From assembly GCA_019055375.1 (NCBI GenBank), contig JAHQIW010004455.1:1-64000 (forward strand): a stretch of 64,000 bases of DNA. The letters are read 5' to 3'. How positions within the stretch are numbered: position 1 is the first letter of the stretch; every line of letters starts with the position of its first letter. The position numbers and the translations under genes are program-made. Below the pieces are notes generated by a model. That model ran no database searches. It saw only the letters and a program-made list of their open reading frames with translations, and was not told where the DNA came from. Of the stretch, positions 1 through 64,000 are shown piece by piece. This stretch comes from Parelaphostrongylus tenuis. Taxonomy: Eukaryota; Nematoda; Chromadorea; Rhabditida; Metastrongylidae.

Positions 1-226
1 TCTCACCCCCGGAGCATTAGAGCCTCCCCAGAAACTCACATTTTTTTTTTTTCCCCACTTTCCTTACCACCCGCGAAATATCAAATTTCAGTTTACTTTT
101 GTACTCCCAATGAATAAACCGCTAAGCCGATACATCGTAGACATGGGCAATACTTTTGTTTTGGAATTTAGTCTGCTATATTCCCTCCAGGATTGTTAGG
201 CGACAGCAATAAATATTCCTACAGCC

Positions 227-1584
227 ATGTTATCAACATCCGATAGGTTCCTTATGATTTTGCTGCTAGCCACAATTCAACAGTGCTGGATTGTTGGTGT
301 GATGCCACTAGGTCAAGATAGTTATCGTATAGCAAATATTTTCGGTTACAACTAAAGCGTGCATATCCAACATTTCGTCAAAAGATAACATGTTCAGAGC
401 TTTTTTGTGTGACTAAAATGAAAACAAAGTAGTAATTATTTTCTAAAAGAAACTATGTACTTTTGTTACAAGGGCACTAGGATCTTTACCGCCACTGGCT
501 TCACTTTATCGTGACTATGGTTTACGGTGGAACACTGCAGTTTCTGCTCGGTTTGCTGGCATTGCAAATAGTGAGGCGGAAGCTCAGAGATTTTGTATCA
601 CGTCTTGTAATGCAAACAGTGAGCCTGCATTTTTTAGATTAAAAGCTTTTTCGTGCATCTAAAAAGGCGTAAGACGCGAATTACAAATTTTGACAACACT
701 TCAGGATCTCAGTGCTTCCATGATTTGCATAGCTTCACACGAATTGGTTCAAAACATTCATGAACAAGCTCTACTATGCGGTGAAAAAATGCAATCTTCA
801 TTTTTTCGATGACCTTGAAAGCCATGCTCGTAGCGCACTCCTACCCGACGCCGTAATCTCAACCATCTTTGGCCAACTCAATGTGGCGATCATCTTCAGG
901 CCAATAAATTGCAATATGGTGGTTGACCCTGAAGACGTGCGTAAGTGTTCAGCGTTTGAACAATTTTAAGAGATTGCAGCTCCAAGTTTGGCATTCAATA
1001 GGAAGACAAATATATGATTATCATTTTCTAGGCGAGAAATAGATATATTTTGAAAAATTGGTAGAAGTTGTCCTACAAAGAGAGGAAACTTGCCATAATG
1101 ACATTGAAATCTTGAGAAGAGCTTCGAATAATGAGAATTCAGTGTTCCAAAGCGAATATTTACTTTTTTCACTTTTCTACTACAGCGAAAAAAGGTGTCT
1201 TTCTTTTTTCCTATAAGACTGAATGTTTATCGTAGTCAACCCAGCGATGTACACCGGCCTGCATCATTGTCAGCGATACGGTGGCAAGAGTTTGCAATGT
1301 GACGGGAGCAGCCCCCATGATGTGTGCGGCAGGAATCCAAATGGTATCGATAATACTTCCTCCCACAGCCTTGACAATTGGAGGAACTCTTTCGGTTTTG
1401 AACTACACTATTTTGCATGTTTCGTTTTGTAAAGAAAAAATTTTGAGTAGACTGCAACATTATCATGGCCAATTGGTCCAGACAGATGTGGCAAAGTGTA
1501 CTGAACAGAGCGGTTCGAAATTTTGCAGCGGGTCCATTTGGGTCACACTTCTTCTCGGCATCTGCCGTTGTTAGCGCAAGCTGA
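227..1584 (+). pseudogene. Copy A of unnamed nematode secreted-protein family (decayed)
   Basis: Five exon-like blocks align with copy B (12.5-14.0 kb): 227-317 (signal peptide, MLSTSDRFLMILLLA start), about 470-618, 802-940, 1,236-1,394 and 1,451-1,584. Defects seen: the exon 1 donor reads AT instead of GT at 318-319; exon 2 is one base short near 510, giving a TGA; the exon 3 acceptor reads CAT instead of CAG at 799-801; exon 4 has one extra base near its start and exon 5 one base fewer. The +1 and -1 changes cancel, so exon 4 stays open in a shifted frame. The last exon keeps the family's Trp-rich end (WSRQMWQSVLNRAV) and an AATAAA lies about 80 bases downstream. No known domain recognised. 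Function unknown; secretion is inferred from the hydrophobic first exon. Confidence 0.75.
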
Positions 1585-2097
1585 ACGTCTATAATGCACT
1601 TGAGATAAGCATCCCTTTTCTAACCTATGATTGTTGTAGAATTATCACATCAATAAACTGCCAAATCGTAAAGTGTTGATTAGCCAGATTAATGCAATAA
1701 ACTACATCAAAGTGTGTGCAATGTAATAGCTTTCGAAATTCACGCTCTTTTTGGGGAGCAACTGAAAGATTCGAAAACAGAAAATTGGTATAGAAGGATC
1801 TTCTACTCGTTAGTTTTTTTTTTAAAGTATCGGAAAAGTTCACTTTTCTCCGATATACTCTAGATTACAGCAATAGAACACCTGCTTGAATGAGGAAACA
1901 AAGATTAGTCTTCTCTTTCTCTCTCTCATTTCGCATTGGATGTTGAGATAACGAAAGAACGCCTAGAGGACATTAGACTCTATCGTTCATCATCTGATAA
2001 AAAATTTTAGAAACATCGAAAAGTGGATAGTGAAATGGGTGGCAATAGCAAGTTCGGCCGGTTCAAAACCTTCCGTTATTTCTCAGCTGAAACTTGA

Positions 2098-2116
2098 CCC
2101 CCCCCCCCCCCCCCCC
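2098..2116. repeat. Poly-C tract (19 C)
   Basis: Uninterrupted run of 19 C in otherwise AT-rich DNA. It is likely to be length-variable and hard to assemble. Confidence 0.95.
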
Positions 2117-3469
2117 ATCATGCCCCGTCACAATACCTACTTATTGAAACCCATAAGTTGGTGTGCAATGATGATCATACGTCTCCTGATCCATCAAAAT
2201 CTGAAGTTAGACCCATCATCTGCCGTGTGGACATGCCAAAGGATAGGATAACGTGGTTTTTAACTTAATACTAATCCAACTACTAGAACACATTACAGCC
2301 TATCTCACCAACACCCAATATTCATTGATGTTCAAAGAATAATGTATTCGAGCAATCACAAAAAGAATTCGACAATGTGAAACAAAGCATCAGACGGAAT
2401 TTTAGATTAGACATATTCAAAATCGATAATAATTATTGAAATTGCATGAATTCTTTGTCGACTGAGTCTGTAGCACAAGGTTGCCAATGAGAACTTGTTA
2501 CTCGGCTAGCGTTTGGACCTTTTTCAAAGGCAATAGTGCGGAGGAGCGTGTAAAAACGTTTACATCAGCTGGGATTCTAACCAAGATCTCACTCGTTCTG
2601 GGAGCGCGTGTTGAACCGCCGAACTACCAACGCCTGTTTCATAGGTTTTTTTTGAGAATAATAGGAACTTGTAAAATACGAATTATATTACTTCTTTTTG
2701 GTTCCCCCAGATCATACTACAAGATGCTTTGAAACCTCTCTCCATATCGCTAGATTAAGTTCAACGTATGACAGCCATTACTTCAGAACATCGAATATCC
2801 AGGTCACAATGGAGACCGCCTGCAGATCAGCGATCAGTTTTGATCAGTTTTGCTCTGAACAAGACGAAGGCAACAAAACATTAACAGAATGGCACCTGTT
2901 ATCAGCCTCGTATTAGTTCAATGATGCAAAAAATCATTGGTTGTTCATGCCTAAGTCAAACAACACTCGAGGTTGTAGCGGAGCCGCCCGACGCTCAACA
3001 TTTCAACAAACACACACGCAATAGCTTTTAAATTTAATCATCGCTCGTAAAAAACTCCCAACATGGCCCGTGATTTAAAAGCTCTGGAGATGTTTTCAAA
3101 TTCTTATTCGCCGAAGACGAGAAGAATTTCTTGCATTCCAACTAGGGGCAATAAAAGAAACGTTTTGGAAATATGTAGAATTTTCCGCTCAACATATTTC
3201 ATCGGTCATTACTTGACTGCAACTCTCATAGTGGAACGAATGTTTTCCAGAGCGCCGGTTTAATCTGTTTGAGGTTCAGCCGTACTGAGCTATCCAAGGT
3301 TCGATATCCAATCTAACATGTGGTATACAGCAATTTTATGAGCCGGAGAACGAGTGCTGCTCTTTTCCATTATTAAAAATGTTTGAATCACATTGAATGC
3401 AATTCTTTCTCTTGTAAGACAAGGCAAAATTTGCTAATAAGTGCTGCTTCAAAAAGATTATTTCAAGAA

Positions 3470-3700
3470 CCTAAGCTACTAAATGAGTTTGTGCAGAGTG
3501 ATTGTGCAAAACTTTTGCGTCAGACAGGACCTGAACCAGTATTTCACCCTATCCAGGGCGCGTGCTCTATCCCTTGTACCACCGACGTCTGTTTTGGCAC
3601 CACTCTTGCTACGCTACAACTCATGTATCTGTTAGCAAATAGCTGTCAACGTTTAAGCAAAAGTTTTGTCTAACACTCTGCATTAGTGGATATATTTATA
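3470..3700. mobile_element. MITE-like element with decayed tRNA-like core
   Basis: An imperfect inverted repeat flanks the block: the left arm has TGCAGAGTGATTGTGCAAAA and the right arm is the inverse of a related sequence near 3,645-3,690. Inside, on the minus strand, lies a tRNA-like B-box relic with a GC-rich GGGCGCGTGCT segment. It matches the design of the better preserved element at 14,806-15,052. Confidence 0.5.
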
Positions 3701-3866
3701 AGAGATCGTATCACCGCTAGCAGCGGTTAAGTAAGAAAAGTTCTTTCGACCGCTTGAATAGACCTTTTTCAAAGCATATTATCAAGACATAACATAACAT
3801 TTTGAATCTGATAACATATCTGAGCATGTTATGCCGTCTGATATGGTTCTTGTACAGTGCTAAAGA

Positions 3867-3897
3867 GACGCCTGTTTCCTCCTTCTGGACTCTTCAG
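3867..3897 (-). other. Decayed hammerhead ribozyme core
   Basis: On the minus strand: CTGAAGA (3,891-3,897), a three-pair stem II (TCC/GGA) with an AGAA loop, then GAAAC and a GTC cleavage triplet. The 10.1-11.1 pair is G-G and stem I no longer pairs, so activity is not expected. Flanking sequence resembles that around the intact hammerhead at 18.9 kb, so this looks like an old copy of the same repeat. Confidence 0.45.
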
Positions 3898-4394
3898 TAG
3901 GTCAGCCTCTCTCGATTCAGCGACTGTGCGACTGAGGAGAACAACGTCCCTGTACTTGACTATTCAGCTGCATTAGCAATTTTACTAAGACGTAGAATTT
4001 TCTCCCTCACGACGGGACCTGACGCTTTCACAGTTTCTTTCTTCTATGACTGGTTTTGGCACGGTTACCCTTTTGCCTCCTCATATGAATGAATTCTTGG
4101 TCACATCTCAGTATCGCTCGTCCCTGAATCATTTGATGAGACTTTATGTAGGTTCCTGATTTTGGCATCGGATTGACATCAGTCGACCACTCCATCAAGG
4201 AAGAAGATTTTTTAGACGCACTTAATGTGAGGGGCTAACGAAAACATCAAAACTTCACGAGCACTTTCTTGTTTTCTCAGAAATCATCTTTTACATTTTT
4301 TTCTCTTAGACATGCAATTGGAATTTCGCCGTCTTGATAATTGCTATTATTTACTCTGGGGAATGTCGGAATTTCATGTCACATCATCAAAAAT

Positions 4395-5903
4395 AAGAAA
4401 GCAAAGATCGCACTCTAGTCACACCTTGTCCAACACGGGCTCGATGCAAACATTCAAATCGCTCTGTTCAGTACAATTTGCCAAGTCGTTCTCGACCAAT
4501 TCGCCATGATGATATTCGTAGTATATCCAAAGCTTTTTTTTCAAAACGAGATTGTGAAAAGGAATAATTCAAACCAAGGGAGTGCCTCCAATTGTCAAAG
4601 CTGTGAGTGAAACAGGCCTTACTTCCGCTTTCTGCGCTTCCGGAAACTTACCCATAGCGTCCAGTCAGTACAGTGCAAATTTCCGTCACTGTGTTGCTGA
4701 CACTGACACAGGCCGACGAATTCGCCATCATTACTGCAACAAACCATGAGTTTCATAACGACACCTGCTTCCATTATAACGAAAAACCGATGAAAGAATA
4801 CAAGCTTTTTATTTACAACTTTTTTGTTCACAAATTTTTTTTGTACAAAACCTTTCAAGCCATCACCTGATGCTTTGAGTACTGCACCAATCCCTGAAAA
4901 GATTGTAGATATTGATATCGCCTGTACAGCACTAAGACCACAGTTGCTCAAAACATGCTATGCCTTAATCAGATTATTATTGTAGATATTGAGATAATCA
5001 TATTTGGAACGATGCCATGGATGTTAATATATGTTGTTTCATTTTTGGTGCACAAACAAAAGCATTTCTGTTCTTCTAATGCCTTATATACATCTGCCTG
5101 CAGTTTTTTCAATTGGTTGTTTACTATTAAAGACTCACACTCCCCCTTTTCCCCTCCCGGGTTAACCACCGCAATACAATTTATTGGTCTGTAGTTGACC
5201 GTAACATCGAGTTGATTCTAAATGGCTGAGACTACGGCACAAGGTGGCGAGTGCGCTACGAGGTTGGCTTTCGAGATCATCAAAAACCTGCAGAAAAAAT
5301 ATTTTCATTACTTAGTAAAGTTTGTTTCAAAATACCTTCAATCAAATTATATAGTGCTATGCACACCATGGAAGCACTAAAAGTATAAACTATTGTCATG
5401 AACTGCAACCCACATCCCACGCCATTTTCGAAATCAAGAATGAAAACTTGAAATCTAGGAGTTGCCAACTTACCGATTGTATCGCAAGACGTTGAACAAT
5501 TTTCGAGCGACCGCCTCACTATTTGCAATACCACTAAACAGCAGAAATTGCGGGGTTTTGCAGTGTAAAACCATGGCAACATGCATAGTGAAGCCAGTGG
5601 CGGTGAAGATCCTATTGCTTGTTGCAACATAAGTGCGCACTTTTTTCTACCGGGTGAATATTAATTTGGATTCAAAACAGTTCCGTAATAATGCCGGATT
5701 TCAGATCTTTCGTTTAGCCATGAAGTAATAGTTTTCATCTACCCAATCAGCTTTGAAAAGCTTCTGTCTAAAATTGGAGTTATTTGCTACGCGAAAACAA
5801 TCGTAATTCGTACCTTGATCTGGTGGCAACACCCACATCCCAGTATTGTCGGTATTATGGCCAACAGCAATATTATAAGCGGACGGGTTGGATGTCTTAT
5901 CAT
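4395..5903 (-). pseudogene. Copy C of unnamed secreted-protein family (decayed)
   Basis: All five family exons are present in order on the minus strand: signal-peptide exon 5,814-5,903 (MIRHPTRPLIILLLA start, donor GTACGA), exon 2 about 5,474-5,622 (donor GTAAGT), exon 3 about 5,160-5,287 after a CTGCAG acceptor, exon 4 about 4,585-4,735 and exon 5 about 4,395-4,520. Exon 2 has two inserted bases, exon 3 has a frameshift and a TAG, exon 4 ends early at a TAA, and exon 5 has a TGA at 4,454-4,456. It lies in the left arm of the inverted duplication that carries copy B in its right arm. Confidence 0.75.
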
Positions 5904-7540
5904 GTTAACAGGAATGCTTACTTTTGTTCTTCAAATGTTTCAGGCATTATATTAGACTCAACTGGAAGCACTTTACATATTGTGCATCAGATCATTTATG
6001 AGGCAGCATCGGATCTGGCCTTCAGCACTTATACAAGAGTAAAAGTCGGCGCTATACTCTTTGACTATTCCAAGAACTGCAGTGTTAGCCGTCTTGCCTG
6101 ATCTCTCAGATTTCATGGCTCAACGCATGTTTAATGGCAAGTCATTCTATTTTGAAGTACGGAATAATCGTGCCAATAAGGTGAAAAGCGCGATAAGTGT
6201 AGAATGGCAATAGTTTCTATGAAAGAGATCACTTCAAGAGAAACTGCACGTGAACGCGTCAGTTCAAGGGCTAGATTGAAATTTGTTTTTCCGCCATCTT
6301 TATTTCTGATGCCATGGCATAAAAAGACATTCCCAAGATAAAATATCAGCAACTGATCAAACGGAGGAATTACAAGTGCACTTTTGAAAGATTACATCTC
6401 CTTTGTTGATGGAGCGCGTCAAGTAAAAGGTAAATCAAGAACCTCCGCGGAACTTTCATCCAAGGGTTCAGAGACAAATGGGTAATGGAGATACAACAAA
6501 GAATCCATCAATACGAGAAGGCAAAGAGGAAACCGTGCCATAACTGGTCGTAGAAAAAAAAACGGACGAAGCTTCAAGTCATGTCGTGAGGCAGAAGAAT
6601 TTTATACACTGAGGAATGACAGTGTAGCGAAATGGGCAAGTGCAATGGACGAATAAGTGGGGTCTGGGCGAAGGCTTTCTTGTTCGCCTTCTCAAAACGT
6701 TTCAAGTTTATTATCGAGTTTAATGTTTACGAAGGGCGTCGAAATCCTCGCAATTTCTACACGATGGACAAGCAAAAGAAAGTTTGTTGTTTTCGTGTAT
6801 TGAAGTCCTATTTCGTATAACCGTTAAAAACTCTTTGTATCTAATTCTTTCAGTTGTTTTGGTAAAATTATTCCGTAGAATCCCAGAGGGTCTTTGTTGA
6901 TTAAACAAGTAGATCGACGTCATTTAGTATCCTAGGTTTTTGTGGCAATATATAGCAATTTTCTACCGAAAACAGCATAACAAATATTGTTGTGTCACAC
7001 ACTAAGAAAAAAATGCGTTCATTGTGACTTAGATATTTTTGTCAATCTACGTCAGTAGAAGTCATTTCTCACCCCATAAAATACTGTGCGATATTCGGCA
7101 GCTTAAATTTGGACCTGGGATAGCTCTTTAACGATGCTGCACCTTCAACAAATGGCATAGTGCTCTGAAATTATTCTTCACTCTTAAATGTGCCACACAA
7201 ATTTTGAACGACGATATGTCTGAGGCAAAAGACTCTTCTCAGTTACGATATATTGCCTAGAATGCTCCTATTTGGTACGTAATAAATTCTGTCTCATCTA
7301 TTGCGCAAATGACAAATCAAAGCATCGGCAGCGTTGCAGAGTCATAGGCCCTAAAAACGAGTTTTCACGAGCGATTATTGACAATGAATAAAGTGCTTCC
7401 TGCTTCATGATTGAAATGCTCGAGCAAGAACAACTCCGCCGCAGCGTTTTTTTGCCGCTTTCATTTGAATACTGAGGAGCTGTCGGTGAATTTTGACCAT
7501 TGCTTTATAAAATAACATTTAGAAGATAATGTAGGCATAA
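4400..7540. repeat. Left arm of a large inverted duplication
   Basis: The reverse complement of this segment matches 10,770-13,985 block by block: gene exons, the proximal upstream region (5,985-6,080 against about 12,370-12,490), 6,180-6,350 against 12,130-12,310, 6,480-6,830 against 11,500-11,850, and 7,080-7,370 against 10,930-11,260. Identity is moderate and interrupted by indels, so the duplication is not recent. The arms are about 3.1-3.2 kb and the spacer about 3.2 kb. Confidence 0.8.
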
Positions 7541-7564
7541 TAATTTTACAGCGACTTTACACGG

Positions 7565-8110
7565 ACTCCTTGTACTATCACTTGTCGCTCCACTGATCGT
7601 CGAACAACTCAAACTTTGTGCATTTCATTTCTTCCCGCAATGGAAAAGAGTATCTTAGTGGGCTCTCTAGCTTTTTTTGATGGAAATCAAATTTTACTCT
7701 CACATTTCTGTGAAGTAGGCGGGAAAAATCTGATGGCCTTTCTGTTGTGCGTTTGATATTCCGTAAAATCGAGCTAATAACGGCTCTCTCTCATTGGCTA
7801 TCAATAAGGCACACAACATGTAGTGTTCATTTTAGCGCGATGAGCAGAGCGACGTGTTAGTTGTTCGATCGCTGGTCCAAGTCTAATTTAGGTTTTTATC
7901 TCCATTTGTGGGAATGCGGGCTACTCCTAATTAACGTCTTCAACTGCACGTATATGTTAAGGCAGGCATAATCGTTGCGTTGAAAAATGTGGGCGCAATT
8001 TAGCGTTATTCTTTGTTTTCAACTTCCTCCAATATATTTGGTCTTACGTTTTCCGCGCCTCTATGCTCCACTTTCTTCTCGATTGTGGAATTAAGTCACT
8101 GCTAACCTGA
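7565..8110 (-). mobile_element. RTE-type LINE fragment, 3' end of ORF
   Basis: The minus strand matches the 3' LINE piece at 17,105-17,900, including the closing segment encoding a HWATLARDR-like motif and a short Asp/Gln/Arg-rich tail. No reading frame stays open. It faces away from the LINE 5' fragment just to the right, and both lie in the spacer of the inverted duplication. Confidence 0.6.
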
Positions 8111-8289
8111 AGTTTCCAACGTAGACGAATGTATAGGCGTTCGAAAACATTCATTCGATGTGGTAAACTTATTTTTGAGCTGTGTATGTAGTCTGTTATG
8201 GGCAACTATAGAGCTCAGTACCCATAATTTCCTTATAGCAGACCACATGCAGGGCTCAAGAAAAAATAGTTTCCACGGACCTCACTCTT

Positions 8290-9340
8290 TGAGGAATCAC
8301 GCCCGGTTAGTCGCCAGTGCACGTGGCGCGTCCCCAGGTGGTGAATAGGGTAATAACGCGAACGAAAAGCGACCGTGTGCTTCCCAGAGGCGCAAGTGTC
8401 TTCAGGGAAGAGCATCCCTGCTTCTGCAGCGCCGGGCTTGACAAAATTCTATTTCTACCAGTCAAGTCGGCCAAAAAGTCTGCAATCAAGCGGCTGGGAA
8501 GTACATGGGTGGCGTTAGGAGTTGCCACCAACAAATAAGCTCCTCGCATTCCTCCGAGAGAGACTGGCAAGTTACTCGTGAGTACCTAGCACCCACGTTT
8601 AGAGCATGGCAAGCTATGCGTTGGCATCAAAATGCCAAAACAGTAACAAATATGGGCCTCATTCCCCTGACCCCGAAAGATAGTACGGCAGCACCAGATA
8701 GGACGATACGGAGAGGCTGCTAAAATCTCAGGGCCAAACTAGGCTGCGAAATTAAAACGGACTAAAATGACGATTTGTACCTACAATGCAAGAACGCTTG
8801 CTCACGTATCCGCTGTAGAAGATCTATTGATTCAAGCAAGGAGAATAAGGTACGACGTCATTGACCTGACTGAGACGAGAAGGCGCCATCCTTTTCACGT
8901 TGTTTTATGACACCAGAGAAGAGTGCTCCTTGGAACATGCGATCGCAAAGGTGTCGGCGGCGCTGGCGTCCTCGTCAAATCGAATTTGACCGTGGACATT
9001 GATTCGTTTGAACAACTAACCCCGCATCGGACGATTACGGTTGAAACGACGTGGTTCTATGCCGGTTTTGACAATCTTCGTTGCATACGCACCATTATCA
9101 AGCTATGACGAAGACGACAGTCGAAGCGTTTCTATATGGTCCCCGAAAAATTCTTCAGAAAAGATCATACATTCTTCCAGGTCATTGTCGGAGATTTTAA
9201 GGCAAAAATTGGACTAGAAGAACGTCTGAAGAAAGTCACATAGAGACCCACGTACTAGAATGGAATGAACATGGTGAGAGGCTGTCTGTGTTTATCATGA
9301 CGACTCAAACCATCCATGGTAACTCGCAATTCCAAAAGGT
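8290..9340 (+). mobile_element. RTE-type LINE fragment, 5' end with endonuclease domain
   Basis: The ORF starts at 8,767 (MTICTYNARTLAHVSAVEDL) and encodes the N-terminal part of an APE-type endonuclease: ICTYNARTL, TETRRRHP, LGTCDRKGVGG and a VGDFKAKIG stretch. Stops and frameshifts break the frame after 8,900. The expected catalytic Asn of GDFN is Lys. Homology ends near 9,340, long before the reverse transcriptase. The leader at 8,290-8,760 is shared with the minus-strand copy at 40.4-41.56 kb, so the left edge is a genuine 5' region. Confidence 0.8.
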
Positions 9341-9599
9341 GATTATTTGCTTGTGCTGCTGAGTATGAAATTCATGTTTTTGTGCTCCTGTGATCATTTA
9401 GAGCTCCTAGTTAAGCTAATATTCCAAATTTCTAGTGTTTTACTGCATTTTTGGCAGACCAGTAGTGAGACGACAACAAAAAGAGCGCTATCGCGAGTGA
9501 GGAGAGAAGGGAGTAGTCAGTCATCCGATAACTCAAATTTCAGAAAATTTGAGAATGTATTTTATTCTTGAAAAGGCTTTTACATTGCTTTGTAACAGC

Positions 9600-10070
9600 A
9601 GATGTAAATTGTGTTTCTTATTCAAGCGTCTGGTGAATCATGAAAGTGCTCAACTTCGTCTATTCAAATATTTCTCGCTGTACGAAGCTTTCTTTTTAGA
9701 CATCTAGCAGTCATTCGATATATTGGGCATAAAAAATGCCTTAATGGGCTGCAACTGCCAAGAGAGGTTGAGGTTCGACATTTTTGGATCATCTTCGTTA
9801 TTCCCACCTTTTTCGACGCTTTGAGAAGGACGCGCCTTTTGCTTCTTTCAATTTTCAACACCTATTGAAGAGCTCAAACTTCAAAAACTTCAGTGGCGTA
9901 TTTCATTTTCAAAATAGCTTTGCTAGCGCGGTGGAGCAGCAAAAACTATGTTCGTCATTCAAATATTTCTTGTTGAACACTTTACCTTGAGAGTTTCATT
10001 AATCATTCGAAAGCTTAAACCTCACTGATTCTAAAAATGTACTTGGTTCTCAAAAAAAATTTTTTTGTTG
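9600..10070. repeat. Interspersed repeat (family also at 54.9, 58.3 and 61.4 kb)
   Basis: Contains a CATTCGAAAGCTTAAA-like block that recurs, diverged, at 54,850-54,970, 58,290-58,400 and 61,340-61,440, each followed by a T-rich stretch. Related AAGGCTTTTTTATTGC-type units recur at 39,600-40,400. No coding potential recognised. Confidence 0.45.
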
Positions 10071-10589
10071 CGTTGTGGCAGCCAAAAGAATGATAAGGCT
10101 CTCGCAGCGCAACATTGACAACGAACCACCGTGCCTTGCCAGTATGTGAATAGGTATTTCACAATATAGCCGCTAAGCTATTGCGCCTTCCTGGTACAGA
10201 TTAGCGAGACCCAATCTTCTTTTGGTTATTAGGGCCCAATAAAAGCCCACTTGAAAACCAAATGCATCAAATCCATAAGATCTAAACGATCGCAAATGTG
10301 TTCAAACTCTATAGAAAAAGCTCTGTACAGCGGAAGAGGTTTGAAAGGAAGCACAATTTTATTTCTGCTGTTACAGTTCAATAAAAAAGCCGTTTTGAAA
10401 ACAAAGTGCACTGCAAAAGATTCGAGCTATCGCATGACTGCTTAGAGTTCAGTAACCACCGGAAAATAAATCAGACAACTCTTTTGCAATACGGGAGAAT
10501 TAAAAGCATACAGGCGCTCGCTTGAGTTGCTCGAGATTAGCGAAAACAGCAGATTGTAGTGAAACAATCCGTTTAAAGACGTTGCAAAA

Positions 10590-10730
10590 TAACTATGTTC
10601 GTACTCAGTGAGGTAGAGTGGTGTGCACAAGTTTCGCGTCAGGCGGGACTCGAACCCGGATTGCGCTCTATCCGGGAGCGCGTGGACGTGAAACTTTTGC
10701 GCATCACTCTACATCACTGGGTATATTTAT
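10590..10730 (-). mobile_element. Short MITE with tRNA-like core
   Basis: Imperfect terminal inverted repeats (AGTGAGGTAGAGTGGTGTGC on the left, the inverse of a related sequence on the right near 10,690-10,725) enclose a minus-strand tRNA-like module with a good B-box (GGTTCGAGTCC when inverted). Same design as the element at 14.8 kb. Confidence 0.6.
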
Positions 10731-12414
10731 AAAATCTTGCCACCGCCAAACCGAACAAATAAAATAATTTCAACTATGCTCATATTGTCTTCTAAAGACT
10801 ATTCTTCTAAAGCAGTGGTCAAATTTCATTGATAGCTCAACATTCAACTGAAAGGGTAAAAAGAATACTGCAGCGGAGCTTTCTTGCTCAGAAATTCTAT
10901 CAAAACACAGGGAACAGTCTAATAATTTTCAATAATCGCTCGTAAAAACTCGTTTACAGGGCCTATGACTCTACAACGCTGCCGATGCTTTGGTTTTTCA
11001 TTTGCGTAATAGGTGAGACAGAATTTATTACGTACCGAAAAGAAGTATTCTGACCTACACTTTGGAAATTAAAGGAATATGCTTTAGACATTTCAACGTT
11101 CAAAACTTGTATGGTACTCTTACAGTGGTATAGCTCCAGAACACTGTTCAATTTGTTTGAGGTGCATCATCGTTAAAGAGCTAATCAAGGTGCAAAGTTT
11201 AATCTGCCAAATACCGCACAGTAATTTTATGGAGTGAAAAATGACTTCTACTGATGTAGATTGGCAAAAACATCTACTTCACAATGAACGCATTTTTTTC
11301 ATGTGAAACGTAGCAATACTTGCTATGCTGCTTTCTGCAAAAATTCTGAAATTACCAAAAAACCTAGGGAACTGAATGAGTCGATCTGGTTGTTTATACA
11401 AAAAAAAAAAAAAAAAAAACGCCCTGGACTCCAGGGAATAATCAGACTAGAGCATTTGGAGGAATAGAGTACATCGAACAAGAATTTTTAACAGTTACAC
11501 GAATGAAATAAGACTTTAATACACGAAATGTGCAACAACAAACTTTGTTTTGCTAGCACATCATGTATAAATTGAAAACAATTGACAGCCTTCATAAACA
11601 TTGAACTTAAAACGTTTTTGAAAAGGTAACCAAGGAAGTCTTTGCCCAGTCCTCACTTGCATTTCCCATTGCACTTACCCATTTCGTTACAGTGACATTT
11701 CATTAAGACGTGAAATTCTTCTGCCTCACGACATGACCTAACGCCTTCAAGCGTTTTTTTTCTTCTACGTCCACTAATTACACGGTTCCCTCTTTGACTT
11801 CTCGTAGTAATGAATTCTTGGCAGCACCCATTTCCCAATTGTCTCACCTTTTGATGAACTTCTGCGGAATTTTTGATTTATCTATTACTTCACCTATCCA
11901 TAAACAAAAGGGATTTTATAGACGCATCAAATGTGATAGGCTAACGAGAATATTATGGCCTACCAAACGAGCTTTCTGCTTCTTAGAAATTTGTTGCCAA
12001 AACGTTTTGCTTAAAAAATCGTTTACCGTTTATTCTTCCAGTTTCTTTTTAAACCTTTCTCACACATTTTCGTTCGAAAATACACTTGCGATTCCGTCGT
12101 TTGATTAGTTGTTGATATTTTATTTTGGGAATGCCGTGGTTTTATGACACAGCATCAGAAATGCGAAGGCGGAAACCAAAGTTACTTCAACCTTAGTCTT
12201 AGTTTAACCTCTTGAATTGACGCGTTCACTGAGAATTCTCTTCAAGTGATCTCTTTGATAGAGCTTATTATCATTCTAAATCCATCACGCTGTCCACCTC
12301 ATTGACCGATTCAGAACAAAAGAATCTATCATTAAACATGCGTAAGATTCTGTTGCGAATAGGCGAGTCGACAAACACTGCAACCCTTGGAATTTTGAGA
12401 GTATCACGCCGACC

Positions 12415-12490
12415 TTAGTCACGTATAAGTGCTGACGGCCAGATCCGATGCTACCTAATGAATGATCTGAAGCTAAATGTGCAAACCTTC
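12415..12490 (+). promoter_or_regulatory. Conserved block upstream of copy B
   Basis: A GTATAAGTGCTG motif followed by CCAGATCCGATGCT and AATGATCTGA is conserved, inverted, upstream of copy C (5,985-6,060). It may include a TATA-like element about 110 bases before the ATG. Conservation may only reflect the shared duplication. Confidence 0.3.
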
Positions 12491-12534
12491 TTCACTTGAA
12501 ACTACCGTATTGCCTAAAATATTTAGGGGATAAA

Positions 12535-13968
12535 ATGAATATTCTTATAACCATGATAGGACAGCCGACCTGTCCGCTCATTATTTCGCTGCTGTTCACA
12601 ATTCCGATAGTTTTGGGATGTGGTGTGTTTGCCACCAGGTCAAGGTATGAATTTACAATTGTTCTCGTATTGCAATCATTCTCGATTTCAGGTAGAAGAT
12701 TTTCAGTGGTGTCAAGGCAGATTTATCTATTACTTCATTACCCTTGAAAAGATATCGATATCCGATTTTTTGACGGAGCTGCTTAAACCCAAAGTATAAT
12801 TATTCACTTAGGAAATGAAAACCTTTGTTGCAGCGAGCACTAGAATCTTCACCGTCACTAGCTTCACTCTGCCTGTCGCCATGGTTTACACTGGAAACCC
12901 CGCTGTTTCTGCTCAGTTTACTAGCATTGCAACTAGTGAGATGGGAGCTCGGGGAATTGTGCAGCGTTTTGTAATGCAAACGGTGAGCTTATAACTTCTA
13001 ACTTTCAAATTTCTATTCCTGAATTCACAGAAAGCGTGAGACGCGAGTTGCATTGAAGATAATATTTCATACTCTTAGTTCTCAAATCAAATCAATTATT
13101 TTGCATAGCTTCACATACTTTAGTTGAAGGCACTTTGAAGCAGAGCTCTAGTGAGTAATAAAAATATTTATTCTTCAGGTTTTTGATGTTCTCGAACGCC
13201 AGGGTCGTAGTGCACTCCTACCCGATGCCGTAATCTCATCCATCTTGGATCAACTCAATGTTACGGTCATCTATAGACCAATAAATTGCAATATGGTGGT
13301 TAGCCCAGGGGAGGAACGTGGGTCTTGATTATTGAACAGCTATTTGAAAGAATGCATGCAAAATTATAACAGTAATTAGAAAAGCAGTAATGTCTCTAAT
13401 ACTGCTTCGAAAATAGGAAAGTAATTAGATGACTGAGGCACCCTTTCAAAAATGTTCGTCTCAATATCTGCAGTGTTTTTCTGGGAATGATGTGACCCTC
13501 AATTTTTCGGGTCATGGTACGAAATCTATAGAAAAAAAACGTAAACGAAAACCTGTAACCTTTCTAAGTTTTTCATTGTAATGCAGTCTATATGGTATTA
13601 ATAGTTTCTTGCAGTCATGCCGGCAAACTCACCAGCCTGCATCACTGTCGGCAATACGGTGACGGGAATTTGCACTGTAATGGGTGGAGCCCAAATGATG
13701 TGTACTGCAGGAATCCCCGTCGTGACGATAGCGCCTGTTCCCCCTACAGCCTTGACAATTGGAGGCACTATTTCGGTTTGATATTGCATTCTTTTTCGTA
13801 CAGTTTGGATTTCGAAAGTTAAAATTTGACTAGACCACAAACATCATTATGGCGAGTTGGTCGAGACAAATGTGGCAAAGTGTGGTGAACAGGGCGGTTC
13901 AAATGCTGGCATCGGGTCCACTTAAATCAAACTTCGCCTCAGCAACTGCCGTCGTCAGCGGAAACTGA
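12535..13968 (+). CDS. Copy B: unnamed five-exon secreted nematode protein, possibly intact
   Basis: Exons: 12,535-12,644, 12,834 or 12,844-12,982, 13,179-13,317, 13,615-13,775 and 13,834-13,968 (TGA). All donors are GT and all acceptors AG. Exons 2 to 5 join in frame, and their frame and phase match the aligned parts of copies A and D. Exon 1 encodes a hydrophobic leader (PLIISLLFTIPIVLG) typical of a signal peptide. Exon 1 ends in phase 2. The acceptor matching the other copies (CAG at 12,831-12,833) would break the frame, but a second AG ten bases on (12,841-12,843) restores it and gives about 227 residues. Recognisable family blocks are ALLPDAVISSILDQLNV, ICTVMGGAQMMC and WSRQMWQSVVNRAV. 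Four Cys lie in the body exons. No known domain recognised. Secretion is inferred. Alternatively it is a young pseudogene with a one-base insertion in exon 1. Confidence 0.65.
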
Positions 13969-14033
13969 ATGAACTGTGATTTATTTCGGCTAACGTTGTC
14001 ATTTGACCGATATTTTTGTAGCGTTATAACATC

Positions 14034-14039
14034 AATAAA
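14034..14039 (+). terminator. Polyadenylation signal of copy B
   Basis: AATAAA lies 66 bases after the TGA, in a CATCAATAAACTGC context that is also found after copy A's stop. Confidence 0.55.
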
Positions 14040-14597
14040 CTGCAATTGCAGGGCTTTGATTTAACAGAGTAATGCAGGAAATTACACTGAAGGATGCAAT
14101 ATGACATCTTTGAAGATCGCGCTCATAAAAAGTAACTGAAAAATTTGCAACACAGGATTAAAGGGTATAAATTCTTCTTCTTTGCGCTCCTAATTCGTGG
14201 AACTTTTTTTGAAACGGTTCATTTTTCTGCAATATGTCCCAAAATGCAGCAATTCGACGATTCGCTTGAAGATGAGGAGATAAAACTTAAAAAACAGTTA
14301 TAGACGCAATTCAATTATAGATATATAGTTTACGTAGTTTGAAAGCAGTGACCAAAAGCTATTCCAGGCCGTTGGTTCTTCTAAAGATGGCGGCCTAGAT
14401 GTAGACTTGCATAATCGATACACCTCACATGAAAATTCAATCCTGGAATTTTGGTGTTCAAGTCGCATAAAGAAATGCTGCTGCTTACGAATAATATGGC
14501 TTATGTTAGGGTGGATATTGAGAAATGAGGTGTGGTTGACATCACAGTGAAGGATGCGATTGACGAGACGTTAAATGACAGACCCAAATAGCGTCTA

Positions 14598-14755
14598 ACT
14601 GTCACTATCACTATCACCACTACAACTATCATCACTATCGCTATAATCATTGTCCCCATCATTATCACTATCATCGTTATTGCTTTCACTACTGTTATCG
14701 CTATAATTATCATTATCACTTCCACCGCCATTACCACTATCACTATCATTAATAC
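14598..14755. repeat. CTAT/ATC-type microsatellite, left part
   Basis: Degenerate CACTAT, CATCAC and ATTATC units. A similar tract resumes at 15,040-15,090 and 15,205-15,290, on the far side of the MITE, so the array was probably split by that insertion. Confidence 0.8.
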
Positions 14756-14805
14756 TTCGAAATTATAGTATTTCTACTGCTTTTTTCGCAGTGTTATGAT
14801 GTTAC

Positions 14806-15052
14806 TAATATAACTAAGAGAACTGAATGGTGAGCAAAAAACGCGATCGAAAAAGAAATCGCATATCAGCCCAAACCTGTCAAAAGTTGGTGGCTGATAG
14901 CTAACATAGAGATATTGAAGAATGAGTGGTCGAGCATATGTGCCTTAGTGGTGTAGTGGTAGAGCACGCGTCCCCGGATAGGGTGAAACGTGGGTTCGAT
15001 TCCCGCCTGAGGCAGCGTTTTTGCTCACCACTCAATTCTTTTAGTTATATTA
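14806..15052. mobile_element. 247-bp MITE carrying a tRNA-like module
   Basis: Terminal inverted repeats of 35 bp (14,806-14,840 and 15,018-15,052) match at 32 of 35 positions; the outer end is TAATATAACTAA. The element sits within a microsatellite. A TA target duplication is possible because both ends abut TA, but it cannot be told apart from the repeat. There is no coding capacity, so a transposase would have to act in trans. It is the best preserved of at least eight related insertions in the window. Confidence 0.8.
14941..15014 (+). other. tRNA-like cloverleaf inside the MITE
   Basis: It folds as a tRNA: acceptor GCCTTAG/CTGAGGC, D stem GTGT/GCAC, anticodon stem CGTCC/GGGTG, T stem GTGGG/CCCGC with a TTCGATT loop. 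The A-box-like TGGTGTAGTGG and B-box GGTTCGATTCC are present. The anticodon position reads GGA, but base 33 is C instead of U, and the context is a transposon. It is therefore likely a mobile Pol III promoter module, not a working tRNA gene. Confidence 0.65.
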
Positions 15053-15844
15053 TTATCATTGATATTACCACAATCATTATCGAATGAAAGTTGATTTATT
15101 TTACCAGCTACAAGATCGACTGTTGGTCAACGCAATGTCCATGCACTGAATGAAATGCACTGTGTAAGTGCCCCTATCAGATCTCACAAACAGCTCAAAA
15201 GGGTAACAATTATTATCACTTTCGTAATCATTAGCATTATCGAAAGCATAGTCACTATCACTATCATAGTTATTATCATTACGCTATCATTTGGCGATGC
15301 AGTTTTGTCGTTTAAACATAAGAAATGTAGAAGAAGTATGGAACATATAAGTGTTCTCTTCACTGAGAATATCTCTGTAGAAAGTTTTTTAATGAAATCC
15401 ATCATTTCATAATGAATACGCTCTCACAAAAACCACCTGAATTAATCTTCTTTCACCCATTATGCTGGAGTCTGTCTTTTTACGAGACTCGCCACCTTTC
15501 TCACGGGACACGACGCCGCTATTACAGTAACTGAGGATATTTGACGTCACGCGTTGTGGGAGGAAACGCCCCACATGGTCTTAATAGTGTTAACATGGCC
15601 AATGATTCTGCTGCACTTACACTTTTTCAATTTGTCAACTGCTATACAGACAAAGTAGAAATCCGGGTCGAACGATTTCTTTCTGGCTTACATTATTGAG
15701 CGAGAGTTTCATTTTTTTCTACTGTTGGATATGGATTACATAGCCTAAAAGATATGGTTGGAAACACTTCCCAATGTATTTCGCCAACTAGACACTTTAT
15801 TGATCCGTCTTCACTGCATTTTTTCACTGTGCGAAACAGTCTCG

Positions 15845-15985
15845 AGGATAGCCCGGTTGTAGCGTTCCATAAGGCGTTCGTTGTCGCTGCCGGAGAGTGC
15901 TGGAGGACGGGGTTCAGCTCGCGCGCGCCGCGACGAGCATCACATCCACTCGACCACGGCGCCTTTCGCCATTCGTTAAGAAAGA
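15845..15985 (+). repeat. GC-rich interspersed repeat, copy 1
   Basis: Contains GCGTTCCATAAGGCGTTCGT and a CGCGCGCCGCGACGAGCA block. Related copies lie at 31,885-32,000 and 36,300-36,425. Much richer in GC and CpG than its surroundings. Confidence 0.65.
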
Positions 15986-17104
15986 TTATTGCCTAGGGCT
16001 TTCTCAGCCATTTAGCGTAAATTTAGTCTTCAGTTAGGAAACAATCAAAAATTTTTTGCAAATCTAGCGGATAATAGTAGTGAGTCTTCAATATTGTCCA
16101 ACCATTCGAAAGACACTTGAGCAGAAATATAAAAGACATCCAAAAGACAGGACCGTGCTTACCTTTGCATAAAAAGCAAACATATTCTAGAGGATTACAA
16201 GGAAATATTCTGAAGTGCAATGCAAACCATCATAATAGCACTAAATTTAACAAATCAATACTGATAATTTGTTGAGCGAGTTTTTTCACTAATTTTTCTA
16301 GGAAGGGTAGGCCCTTGCAAAGACTGAAGCCACTTTTTTCCTGTTTCTTTCCAAGTTAATTTTAGTAAATGGATTCTTAGCCTTCTCCCAATCACTTGGT
16401 TCACCTCAACGTGACAACGACAGCCACGCTGTACGAGCGACCACCAGTGGACCATCGGCTTGGATCAATCCTGCTCTTAAGAAGACGAAGGCATGTAACA
16501 TCAGCGAAATAAGATCTATTACCAACATTGAGTTAGCCTAATAATGCAAAAAAATCATAGATCACTCATGTCAAGGTCGAGTGAAATCGCTTTTGGTAAG
16601 CGAATCATTCAATAGCTGATCGAACGTAAATCAATATAGGACGAGTCAACACAGAAAAAACATTCCCATCACTTGGTGATATATAACATGTTTTTCTTAC
16701 GGGCCTCAATTCTCGGCGTTATGCCATGAAATGCACCCATGTGAGCTAATCACATGGTTATAAGAAAAGTTTTGAATTTCAATCCATATGGCCCTCGCCA
16801 CATTTCAAAGTGCCCATCTTCAACCCTTACTCTCAAATCTCCTTTTCACTCAATGCTTGCACAGGGGTTTCATCTTCTTCATTAGCGTCATAGAATAGTG
16901 CTCATGAGATTTCTTCACAACCTCGAGGCCTACGTCGTGGGTAGGGCGCATGAATGCCGTATCAGGCATCAATCACCGCTCGACCACTCCTCTTCCTCCT
17001 CTTCTCTTAAGAAAGGAACTATGAAGAGTTCTATAGATGTAGTTGAATTATAATCTATTGCTGACAATACCATAATATAAGATGTGTGTAAGAAACAAAT
17101 ATCT

Positions 17105-17900
17105 GCATCACTTGTCGTCTCGTTGATTGTCGAGTGACTCGAGCAGACACCGGCAACACTTCCATTTTTCCCTATCGCGTGCAAGAGTAGCCCAGTGGGT
17201 CTCCCTGGCTTTGAGGATTCGTTGAGTATCATACCTTTCTTCTATGCTTTTCGTAAAAATCGGACCAACAGGTCGGTGGTCTCCCTGTAGAGCGCTTGAT
17301 ATCCCGAGGACTTCAGTCGGCAATGGCTCTCGTCCATCGGTTGGCGTTGAAGCGCATCACGTGTCCGCTTCACCTTATTTTCGATGTCCTAGAGTGTAGA
17401 ACGGCGTCTGTGATTTTCGATCGTTGACATAGATTGGGACTTCGGATTCTTTCTCTCATTTGCGAGATACGGGATACTCCTAGCATCGACCTTTCAACTG
17501 CGCATTCAGTAGCACCAAGCGACCTTTCATCCTGCTTACGTAGTGACCAAATTTTTGCTGCATAAGTCAGGGCAGAGATAATCGTCCAGTCGTAAAGCGA
17601 GCACGTAAGCGGATGTTCTTTATCCTCTTTACTATATCTTCGACGCTCTTAAATGCTCCCTAAGCCGCTCGTTTCCTCCTGCTCAACTCTGAAGCTAGGG
17701 CGTTCATTGTGTTGAATTCACGTCCTGGATAGATGTAACTGAAGCATTTGAAGTATTTCGTTTCGTTGAACGTGAATGAAGCATTCAAAACCCATCCGTT
17801 TCTTATGAGCATTGTTTTCGTTAGATTTAGTTGAAGGGCAATCTTTCGGAAAGTGTTGTTGAAATCGATCAACATTCCTTCTGTTTGGCTATGTTTGGTG
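17105..17900 (-). mobile_element. RTE-type LINE fragment, 3' part of the reverse-transcriptase ORF
   Basis: Minus strand, broken by frameshifts: the region after the polymerase core with an LQLNLTKTMLIRNGWV block (17,790-17,850), a YIYPGREFNTMNALASELSR block (17,665-17,740) and a C-terminal HWATLARDREKWK (about 17,160-17,215). These are in the order expected for nematode RTE elements. The upstream palm motifs are absent. Confidence 0.8.
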
Positions 17901-18559
17901 GTTGGGTATCAAAATGCTCAAAACAGTAAGAAACAATAAGTATCAGCAATTTGTGGTGCGTTTACTGATACGGTTTACTTGTGTACAGCCGAGATTTTCT
18001 ATGATTCACCAAGCCTATTTTTCTCATAAAGATCGATGAGCTGGCAAGTTGAGCAAGATGGAAATCAATTTTGCGGGTGGGACTTGGCAAATGAATTTCA
18101 GTCAACTTATGAATGCTATCTTTAGATTTTCCATCTCATCGACTGTTTATGAAACCTCGTTAGAAACATTCAATAGAGTCTCTAAGTCTGCTCACAAAAG
18201 AAGAAAGCTAAGAAGCCAAAGTTAAAGGTTTTTATCACCATAAATAACGTCTCCCCATCGGCTGATATAAAGTAGGGTTCACTGTGGAGGTGGGCCATGA
18301 GGAGGAGGGCAACACTGAAACGTACGTGTGGCTCTGACGTGACAACCTCGTTAAGGCTTCAGACATTCTTACAGAATTTGAATTTTGCTTATCGAACAAA
18401 CTTCTGGGACGAGGTTGTTGATAAAAAAATCATTAGGCTAACATTTTGACGACTTGTCTATCAGAGCTGATGACTCAATTGATCACCCATCGCCGTTCGT
18501 CATCGTTGTGATTTTCCACCTTTGTTTCCTTCAAACGAATCTTCTTTAAGAATGTTGCC

Positions 18560-18840
18560 CGAACATAGCAAATCACTTTCATCGACTGATTGGCTGATTG
18601 GTATAAGTTTCATCCCGTATATAAGGAGTTTGCCGAGTTAGTTTCTTTATTCGAGAGGTGCTCCACCAAAAAAGGTGCATTTGAGACGAAACAAAGGCGG
18701 ATATTTATAACGAGAACGAACAGCAGTGGATACTCGAGCTGAAATTGGTTTTGAAAAGACGATGCGCGTCCGAAACGTTTGCCGAATGAGAATTTTCATG
18801 CACAATATTGTGCTACAGGCTTAATAAAAAAAATATGTTT
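18560..18840 (+). repeat. Interspersed repeat with CGAAACG box (also at 32,930-33,155)
   Basis: The two copies share a 3' part with GAAGACG or AAGACG, then CGAAACG- or GAACGTT-like, TTGTGCTA, AGGCTT and an A-rich end. A CGAAACG box near the 3' end is typical of Penelope-like elements and retrozymes, but no ORF supports a class. Confidence 0.4.
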
Positions 18841-18919
18841 TTTTCGACTGTTTTTGAGACCCTGCTTGAAAAAATGTAATCTAATAAAATACTTTGAGTC
18901 TATCATGAGGTCTGTTATG

Positions 18920-18978
18920 GCACCTGTTTAGTGCAAGACACGTGTTTCGGCCTTTCAGCCTCATCAGTTGCACAGTGC
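18920..18978 (-). ncRNA. Hammerhead self-cleaving ribozyme (minimal, short stem III)
   Basis: On the minus strand every invariant element is present: CTGATGA (18,961-18,967); stem II of four pairs, GGCT/GGCC, with a GAAA tetraloop (18,949-18,960); GAA (18,946-18,948); a palindromic stem III, ACAC/GTGT (18,938-18,945); and the cleavage triplet GUC ending at 18,937. Stem I pairs six perfect bases (18,931-18,936 with 18,968-18,973), then an asymmetric internal loop, then four more pairs (18,920-18,923 with 18,975-18,978). The predicted cut is between 18,937 and 18,936. Stem III has no loop, as in the hammerheads of Penelope-like elements and retrozymes, which tend to act as dimers. It sits in an interspersed repeat with decayed copies at 3.87 and 36.5 kb. 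Confidence 0.88.
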
Positions 18979-19279
18979 TCCTCGGTTCACTCAGTCCCTT
19001 GCAAGGGATTATACCTCTTACATACAAAGGAACTGACGCCAAATTAGTCACATCTGTTGCAAAATGATAACATCACCCAGTGGACAGTGTTGAATACTCG
19101 ATTGCTTGTGTCTGGTGAAACGTATATCGTCACACGTTTATTTTCGGGTGCTTTTGAGACCTCGCTCAAAACAATATAATCTGATAATGAATTGATCCAT
19201 ATCATCTACGGTTTTACAAACTTCGTTATAAACTTGAATATAATCTGTGTAATTGTTAACGAAACTAGCCCTTTGGGGG

Positions 19280-21100
19280 ATCGTGAAGGTCTTCCTGATG
19301 CTCACCGCGCGACGTCAAATCTCATTCTGCCGCAATGACTAAGATTAAGTGTGCATAGTTTGTCTAACCTTCCTTCTTTGAAATATCGTGAACTTTCCAG
19401 CGCTTGTTCACTTTTCAAGGCTTGGGTCTCCCGGCCGTCTAGAATTTTATGTATTGCTAACAATCTGTCTATGCGTGATGATTGCATGGATGTTCGTTTG
19501 TCCAGACAAAGCAACGCTATAGAACGAGTCTCGTGCTTCTACAAACAGCGAAGGCAAAGTGAAAGCAGTGATCCGGAAGTGAGTTGACTATCTCAGTAAT
19601 AACTACTGCTGTTTTTTTTTGCATGAACTGTTTGTTGTAAGAATGACCGTGGAAGTTTGGCTCAAATCAGTATAGCTCTGAAAGAAGCGAACGTACTAAC
19701 GTTGGCCATAGTGAGGCGTTCCATAGTAACATCATGCAATTTCATCTGTTGTAATATAAGTTATGTGCTTTTACTGAAGTTGTAATGGGCAATGTTAGTA
19801 TTTTATGTTGGGTGTGACTACCGCTGTCCAACCCAATTTCTCCAAAATGTGGAGACTTGACTTTGCAGTGTGCGATGGCCTCTTAATGTATAAAGTGTCT
19901 GTCGAAACATCATTTTGTGGTAGCCCGTTCAATTGGAAGCTGAGAGATGGTGCTGCGCCTGTATCCAAATGTTTACTAAAGCTACTAGAATATTGTTTAA
20001 CATAACACAGTCCTTTAGCAATAATTCCATTCAAAATAGGAGAAGCTGAATGAAACAACAGTGAAGAAGAATTTATAGGAGAGAATTCGTCTGGAACACA
20101 AACACAATGGTTAATGATCAAGCACTATCTATATAATCAGTTGTTCCTTATCAACGTAGAGCAATACATTTCCCCTAACCTCTGTCCATAATTTCATGCG
20201 CGACGACTGTTCTCTCGGGCTTGAGAAACTTGGCTAATTTTATCATTAAAAGAAATTTACCTTACTTCATAGCGAATTAACACGTTACAATAAAAAGTTA
20301 TCCGAATTCATAAGTAGAAACACTGAAAATCTCTACTTATCCAGCACATTATTCCCAATATAGCTCCCTAAATATTGTTACTTTCAGGCCCACAAGAGAA
20401 GTCTGTGAAAGTGATTTTGACTACGAGATAGAGTTAACACATTATCCGCGGTTTATTCGTTTTTATTTTTGTCAGAGTTCTGTAAAAATTGCATCAAATA
20501 CGTGCACATTGATTAGAGGAACTCCTCAAAACACATTGCATCGGTTAGTGGTTCGATCCGCCTTTGGGACCACTAAACTCTCCTTTCGATATAGGCAAGT
20601 CGGCTATGATTTGTCTACAAGAATAGCTAAACTGAGTTCAACATCAAAAGCCTACCGCAACCGTCATCAGTCAAATATCTATTGAATCATCTCGACGGTG
20701 GTTTAATAATGTTGAGCACATGGAGATATGTTCAAAGAAGCATAAAGCAGGCAACTGAATTGAATGAATATAATAGAGTCTTTAATTTGGTGTCTAATTC
20801 TACTGTAATACCCGTTCTAGCTGATCATGTTGAACCTCTCAATGCTTTTATCTTTGTAATCATTCTCTATCAGTGTCTTTATGGCCAGTGCTACCTCCAT
20901 CGTTTTTCGAACTGTGAGCAAGGAACATGTTTTTTCTATTTTATATTTGCACATTTCTTAGAAATTTTTTCAAAGAAAGCACAAGCTCTAAATAAACCGC
21001 AGTGTACATCTGAAAGTAGTTTACCACAATACTCTGACTATCATCAGAATTAGATTTGTAAGTTCATCTTCTGTAATGCTACGATAAAGTGTGCTCAAAT
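19280..21100. other. No recognisable gene
   Basis: The longest open frames are 20,682-21,053 (+, 123 codons), which has no signal peptide or known motif, and 19,795-20,121 (-). Neither shows splice context or a second copy. I see no supported feature. Confidence 0.5.
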
Positions 21101-21134
21101 GGAACTGTTGGTACAAACACATCGTAGTTCGACT

Positions 21135-22630
21135 TCAGCTTCCGCTGACACTACCAGTTGCCGAAAAGAAATGCGATCCAAATGGACCTAACGACAACAT
21201 TCGAACCGCTCTGTCCATATGCTTTGCCATATCATTTTTAACCAACTCGCCATGATAAAATATCTGGTCCACACGGACTTATTCTTTGCAAAAATAACTT
21301 GTTCAGAAAAACAAAGCCTTGCAAACCGCGAGAGTTTCGTCTAATAGGTGTGATTGGCTGGAACAGGGGCTATATTCATTTGCATGCTTGTGTCACATTT
21401 CATATTCTTAACCTTTCAGGTACAGATTCCCGTCACCGTGCTGCCGACAATGATGCAGTTTTGTGGAATCATTTTGTCCACTAGAAGAAACTATGAGTCC
21501 TAGAAAGACACCATCTTTTGAAAAGTACGAAACCGAAAAAAAATGATGCAGCTCTGGGCATTGATTTCTGCTACTTTGAAACCTTTGACTATCAGCTAAT
21601 GCATCAAATATCATTCTGAGAAAAAGATGAGAAAAAGCTTGTCTTGAGAAATACCATTAAGTTCTAGCTGATTTTTCCATCATATTGTGGTGTTTCTTTT
21701 ATTGGAGATTGTTTTTGTTCTAAAACAGTAGACATAGTACGGCTTCTTTTTTATGCTCGTTATTTTTCTGCGTGGTATTCCCTAAACAGATTAACAGGCT
21801 TAGGTCCCGCCATTATCATCAACTGTCTAGGAAGAGCTGTGTAGCATCTCATTGAGTCGTAAGTGACGTTGACAGTAAGTTGACCCAAAATGGCCGAGAT
21901 CACAGCAGCAGATAGAAGTGCGCTTCGACCTTGCCTTTCTAGAGCATCAAGGAACTGAAGAATCATTTTGTCTACAAATTCAAAAAAAAAAATGCTTGGA
22001 ATTGTATTCCCAAGTCACAATGATGTAATAAGATGCACACTAGTTGCCAAAAAGTTGTAGACCATTTTTTACGCTTTTCAAAGCTTCACGAGAATAAAGC
22101 CAAAATTTTAGAGTTGCAAATTCTCTGTTTGTATTACAAAACGTTCTACAAATGCCCGAGAACCCCTCACGCTGATTGAAATCCCAGGAACCCCAGTTGA
22201 AGTTTCGGGTATCCCGGCAAAATCCATGGCATCAGACAAAGTTGTGAACCCAGTGACGGTGAAGCTCCTAGAGTTCACTGCAACAATATTCCGTCTCTTT
22301 TTTTTGTAGATAAGTGACAAAAAATAATTACGGTGTTAGATGACTTTTAAGTCTTTTCTTTCGCATATTGTTTGAATTTCAAGATCATTTCATGAGATGG
22401 CCTGGTACAGCAATTCCTGAGAATTATTAAGAGTTGGAATTATTTACAGCGATTAGATTCCACAAACTTTCATCTAAGATTGTATCTGCTTGTGATGACA
22501 TAGCAATTTTTCACTCATTACCTTGGCCTGCAGGCAACACTCCATATTCAAGCATTGTCGTGACTACAGATAACAGCGAGATCATGGCAAGATCGATAGG
22601 TACACTCTCTAGGTTTGTAAAAATGTTCAT
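21135..22630 (-). pseudogene. Copy D of unnamed secreted-protein family (decayed, N-terminal half well kept)
   Basis: Signal-peptide exon 22,522-22,630 (MNIFTNLESVPIDLAMISLL start, donor GTAATG, phase 1). Exon 2 at 22,126-22,277 follows a GTTGCAG acceptor and is fully open (SFTVTGFTTL). Its donor is mutated: the aligned GT reads GA at 22,124-22,125. Exon 3 about 21,796-21,954 has ALERQGRSALLSAAVISAIL and then a tail unlike copy B. Exon 4 (about 21,420-21,478) stops after ICT. Exon 5 (21,135-about 21,263) has a one-base deletion before the final stop. Exons 1-3 are less damaged than those of copies A and C, so loss may be more recent. Confidence 0.7.
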
Positions 22631-22639
22631 TACTTAGAT

Positions 22640-24420
22640 TGATCAGCATCCAAAATTTTCTTCTACAGCAAATATTTACACGGCAACAACGTATGGACTT
22701 GATGTTTAAAAATAAAACGTGAGTGACTGCGGCATGGGCATGTCACTGACTAAAATCTGTAATCGACAAAATGCTGATATTGCACATGGACTATTAAGGT
22801 AAACCTGTATAAACAGGTATCCATCGACAAAAGCAAAACAATTTTTGTTGCGAAACGCTTATGGCGAAAAAATCTCGTAGGCCTCTTATATCTATTCCGT
22901 GCATGAAATTTCCTTTTGACAGCGGGATCGACCGATACTCAAGATGAGAACTTCTACAGATTTCCACTAGAGAATCTTTAAAAAAAATGGGTGAAATGTT
23001 ATATCAAGGTTCTACCAATATGAGGAAGAAAAGGAAAAAAGGCACAAAACTTCAAAATGTGTCAAAAAAGGCAACTGCATTAGAACATAAGGTCTTGTCG
23101 TAAGATACAACATTTAACACGCAGGATTGCAATTATTTGGAGATGCAAGAAAAGAAATGAATACTGTTAAAAAGGCGAATGAGAGCAACAAGCAGATTCT
23201 CTTGCTGCTTTTTCTGAAGTTTCATATTTTCATCAAAAAGTATGTTTATAAAGTGCCGCCAATTTTTCGCAATTTCTGTGCAATGTGCAGAAAAACAAAA
23301 CATGTCACTGAGCATTACATATAGTGAAGCCTCTATCTCTATGTGTATCCATTGTAAATGTTCAAGGGTTTTTCTCATTCCTGCGATCATTGTAAATAGT
23401 GGTAATGAAAAAATTGAAATGATATTTTCTGAATATTATTCTCTTAGTAACAAGTGATCATTTAGACTCATCAACATGATAAATTTCGAAGTAATTTGGA
23501 ACTCTTGGTCTAAAATCACGCTTTTGGAGCAAACATTTCTGAATCTCATGAGGAGATGAGATGTGCAAAATTTTATCAAGTCCTGTTCAAACTTTTTGAA
23601 AGCAGATAACAATGAAACTTGTCTTTCAGTTCATGAAATGTTGTTCAAAATACGAAAGCTGCGATATTGGGTTCTGTAGAAGTGTTATTGACGGCATATT
23701 TTCGGGTAAATTGAAAATTGTTGTGAGGAATAAATCTTCGGTGCGCTACTAAACTTTAACCTTATAAATTTTCCACTCCAACAAAAAAATACTTTCTAAA
23801 AACTTAGGAATAATTACCAGCAGTATAACTAGCAAAAAACCCAGTAACAAAATCTAAGAAAACCATCACAAAAAATCAACTGGTGATCTCTTCTTTTCAA
23901 CCACTTTTTAGGACCTCTTTTATTATTTGTTACTCTTTCAAAATCTCTGGTCAGGAAAAACATTTAGTTCTAGTTTCTCTATGATATTGTAACCATATAT
24001 ATATCTCACTGACTGCCTGTTCTTATTGGCATTCGTAGTCCAATGATTCTGACTAAGCAGAGTTCGCAGTAACTTGATCTACATTGAGATTTGTACATGC
24101 ACGTATATTTTTGTTAGACCGCTTGAAAATTTGCCGTCACATACAATAATGAACTTGGGCAACAAAGCGTCAGCTAAATGAGCATTTGAATATAAAGAAG
24201 CATAGGAAAGAATCCTGTTGTTCCGTAACTAAAAAGGAATGTCATCAGCATAAAAATCTGAGCCCTTATCGTTCAAAAGAACATCATAACAACAACAACA
24301 AATGAAAACAGTGCATAAAAGTGAAGTTCACAAAGCGATACTTCCTACAAAATTCTTTGTATATTCTTTACAATTTTGATCCTAACTAAATCCCACGTTT
24401 TTGTTTTTCCTAACACAACA
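22640..24420. other. No recognisable gene
   Basis: AT-rich sequence with only short open frames on both strands and no motif, splice pattern or repeat I can name. Confidence 0.5.
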
Positions 24421-26394
24421 GCGTTATTAGAGGCTCAGTGTTTTGTTTTGCTTCACCAAGATAGCTTTTAATGTAGTTATATCTTGTGGTTCTAATGAGA
24501 TTTCCTCTTTCGGTTTCCCTTCATATAGTAGCGTGAGTGAAGCTTCGGTTTGATGAGGATATTGTTGGAAATAGCGTCTTGATCGTTATCTGAAACATGA
24601 AGATCAAGTTTTAGTGCAGCTTATATGGCAGTAGGCGTCATTTATCTAAGATAATCGAATTCTAAAGAATATTTATGGCTCATGTGGGCGATGGTCAGAA
24701 GCGCCTAAAACTCATGTGGTCAATGGTATGATCGCGCGTCGAGAGATCATCAGGCCTTCTATTTTTTAGAATCAGAGAATCAACACCAGATTTGTCTGAA
24801 AGGACAGTACCATTAACTGATACAGCGGTAGGCTACGGCCGATCATTGTCAAAGCTAGGTACGCATTCAGCAATTTCTAGCGTTGCCTGATGAGGTCGAG
24901 CATGGCCATATCCTCAGGGATTCAACAATGGCGTAAGCTTTGTCCTTCTATCGCAGAGTAACAACAAGTCACTTGTCAGCAAATGGTGAGGATTTTAAAC
25001 CTAGTACGACTTGTGAGGCTCTGAAGAGAGTTATACCCAACCAACAAAGAAAACTAAAGTGGATATTTTTTGCTGGAGATCGAGCAATCCAGTCTGTCAA
25101 GTATACCTGTGCTTTCACTTAGAATTAACTGACTTTGATGCAAACACGAAGAAGAAAAAGTACATTGATGCGAAATTATACTCGCAAGAAGAGATTGTAA
25201 CCAACCGCGTTTTCTTCCTCAGTACAATCAGACCGTAACTGCAGCTTAGAACGGCAGTTCGTAAACGGTCTGTATACTACGAGTGCAGCCTGATTTCGTG
25301 GGTTGCGAGGCGATGACCTTCATAATTTGTAGGTGACGCCATTGTTCTGAAATGTAGATAGTATACTCTAGGCGAAAAAATAATACTTCAAAATAAGCGA
25401 GTGAGACTATCGTTGAGCAAGGCATTCTAAGATAAGAACACAAATGACTGAAACGAAATAGATATTTCATAAATCCACTTAAGTAGACAAACCTTAGAGT
25501 AACCATGTGGACATCACAAGGAAGGCTTTTGGTAACTTAACACTCACGGTCTATTTTGATCGAGCTATAAAATTTGAACTGCGTTCAAATCGAGTCAAAC
25601 ACTAATTTTCAATACTCTGGCATATATTGGGAAACCATTCATACTACAGGGTGGTGTATTTCCATACTTCGTGCAAGTCCAACTGGCAAGTAGAACCCAA
25701 CTTTTTCGTTATTATTATCTTTATCAGATGAGAGTGGCTCAATGACTAGTCGGATTCGTGACAATGTGCGGCGACTATCCAAGACACCCTTGAATTTCTG
25801 ATGTTAAAAAAATGGCAGCAAGTACTATGGTTGCACAGCGTCCCACTAGAAGGGTAAGAAATCAAATCAAGAGGAAATGGGAAGGCAAATCAACGACCTG
25901 ATCCAACCCTCGTCCGTCATCTTGCATCAGACGACGATCTAACCTAACTTTAAACTCACCTAAAGTGAACAAAAGTAGAACGCCTAAAATCACAAAGTTT
26001 TCTATAGTTCTCCATATCCTGTCCTCTAAAGGAGGATATTTTCCAAGACTACTATACCAGAAATATACTACGAGTGGAACGTAACGAAGTGCTGTGAAGT
26101 AAATTTCCAGTAAGATGGATAGTTATTCACAGCGTCGTCATTGTAATGGACAAAAAATTCTAGGAAAAGGAATGCAGTAGCTGAAAACATATCAGGCTTA
26201 AGACTAGCTACGCCAAGTGCTTGAGCTCCAAGTAGACTTGAATTTGTAGTAGTGTCTTTAATGTAAGCAAAAGCAGGCATTGGATAGAAATGAGCTTAGA
26301 GTGGTAATTTTTTGAGCATCCGGAGTCGTCGAATAAACTGTATATACTGCTTTATAATAAAAACGATAAGAAAAACAATGATAAAAGTTCAACA

Positions 26395-26740
26395 ATGCAG
26401 ATTAATATTGCAAAACTCTGAACCTCAAATGGGAATCGAACCCCTATTTTTCTCATTCCGGGTCCCGTGTTGACTAACTGCACTACGGAGACTACTGTTC
26501 GGTTACCACTGTGCGATACAAACAATCTCGATCCCACGCCAATATGTGCTTCTCGGGCCAAATTATCAACCAGTTTGCTAACAGTTCGTTTATTTGTACT
26601 GCAGAAAGAAGGGCAGCGGAACATGAACCTCTGTAGTGCAACCAGTTAAGACGTATTCCGAAAACGGTGAAATGTGGGTTCGATTACCATTTCAGGTCCA
26701 AAGTTTTGCATATCACTTTAAACTATTGGATATGTAATTA
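26395..26740. mobile_element. MITE with tRNA-like modules in both arms, inside a GH38 intron
   Basis: Terminal sequences with ATTGCAAAACTCTGAACCTC on the left are the inverse of the right end near 26,690-26,735. The left arm has a minus-strand B-box (GGTTCGATTCC when inverted) and the right arm a plus-strand GGTTCGATTACC. It lies between the mannosidase exons at 26,337 and 26,839. Confidence 0.6.
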
Positions 26741-27189
26741 TACTATCATAAACCTGCTGTAAAAGCAGTTAAGTGGAAAATTCGTATTAAAGTCATGGAG
26801 AGCATAAGAATTCAACAATGTCGTACACAAATGCATACCTGAACTCCAATCAGATAAGTGTACAAATCATCACCACTTTGAATATTCGTGACAAGACGCA
26901 TTGATAACTCAAAGTTTTGATTTTGACCTCAAAAATCGGATATATGCCAGCGAGAAAAGAGCGAAAGACATAAAAATATGTTTACTGAAACCAAAAAAAA
27001 TATACTACTTACTCAATGTCCACTTCGTTCGCTATTTCAACTGAAGGTGAGTTCTCCGGAATAGACTTGTAATATTTTCACATCAGTGGGTCTGGCGACA
27101 AAAATTTTCCTCATTATCGGCCCATTTACAACCTTAAATAGAGTCAGTCAACCTAAACACCACATATCCTTTTGATGTGCAAGAGGCAT

Positions 27190-27400
27190 AAATTTATTGC
27201 AATGCATATCTGGCCTCTACAACGACTCTCGGTGGCATGTCGCTGTATCAAGATGGTGCTACTGTTCTTTGAAATAAATCAGGTCTCAACTTGCCGACCC
27301 CGGACGGCTGAGATGCTTGCTGAGCCTTGGACGTCAGATTCAATCAACCACCATGTATGTGCCGCAGGATACCCCTAACCATTGCGCCACACGGACCCAT
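27190..27400 (+). repeat. Interspersed repeat with GCATATCTGGCC block, copy 1
   Basis: The shared order of blocks is GCATATCTGGCC, CGGTGGC, AAGTCTGAGACC-like, CGATCCCGGAGG-like and GGCTTGGTGAG. Related copies are at 33,865-34,090, 35,395-35,620, 56,230-56,420 and 59,860-60,030. Non-coding; several copies end near tRNA-like sequence, which suggests a SINE. Confidence 0.6.
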
Positions 27401-28624
27401 ACATTAACATAATGCGATATCAAAAAAAAATTAAAACGCTGAGATACGAACAAAACTCGAGTCGTCAGCTGCGTTTCGAAGTCTCTATCACCGTTTTCGA
27501 GGCTCATGTGTTATCCATATGCCACAGAAGCTCTTTCTACTATTGGCCACTGACCCATCTACACTAATACTTGCTTAGATACTTGAACGGTCTATCTTGA
27601 TAAATTCTAGCCGGGACTTCCTCGTGTAGTCACCACGTCAGAGCAGTGGCACCCTTGTGAATTAGAAGGCAATTATCAATTTACGATTAGCAGGTACCAA
27701 GACTGCGGCCATTCGTGGTAGGGTGTACTCCTAGCTGAGGAAGTGGGGGAGGGGGGGAGGAGTTGAACCCTCCTTGTACTTCGCAATTAGGCACTCATGA
27801 ACATTACCCAGTCACGATAAGACGATAACCATCTGGGAAAATCTACACCAATGGTATTGATGACTATAATATGTCAAATTAGTTGAATTTATTGGTGAAG
27901 GAAGAATTATAGAAATCTTACCACAACATCCTGGTCAACAGCAGCGATTTCCTTCGCCTTTCTATCTGGTAAGAAAAGGTACACACCAGAAAGGTTATCA
28001 GCACCTTTTACGTTCCTTATAAGTTTTTTCGTTCAATTTGACTAATGAAGTATTGGTCGAGTGATACCAAAAGCCTTAAATAGCTGAATACCTCATACAA
28101 CGCTCACATTAAGGCGGATTCAGCTAGAGGACTCACAGCAGTATTCAGAATTCATCAAATGTCAGTGAATATCAATGCGTAACTTTCCAGCTAACAACTG
28201 CGATTTGAACTGGATAAGGTGTTAATCTTAACTAACATAGGTACTTTTCAGTTATATATACCCTGTTCCGACCCCGGGTACGGAAAACGGAAAAGTGAAC
28301 TAACTTATTGTTCTGGTTGTCTTTATTTAGTATAATTAATTTGAATTTTTTATTTTTACTGCTTATAAGAGTGTTGCGATGTTAGATATGACACCTACGA
28401 ATGGTGATTGGTGCGTAAAATATTCTACCCCCCGCAGTAGTTGAGCACTTGTTGTATCCGTACCATGGGCCCGTGATACCAGTACACCACCAAGTTCACC
28501 GCTTTCTACCACTTCTTTTTCGATATATCATTTCATTGCAGTTGTTAACAACTATCCTTTGACGGGTTTGGTCGGGCAAGGTAGCTGACAGGTGGATAGG
28601 ATGTCAAGGAAAGAGATGTAGCAA

Positions 28625-28705
28625 AGCCGTGCTTTCGGTGTAGTAATAGCACGTGCCCCCGGCATGGGTGAAACGCAGGTTACCTCCTGTCTGACGCCGA
28701 CGTAA
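28625..28705 (+). other. tRNA-like module (decayed)
   Basis: GTGTAGTAATAGCACGTGCC followed by GGTGAAACGCAGG matches the tRNA-like core of the MITE family, but the B-box has lost its TTCGA. Confidence 0.4.
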
Positions 28706-29459
28706 AGTAAACCACTCAAAACCTTCAGATGCGTATTTGCAAATTATTTCGACAAATTCTTCTTTCTTACTTCACAGTGTTCTCAACTATAAAATAAAAA
28801 GGCAAATCCAAGCAAGCACTTTGTTAACCCTTTGTGAACAGCGTGTATTCTGTAAGTCGTACTTGAAGGGGTTTGTTGCTGGACAAAGCTCCTTTGCAAA
28901 ACTTTTAACATTCGTTCGTTAAAACGAAAAACGACGATTTCGATACTTTACCTGGTTTCCGGGAAGGTCTGCTCGTGTGCTATAGAGGCGCAAGGAAGAT
29001 GACGCATCGCATTTAGGCAAGAAGTGCTGAGATCCTGGCAGCAAATTGTGATGGCGGGTCATGCAAACTGAACATAAAGAGAAGTTGACTCACCTTCTCC
29101 ATGACGTCACGCGCCATAAGGACATAATGAATACTTACATCAATTTTTGTATGGCCTTTTAGCGTAACTGACTAAAATTAAACTTCAGGCAGTAATCGGA
29201 AACATTACAACTTCAAAAAATTGTCAGATTCTAACCTTCAGATAGCCAGTTGATCCGTCAAAAGTTGCACTGAGATGCGAATTACTAATTGTGAACTCGT
29301 TTCCAATTGTCAATGTGATTTCGAAACTACTAAAAACTGAATGGGTTATTTTTACAGATAACAGGTACTGAATCTACGGTGCAAGATATGACCATTTCAA
29401 AATGAAATACAGTGTTACGCGCATTTCAGAAAGGACCACAGTAAAAATGTTACAGAATG

Positions 29460-29665
29460 CAGCCAAAACACAACTTATACAACCTTTTGGGGACCGCCGT
29501 TGATAGGAAGAGGCGTCGCGCTGGTCGTTCCTGCGGCTGTCGTAGGCAGGCAGCAACTGCACCTCGATCGCGCTCGCAAATGCTGCCTGTCTGCCTTCTT
29601 TCGAGGCGGGACGCCGCCACTGCAGCAGCTGTGTGAGATGCGACTTCGCGCAGCGTGTTACATTT
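29460..29665. repeat. GC-rich foldback segment in a GH38 intron
   Basis: GGCAGGCAGCAACTGC and its near-inverse TGCTGCCTGTCTGCC flank a CG-rich centre. Strong local contrast with the AT-rich flanks suggests an inserted element. Confidence 0.5.
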
Positions 29666-29734
29666 CGTAGCACGTGGTCACCAAAGGGTTAAAACATAAA
29701 TGAACTGTTCAGTGCTATAGGAATTCTTCATTCT

Positions 29735-30165
29735 ACTGTTCTTGTAGCAGTGTCACGATATTATATTTATATAACCAGATTCTGAGTGATATGTGAAACT
29801 TTGGACCACAAGCAGGAGTGTATTCACGTCTCCCCCACACTGAGGATGCGTGGTTCCAATACACTACGATATCCACCGTTATGCTATCACTCTTTCTGCG
29901 ACGGAAGGGACAAAAGGCATAAAAGCTGTCAGCAAGTCTGTCAGGTAAGCTAACCACACCAAGCCTGCTGACGGTTGATTACTGACAGCTCCAATGCTTT
30001 ATAGCGAAGATACACTGATAGCACAGCGATGCTCTAGTTGGTGTAGCGGTTAGCACGCGCCTCGGCATAGGTGAAACGGGGGTCTAACTCCTGCCTAGGG
30101 TCGGAGGTTTCGTGTACCTCTGTACAACTTGAGCATCTTTGAGTGCTCAGCGCTATTTATATTGG
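29735..30165. mobile_element. MITE with tRNA-like module at 30,030-30,105
   Basis: The left end (CGATATTATATTTATATAAC, then GTGATATGTGAAACTTTGGA) and the right end are imperfect inverses. The plus-strand GTGTAGCGGTTAGCACGCGC and GGTGAAACGGGGGTC form the tRNA-like core. Confidence 0.45.
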
Positions 30166-30284
30166 GTGCGTATATAGAGTCTGAGTGACAGCATGGGTAC
30201 ATGAAAAATCTGAGAACATACTTTGCTTCGAGACAATTTTTGAATTATACATAATAACTACGTTAGAAATTGTACAAAGTGAGA

Positions 30285-30365
30285 GCGAGTGGCACAGCGG
30301 TTAGATGTGACGCATACAAGGTAGATGGCTCGATCTCGCCCTCAAGGCTCACCAAACACTCAATA
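30285..30365 (+). other. tRNA-like sequence (possible tRNA pseudogene)
   Basis: GAGCGAGTGGCACAGCGGTT resembles an acceptor and D arm, and GGCTCGATCTCGCC a T arm. The anticodon region is not convincing. It lies inside the GH38 pseudogene. Confidence 0.35.
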
Positions 30366-31884
30366 ATTTCGAGTTCAGCAAAGCGGTGCGACATATCTGG
30401 GAGTGGACGTCGGATCCACGTTACATCTCCCATAGACGGATCAAGACCGACAGGTTTGCACTTAGCAAGAGTTTTCAGAAACAAAAATCCTCTTAGTCTG
30501 AGTAACAATGATTTGACACATGCCGGTGTCTAACCCTTTCTTGGTGGTTTATTACTGGCGAACGCAAGTGTTTCCTGGACTTTTTGTAACCAATCGACAA
30601 CTTGCCAAATGTAGATGTGAAGCTCGGGTAGACCACGAGAAGCTGTTTTCTCAATAGTTTCTCACTTGATTACTTTCAACTTTTCGTTATAAAAAAGAAC
30701 AAGATATACTTTTTGGAATCATCTGGGTGTTTAGATCGACATTTCGTAAGCGATAACACATCTCATACTCGCTACTTGCAACAAGTTTATCGTTCTTGAA
30801 CTCAAATATTGGCGAAATTTGTTGTGGGATGAAACAAAACTGTTCCCAATAAAAAAAAACGGCTTATGTACATACAGAAATAGATTTCTATGTCTTTGCA
30901 TAAATCCGTGAAGACAATGTCACCATTTTCCCTTTCGCTACGGATTGTATCGAAAATGATACAAGCGTGCTTGCGCTGTTCGGACGGCTTACAAGTACTG
31001 GCCCTTTCCTCCAATGAAAAGCGACCGACAACCCAATAAAACTATTTATGTTAATAGCACAGAATGTAAGCGAGTGCATAAAAAGTTAGCATTGTCGTTG
31101 ACATTTAGTATTGACTCTCGCCAGCTCTCTTCATAACCATTCGAAGTGCCCGCCTACAAAACGGCCGCCAAAGCGCAAAGGTTTTGTTTGATTTTATCAA
31201 ATCCTCTTTGTAAGATACCTCTTTTCCACGGTCATCCTTGAGAAAGGCGTTGCGTGAATCGACACGTGTGCATACAGGCTCATCGCGTGATCTCGCCAGC
31301 GGATTGAACACGATGACGTGAAGAACATGGATGATCACAATTCGAGACTGGTGTGCAAGGTTCAAATCTTCTCGCTTTCAAAAGAGCCAAACATTTCGGT
31401 GGTTACACATTCCTCAAAGAAGTTTGTTCTCGCCAAGTCTTTCACTTATTGGTGGGGACCAGCTGTACGGAAGTCACAGGATCAGAGAAAGTGTCTGCCA
31501 CAAAACATAAAGAAAATTTGTCTGAGATATAGGGCGAAGTAACACATGCTTTACATCTCACTCCTTCGAATTGTAAAAAACATAAGCGTGACTGTTAAAA
31601 AAACTATTTTCGATGCCATTGTGGGACTTTAAAATTTTTCTGCTTGGGCTATAAAAGTGTCTGGCTTGCTAGACTGTGCATAAGTTTGACTCTGAGAAAA
31701 GCGAAACAACCGAAACATTAGTCACTGTTGAGTAAACTTAGTATTAACAATTACGCGCCTGCCTTGTAAGTAACTTATTATCTACGAAGATCCTTTCTAT
31801 TTCACCACATTTTGTAGCAACGTTGCGATATTACATATATTTTTTGGCACTTTATTATCCGTGTTCACAGTGTCTGTTTTTTTT

Positions 31885-32000
31885 TCATTGCCTGTGGCGT
31901 TCTATAAGGCGTTCGTTGCTGATTGTCGAAGAGTGTTAGGGATGGGTGGTTCGGCATCACGCGCACCGCGACGAGCAACGCAGCCACTCGGCGCCCCACC
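31885..32000 (+). repeat. GC-rich interspersed repeat, copy 2
   Basis: GCGTTCTATAAGGCGTTCGT and CGCGCACCGCGACGAGCAAC match copy 1 at 15.85 kb. It runs straight into a purine-pyrimidine microsatellite. Confidence 0.6.
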
Positions 32001-32112
32001 TATATGCGCATATGAAAATAATATGTATATATATGCACATATATATGTGTACGCTTATGTATATGTCTGTATGTAAGCACATGTATAAGTATGCATATAT
32101 ACACACATATGT
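32001..32112. repeat. TATA/TGCA-type microsatellite
   Basis: Degenerate alternating purine-pyrimidine tract of TATATG and CACATA units. Confidence 0.85.
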
Positions 32113-32464
32113 ACAAGAACGTTGAGTAATACACAAAACTTCCATCTGGGGCTGCAGCTGAACTTGCGTCTCATCTTTTTTGGGAGTATGCACTAGCCAC
32201 TGCACTAACGTGGCTCCTGTTCTGCTAATACTCGACTTACCGATTGGTGCTGAGGTTAACAGAATCGTTTATAAAAATTATGTATATCTGCATTCTAAAC
32301 AACCACTGATCAGTAGTAGCTGTGGCGCCTTTCCAACTGACTCTTGGGAAACAGATTCTGACCAAACTCTGAACTGCATACAGCAGCAAAGTCTTTATCT
32401 TTTCAGAGTACCCAAATATCAAAGGAAATGAAATTTTGTAAAGATCAATGTTATGGATTGTTAG

Positions 32465-32545
32465 CAGAGCGGTAGCCTCGCTCATGTAGTGGATCATGCG
32501 TCCCGAGATGGGTGACGCGGACTGAACTTTCACCTGAGGTCAAAA
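32465..32545 (+). other. tRNA-like module (decayed)
   Basis: CTCATGTAGTGGATCATGCG, then GAGATGGGTGACGCGGACTG and TTTCACCTGAGGTC follow the core of the MITE family with a damaged B-box. Confidence 0.4.
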
Positions 32546-33864
32546 GACTTGTTTGACACTCAGGATCCTCGAAGAAAAATGACTTTCAACCATAGGCAGT
32601 TCATCGCCACATCTACAGCAAGACATCACACGCGAGATAAGAAAAACCACTAAAGAGTGCTTTGGAGAAAAAAAAAGTTCAATTCCCTTCGATCTCTCAG
32701 TTCCTAACTAAGATGCCCAAAACCGCACTGTCCTGAGGAAGATCGATGACGACGAAAGGTGTGGTGTTCACTACATGCATCAACTAAACACATCTAAAGC
32801 TGGTTCTTCAATCTCTAACATGTGTAAGAAAAGTCGCCTTACGCATGACGATTGTGGGAGCACGGAACTAGGCAACTAATTTGATACCGATTACTACACG
32901 ATGGTCGTTAATCGTCATGTATGTATGAGCATCACCGAGTGAAGTTCTTCTATCAGCGGTTCTCCACCGAGAAAACTTGACCGAACGACACGAGTACGAA
33001 GACCACAACGAGGAAGAACGAGGGCAATCGGCTTAGATTATTAGCTTTATGAAATAGAAGACGTCAGAACGTTACCCGAATAAATTTGCTTCTATCAGCT
33101 TTGTGCTAAAGGCTTGATCAACAAAAAATATACTACTGCACAATTACATATACGACAAAAAACAAAGTCGAAGGAGAGTTTAGGAATAAAAGCTTAGTTT
33201 TTTTGATTTTTGCTTTTTTAGCTGAAGCTATACAAAAACACCGGTATTGTGGAAGATCATGAACGACAAAATATTGAGATTCACCACTTATATGTAGTTT
33301 ACACATCAGAAGGTGGTTCTTCGATCTTCAACGTTATTAGAAACCGTTACACAAAATTCCCAGTTCACTTGATTTTGAAAATGAACCAATAGTGGAGTAA
33401 AAACATACTCGCCAACCGTGCAACTTCTCCTCAAAGGCAACGAATCTTATTGTTCTCGATATTCATCCAAAAGAATACTTCCACCCGGCACCACAGCAAG
33501 TCCGATTAGACTACTGAGTCCTTCAGAAAGCACTTCATCTGTAGCCTCAAGAGCAGCATGTATTCTGAACAAATTCATATCAGAACAAGAAATAATAACG
33601 AAAAGATAATGGAAGGTCTTTGAGACTGAATAAGTGCGACACTGAACAGACGTCGAAATAGGGAAACTGAAGCAAACTGAATGGAAAATTAAGCTCGTAT
33701 CCTCACTTAATACCGTAATTCTTCATCACATGCTGTTTGCTGTGCCGGTAAGACCGTCATGATGTTGAAATGAGACAATGCACTCCTTGCTTGCATTAGC
33801 TTCGCAAAAATCTGAAATTTATCGAAGAATAAAAAGGGTAAAGATCTCGCCGTTAATCTGTCCT

Positions 33865-34090
33865 TGAGGGATGCGCCACGCAATCACCTTGAATTTTTAA
33901 CTTCGTTTAAGGTGACTGATTGCATATTTGGCCCTTACAATGACTCGTGGTGGCCTCCCGCTAAACCGAGTCAGTCATGCTGCTTATCGTCCCAGACAAT
34001 ACAGAGAGTCTGAGACCAGTCTAGTACCAGTTTGCCGATCCCGAAGGATGGATGGCTTGGTGAGTCCATGAGAGCAGTGTAATAAATTAG
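33865..34090 (+). repeat. GCATATCTGGCC-type interspersed repeat, copy 2
   Basis: The same block order as the copy at 27.2 kb, starting at CTTGAGGGATGCGCCACGC, which is also the start of the copy at 35.4 kb. Confidence 0.65.
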
Positions 34091-34818
34091 ATAATTACCA
34101 ACCATTGGTGATTCCATCAAGGAGACAGATGGAACAAAATTCTTCATAGGTTAGTCCTCTAGAAAGTGGTTGTACGTTTATGCAAAAAAGCTCAAAAGGA
34201 ACGTTAATCTTCGATACACAATCTGTGAATTGTTACCGGGACTTGTGGTGTGTGTGGTTTAGAAAAGGCGCATGAACATGCCCAATTTGGTGATCGGTTT
34301 GGCCAGCACCTTCTCGCAATCATTTAGTGTCTCTTGATCTAGCGACTTTTTGGCTTCTTCCTTCCTTTTCTGCACTCCTTGTTTTCTTGCGCGCCGACTG
34401 TGACTTGGCAACCGGTGGCGGTGCCTGGAGGCTGCCTTTCAGACGTCCCACGGTCTTTTTTCCCAAAACACATTTCTTAACTTTGAATCTGAATGAATAT
34501 TGAATACAAGTACCTTTGTGGAAATGGCTCAGGCAAAACATTGGCCAATATGATAACTTACATCTAAGTGGAACCTCTTTCCAAACGCACTCGGCTAGAA
34601 ATGGATTACAGCAGTAATCTATGCCTATAGGATTTTGTGAGACAGCAAGGATAAGAGATAAACAAGTTTTATCGAGTTTATCCACTTAGGACTATTTGGC
34701 AGTAGATCAAACTAAGTGGCTGATGATTTCAAAAACAAAAAATCACAACTCTGCTAATTTGTAAAGAGAACAGGACGCATCTTCAATTCTCTAGACAACC
34801 AGTAACAACGCAGTGGAC

Positions 34819-34981
34819 ATGGAGAAAGCTATCATTTTGATAGTCACGTCTTTGCAGACTTTCAAGACTTTGAGTGCCTTTGGTAAGCTATAAAAGTGTA
34901 ATAGTGAAACAATAAGCAATTGCCTTCCTTCTTCCAGAATCTCTGCCCGCTAATAAACTGTTCCCACAATTTGCTAATTGA
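34819..34981 (+). CDS. Putative tiny two-exon secreted peptide (35 aa)
   Basis: Exon 1 at 34,819-34,882 (MEKAIILIVTSLQTFKTLSA), donor GTAAGC, a 55-base intron ending CTTCTTCCAG, and exon 2 at 34,938-34,981 (ESLPANKLFPQFAN, stop). The phases join exactly. The first exon looks like a signal peptide. The intron size suits a worm gene. There is no homologue I recognise, and by chance such a pair is not rare. The open stretch at 35,073-35,294 follows but does not join in frame. Confidence 0.3.
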
Positions 34982-35394
34982 AGTTACGACATGTATCCCT
35001 TGTTCAATATTTACTCTAATATATCGTACGTAACGGAACAAATTTTGAAGAAATCGCTGCTAATCATTTTCTTTGTTCTGTTTCAGTAGAGTAATGTGTG
35101 AACTAAGGATTAATTTCCATCATTTTATCAACAATGAGCTAGTTAACCTGCCTGGGTCTTTAATGAATGATCGTGAGAATTACGCTTCTCTTCCAACGAT
35201 GTGGTTTTCTCGTGCAAAACATCGTGATTTTCAGGAAGTACAGGCTTTATTCATAGTGAAAAGTTCTCTCAACAAGTTATCTTCGGTGATATTCTAACCT
35301 TCAGTAGTGATAATGTTCCCATGAACCAAACAAATTTTCCTTATTCCCATTGCTTCGCTCGCCAATACACCAGCTCCAGCTCCACCTCTCGGCG

Positions 35395-35620
35395 TTGGTC
35401 AATCCCTGAGGGATGCGCCATACATTTGTCTTCAATTTTTAACTTCGTTTGAGGCAGGTGAATGCATATCTGGCCTTTACATTAACACACGGTGGCCTCT
35501 GAACCAAGTCAGTGCTGCTTATACTCGCATACAAGTCTGAGACCTGCCTGGTACCAATATACCGATCTCGGAGGGATGGATAGCTTGGTGTGCGAGATCG
35601 AACCACTGACCTCGTGTGCG
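35395..35620 (+). repeat. GCATATCTGGCC-type interspersed repeat, copy 3
   Basis: Matches the copy at 33.9 kb from TGAGGGATGCGCCA onward. It directly abuts the tRNA-Gly-like gene. Confidence 0.65.
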
Positions 35621-35636
35621 ACACAGAGCACCTCTA

Positions 35637-35707
35637 AACATTGGCCAGAAATCGAACCCGGGTCACTCGCGCGGCAGGCGAGCATTCTACCACTAAACCA
35701 CCAATGC
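35637..35707 (-). tRNA. tRNA-Gly(GCC)-like gene, possibly a pseudogene
   Basis: On the minus strand: acceptor GCATTGG/CCAATGT (one G-T pair); A-box TGGTTTAGTGG; anticodon stem CTCGC/GCGAG perfect, with loop CTGCCGC and anticodon GCC; T arm CCGGG-TTCGATT-TCTGG with two G-T pairs. Length and all arms are normal for eukaryotic tRNA-Gly-GCC. Weak points are the softened T stem, a T at the discriminator position and no clear T-run terminator. It lies next to a SINE-like repeat, so a retroposed copy is possible. Confidence 0.7.
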
Positions 35708-36299
35708 CAATACACACACTCCTCAAAAGGTGACTCCGTTATTGCAGTAGCTAAGCAAGAAGCGAAGCTGTTCGACACGATATATTTTGTGCTATGCTGT
35801 ATCCAAGATTCAAACAGCACTATAGGCTTGTACGAACTGCTTATGTGAAAGGAAGATGGTTCTTTTCTGTCATCCGCGGACACATAAAGAAACGACCCCT
35901 TCCCGTTGGACAAGAAGTTTCCATAATAGCGTTACTAAGCACTCATGTTATTTCACTGGCTAATGCGCCAAGCGCTCCTTTTCAAAAAAAAATTTTTGTA
36001 ACGCTATAGCATTCGAAATATGTTTTGCACCGCCTGCGCGCTTCTCTACAATTGCTGCACTGGAAGCACGAAAAGCACAATCAAACTCTTGACTGGTGAA
36101 ATGAATTGTACCTCCTCATTCGTTGCTTTTATTAAATTCGCCCCAAAAGCAATACATTTTTAGACATTTAATTGATCCGTCTTCGCTGTGTTTCTTTTCA
36201 ATGTGCGAATCTCAGTATTTATAGAATTCAGCTCATCATTTCGTCTTCTTCTTGAATGTCGTAGAATACTGGTTGAGCAAGTTTTCTTGCAATTTCGAG

Positions 36300-36425
36300 G
36301 ATAGCCTGGATGTGGCGTTTCATGAAGCGCTGTTGTTAACTGTCGAAGAGAGCGTGGACTGCAGTTTTATTCCAAACGCGCCACGGCGAGCATTAAAACC
36401 ACTCGATCACTGCGCCTTTTGCGAA
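36300..36425 (+). repeat. GC-rich interspersed repeat, copy 3
   Basis: GTGGCGTTTCATGAAGCGCT and AACGCGCCACGGCGAGCATT match the copies at 15.85 and 31.9 kb, more diverged. Confidence 0.55.
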
Positions 36426-36439
36426 AGCGACGAAGAACA

Positions 36440-36600
36440 ATAATAGTCTGATAATATGATAGCATGTTTTGAGCCTTTTATGTAGTCTGATATGTCGCTT
36501 ATACAATAATAAAGAGGCCCATTTCGCCTTTCCAGGTGTCAGTAGTACAGTGCCTTTCGATTCAGCCGATCCTAGTGGGATATAACCTTACTTATAAAGA
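36440..36600 (-). other. Decayed copy of the hammerhead-bearing repeat
   Basis: It shares AGTCTGATATG- and GGGATATAACCTTAC-like blocks with the region around 18.9 kb. The ribozyme site (36,513-36,542) keeps CTGA, a CCT/AGG stem and CGAAA, but CTGATGA reads CTGACAC and the GTC triplet is lost. Confidence 0.4.
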
Positions 36601-36602
36601 TA

Positions 36603-36935
36603 TAGGCTGAGAAGAAAGTTTTAGGGCACCTGCAAAAAACTGAAAATTCATGCAATTTCAAAGAAAAACAATAACACCTATTCGTCAAAATAAAGGCCAT
36701 TGCTTTCTATGACTTTCTAACATCGGTCTGCCAATTTTCGAATGGTAGAAGCGCCATTCCTTAGACTCATTCCTTAGAATAAAAGAATCTCAGACATGCT
36801 TCTTCAACTTTACCGAACGATCGATGTTGTCGTGGCTTCTCTATAATGACGAGATAAAGCACGAACTTCGATTATTGGTTGGACATTGCGGAGACCTGTG
36901 GCAAAGTGGAAATAAAGGCGATTAGTATTCAGGCC
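36603..36935 (-). mobile_element. Mariner transposon 3' end (transposase C-terminus)
   Basis: A terminal TAGGCTGAGAAGAAAGTTTT motif at 36,603 fits a mariner inverted repeat. Minus-strand frames read KVEEACLRFFYSKE, then NWQTDV, then KVIESNGLYFDE and a stop, the usual mariner C-terminal order, but with frameshifts and stops. The catalytic core and the other end are missing. Confidence 0.65.
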
Positions 36936-38399
36936 TTTAGTGAAAAATCCCACATAAGAAAATGTAGTATAATATGTATGAGAGTTATCCTGTGCTCAAT
37001 AAAGTTACACAAAAATTTCTTACAACCGTAGTAAAGTTTTCCCACTTCTCGTATAACTTAACTCCCACCTACCACCTAGCATACGGTGATTTGTCATTCG
37101 GCCTTGATTTCTTTGAGCAGAGGTATATTCATGCAGAGGATCGGCTGAACCGAAAGACACTGGCCAGTGATGAGCCTGGAAAGACGAAACAGTCCTATAC
37201 AGCAGTAACTATGTGACATGCCAGACCTCTTGAAAGGCTAAAAACTTGCTCAATGTACTTTATACTTCAGTTTATTTTTCAAAAAAAAAATTTTATAGAG
37301 TGCTGCAGCATCGCAAATATGATCACCACTAAAATTGACGCCGCTTACTCACCACTCATTCCTCAATATCTTTGTATAATACCTATCAGCGACCAATCAA
37401 CAGATTTGCTTGACAATATCGCTTCATAACCAGTTAAGCTGACAGCGATTGTACTAAATAATTCCAAGAATTCTTATGTTTTTACTGCTTTTTTGGAAGT
37501 GCTTGAGATGTTTCGAGTTTTCCCAATAGAATGAGTGGTAAGCAAAATCCGACCTCAGACGGGAAACGAACCGTGTTCCATTCATACCGGTAAAGCAGAG
37601 ATTCTTTTACAATTTCGGGGCGAAAAGCCAAAAATTGCTTTAGTGCAAAAGAAACATTTTCACATAGAAGGCGAAAATATACGCGTTCACTTGCGCCGCG
37701 TGTGAAGCTGTTTTATTTTCACAGATACAGCGCAGTAAAGACGTCTTCTCAAGAACAAGTACACCCTTGAAATCACAAAGAAGCTTTGAAGAATTACTAA
37801 TAATCCAGTAGAAATTTTTGCGCTTGACTAGAGTTTCTTTTATATATTTTCGAATTTTTGGTGCGGAATAAAACATTCCCTGGACGGCAAGGATGAGACG
37901 CAGATAGGAAGGTTGGTGTAGCGAAATAAACCAGCAGAAAGAAAGTCACTATATGGATTATGTTGTCTGGTCCGAACTAATCAAAATTGTGTAAAATACA
38001 CGGTGTCCGTTACAAACTGATGCAATTTCCACTAACTTATTGCTTAACTTACAGAGACACCTCAAGTAAGCTAGGATTCTGACCTAATGACCTTTTGAAA
38101 GACCATCAACCATACATTGCTGATGAATTGTTGAAAGAATTATTCACGGAATAACTTTAGGATATATCTCCACCTTACAAGCTTGTCATAGACTCAATTC
38201 AACTAAACTAGGAAAACTACCAACAGGCACCTCCTAAAAAACCGGTTTATATCAGATGCTGCAATGAATTATGGATTCAGCAAGAGCTTGGCTGCCGTTG
38301 GTGGCTTCTATTTAAGTGAAAGCTTCGAATTTAGTACTTGAGGAGACTAAAAAACAAAAACAGAGAACGACGAGTAACGAGCGACAGAAAGCACAACGA

Positions 38400-38485
38400 G
38401 GGCCTTGATGGTGCACTGGAAAAGTTGTGAAGCCGCGGGTGTAATCGCCAGTCAGAAGATCGCGTTTCAGGTTCTAGTTCACAAT
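38400..38485 (+). other. tRNA-Arg-like relic
   Basis: GTCAGAAGATCGCG followed by TTCAGGTTCTAG resembles the anticodon arm and T arm of a tRNA-Arg, with a D-arm-like GGTGCACTGGAAAAG before it. The acceptor stem does not close. Treated as a fossil. Confidence 0.3.
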
Positions 38486-38994
38486 CTCAGCAATCGTGAT
38501 TTATTTCGCATCGAACACTACCGCTTAAATAAATCAGGCCAGAAATAATGCTAAGATCATGATTTATTAAAATGGATAATTAAGCGCATCCAAAAAATTC
38601 AGATCTTATTTGGACATGCATAAGACCCCAAAGAAGTATTGGCAAACTCCATCTCCGTTGCTTTGACAAAAGTTATCTAGAAACTCGAAGATGAATTCAA
38701 ATCTCTCATCTATACTGCCAACTCAAAATTCCTCTCTGAATCACTAATCATTTAGCCCACCGATTGGTGCCAACGAGAAATAACTTGAAAAACTTGAGAA
38801 AATTTGTTTGATCATATCTTATCTTCTTTATCTCGTACTCTTCAATCAGCATGAAATAGTGGTGTGGTTCACTTATGACTACCTCTCTAAATCACTGATC
38901 TTGTTCTCGGTCTGAAGGAGTGCTAGTTACGCGTAAGTTCATACATCATTCAACAACACTTTTGCACTTCATTTTTTGACGTTTTTGAAATCTA

Positions 38995-39132
38995 AACTTA
39001 TTTAGAATTTATGCGGATGTCTGCTTGAAAAAAACCCTGAGGGGCACAATTGAAAGTCGTATGTTGGTGGCATCCTCCTGCTCACCACAATCGCTTTAGT
39101 CCTTGCCAAGCTCATTGCAGAAGTGAGTTCAC
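38995..39132 (+). pseudogene. Distant fossil exon of the KxTLRS basic family
   Basis: KKTLRGTIESRMLVASSCSP aligns with the family in the tandem array at 48-51.7 kb. The segment ends LAKLIAE (in another frame) at a GTGAGT donor at 39,133, as in the array copies. Frameshifts and a TAG are present. Confidence 0.45.
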
Positions 39133-40439
39133 GTACACAATAATTCTAAAGTGCCGTTCATTAATGTTGGATTTTCACTGAAGATTTGTGCCTATGGAAA
39201 AAATAGAAAGACCAATAAGTTGTTAGTGGACGAGTTGACCTGCTTTCTTTGCAGTTATAAGCATTAGATTTCGCCTCCTCTGTGATTGGTCGTTCGCTCT
39301 GTGTAGTTGTGGGAGAAGCAAAATAAACATCGCTGAACTGTTCACTTCTTCACTGTCTGTCTGTCTTTGAGCGTAACTGCTACTGCCTAATGCAATAATA
39401 GAGGAAAAACAAGAATGGCATGAACTACCTCAAATGGCCTCCGTGACGTAGCAGATAGTGTAGACTTTCCAGTGTGTCTTCTTGTTCTAAGAACCCATAG
39501 GCAATGAACCGTAGGGACCCGTAGGGATCACTTCGATATCCGCTACTCACCTCAATACCTTGGAAAAAACGTATTTATGGTGCTATATTCAAGTAGCCAT
39601 TCGATGGCCCAGATCGAAAGAATTTGAGTGGTGTATTCATCTCAAAAAAGGCTTTTTTATTGCGCTGAAAAAGCAAAATGAATGTTTGTCTTTCATTCAA
39701 AGATTTCTCGCCGACTAGAGCTTCTCCGTTGGAGTTCTGTGATCAATCATTATATCCGGTCCTAGAAATTACAATGATCTATTTGATTCCAAATATGGAC
39801 TTCGTATCACCCTGTAACAGGCAAAAAAAAAGATTGGGCTTCGGAAAAGTGGAAAATATGTAAATGAGAAATTTAATTTTCTATTAGTTCTTATGATGCA
39901 CTAGGTAGCCCGTTTGAAGGCCAAAAACATTGTTGGAATTCCTTAGATAAGATCTATCGCTTGGTTGCTCAAGCAGCGTGAAATCTTCCAATCAGTAGCG
40001 AAATATCATTTTTGCTTTTTAGCGCAAGAAAAAAGGTCTTTTTGGAAGCGAAATACACAATTTGGATTCTTCTTGATTAAGCTATCGATTGATTATTTAA
40101 ACAATGCAAGCGTTCAAAAAATACATTCTTCCCAGTGGATCGAAGTAGGAAAATGACAGAGGAAGTAATTCATTTTTCGCGGAAACCAATTTCCTTTGGC
40201 TGTTACAGCGTAATATCAAGTCCATTATAGAAGCCAAATGAATCATTGGATTTGGTCTATGGATCGGTAACTATTACTACAAGGAAAAGTTTTGGTGAGC
40301 GAAAAATCTCTCAATGAGTAACGAAATTTAATTTTTGCTCTTTCAGCACGATATAAAAGGTTTTGAAGATGAATTATACCATTCGAATTCTTTTAACTTA
40401 TGCTACTGAACGACTATCTGAATGTTAGAAATGACCAAA

Positions 40440-41560
40440 AAATACGTTTCATACGACTGGTCGAAACGGACAGCAGATGACGGTGAAGTACCGGTTTCGG
40501 TCGTTATGATAAACTTAGATAACTTCCCATCCTGCTCATTCCATTCTAGTCCGTGTGTCCCAATGTGACGCTCCTCAGATGTTCTTTTGGGTCTAATTTT
40601 TGCTTTGAAATCTTTAACAATGACATTGAAGAATGTATGGTATCTCTCTGAAAACTTTCGAAGTCCATACACAACGCTTCGACTTCGTCTTCGCCATAGC
40701 TTGATGTTCGTGCGTAAGCGAAAAAGGTGGTCAGAGCTGGTATTGATCCACATCGTTTTAACTGCAATCGTCCGATACGGGTTGTTAGTTGTCCAAATGA
40801 ATAATGTTCTTGGTCCATTTCGACTTGGTGAGTACGCCAACGCCGCCGACACCTCTGCGATAGCATGTTCCAAGATACAGTTCTTCTACGGTGTCATAAA
40901 CAGCGTAGAAAAGTTGACGTCTTTCCGTCTCAGCCAAGCTGATGACGTCGCACCTTATCCTTCTTTCTTGATTCAATAGACCTTCTACAGCGTATTCGTG
41001 ATCAAGCGTTGGTGCATTATAGATACAAATGGTCATTTTAGTTCGTTTCGATTTTGACAGCCTAGTTTGACTCTGATATTTCAGCAGCCTCTCCGTACTC
41101 ATCCTACTCAACGCCGCCGTATAGCGGATCTTTCGGGGTCAGGGGAATGAAGCCCATATTTGTTACTGTTTTGGCATTTTGATGCCCAACGCATAGCTTG
41201 CTAGGCTCTAGACGAGGGGTCTGTGTACTCACGAGTAGTTTTCCAGTCTCTATTGGAGTAGCGGGAGGAGCTTACTTGTTGGTGGCGTCACCTGACCACC
41301 TCCCATGTACTTCCCAGCCACTTGATTGCACGCATTTGGTCGACTTGACTCGTAGAAATAGAGTTGTGTCAAATCGGCGATGCAGGAGCAGAAAGCTTTT
41401 TCCCTTGACCCACCTACATTTCTGGGAAATACACGGCCGGTTTTGGTTGGCGTTGAGTTCACCTATCCACTACCTAGGGAGGCGCCACGTGCCTAGCGAC
41501 TAGCTGTGCGGGATCCCTCAAAGAGGGAGATTTGTGACGTTTGATTTATACGTCCATCGT
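40440..41560 (-). mobile_element. RTE-type LINE fragment, 5' end with endonuclease domain
   Basis: The ORF starts at 41,036 (MTICIYNAPTL) and continues through LAETERRQ, LGTCYRRGVGGVGVL, then, in shifted frames, TTRIGRLQLKRCG, FAYARTSS, VKDFKAKIRPKRT and HIGTHGLEWNEQ, the expected APE-endonuclease order. Homology stops near 40,440, close to where the copy at 8.3-9.3 kb also stops. At least two frameshifts. The leader (41,040-41,560) matches 8,290-8,760. Confidence 0.85.
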
Positions 41561-42786
41561 GGAAGTGACAGGCGCCATGTCTCTCTATCAAAGGGGTAAT
41601 AAGGTAAATAAATGACGTGAAGAGTGAGCACAAACGGAGAAAGTAGATCATAAACCTCGATGGAGCAGTGCAAACGTGTTCGTCCCCGAAAAAGCTAGTC
41701 GTATTTCAAATCCATCCAGCTTATTTTGACCTTGAAGTTTTCCCATATGGTAACATTCCTGCGCTATCAAATATCGTTGTCATTTGCCGATTAATAGTAT
41801 ATAAAACTCTTGGTGCAATACCTCATGTAAAAAACTCCTCAACAGCTTAGATGGTGAACGAACAATCAAAAAGATATTCTGTTGCCCTTACCTAACGATC
41901 TCTAATACCACAAATTGAATAAAAATCACGCTTTCGCTTTCCTGATGAACGTGATCCTTGTCAATGATAGAAATTGCAATGTTCTAAGGCCAGGAAAGTT
42001 TGGCATCAGATCGTCCTAGTGTGGTGGAGGAAATGAGTTAGGTCAAAACCACTTAGTTATCGAGATAAATATGCTTCATCACAATCACTCGCGTTCACGC
42101 ATATCAGTCTGCTCTTACTCTACACGACCCGAAATCACGTATCATTCGAACCATACCATTGTTTCATGCTCTTGGGTGTGGACTTAATCACTTGAGACAG
42201 TCACGCAGAGATTCTCAGATATTGGAGGTGCCCGTGCTGGAGTGCTTCTAGTTCCTTTCAACAGAGAATCGCCAGCGTTTGCCTATTAAATGAGATTTCC
42301 AAAAAAGCCTCAAATCGTTCTCCCGCCTCTGTAGAGCCGGGAGGCTTGGTTTGCCTAGCGCGAGGCCGAATCATGGAGCATACTGCTTGCTCTATTGCAC
42401 GAATTTCTAACCACTTCGCTTCTCGCGCAGAAAAGCATCCTACTGTTCGGAGGTTAGCATTCAACCAAATTCAATCAAAATAAGAGCTTCGCTGGCATAA
42501 CCATGCTTTATTTTGCTTCGATTGAGTACTTCTTCAGCTGCATTTTTTGCAGTCACCGATGGAGAAATGAGAAGATTTTAAACGAAGTGAAGAGCAGAAG
42601 AAACTGGATTTTTCAGTGAATCTTCATCGTTGTAGATCTTATTTCACTCTGATGTTCAAGTTTACCTTGTTTTAGTGCTTCCCAGTTCGATGTAACGCTC
42701 TACACGTTTGTCGACCAGATGTAAACCAGGGACTTTTCCATAGTCGAGTCAAAATAAGAGCGAAGGTAGCTGAGAGGGTAGTGTTG

Positions 42787-43800
42787 TTACTCGATATAAG
42801 CAAGACTCCCTTCCGACCTCTTCTGAAGCCGGCTAAACCCACATTTCTCTTTAGTTGGTAATAAAGCTTCAAGCTTGTACAAGAAGGTAGCTGTACCGAA
42901 ATAAAGCATTGGTAGGTCATTGCCAGCCGCAGTGTAGGTTGGATGTTCAAAATCATCAACGATGACAATGGAGATGAATGCGTTGCCCTCACCTCAGCGA
43001 TTGATCAATCTAAAAAGCATTTATACTTTATAATTTAATCCAGCAGATCTGCACACCACTCAGTTTTAAAACTGCGAAGATGTTTCATATGAGGGGAATC
43101 TCACAAAACTCTTAATATCGCTCAAGAGATCGGTGCCTTTTCATTCACTTAACACATGAAAGTGAAACCTTTGCAGATTCTGATCACATCACTGTTTCGA
43201 GAAGAGTCAAGAAAGGCTATGACAATTTATTTGCTAACGGCAAATCGTTCTTGACCTATCAAACCTCCCACTATTAACAACCTCGCACCTGTTCATCAAG
43301 AGAACAGCTGCTTCATCTTTTCTTTGTTAGTTGACAGAGGTCAACAATTCCGATTTCAGAACTAGGTTTGCCATGTGGTGTCAATATGTTTTATTTTATA
43401 CCTTTATTTTAGAAGCTGATATATTACTTGATTACCTTGCATTTGAAAGTGAACTGAGCCTACCTTAAGTTTTTCTGCTTTTTGGATGGATGTCTATTCT
43501 AGCGCCCGTTATGAAAGCGGAAAACTTCACTTATATCGAGCCTCCATTCCTGGAGAATTTGAAGAATATTAACGCCAGCGAACCAACGGTTCCAAGGAAA
43601 CTTGAAGGCAACGCCACATGCGGTATGACGGAATCTTATCGCTTTACAAATGACCTTATAGAATGATATTAGTTTACCAGTTGATATAAAAATAACCATT
43701 ACGTACATTTTCATGGCGTTATTTTTGCTCTATGTTTTCCATCCTGAACAGAATCTCGTGCAGTTTATCTTTTAGCGAAGACGAGTCTAGTCTGATGACA
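42787..43800 (-). repeat. Tandem duplication, unit 1, with exon-like segments
   Basis: It contains a 67-codon open stretch, 42,787-42,990 (EGNAFISIVIVDDFEHPTYT), after a GCTGAG acceptor, and a short C-terminal-like segment (SSSLKDKLHEILFRMENIEQ, stop) near 43,735-43,795. Both have counterparts in unit 2. The protein is not recognised. Confidence 0.4.
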
Positions 43801-44239
43801 AATGAAAAAATATGTGAAATTTCCTAACCCTGAGTATGAAAGACTTGATGAGCCTGAGTGGAGTCGAACCAGTGCAATGATCAACATTACCTTTTCTGTT
43901 ATAGCCTACCCTTCTTTTTGGGATTACAAAACACAGTAAAAAATATACGTACACGCATTTGCAGCTTTGTAGTCCTAATTAGTAGTGATTATTCAGTGTC
44001 TTATTTACAGTCAACGATGCGAGGTAATTTTCGCTAACTTATACCTGAACGGAGGATCTCATTCGCAGAAAGCAGAAATGTGTTCACTAGTTCTACTTGA
44101 GCAGGATACAATGAGTAAAATCGAAGCCCCTGTAACTCTGTAAATTTCCAATTCTTTCACAGGATTTCTAATTATAAGAATTTATGATTACATTTCTTAT
44201 GCATTACATCATGCATTACAAATAATTTACATGATAGCA

Positions 44240-45260
44240 GCGCCGAAATAAAGCTTTAGTAGGGCATTGCCAGCCATTATGTAGGTTGTATGTTATCAGA
44301 TCACTAACGATGAATGATGGAATTGAAGGCGCCACCCTTACCTCAAGGTCTAAAACAGCGTGAAAAGCATCGTATTATATTTTAATTCAACAGGTCTCCA
44401 CACCGCTCACTTTCAATGTTGAGATGTTCTATATAGGGGGAGGGAGGGGGAACTCGCAAAACTCTTGCCGCTCTAGAGATCATGTTCTTTTATTCCCTAT
44501 AATCATAACAATGAGACGTTTGCAGATTTTGATCCCATTTTTGTCTTGAGAAGAGTCAAGTAAATCTATGGCAGTTTATTTGCTGACTCCAAATCATTCT
44601 TCAGGAATCTTACCTTTCTACTGTTAACAACCTCGCACCTGCTCATCAGTAAAACAGCTGATTCATCGTTTATGACTTACTTGCCAGCTATCAACACTAT
44701 AGGTTCAAAAAGTACGTTTGCTATGTGTTTTCAATGTGTTTTATTTTAGAAATTGCCATAATAATTGATCACTTTGCATTAGAAAGTGAATCGACCCTAT
44801 GTGAAGTTTTCCTGCCCGTCCATATGGATGTCAGTTTCAGCCCCCGATATTAGAGCAAAAGCTCCACATTGATTCGACTTTCATTCTTGGGAAATCTGAA
44901 AGATATCAATGTCAGTGACAATCTCAATGACGTTGCTCATATTGTGGCTCTTTAAAACCCTCCTACATTATCTACAGAGCATAACTGGACATAGAACAAA
45001 GAATAATGCTTCATTTCGCTACAGAAGACAGTATAATAAATGCAACTAAAGGTTTCAAGATATTCTGAAAGTAAAATCATAACCTCTATGACCGAATTTT
45101 GTCGTTTTTTCAGATGAGCTTATAGAATGTTATTAGTCTACCAATTGATGTAAATGACCATTTCGTACATCTACATGACGCTATATTATTTTGCTCCTGA
45201 ATCTCCCACACCAAAGAGAATCTCGTACAATTTAATTTGATGATGAGTGTACGACGAAGC
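44240..45260 (-). repeat. Tandem duplication, unit 2 (more decayed)
   Basis: Blocks at 44,240-44,420 match 42,890-43,090. The KLYEILF segment near 45,205-45,245 matches KLHEILF in unit 1. The open reading of unit 1 is broken here by stops. Spacing between the units is about 1.35-1.45 kb. Confidence 0.5.
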
Positions 45261-45439
45261 AAGCTTTGGTCTATGAGGCATAATTCTGCACACAACTTTT
45301 GTTGCGATAGTGGTTGTGTGAGCGAGTAAATGAAGTAAGTTGGCAACTTTACTAAATCATAGTTTGTTTCTATAACACTGTTGTTGCTCTCGAGTTCCAA
45401 CTTGAAGAACATTTAACTATTGGCTTACCGGCCGCCCGC

Positions 45440-45712
45440 GACCACCACTAAGTCCGTAGTGCCCATGTTAGTAATGGAGGTCGTCGAGAAGGAGGTTGCT
45501 GGTTCTTTCCCTTCCAACAACGGTTCACAGCGGTTCTTTTAATGATGCTTTTTGTGTTTTATTCAGTTGTTTTTAGTTCACTAGTTGCGATCCAATAGAA
45601 AATCTGGTGTCGTCGTGGGAGGAGATCGAGCCAGCAACCTTCTTCCCAATTTCTTGCAGGCACTACCCTCCAGGCACTACGGACTACTCGCTGGACGCGT
45701 CGTCTTTTAGCG
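45440..45712. mobile_element. Foldback element
   Basis: AGTCCGTAGTGCC near 45,450 has a perfect inverse, GGCACTACGGACT, near 45,678. GGAGGTTGCTGG and CCAGCAACCTTC add inner paired blocks. The loop is AT-rich and non-coding. Probably a non-autonomous transposon. Confidence 0.6.
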
Positions 45713-46179
45713 TTATGCAGAGGTTGTTCACTTTCTACTGTTTTCATGTGTTAACACTTTGAATGTCGACGTGGTAATTCTTAGTGCGGATTGAAGAAGA
45801 AGGGACATCAACAAAAAAGAATCACAAAGTTAGCTCAGCTGAAATGTCAACCCATATAACGATTTACAATAAGCACATCTGCATTCAAGGAAACACATGT
45901 TTTATAAGCTAATGTTTACAGCGCTATTCGCTCAAGAGTTCCAATCAGAATAAGTAAATTATCTTGCAACATGCGACATTTAATGAAACTAATATTTATA
46001 GGATGTCGCATTATATCTTGAATGACCCTATACTAGAGACCCGGTAATCTGCCCCCTTTGATCACAATTTCAGAGACGGTAGCGGCTCTATCACTTCAAA
46101 GTTGGAGGTTTAGGTAGTTGCACAGAGCATATGGCACTTGGATAGCTTGCCTATATAGTTTGTGCGGGCCGCGACCTAA

Positions 46180-47730
46180 TTTCCATTCGTTTCTTATTGT
46201 CGAACGTGTTGTCTAAAATCCTAATCTATTTCGAATGGTAATGAAAATTTATTCCATGATATTTAACTCGTTTCCAATTGCTTACGGAGAAGGTTGACGT
46301 TGCCCACAGATACATTCGCATATAGTTTGAGTGGTCCTTCAAGAGGTCGGTTGCACTCCCTTGCACTAGACTCCACTATTTTCAATTTTCTGTATTGCTT
46401 GTATTATGTAATCGACCAATCTGTCTCGCTAGCGGTGTATGTATATCTGGATCTCGAAGATCGTATAGTTTTGGATATTGAAACTTTACGAATCAGTTAA
46501 ATGTTGTGATTACCGGCTGGATTCCATTGAAAATCATTCAAGTAGCTTTGTAAGAAGCGCACAGATCTTCTCACGGGATTTAAGCAACAGCCCACGTGTC
46601 TGGTGGAGAACAGAGCGCTAAACGACTGCATTGAGAAGATGAGCACTGAGTTTAGAATTCGCTATTTGCTCGGTGACTTCTTTAAGAAGCTCACATGCGG
46701 CTCATGTTGCTACCCTCTCATGTGTGATTCTCCGTTCATGCTCTTCTCCATGTTTATCTACCGTCCAAGGCACACGTCAGAGGTGGTCTGCGTGACCACA
46801 GAGTCGTCCAACTCGATTTTTTCACATTCTCATCATCTATTCTTCATGAGTTGAGACATCGACTTGATCACGGGCATACAATTTGTTTCCACCTAGTTGA
46901 GTTTCTCTGGCATCGTCTGCTTCACTTATGCACCTCGAAAATACAACGATGTGATTCATCCGCAAAACAAATGTTCAATAGATTTCCATCATTATGCATG
47001 CCCTTTTCGTCACAACCGAGCAATTTTAATATCCAAAGCAGTGTCCCGGGGAGCAGTTTTCGCCGGTATAGTGTCGCTCTGTCGAAGCTCTATTCTCATG
47101 AATATGCTGGAATCAATTAAAGGGCAATATTTTTGTGCGCACTATTAATGGAAGTTCGCTATCATTTGTCTATACGACGGGCCTACAACTTGCTCAAGAA
47201 GGATTCTATTTGTGTTGACGCTGTGAAACGCTTTGCCATGGTCAATAAATGTTGGGAAAAGAGAAAGGGTATTTTTAACAAATTTCAACGACCCGTGGCA
47301 CGGTTTGGAAATGATCATGCAGCATAATATATTTTCAAATTCTAGTTCGTACAACTGGCTGTCTGTAATCAAATGTTTTCGATATGCTTGAGAGCTGATC
47401 TCTGTGAACAGATTGCAGAGCTCACTGAACAAGCATATTGAGTGGTAGTCGCATAGATCCCTCCTGTGACACTTTTTAAATAAGGCGGCTGTGCAGGAAG
47501 TCGCTCACTAATCGTGGTTAACTCTTTCTGAGGATGGCATGTGCTGTGAAAAGTACATGTACAGTACGGCCTGCAGCTTTGAGTAAGTCGACGGTAATAT
47601 TAGCAAGTCCCCAAACTGTGCCTTTCCTCATGCTTTTTACCTCAACTCGAACTTTACAGAGAAAAATCCAGGGGTTATCCTCCAGTGCAAATTGAGGAGT
47701 CTTAGACGATGGTCACAGAACAGGATTATT
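46180..47730 (-). mobile_element. Decayed non-LTR (RTE-like) reverse transcriptase
   Basis: Minus-strand fragments in order: KSMRKGTVWGLANITVDLLK (about 47,590-47,650), HLITDSQLYE, LFPTFIDHGKAFHSVNTN (motif A region, about 47,195-47,260), GVRQSDTI-like (about 47,070), FADES in place of FADD (about 46,960), KIELDDSVVTQTTSDVCLG (about 46,760-46,815) and LSAHLLNAVV (about 46,620). Many stops and frameshifts. Catalytic Asp residues in the F-ADD region are lost. Confidence 0.8.
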
Positions 47731-48189
47731 GCTATCAATTTCGCGTTATCAATTTAATCTGATAGCGTGTTTAAAATTTGGCCCCCATCGTAGATTATCA
47801 GTGTGGGCAGCGGAACACAATAGTTGCAAATCCTTTGTAGCTGCCTGATGCAGTCATTTCAAATGGAAAGTGAACATTGACAAACACAAATATAAAAGTC
47901 TGTGAACAATTAATCATTGTCTCACCACTGAACTTTGTTATTGAGTGAAGACATTCCAAACTTTACGTCTCTTCTCTACAGAGCCAGCTCAATGTTTCTT
48001 TTAGAGCCACCGATCTTCCAGTTCAATTTGTTGTTAACTAATTTTGATCATTAGAACATTTCTTTTTTTTTATCTCTTATCTACCAGCATAGGTTACTAT
48101 GTGCTCAATGTATAGTCAAACGTATACAAAACTTAGGCGATCAATTCTGCATTATTACATCAGTCAACTTTCCTTAATTTAATTTTTAC

Positions 48190-49630
48190 AGAAGCATTTG
48201 TAATCGATTAAGAATGGAAAGGGAGAAATGTGTCTGCGTAAAGAAAACGCTGAGAAGTATTGATGAAAATTACAGGTTAGCTTCACCACCTGCCATACCA
48301 CACGAAAAAAGAATACTCAAGATTTCAAAATTTCCAGGAATGAAGGAAGAAAGAAACAGCGGCTGCAACGTGCTTGCCAGACTAGTCCGAGTGAGTCTGC
48401 TCAGTTGGCATTATTACACTGTACCCAAGTTCAATTCACAGATCATAGATCTCACAAAGTGCACTTTCAACACTTTGGATAAGACTAGAAACACGGCACC
48501 TGCGCCGCCCTGCCACCGCGCGCGTCAGTGAGCAGCCTCCAGTGCCGAGTGGCCATCGAAAAGAAGATTACTGTTAAGAACACCTATCGCGACGCTTCAC
48601 AGCAAACTTTTTGGTGTGAATTACCATTGTAGATTTGTCTGCATGCATAATCAGTACTTCAAACAAATGCTTAGTTGTAAGCAATTCAGTACTTTTTGGA
48701 CGAATCAGACTGTTGAATAAATGGCTCAAATGAGTAAATCGCTTGTATTACGGTATTACGCTGAGATTCGGTATGATATGGTGTGTTAGCGAAATGGTGT
48801 AAACTAGACTGAAAAGGAAAATAAACTGTTGTGAAGCGTTGTGAATGAGGTATCAATCAGTGAGTTTTTTTGTGATAGCTGGCAGCACCAAGTACTCTAC
48901 ACAATGAGCTGCTCGCCGGGCGCGGCGTGGCTAGAGCCATGGCCTTGCTGTACCCTAAGTGTTAATGAACGTTTACGCTGGTGTCTACACCTGACAAAGC
49001 GGCTTTGGAGAAGACAAATTTGTCAAAACTTCACCCATCAACTTTGGATATGGCATCCCAATCTCGCACCAGCTTTTTATCAAATGAGCGGACATATGAA
49101 TATTGAATTTCATTTCATTGATTCGAAAACGTGTTATAGAACTTCGATATATTACCACAGACTTTATTATTGAGCTTTTTCGATGTATGGTGTTGCATGT
49201 TAATGGTATACATACGTTTAAACGGTTTCGCCCGTCTCCTCAGTACCACTCGCCAACAATAATAATAATAAATCTATACGAAATTTTTTAAAATCGGTAG
49301 AATGAAGGGCAAAATTATATGATGACAGAGACAAAACACCAGCTGAAAAAATAACGCTGCAACACCTGATAATTCACTCATGAACATTGTGACATGTTCA
49401 CCCTTTGTTACTACTAGCATAGAGCGGTAGTGCTAATGAGATGAGCGAACCGGGAATATTTAAGAGTACGTATACCATGCTATACCAAACCTCAAAAAAG
49501 GCTCAGTGAATAAGTCTGTGGGAATATATCGAAAAAAGTAAACGGTTTCTTGGCAATTTTCATCATTCGTGCCGAGGCGTAGTGAAAGTTAGTCTTCCTC
49601 TATATTACAGAACATTTAATGGAGAAAGGA
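48190..49630 (+). repeat. Tandem unit 1 (about 1.43 kb)
   Basis: It aligns along its length with 49,630-51,040. Landmarks are TGTCTACACCTGACAAAGCG at about 48,982 and 50,411, and GAACATTGTGACATGTT at about 49,382 and 50,832. It holds a GC-rich block near 48,910-48,940. Confidence 0.8.
48214..48390 (+). pseudogene. KxTLRS basic family, fossil exon 1
   Basis: An open reading (KKTLRSIDENYRLASPPAIP, then NVLARLVR) runs to a GTGAGT donor at 48,391. The exon end and donor match copies at 49.8 and 51.68 kb. Lys/Arg-rich, no known domain. Neighbouring sequence gives no in-frame partner exon. Confidence 0.5.
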
Positions 49631-51040
49631 AGGCTGACTAAGCAGGTGAAAATCTCAAGTAAGCAACACCAGTTGCCTCACTAAAATCACCCTCAAAGGA
49701 AAAAGAACAGTGAGGAAGTCAAAATTAACGTGATAGAGAGAAGAAGAAATAATGAAAGCAACATGCTTGCCAACTACTCCAAGTGAGTCCATTCACTCAA
49801 CATTTACAAACTATGCACCATAAGTTCATTTCACAGCTCACACAAATTACCAAACAAACTGCACAACACTTTGGGTAAGACTAGGATTACGGCGCTAGCC
49901 CGCCCTGCCATAGCACGTGGCGGCAAGCAGTCTGCAGTACCAAGCGGTTAGTAATGCCGGTCACGTCATTGAAAGGAAAGTCACTGGTGCGATTACCTAT
50001 CGTGACACTTTACAACAAACTTTACAGCAAACTTTTCGTGTCAATTACTACTAAAGATTTTCTATACACGTAGTTAGTATGGCAAAAAAAATGCTCGGTT
50101 GTTAAAATTCACACACTTTTTCACGAAGCAGATTCTTAAATAAATGGCTCGAAAGAGTAAATCGCCCGTATTACAGTATAATATAACGTTGAGATTCGGT
50201 GTGATATGGTATATGCGATGATATGGTGTATATTGGACCGAGAAGAAAAGGAACTGCTGTGAAACATCGCGAAAGGAGATTAAGTAAACACCTTCCTTCT
50301 CAATGGCCGGCATCGCCAAGTAATCGTCACGGTGGGGCGCTCACCGCGCGCGCGGCAGGCTAGTGCCGCGAATTTGTTGTACACAAAATGTTAATCAACT
50401 TTTACGCGGGTGTCTACACCTGACAAAGCGGCCTTGACAAAGACGAACATCGAAGCCTCACCATCAATTTTGAATAGGGCGTACTAATCTCGCGCAAGAC
50501 TTGTAACAAAAAGCGGGCACACGAAAATTGCCTTCCATTCCAGTGATTCTGAAAACCTTGTTCTAGAACTTCGATAACTTATATAACTTGACATAGAGCT
50601 TCCGCAGACTTTATTAATGAGCCTTTTCGAAGTTCGGTGCTGCATGCTGATGAGATACGTACGTTTTTAACGGTTTCGACAGTCTCACCAGTACCACACG
50701 CCCCTTATGACGACAGGTCTATAACAAGGTTTTTAGAAATCAGTCGAATGAAAGGCAATGTTTATGTGATGACATTCGCAAAACATTAACGGGAAAAAAG
50801 TGACTGCAACACGTGATATTTCATTAATAAACATTGTGACATGTTTCACCTTTGCTACTATTAACATGGAGTCGTTATACTAATGAGACGAGCAAAAGCG
50901 TCTAAACGTAAGTATACCTTGCGATACGAAATCTCAAGAAGGCTCAATAAAAAAGTCCTTGAAAATATATCGCAATGCGAACAGTTCGTAAGACATTTTC
51001 ATCATTCGTAAAGAAGTTAGAGAACGTTAGTCTTCCTCTG
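49630..51040 (+). repeat. Tandem unit 2 (about 1.43 kb)
   Basis: The full-length partner of unit 1. The family exon (about 49,640-49,787) reads ATPVASLKSPSKEKR and ends SNMLANYSK at GTGAGT, but has upstream stops. A third, partial unit follows. Confidence 0.8.
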
Positions 51041-51250
51041 TATTCAGAGCTATCATCTGCAAAAGAAACGCTAAGAAGCACAAAAGGAAATTATAAGTTA
51101 GCGTCACCAGCTGCCACACCACAGTCACCTCAAGAAAAGAGAACCAGTAGAAAGATGACGAAGAGGGCAAAAGTGCAGTTGATGAAGCGAAAAATTTGAC
51201 GAAGAAATTCTTGCCGAATGCTTTGTAAATACTGTCGCATTTATTGTCAA
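51000..51250 (+). pseudogene. KxTLRS basic family, best preserved N-terminal part
   Basis: ELSSAKETLRSTKGNYKLAS then PAATPQSPQEKRTSRKMTKR. The frame ends at TGA; one base off, a FDEEILAECFVNTVAF segment continues, so a single indel separates the halves. Strongly basic with SP/TP sites, which hints at a nuclear or chromatin protein, but this is only a guess. Confidence 0.5.
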
Positions 51251-51542
51251 CATTGTCAAGTCGGAAGTGAAATAAAGTCAGAGAAAAAGCTACATCTCAG
51301 TACCTCTAACTGATCTGCTTTTTAATCCTTGACATTGTAAATAAGAAAAAGAGTTTTTGCAGTGGGGTCTATTTCGGTAAAAATCGCGAACTTTGTCTCC
51401 ACTGCTCTCGCAAGTGAAATTCTTGAGAAGTAGGAACTTTCTAGCTGTGTATGAAGTGTTGGAACTTGGACCTCTTCTAAGAGATCGCAACAAATCGCGT
51501 TACTAGGAGTCACATCCACTGGTGTTCAACATCTATCAGTCA

Positions 51543-51681
51543 GAATCCACCAGCTGCCACATTACAATTTGTCAAAAAAAGAGAAGCAGGAGAAAATTAG
51601 AGAAGAGGCTAAAGGTGTGGTGATCGAGAAACACGAAAACTTCGGCGGATACGCGATTGCAGAATTGATAGCCAAAGTGAG
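51543..51681 (+). pseudogene. KxTLRS basic family, C-terminal exon copy
   Basis: Open reading KKEKQEKIREEAKGVVIEKH then GGYAIAELIAK, ending at a GTGAGT donor (51,682). Matches the exon end of the copies at 39.1, 48.39 and 49.79 kb. Part of incomplete tandem unit 3, which resumes after a mariner insertion at about 52.08 kb. Confidence 0.5.
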
Positions 51682-51819
51682 TTTATTCGTGCAATATTTC
51701 TAAGCTATACGCTAGAACTCCATTTGTTAGATCGTTTGATAAGTCGTGGGACTAGAGAAATGGACACCAGAATTATTAACCAGAAGTGAGTAAAATTGTA
51801 CGATTTTAGTGTTATTTAA

Positions 51820-52040
51820 TTACGCAGTTTCTTCCGGGTATTTTGGTGCAGAACCTGTTTGTATGATCTTTATAATGGAGCCGTCGTGGGAACAAATTCG
51901 CTTGCAGCTTATGCACGAATGGCGTGTAGAGGAAAATACTAATGAAGCGGCACGAAAGATCAATGGAGCTTCCGGTAGATTGCCCGAATGCGACCGATCC
52001 TCCAGACTGTTCTCTCCAGCTTTAAACTTTGCAAAGCACT
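51820..52040 (+). mobile_element. Mariner 5' end with transposase N-terminus
   Basis: MEPSWEQIRLQLMHEWRVEE, then NEAARKINGASG: the first helix-turn-helix of a mariner transposase, starting about 51,877. The frame fails after about 60 residues. Inserted in tandem unit 3. Confidence 0.7.
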
Positions 52041-52469
52041 TGGACCAAGTTACAGATTGTTGAAGATTGCTGTAAATAAATTATATACATCGATCCGGTT
52101 GTGTTACGATATCACTATATGAAATGTTTTGTGATATGGTGTGGCAGTGATTGGAGATACTGTAGTGTAAACAAAAAGATGGCATCATAAAAAAAAAAAA
52201 ACAAACTGAAGTGTTGTGATGCGAAATCGCAGCAGCAACCTTCTAATCTTTTTCCCGATGGACTGTTGCCCAGTGAGAGAGAGGAGTGAGACAGACAGTG
52301 ATTGCCATGCTGAGAATAGAGTTGCAGAGTCGCAGAGTAATGGGCGAGGGAGTGGAGCCGTTTCTACGCTGGGTTAGAGGAAGTGGAGTAGTTCTCAGCA
52401 GGGATGAGAGCCCTTTCCTGCTAGACACGCCTATTTTGGATCCAGGGAAGTCAAGCGGTTGAGATGGAG

Positions 52470-52590
52470 CTGATAAATCCGCTAGCTACTTATGCATAGA
52501 TGCCTCATAGGGAAAATGCTAGTGAATCAGTGCGCAAGCTTTACCCTTTAGGGACAGCAATTGGTCGGTCGCACAACTCAACTCGCAAGA
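52470..52590 (+). mobile_element. Mariner N-terminal relic
   Basis: CTACTTATGCATAGATGCCT and GGGAAAATGCTAGTGAA align with the start of the mariner copies at 51.9 and 60.67 kb. Heavily decayed. Confidence 0.4.
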
Positions 52591-53002
52591 GTTCGCGATT
52601 CTCGTTATTCAATAAGATATTTTCTTCCATTTGGAAAGTGAAACGTAATGTTTTTGTGTTACATGCTTTTCGTGCATATATAGCTTTTCTGTTCGATAGA
52701 GACTTTGGATGCGAAACATAATCATCTTTTCGCTGTATAGCATTCTATGATAACCTTTCAAAGAGTCACTTATTACAGCATGGAGTTTTTCGGAGATTTG
52801 GGCTGTCGAATGATTAGTTAGGGTTGGCAAAGAGCCTTATACAAGTTTGAGCTGAGCGTGTGATATAGCTTACACTTTATTTTTGCTGCAACAAAGCAAT
52901 AAAAAGTTTCGAGAGATCGACTTTCCATTGACCTCTGCATCAAAGTTAATTATCAATTCGAGTATGAAAACTTAGCTTTTCTGTCACGAAGTTGGTAGAA
53001 GT

Positions 53003-53024
53003 CGTTGTTGTTGTTGTTGTTGAT
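53003..53024. repeat. GTT microsatellite
   Basis: Six to seven GTT units. Confidence 0.9.
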
Positions 53025-53539
53025 CTCTGTAGATAGGTCGCTGTGCGGATTGCAGGCTGACTTTTCACCGACATCGCCTTCTTCAGAGCCTGGACGTACG
53101 CTGTTTTCGATATATGTATGAGCTGGTAATCAGACCGATGCATAGGCACCGCCCCTCGGAACAAGTCAGAATATCAAGCGCATGTATGATGCTTGGTCTT
53201 GTGTTACAGTGAAGCACTCATCCCTACGGTTCATATTGGGTTTTTAGCGTTTATACGGAACGCTTCGAAAGTTTTGCGTGTTGATGTTTTGAAGTCCCGA
53301 ACCAGGGTTTCGACAGTTACATCAAAATCATTATTGCTGTGTTTTTGTGCCCTGTGTAGACCTAGAGGTTTGTTTGTACCAACCTCTCACAGGCTAAAAA
53401 GTTAAGTTTCCATAATTGAATTGGTAATAAAGAGGATTTTTCAAAAATTTAACATATTCTTGAAATCGTAGAAGTTTAAGCTCCTGAGTGATTATCAGAT
53501 CTTTAAGACAAGTTTGTCCAGTGAGAAAGGCTTTCAAAC

Positions 53540-53800
53540 AATCGTTCAGTGGTACGCGTCGCCCCTTAGGAGTTAAGGGAGCACATATAAACTGCTTGAG
53601 CGCGATTGATCCTCGGACAGTTCTCCCCACTTTTGAACTTCGCGAACCACTTTCTAGCCGTCCTTTCTTGTGCAACCGTATCATCGACCCAATCTCTACC
53701 AATGTTACGCTCCGCTCCACTGGACTGTTTCCCCTATGCGCTATGCTCCATCTTAAACCCAATATAAGCAAATTGTATGCCAAAATGTTCTCGAGTAAAC
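53540..53800 (-). mobile_element. Mariner 5' end, inverted, transposase N-terminus
   Basis: On the minus strand: the terminal GAGAACATTTTGGCATACAA, a start-codon region near 53,745, and in another frame VDDTVAQERTARKWFAKFKS, the second helix-turn-helix of mariner. It marks the left end of the 3.4-kb repeat unit 1. Confidence 0.7.
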
Positions 53801-54116
53801 GCGCAATTAAGCGAAGCTAAAATCACGTAATTTTAATTACTTTGGTCAATAAATTTGGTATTTATTGGTTTATGGAAAAACTTACGCGATCACCTAAATT
53901 TGGAATCCGTATATCATTAGGAATTCATAAGGTTCAGACTCAGAGATTTCAGGTTTTTTGGTTTGCCTATTTTTTCTCAGAATTCTTTCAGTTCAAGCTT
54001 TTTTCAGTTTTTCAGTTCGAGCTATGAAATCTAGAAATAAATGAAAGCTCTGCTAAGAATGGTTAATGAGCCATCTGACCTATTTGGTCTAAACGTGGCA
54101 ACAGAGCGCGCAACAC

Positions 54117-54175
54117 CCATGGTGCAATGGTAGCGGGCGCCCTCGAAAGGGTCAATTGTGGGTTCATCTTGCCGT
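54117..54175 (+). other. tRNA-like module in direct repeat unit 1
   Basis: ATGGTGCAATGGTAGCGGGC followed by GGGTCAATTGTGGGTTCA: D-arm and T-arm like, with a short centre. A second, minus-strand module (CGAACCCGCGACTGCC-type, with GGTTTTAACCATTGCGCC) lies about 54,345-54,405. Confidence 0.5.
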
Positions 54176-55984
54176 CTTGCACGTCATTTAAAACTCTCGG
54201 TCGCAGTCGATTCCATTAAGCTTCGTCGACTTTGTGGAAATCTGCATCTAAAACAATTTACGTGATGTCTGAAAGTAGTAACCGTAGGATTCGGCTAGAT
54301 TTACCTCTAATTTTTTCTTATAATGGAGCGATCTCAAGTGGCTTCGGACCCGCGATTGCCAATGTCTTTGGTGGCTCAGGTTTTAACCATTGCGCCATCA
54401 AGCTCATCGCCATGTTCACCTTTCTTTCAGCCTTTTTTTTTAGCTCATCGGTCTTATCAGCTCGTTTTTTACTTTTTATTATTATTTTTCGCAACTATTT
54501 CTCGTCATTTCAGCAATAGAATTCTCATGAATGTCATCGATTACACGGTCCCTTAAACGATTTATAAATCGCGATCCACATAATCTTGACATGCTCGGCA
54601 CCTCGGCTGTGAATTCGAGATCGTCAAAGAGAAACGAAGTTTCTTCTGTAAGTACATCAGTGTTCATACTTCGTGTTAGTCTCAATGCTTTCGGAACCGC
54701 ATGCACCCGCAAATATATGCTGCTTTTCTAGAGGCCTTTCTCATAAGAAAAAATATCTTTCTTAGACTTATAGTAACCTCTAGCAAGCTTTGCCCCTAAG
54801 GGACGACGTGTAGCGGCCGAGTATACGATAGTTTTAAAGCCTTTCTTCTCTCCGGACTAAGCCTTTCTCTTAGGTACTTCAATCATTCAAAAGCTTAGAT
54901 CTCTGCAGTTTCAGCAATATGTTTCTTTTTTTGGGAAAGCCTTTTCATCACGTTGCAGCAAAGGAAATAAAATTATGTTTCACATCCAGTTTGCTTTATG
55001 TGCTCTGCGAGGGCTTCGATACGGCTGTTCGTCAAGCTTGTATAAATAGCTCGCTAGCCCGAATCTCGAGGATTTTGGTGCTGTAATTAGTTTTTCGAGA
55101 GGTTATCATAGAAAGGTGTAAGAACGAAAAGAAGATTACGTTTTGCACTCGAACTTTTTATCGTACAGAAAGATCATGTATGCGCGAAAAACATATGACC
55201 ATGTAGAGAAAAATCATAGAGTATCACAGTGACTCAAAAATTCTAAGATTTTACTTTCCAAACGAATGACAAATCCTGACTGAACAACTAAGGTTGCGCG
55301 CCGCTTGCTAATCATGCTGCATGGCCGACCAACTGTCGTCACGAAAGGGTTAATCTACAAGAATTGAGCGCATTTAGCAGGTGGTTAACCGACTGATCTC
55401 CACGAACCCACACTGAGCGTGTCCACCAGCACGGAAACGACTGAACATTCTCTGCCCCGAATAGTCGCCGACTTAAGTAACGCTTTTCGCTGCAAGAATC
55501 GCAGCTAAGTTTTGGACTGATTCGCGTGCGGTCTCGCAACGAAATGTAGTACTGTGGTCGGCGACAATCGGGGCAGAGGAGGTGGAATCGTTTCCCAAGC
55601 TGCGGATACGCTCAGTTTGGGTTCACTGGAGTGATTCGGTTTATGCTCCTCTGTGACACTTGCGTGATCTACAAATCGTTGATAAGTGATTCGAATCTGC
55701 GTTCCAGTCTCACCTCGCCTTCCATCTTTCCAGGGCGGTGAACGGTACCGACTTGTATTGAAAGATAGCAGTACTGACTTCGTTCATCGGTAGGCTTTCT
55801 TTTTCACGGCATGTCACTTCAGGACCATGTTAGCTTTCAATGACCTCTGATGATTCTTGATAAGTTAAGTACTCAGAGTCTCTCTGAGGATTGCTCATCG
55901 TAACGTGCTTTATCCTATATGTCTCCTATTTGCTTTCAAATTTATAAAACGAATAAAATAAGGCATATTCGAAAGTGAAGGAGT

Positions 55985-56150
55985 TATTTGCAAAATTTCC
56001 AACTTTAACTGGAGATTGAATTTGCATCTTACCCGTTTCATGGGTGCACGTTGCCGCTACCCCACCTAGACCACTACTTTGCCACCATTTTTCCTGCAGT
56101 ACTGAGGTTCAAAGCTTTGCATGTCACTCAGGATCTTTGGATATGCCTAT
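55985..56150 (-). mobile_element. MITE with tRNA-like core in direct repeat unit 1
   Basis: Imperfect inverted ends surround a minus-strand D-arm-like GGTGGCAAAGTAGTGG and a weak B-box. The partner in unit 2 (59,590-59,760) has the better B-box. Confidence 0.5.
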
Positions 56151-56229
56151 TCTCATTCGTTTTATGATTGTGAAAAAAGCGAAACCATATAGAATAAGGG
56201 GATAAAGATCTCTGCGTTGGCTAATTTCA

Positions 56230-56420
56230 TAGAAAGACTCTTTTCATCCGGCTTCATCGAGATTCGTTCCTTTATGATGAGTTGCGGTGACCGTTCGATA
56301 TATTAAGTCAGTACTGCCACCATCGCAGACAAGTCTGACACCAATCAAACCGACCGCGGAGAAATGGAAAGCTTGGTGAGCCTCAAGTGCTTCGTATGTC
56401 TTTTTTTGTGATGTGGACCG
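56230..56420 (+). repeat. GCATATCTGGCC-type interspersed repeat, copy 4
   Basis: The shared blocks GTCAGTACTGCCACC, ACAAGTCTGACACCAAT and GGAAAGCTTGGTGAGCC follow the order of the other copies. Carried by direct repeat unit 1. Confidence 0.6.
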
Positions 56421-56934
56421 AGAACTTATCTGCAGTAGTGTCAAAGTGCATGTAACTCAGTAGTAGAGGAGTTGTCCACCACATCTACAGAACTCAATCT
56501 TGAATTTGCAAAATGCACCACAGAAAATATTTGCAACACTTTGAATAATGTCCGATAAATCTTATTGTCACGTTCACTGAAATCACGACAGCGACACTTT
56601 AACATATTCCTTTAGAGTCGAACAATGATGGTTCTTTACAATATTCTGAGACAAAATCTCTTTTGAATAATCTATCCTTTGCACTGTTAGCAACCTCGCT
56701 TCTGCTCAGAAAGGAATGTAGATTATCCCTCATACGTTGTTCGACAGAAATCAGCAATCCGGATCCTAGAAAAACGATCTCTGAGTGTTCTGACTGCTTA
56801 TGTTACTACTGTACTACTGGCACTCATATTCTGCTACAATTCTCTCTGAAATTTCACAATAAAGATCAGATCTTTATAAGTATTGGCATTGAGCATCAAT
56901 CAAAGTAGTTAAGGTCGCATAACTTTAGTATAGC

Positions 56935-57300
56935 TGAATTAAGCATCTTTTTGAGAACATTTTGGTATACAGCTTGCCTATATGTGCTTGAAGATGGAGC
57001 TGTCTTGAGAACGAATTCGCAATGCTGGTGAAGGCGACGCGCAAAATTAATGGACTTATGGGCGATGACAAAATTGCAGAAAAGATGGTTAGGAAACCGT
57101 TCGCGAGTTCAAAGCCGAAGAGAATAGTCCGGAAGATCAGTCGTCTTCGGGCCGTCCACAATAAGCTCTACTAAACTTGCGTGCACTTCACTAAAATTTT
57201 CCCTTAGGCGCCATTCGTGCATGAGTAACAAGCGAATTTGTTCTCACGACAGCCCCATTTTACTGCAAATATAGGGAAGTTGTATACCAAAATGTTTATA
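56935..57300. mobile_element. Foldback mariner 5' ends at the unit 1/unit 2 junction
   Basis: The left half (+) has ACATTTTGGTATACAGCTTG and then decayed transposase start sequence with a GGAAACCGTTCGCG region. The right half (-) has the inverse ends AACATTTTGGTATACAACTT and an EQIRLLLMHEWR-coding stretch. Two mariner 5' ends thus face each other, leaving no 3' end. Confidence 0.7.
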
Positions 57301-60300
57301 AAAAATACGTAATCGAACATTACCAAAACCATGCAATTTCAAAACAAATTGTTAACAAATTTGTTAACAAATCTGTCAACAAACAACAATTTCCGGTTTT
57401 GCCGATTTTTTCTCAGATTTCTTTCAGTTCAAGCTTTTTTCAGTTTTTCAGTTCGACCTATGAAATCTAGAAATAAATGAAAGCTCTGCTAAGAGTGACT
57501 AATGAGCGATCTGACCTACTTGATGGAAACGTGACAATAGAACGCGCAGCACTCATGGTGCAATGGTAGCGGGTGCCCTCGATAAGGGTCAATCGTGGGT
57601 TCAGTCCCACCCGATGTCAAATGTCCTGCACGTTATTCGAGACCCCCGATCGCAGTCAATTCCTCTACGCTTCGTTGTCTTTGTGGAACTCTTCGTCTGA
57701 AGCAGTTTACTTGGTGTCTGAAGCAATAATCGTAGGATTCGGCTAGATTTACCTCTGATTTTTTCCCATGTAAAGCGATCTCAGGTGGCTTCGAACCCGC
57801 GACTGCCAATGCCTTTGGTGACTCAGGTTTTAGCCACTGCGTCATCAAGCTCATCGCCATGTTCATCTTTACTTCGGCCGTGTTTTCGAGCTTAGGTGCT
57901 ATCAGCTCGCGTTTTATTTTCTTTTTTTTTCTCAACTGATTATCGTCATTTCAGCAATAGAATTTTTGTGAATGTCATCGATTACACGGTTCGCTACACG
58001 ATTTATAAATTTCTATCCACGTAATCTTGAGATGCTCGGCTTACAAAAGCCACACCTGGGCAATGAATTAGATGGTCAAAGGAAAACAGAGTTTCTCTTA
58101 TAAGTACGTCCTTGTTCATATGTCGCGCTTAGTCTCAACACTTTTGGAACCGCACACATCCGCAGATATACTGCTTTTCAAGAGGCCTTTCTCGTAGGGA
58201 AAATTTTCATCCTTAGTCTTTTATTAACCAATACCAAGCCAAGGAACGACGTGTACCGGCTGAGGTATACGATTGTTTGGAGGCCTTTCTTCTCGCTGAA
58301 TAAGCTTTTCTCTTAGATACTTAATTATCATTCAGTAGCTTAAATCTCTATGGTTTCAACAATATGCTTTTTCTTGGGAAAGCCTTTTCATCACGTTGCA
58401 GCAGCAGAATTAGAATTATATTTCACCCCCTTTGTTTTATGTGCTCGGCGAGGGTTGCGATATGGCTCTTCGTCAAGCTCTTGTGAGTAGTTCGTTAGCC
58501 GAAATCTCGAGGATTCCGATGGCATAGTTAGTTTTTGAAAGGCTATTACAAGACGGTGTGAGAACGAAATCAAAATTACCATTCGTACTCGAAGTTTTTA
58601 TCGTACAGAAAGGTTATGTATGTGCGAAAAACATATGACCATGTAAAGAAAATCATGGAGTATCACAGTTACACGAAATTTTCTAAGGTTTTGCTTCCCA
58701 AATGGAGGGAAAATCCCGACTGAATAACTAAAATCGCGTGCCGCTTGCGAATAACACTGCATGGTCGACCAACTGTCATCCCGGAAAGGTTAATCTACAA
58801 GAATTGAGAGCATGTGACAAGTGGTTAATTGATCGGTTTTCACGGCCACACGCTAAGCTTGTCCACCAGCGCGGGAGCGACTGCACGTCGTCCTCCTCAA
58901 TTAGTCGGCGACTATCGGAGTGAGACCTTCGTTAATTGTTCGAAATCGCGATTTCGAGGTGTTAGCGGATGTGTTTTGGCCAATTGACCAAGTCGACACT
59001 GATCGCAAAATCCACAACATTTTGCACTATGCTTCTTTTTTAGGCCATAATTCGGCTTGAAATGCATGAGGAACCAGCGGGACTTCACTCATTTGTCTAT
59101 CAATCCATCCATCTATCTATCTACGCTAAAATCTCCAAATCGGTAATAGTGACTTTTATCACAAAATGTATTATAAAATTTGGCGTTATGGTCGACGACA
59201 ATTGGGGCAGAAGAGGTGGAATCGTTCTCAAGCTGCCGATAGGCCTAGTTTGGATCCGCGGGAGTACACCGGTTAATGCTGCTCTGTGACACTTACGTAT
59301 CGATAAACCCACGATAAATGATTCGAATCTGCGCCCTTCATCTCTCCAGGGGTGAATTGGCACCGGCTAGTATGGGAAGGTAGCAGCACTGACTTCTTCA
59401 CAGGTTGGCCTTCTTTTTTTTGAGGTATGTCATTTCAAGACCATGTTAGCATTCAATACTCTACGTTCTTGATAAGTGGAATACAAAGAGTCTCTCTGGG
59501 CGATTGCTCAGCACAACAAGCTTTATCCTCTATTTTTCCTATTTTCTTTCAAATTTATTAGGGAGATTAGATAAGGCGTATTCAAAAGTGCAGTGTGATA
59601 TGCAAACTTCCAACCTCAAGTGGGAGTTGAACCCGCATACTACTCGTTTTAGGAATGCACGCTACCGCTACGCCACCTAGGCCACCGCTTTGCTACCATT
59701 TTTCTTCAGTACTGAGATCCAAAGCTTTACATGTCACTCAGCATCTTTGGATATGCCTATTCTCATTCGTTTTGTGATTGTGGAAAAACAGTAAACGTAC
59801 AGGATTAGGGATAAAGCTCTTTGCGTTGAGCAATCCTTTAGGAAGACTCTTTTCATCTGGCTTCATCTAGATTCGTTAGAGGTGATTCAATGCATATGTG
59901 GCCTATATGATGACTTGCGGTGACCCATCGATGTATCAAGTCAGTACTGCTACCCTTCCACACAAGTCTGACACCAATCTAACCGACTACGGAGAAATGG
60001 AAAGCTTGATGAACCTCGAGCTCTTCATATGCCTTTTTCTGTATGTGGACCAAGAACTTCTCTACAGCAGTGTCAAAGCGCACGTAACTTAGTAGTAGAG
60101 AAGCTATCCACCACATCTACGCAAAACTCGATCTTAAATTTGCAAATATTCCACATGAAATATTCGCAACACTTTGAATATTGCCCGATAAGTCTTGTCG
60201 TCACATGTACTGAAATCACGACAGTGACAATTTTACAGATTCCTTTAGAGTCGAACAATGATGGCTGTTTACATTATTCTGGCACTAAATCTCTTTCGTG

Positions 60301-60950
60301 TAATCTATCCTTTCAACTGCTAACAACCTAGTATCTGCTCAAAAAGGAATGTGAGTTATCCCTTAAACGTTATCCGAAAGAAATCAGCAATCCAAATTCT
60401 AAAAAACAATCGCTGAGTGCTCTGACTGTTTATGTAACTACTGTACTAATGCACTCATATTCTGCTGCAGTTTTTTCTAAATTTTACAGTAAATATCGGA
60501 TCTTTATAAGTATTGGCATTAGAGCAATAAGCACCAAGTTTGTTAATCAGAGTGGTTAAGATGGCATAATTTTAGTATCGCTGAATTGAGCATCTTCTTG
60601 CGAGGATTTAGGTATACAGCTTGCCTATACGTGCTTGAAGATGGAGCTGTCTTGAGAACAAATTTGCTTGCTACTCATGCACGAATGGCGCGCAAAGGAA
60701 AATGCTTGTGAAGCGACGCTCAAGATTAATGGAGTTATGGGCGATACCACTGGTGCAGAAAGGACGGTTAGGAAGCCGTTTGAAAGTTCAAAGCTAAAGA
60801 GAATAGTTCGGAAGATTAGTCGTCTTCGGGCCGTTCACAATAAGCTCCATCATTCTTGCGTGCCACTTCACTAGCATTTTTCCCTAAACGCTATTCGTGC
60901 ATGTGTAACAAGCAAATTTGTTTTCCACGACAGCTCCAAATACTAAAATG
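57300..60950 (+). repeat. Large direct repeat, unit 2 (about 3.6 kb)
   Basis: The partner of unit 1. It carries tRNA-like modules at 57,557-57,620 (+, GGTTCAGTCCC B-box-like) and about 57,785-57,850 (-), a MITE at 59,590-59,760 and a GCATATCTGGCC-type copy at 59,860-60,030, and ends in a foldback mariner. Confidence 0.85.
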
Positions 60951-60965
60951 TCCACAAAAAATTGG
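60590..60965. mobile_element. Foldback mariner 5' ends at the end of unit 2
   Basis: Plus strand: LLMHEWRAKENACEATLKIN and then GAERTVRKPFESSK, the mariner helix-turn-helix region, with an SSSGR block in another frame. It is followed by the inverted mariner start (about 60,880-60,960). The same structure as at 56.9-57.3 kb. Confidence 0.75.
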
Positions 60966-61449
60966 CATTTGAACAATGCCAAAACCATGCCAGTTTTAAT
61001 AACTTCTGGTCAACAGATTTGGTGCTTATTACTCTAGTGCCAAACTTGTGGAAGGACCTGTATCAAACTATAATTTTGAAAAGTGGTTTGAACAGCAAAT
61101 CCTTAGTTTTGAGTAGCTTAAATGTTACACAGGTACTTAGATGTTAGACGGCGACAAATAAAAAAGCGATCTCACTCGCAGGACAGGAATTTCTCATAGA
61201 AGTGTTAATAATCTTTCAAAGTCTCGGCTGCACGTGGCCTATGTTGCATAACACCCTCTTAAAACGCTGTTAAGTCCGAAATAAAATTGTGCTTCATGCG
61301 AGTACGTGTTTTTTTCTCATCTCGCTTGCATTTCGCTGAACAGAACTCCTTCCTTGAGGTACTAGTACTCATTCAATAGCACAAGTTTCGAAGGACTCAA
61401 AAATGTGTTTCCTTTTTGGAAAAGCTTTTTCGATAGCAGGAGAAAGAAA

Positions 61450-63660
61450 AGACTTGTGCTTTTCATATCGTCGCACAGAGCTCTCTTTGAACTCTTAGTA
61501 AACAATCGGAACCGTAGGTTCCAATAATTCCAACTTTGTGCGTATTTTCTGGAAATACCATTTAGCAGAAAGAATAAAATCGAGTTTCACATTTTTGGCG
61601 GTTTCTTTACAGGCCAACTCACGAGAACGGAGAGGGCAGGTGCTGGGCGAGGCGTGGCGATCGATTACAATTGACACATTATTACTCAATTAGGGCTTTT
61701 TTCTCCGCTTTGAAGGAAACTCTAGATAAAACGATTCATTCAGATACTACGGAAGTTTCTCTACAAGTTTATGTGCTTTTTGTACTCTCAGCGAGTTATA
61801 CGCGTGATGAAAATGAAGGCGCATTAAGGATGTGAATAGTTTTGTTTTGGATTTTACAGCGTTATAAGAGAGCCTTCTCAATAGACAGCTATGTGAAATG
61901 TAGCCAGAAATTCAAGCTTTCGAGTAATTTTAACATTCCTATAAAAAGTTCCTATTCAGCAAATGAAAGTTCAGTTCGGTTTTCGATTGGTCGCCGTCAA
62001 ACATATAAGTACCTTACACACAATAATAAGTTACTGTTTGCAACTCTGTTTGCTCAGAGATTGCAACTCGAGTCAGCAAATGCTTTCAAAATGAATTACA
62101 AGTGCATGGTGTCTTGAAACACTAGTATGTAGACCTCTATCAAGATTTAGTGCCGCTTTTGCCATTTTGTGGTTGGAGTCTTAGATATTAATTTGCACTG
62201 GTTCAGTGGGGCTGCCAAGTGTTATAATGTGGCAAAAGCCGTGCTTTAAATCTGCGCAATTTAATTAGCTGTGCAGCAACAACTGTTCGACGAAAAGGTA
62301 ATGACAGCATTCTGAGATGGGAAATTGAATGAACAAACTATAAAATAATCCAAAAAAAATTAAAAGCAATCGATTCTATGGATTATAAATTAATCGACCA
62401 CGTGGAGGAACGGACGGCAGCAGTATTATACATCATAATTCAAGAAAACATCGTCGGATGGCATCACCTAATTTTAAAAATTAAATTATGGAAATTGTTT
62501 TCATCTTGTACAGAATAACATTTCTTTGATACCATCATTTTATTCTTTAGTCACCTGTGTGTGGTACCTTGGAATAATTATTACCAAACGTGCAGAGTCC
62601 TCTCACTCACAACTTCCCTCATATGAACTCGATTACAAATGTACGTCAAATGTTCTATTCCAACAGTTCGTTATATGCTTAATATGTTTCATCTCGTCGA
62701 TGACTACGGTTTCAATCAAATTCCTTCATGTTAAAATTATATCAGAATCTGACACAACAGACTACAAAGTTAATGGAATTTATAAAGAAAAATAATCAGT
62801 ACAGGAAAACCGAAATCAAACGGCAAACTGTCTTTCTTAACTCATTACAAGTAAAATCAGTGTCTGAAAAGAGATGAGAAACAATGCAGACATTTTCATA
62901 ATAATATTCATTTTAGTAGGTATGAAAAAACCTAAACCAAAGTTATGCGTGGGCTGGCACGTCACGTTTCTCTTTGTCATCTGAAAATATCACTAAAAAT
63001 GTTGAATCAGTATTGAACCAACATTAAAAAATGTGGTATTCTAAAAAGAAGGAGAACAACAACTCTTACATTCGATTGTTCTGTTTTTCAGAGTCAAAAA
63101 CAAATTTGTGATTTGAAAAACAAGCGAAACTTGATTGTATGGTGTTTCATAACAGGACAGAATACAGGTGATGTGACTGGGAACCTATGAAGTGTCTTTG
63201 AATAATTTCATATGTAATAAGGATGTTTCAGCTTATAGCCAATTCAGAGAGTCGTGTAGCACAATGGTAAAAGAGACTAGAAGGAACAAATGATTACTGG
63301 TCAATTCTTAGCTTTGAAGAAATCGAGCTGCATTGTCTGAACAGCAAACAGCGATTTGTGGTAACCTGACAATGTTTCGCGTCGTGCTTTCTTAACCTTC
63401 CAAACAAATTATGGTGCCAGTTTTCCAGCTGTGAAGCTTTTATTGCACAATGCAAAAATTTTGATTTGAAACATCCTAGTCAAAATAATTCCCTTTTCTA
63501 CCTTATTTGGGACTCTTTACCTAAGTGGTAATTTCAAATCCGGATGTAGATCGGTCAAGATTCAAAAATGCTTCTATAAATAGCAAGAAGAAAGAAATTA
63601 ATACCTGTTAGTGGTGGTAATGGTGACGCCTGAAACAGAACGATTGGTTGGTTGGTCGGA
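61450..63660. other. No recognisable gene
   Basis: Only short open frames, the longest 61,842-62,114 (+) and 62,526-62,792 (+), neither with a motif or splice context I can support. A tRNA-like CGTGTAGCACAATGGTAAA at about 63,252 lacks a T arm. Confidence 0.5.
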
Positions 63661-63664
63661 TAAG

Positions 63665-63836
63665 CTAATCAAGTTGCTTATTATCGCCGACCCTATACTC
63701 TTTCTTCAGATCTTCTGGATCGATTTCATTACGTTTCAAAACTTTCACGCTTTCCCATTCACTGATGTCCAACTCCAGCGTCTTATATTCCGGATCATAT
63801 GGCGAACGCTTCTTGTGCAACTTTCATTTGGCTTTC
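63665..63836 (-). pseudogene. Last exon of an unidentified gene, with one internal stop
   Basis: After a TTTCTCTTAG acceptor at 63,837, one frame reads KLHKKRSPYDPEYKTLELDI, SEWESVKVLKRNEIDPEDLK and KEYRVGDNKQLD to a TAG at 63,665. A TGA at 63,824-63,826 lies four codons into the exon. The charged, low-gap composition looks like a real conserved C-terminus, but I cannot name the family. Upstream, a GTAAGA donor near 63,901 may end the previous exon, and the gene would continue past the window edge. Confidence 0.5.
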
Positions 63837-64000
63837 CTAAGAGAAAAAAAGCATTTCAATTGTGCTTTTGGAAAGTGTTTTTATTTCAGGGCTTTCTTAC
63901 CTCCACCCATACCTTGAAAAGGTTGCTTTTTATAAAAATATCTTCCACCATTCTAAGATATTGCGTGAATAGGCTACGTGTTTTCAAGAAAATGCCATAT

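Follow-up and report, generated by a model that had tools for sequence, protein, structure and literature searches.

A predicted hammerhead ribozyme in a non-coding nematode repeat with Penelope-type insertion ends

What kind of repeat carries the hammerhead motif found on the minus strand of this contig, and by which enzyme could such a repeat have been spread? The window, which is the whole stretch of 64,000 nucleotides analysed here, corresponds to positions 1-64000 of contig C2922 in the genome searched (481.5 Mb in 5105 contigs). The locus holds an old copy of a non-coding hammerhead repeat, with a unit of 300 nt, that was probably spread by the Penelope-like reverse transcriptase and endonuclease of the same nematode, because insertions of the repeat and of the Penelope-like elements have the same unusual ends in this genome.

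The initial annotation described a canonical hammerhead on the minus strand, and every element that it named is present at exactly the position given. The features of the motif are listed below.

18920..18978, minus strand: hammerhead of type I, outer portion of stem I included, by direct reading of the sequence
18931..18973, minus strand: match to Rfam RF00163, 34.8 bits, by Infernal
18936..18937, minus strand: predicted self-cleavage site, after the C of GUC, position read from the sequence

The core CUGAUGA...GAA is intact and the cleavage triplet is GUC. Stem II consists of GGCU/GGCC with the loop GAAA, and stem I of GUGCAA/UUGCAC with 6 of 6 pairs formed; beyond stem I lie an asymmetric internal loop (1 x 7) and the outer pairing GCAC/GUGC. 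In stem III, ACAC pairs with GUGU, four pairs without a loop. Four pairs lacking a loop cannot close within one RNA strand, and a dimer would therefore be needed for the four-pair form; the stem III of a monomer would comprise two pairs and a palindromic ACGU tetraloop.

The Infernal match was obtained in a 2-kb scan, covers the whole model with an E-value of 1.9e-6 and lies above the gathering cut-off of 34 bits, as had been expected of a covariance-model search; the motif thus passes the curated threshold and has the invariant core as well. A gathering scan of the whole window with the fast filters of Rfam did not list this match. By score the hammerhead is therefore borderline, and its identity is made secure by its repeat family. 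The genome contains one match to Rfam Hammerhead_3, which is under the cut-off of that model. A chance motif was ruled out, as a 24-nt part of the motif, with up to 3 mismatches allowed, has a single occurrence in the window and none in 100 shuffles, and the 31-nt core pattern of the family (up to 3 mismatches) is found at 2537 + 2510 = 5047 genome sites, as against 0 for the reversed pattern. Judged from its sequence, the motif is a predicted self-cutting hammerhead RNA.

The hammerhead belongs to a repeat termed family A. A 50-nt direct repeat flanks the motif at a spacing of 300 bp, and the extent of the copy was obtained by blastn against an iterated majority consensus made from loci fetched from the genome (loci are numbered L; consensus positions are prefixed c). 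The copy, its parts and further family A fragments in the window are as follows.

18838..19187, minus strand: repeat copy, 1.17 family A units (c251 to c600; unit 300 nt), by blastn against the consensus, 85% identity
18838..19137, minus strand: one full 300-nt unit, by direct repeat D2 (spacing 300)
19138..19187, minus strand: second, partial copy of the 3' end of the unit, 50 nt, 78% identical to 18838-18887, by direct repeat
18845..18913, minus strand: stem-loop after the ribozyme, with 5' arm AGACC and 3' arm GGTCT, then ACAGTCG, read from the sequence
36451..36599, minus strand: family A fragment, 72% identical to the consensus, head to head with 37096-37244
37096..37244, plus strand: family A fragment whose hammerhead has decayed (GTGATGA for CTGATGA), by sequence and consensus match
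3805..3898, minus strand: family A fragment, by consensus match, also with a family B match at 3856-3918

The window copy is old and has a GC content of 0.415. No reading frame of 110 aa or more lies over it, and no Penelope coding match occurs within 16 kb. Tandem Repeats Finder reported no array at the copy, and beside it neither an inverted partner nor a target duplication was found.

Only 24 of the 5047 genome sites have the exact 31-nt core, the window copy included. A second family, B, has a unit of 281 nt, the stem III AUAGGC/GCCUAU and 1177 + 1258 = 2435 genome sites (control, 0). Families A and B are clearly homologous after the ribozyme, with a global alignment score of 80 for the stem-loop that was attained by 0 of 2000 shuffles. 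A 301-base query found at least 54 genome places (40 of 3828 first-look candidates scored), and a genome search with RF00163 gave at least 20 matches over the cut-off among the 31 listed (74 of 119,811 candidates scored), the window copy not being among the matches listed. The proposal of a non-autonomous, interspersed, retrozyme-like repeat is upheld by the thousands of sites, by tandem units of 281-285 bp in family B and by the lack of such a frame over the copy.

Covariation of the stems inside family A was not above that of shuffles, and support for the hammerhead therefore rests across families. In five hammerhead types (A, B, C, D and F, one to three copies per type) stem I is 6/6 paired with differing letters, stem II is paired, and stem III is palindromic with 4-6 pairs; one B variant has 5/6. 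When units were folded as circles and compared with 100 shuffles, z was -6.0 for consensus A and -3.3 for consensus B; the fold of the decayed unit of the window was weak (z -1.75). Copies of family C are seen at L017, L036, L059, L063, L064 and L079, with a 5-pair palindromic stem III in the L017 copy.

The arrangement of copies was determined for the first 100 listed of the 2435 sites of family B, each of them an exact match. Within 1 kb, neighbours were minus-plus in 21 cases and plus-minus in 0, and the 18 same-strand pairs within 1 kb were every one 281-285 bp apart; arms of at least one unit thus lie head to head. The tandem copies that had been anticipated do exist, as direct tandems within an arm, but the arms commonly face each other. 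The 3' ends of the arms prefer two positions. The inner one, X, is situated about 60-70 nt past the ribozyme cut in family A and about 35-58 nt in family B; the outer one, Y, at about 95-110 nt (A) and 74-99 nt (B), lies about 40 nt beyond X. In the window these correspond to the following.

18867..18876, minus strand: family position X (c262-c271), inner preferred 3' end, placed via family coordinates
18828..18843, minus strand: family position Y (c295-c310), outer preferred 3' end, placed via family coordinates; the window copy stops at 18838

With bounds for X and Y that were fixed after the sequences had been seen, 14 of the 16 family A loci and 16 of the 17 family B loci with both arms classifiable had one X end and one Y end, 30 of 33 together. 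The exceptions (L054 and L059 in A, L003 in B) each have two X ends. Left out of the counts were L057, L007 and L005 (which overlap with, or are mirror images of, L041, L006 and L004), single-strand loci, loci with an unclassifiable arm (L048, L004, L014 and L031) and L061, which was unclassified.

Target duplications were sought in 18 of the 20 two-arm loci of family B (L004 and L031 not included). Exact direct repeats of at least 8 bp were found in 11 of 18 loci, compared with 10 of 306 mismatched pairs; they span 8-14 bp, 8 of the 11 being 11-14 bp long. As they flank the whole head-to-head block, the block represents one insertion. In family A repeats scoring at least 8 occurred in 2 of 18 loci and 14 of 306 controls, not above control, an absence that is put down to age. 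Arm starts showed no peak at the hammerhead cut, with 0 of 64 (A) and 2 of 56 (B) in the first 20 nt. This lack speaks against cut linear monomers as template and agrees with the report that hammerhead mutants left insertion in vitro unchanged (PMC11167929). Single-arm loci of family A (the window copy, L035, L038, L039, L040, L051 and L053) start around c236-c290, within or close to the X region, which would fit a cDNA that had halted on return to the start stem-loop.

Penelope-like elements of the same genome were examined in the same way. At least 150 GIY-YIG matches are present (150 of 1723 candidates scored), and a frame of 893 aa in L075 contains both RVT_1 and GIY-YIG, which identifies a Penelope-like element. 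In the elements read, the terminal repeats carry a minimal hammerhead, followed by the sequence with which the reading frame begins. The loopless stem III of the window motif had been likened to the Penelope form; its four pairs without a loop stand, but the form is not simply that of Penelope, which here has a stem III of 2 pairs and the core CUGAAGA. Opposite-strand GIY-YIG neighbours within 6 kb are minus-plus, that is head to head, in 20 of 20 cases. The ends were determined for 16 of these 20 pairs: one lies 56-72 nt and the other 103-125 nt past the hammerhead cut in 15 of 16, the exception being L089/L090, and the L075 element (contig C406), read by eye, also has one end of each kind. 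Exact target repeats of at least 8 bp were found in 14 of 16 pairs versus 6 of 240 controls.

Coding pieces of Penelope-like elements, representing a reverse transcriptase part and a GIY-YIG part, are also seen in the window at 1936-2318 (plus strand) and 53169-53374 (minus strand), with tblastn E-values of 1e-18 and 4e-14; they lie 17 and 34 kb from the hammerhead copy. In L017 (1399-3047) and L009 (991-2456) a broken Penelope-like frame has units of family B between its two pieces, as would be seen if these units had been inserted into an old Penelope-like element.

Such ends are known from elsewhere. In the Penelope element of Anolis reverse transcription begins at two adjacent internal sites that bound a 'tail', and both target strands are cut (PMC11167929); rotifer Penelope elements have head-to-head inverted pLTRs, an optional 31-bp tail and target duplications (PMC3846280). 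The nematode repeats resemble Penelope-like elements as described in these two sources in their head-to-head copies, in two 3' ends parted by a 'tail', in target duplications, in a hammerhead just ahead of the end region and in a short 3' word. They differ in lacking a reverse transcriptase or GIY-YIG frame, in a unit of about 300 nt and in a larger hammerhead with 4-6 pairs in stem III and 6 pairs in stem I. The combined reverse transcriptase and GIY-YIG frame is present in the L075 element and lacking in the window repeat. Inserts that stand head to head, one end being tailed, occur at the level of the family, not at the one-armed window copy. Because they occur at that level, the retrozyme family inserts like a Penelope-like element without being one.

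The stem-loops that follow the ribozyme in retrozymes and Penelope-like elements are alike in layout (ACCTC...GAGGT). Global alignment of the two did not reach significance (552 of 2000 shuffles scored as high for family A, 500 of 2000 for family B), nor did profile searches in both directions. The word CGAGGT-N6/7-A[AC]AGTCG, chosen after the sequences had been seen, gave 15 hits in the 256 kb of loci that had been fetched, where 0.03 were expected and the reversed control gave 0; as L041 overlaps with L057, the hits represent 14 distinct places. They lie in the A and C retrozymes, two Penelope families and one C-like fragment of the window, in all cases within stem-loops. When Penelope words were placed on the A unit, the best place lay between X and Y, with scores of 11 and 13 (next best, 4), and none of 300 shuffled A units had a place scoring as high. 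At the corresponding place of the B unit the second word scored best (5, next 3) and the first was tied with chance places (4). Sequence comparison therefore indicates a start site that is likely common to retrozyme and Penelope, or imitated, in a short core only. The fragment in the window is a lone 3' stem-loop arm, CGAGGT...ACAGTCG, of family C-like type at 18140-18166 on the minus strand, about 700 bp downstream of the hammerhead copy.

If the repeats were spread by the Penelope-like enzyme, multimeric transcripts would self-cleave at the hammerhead, to be closed into circles or kept multimeric. The enzyme would bind the stem-loop after the ribozyme (18845..18913 in the window copy), the insertion ends suggesting its role as start region. 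Both target strands would be cut, 8-14 bp apart, one cDNA being primed at X on one strand and a second at Y on the other. Each cDNA would run from a partial turn to several turns, and joining of the two at their far ends would give an insert with head-to-head arms and, on one side, a tail of about 40 nt. Which enzyme acts, and the circularity of the RNA, we infer. A wider relation is favoured with moderate confidence, namely that animal retrozymes stand to Penelope-like elements as SINEs do to LINEs: ribozyme RNA circles of 300 nt would imitate the Penelope start site, and one cDNA per nick, started from two fixed points of the RNA and running round the circle, would produce a palindromic insert. 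If true, parasite and helper would stand side by side in one nematode, with matching scars.

It is unlikely that the repeats are solo pLTRs or wrecks of autonomous Penelope-like elements and not a separate element. Such an origin would fit the common insertion anatomy and 3' word, and broken Penelope-like coding pieces do occur in 4 of 61 retrozyme loci (L009, L010, L017 and L029) and twice in the window. However, the Penelope pLTRs that were read (L065-L072, L075-L084) have the other hammerhead, with CUGAAGA and a 2-pair stem III, and other upstream sequence; 57 of the 61 loci (about 3 kb) contain no Penelope coding match at E 1e-3; the family B units of L017 and L009 split the broken frame as an insertion would; and the tandems of family B consist of its own unit, 281-285 bp in length. 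The wreck explanation is already weakened by these data. Movement by a LINE, in the manner of a SINE, has a very low probability. Any LINE would be a candidate, as animal retrozymes lack a polymerase, and the frames in L025 and L031 are presumably LINE-like, with Pfam giving RVT_1 under its cut-off as the only match in L025 and nothing in L031. The Nematostella repeats, with target duplications of 15 bp, have moreover been likened to LINEs (PMC4918200). Against a LINE stand the 3' ends at two fixed internal positions and the facing arms, one ending at X and one at Y; this anatomy is that of the Penelope-like elements in the same genome. Least probable of all is a satellite-like amplification by recombination with the hammerhead as a role-less relic, for which the tandem 281-285 bp units and the decay of family A could be cited, but which accords poorly with the scattering of the inserts, with the 8-14 bp target duplications that enclose the entire head-to-head block in family B and with a stem I kept 6/6 paired in five hammerhead types.

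By structure, the repeat is an animal non-LTR retrozyme. With those described by Cervera and de la Pena (2020, PMC7229834) it shares a type I hammerhead, units of about 300 nt, tandem copies, no open frame, a GC content of 0.42, thousands of sites, co-resident Penelope-like elements and a short stem III centred on a palindrome. Multi-copy units of 150-450 bp and tandems are both present, the window copy itself having only 1.17 units; a coding frame, high GC and an LTR are lacking, with Pfam applied to 10 of 82 long frames; and target duplications of more than 4 bp occur in family B, while neither family A nor the window copy shows them. The repeats of this nematode differ in their head-to-head arms and X/Y end rule, and the main text of PMC7229834 makes no mention of inverted, head-to-head or tail. 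What is new relative to the published animal retrozymes is the Penelope-type insertion anatomy. As movers of animal retrozymes, LINEs or Penelope-like elements have been named as candidates only (PMC7229834, PMC11722881). Here retrozymes and Penelope-like elements are abundant in one genome, and their scars agree in orientation, end positions and target duplication, which turns the question of the mover into a direct biochemical test.

Plant LTR retrozymes (PMC4918200) are likewise non-autonomous hammerhead elements with a proposed mobility through circular RNA; they differ in a type III hammerhead located in LTRs and in 4-bp target duplications. The window repeat does not belong with them, since its hammerhead has the type I topology and its terminal 50-nt repeat is an overlap of the unit. 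The hammerheads of Schistosoma Sm-alpha and of newt satellites (PMC6155905, PMC7229834), from other hosts and likened here by description, are also of type I and lie in repeats of a few hundred bp. In the literature searched, subscription papers being outside its scope, no description of nematode retrozymes was found; PMC11620745 mentions both words, and 'nematod' is absent from the main text of PMC7229834, PMC4918200, PMC7761336, PMC6155905 and PMC3088659. The present repeats extend retrozymes to nematodes.

The nematode host assumed in the initial annotation agrees with COX1, whose best matches are from Angiostrongylus (93-95% identity); the COX1 on a 13.6-kb contig, translated with the invertebrate mitochondrial code, is 89% identical to that of Caenorhabditis briggsae. 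Within the nematodes, the worm is probably a lungworm of the metastrongyloid superfamily. Decayed COX1 pieces with stops on contigs C1055, C1054, C3631 and C4114 are probably nuclear copies of mitochondrial DNA, and mitochondrial inserts are found no more than about 4 kb from the family C copies in L063 and L064. L033 (914-1750, contig C3834) and the window copy (18890-19684) have some 500 bp of upstream flank in common, at about 80% identity; the two may go back to one old insertion whose surroundings were duplicated. A tRNA-like match at 35637-35707 of the window, in a stretch that also matches several fetched loci, may be a tRNA-derived SINE.
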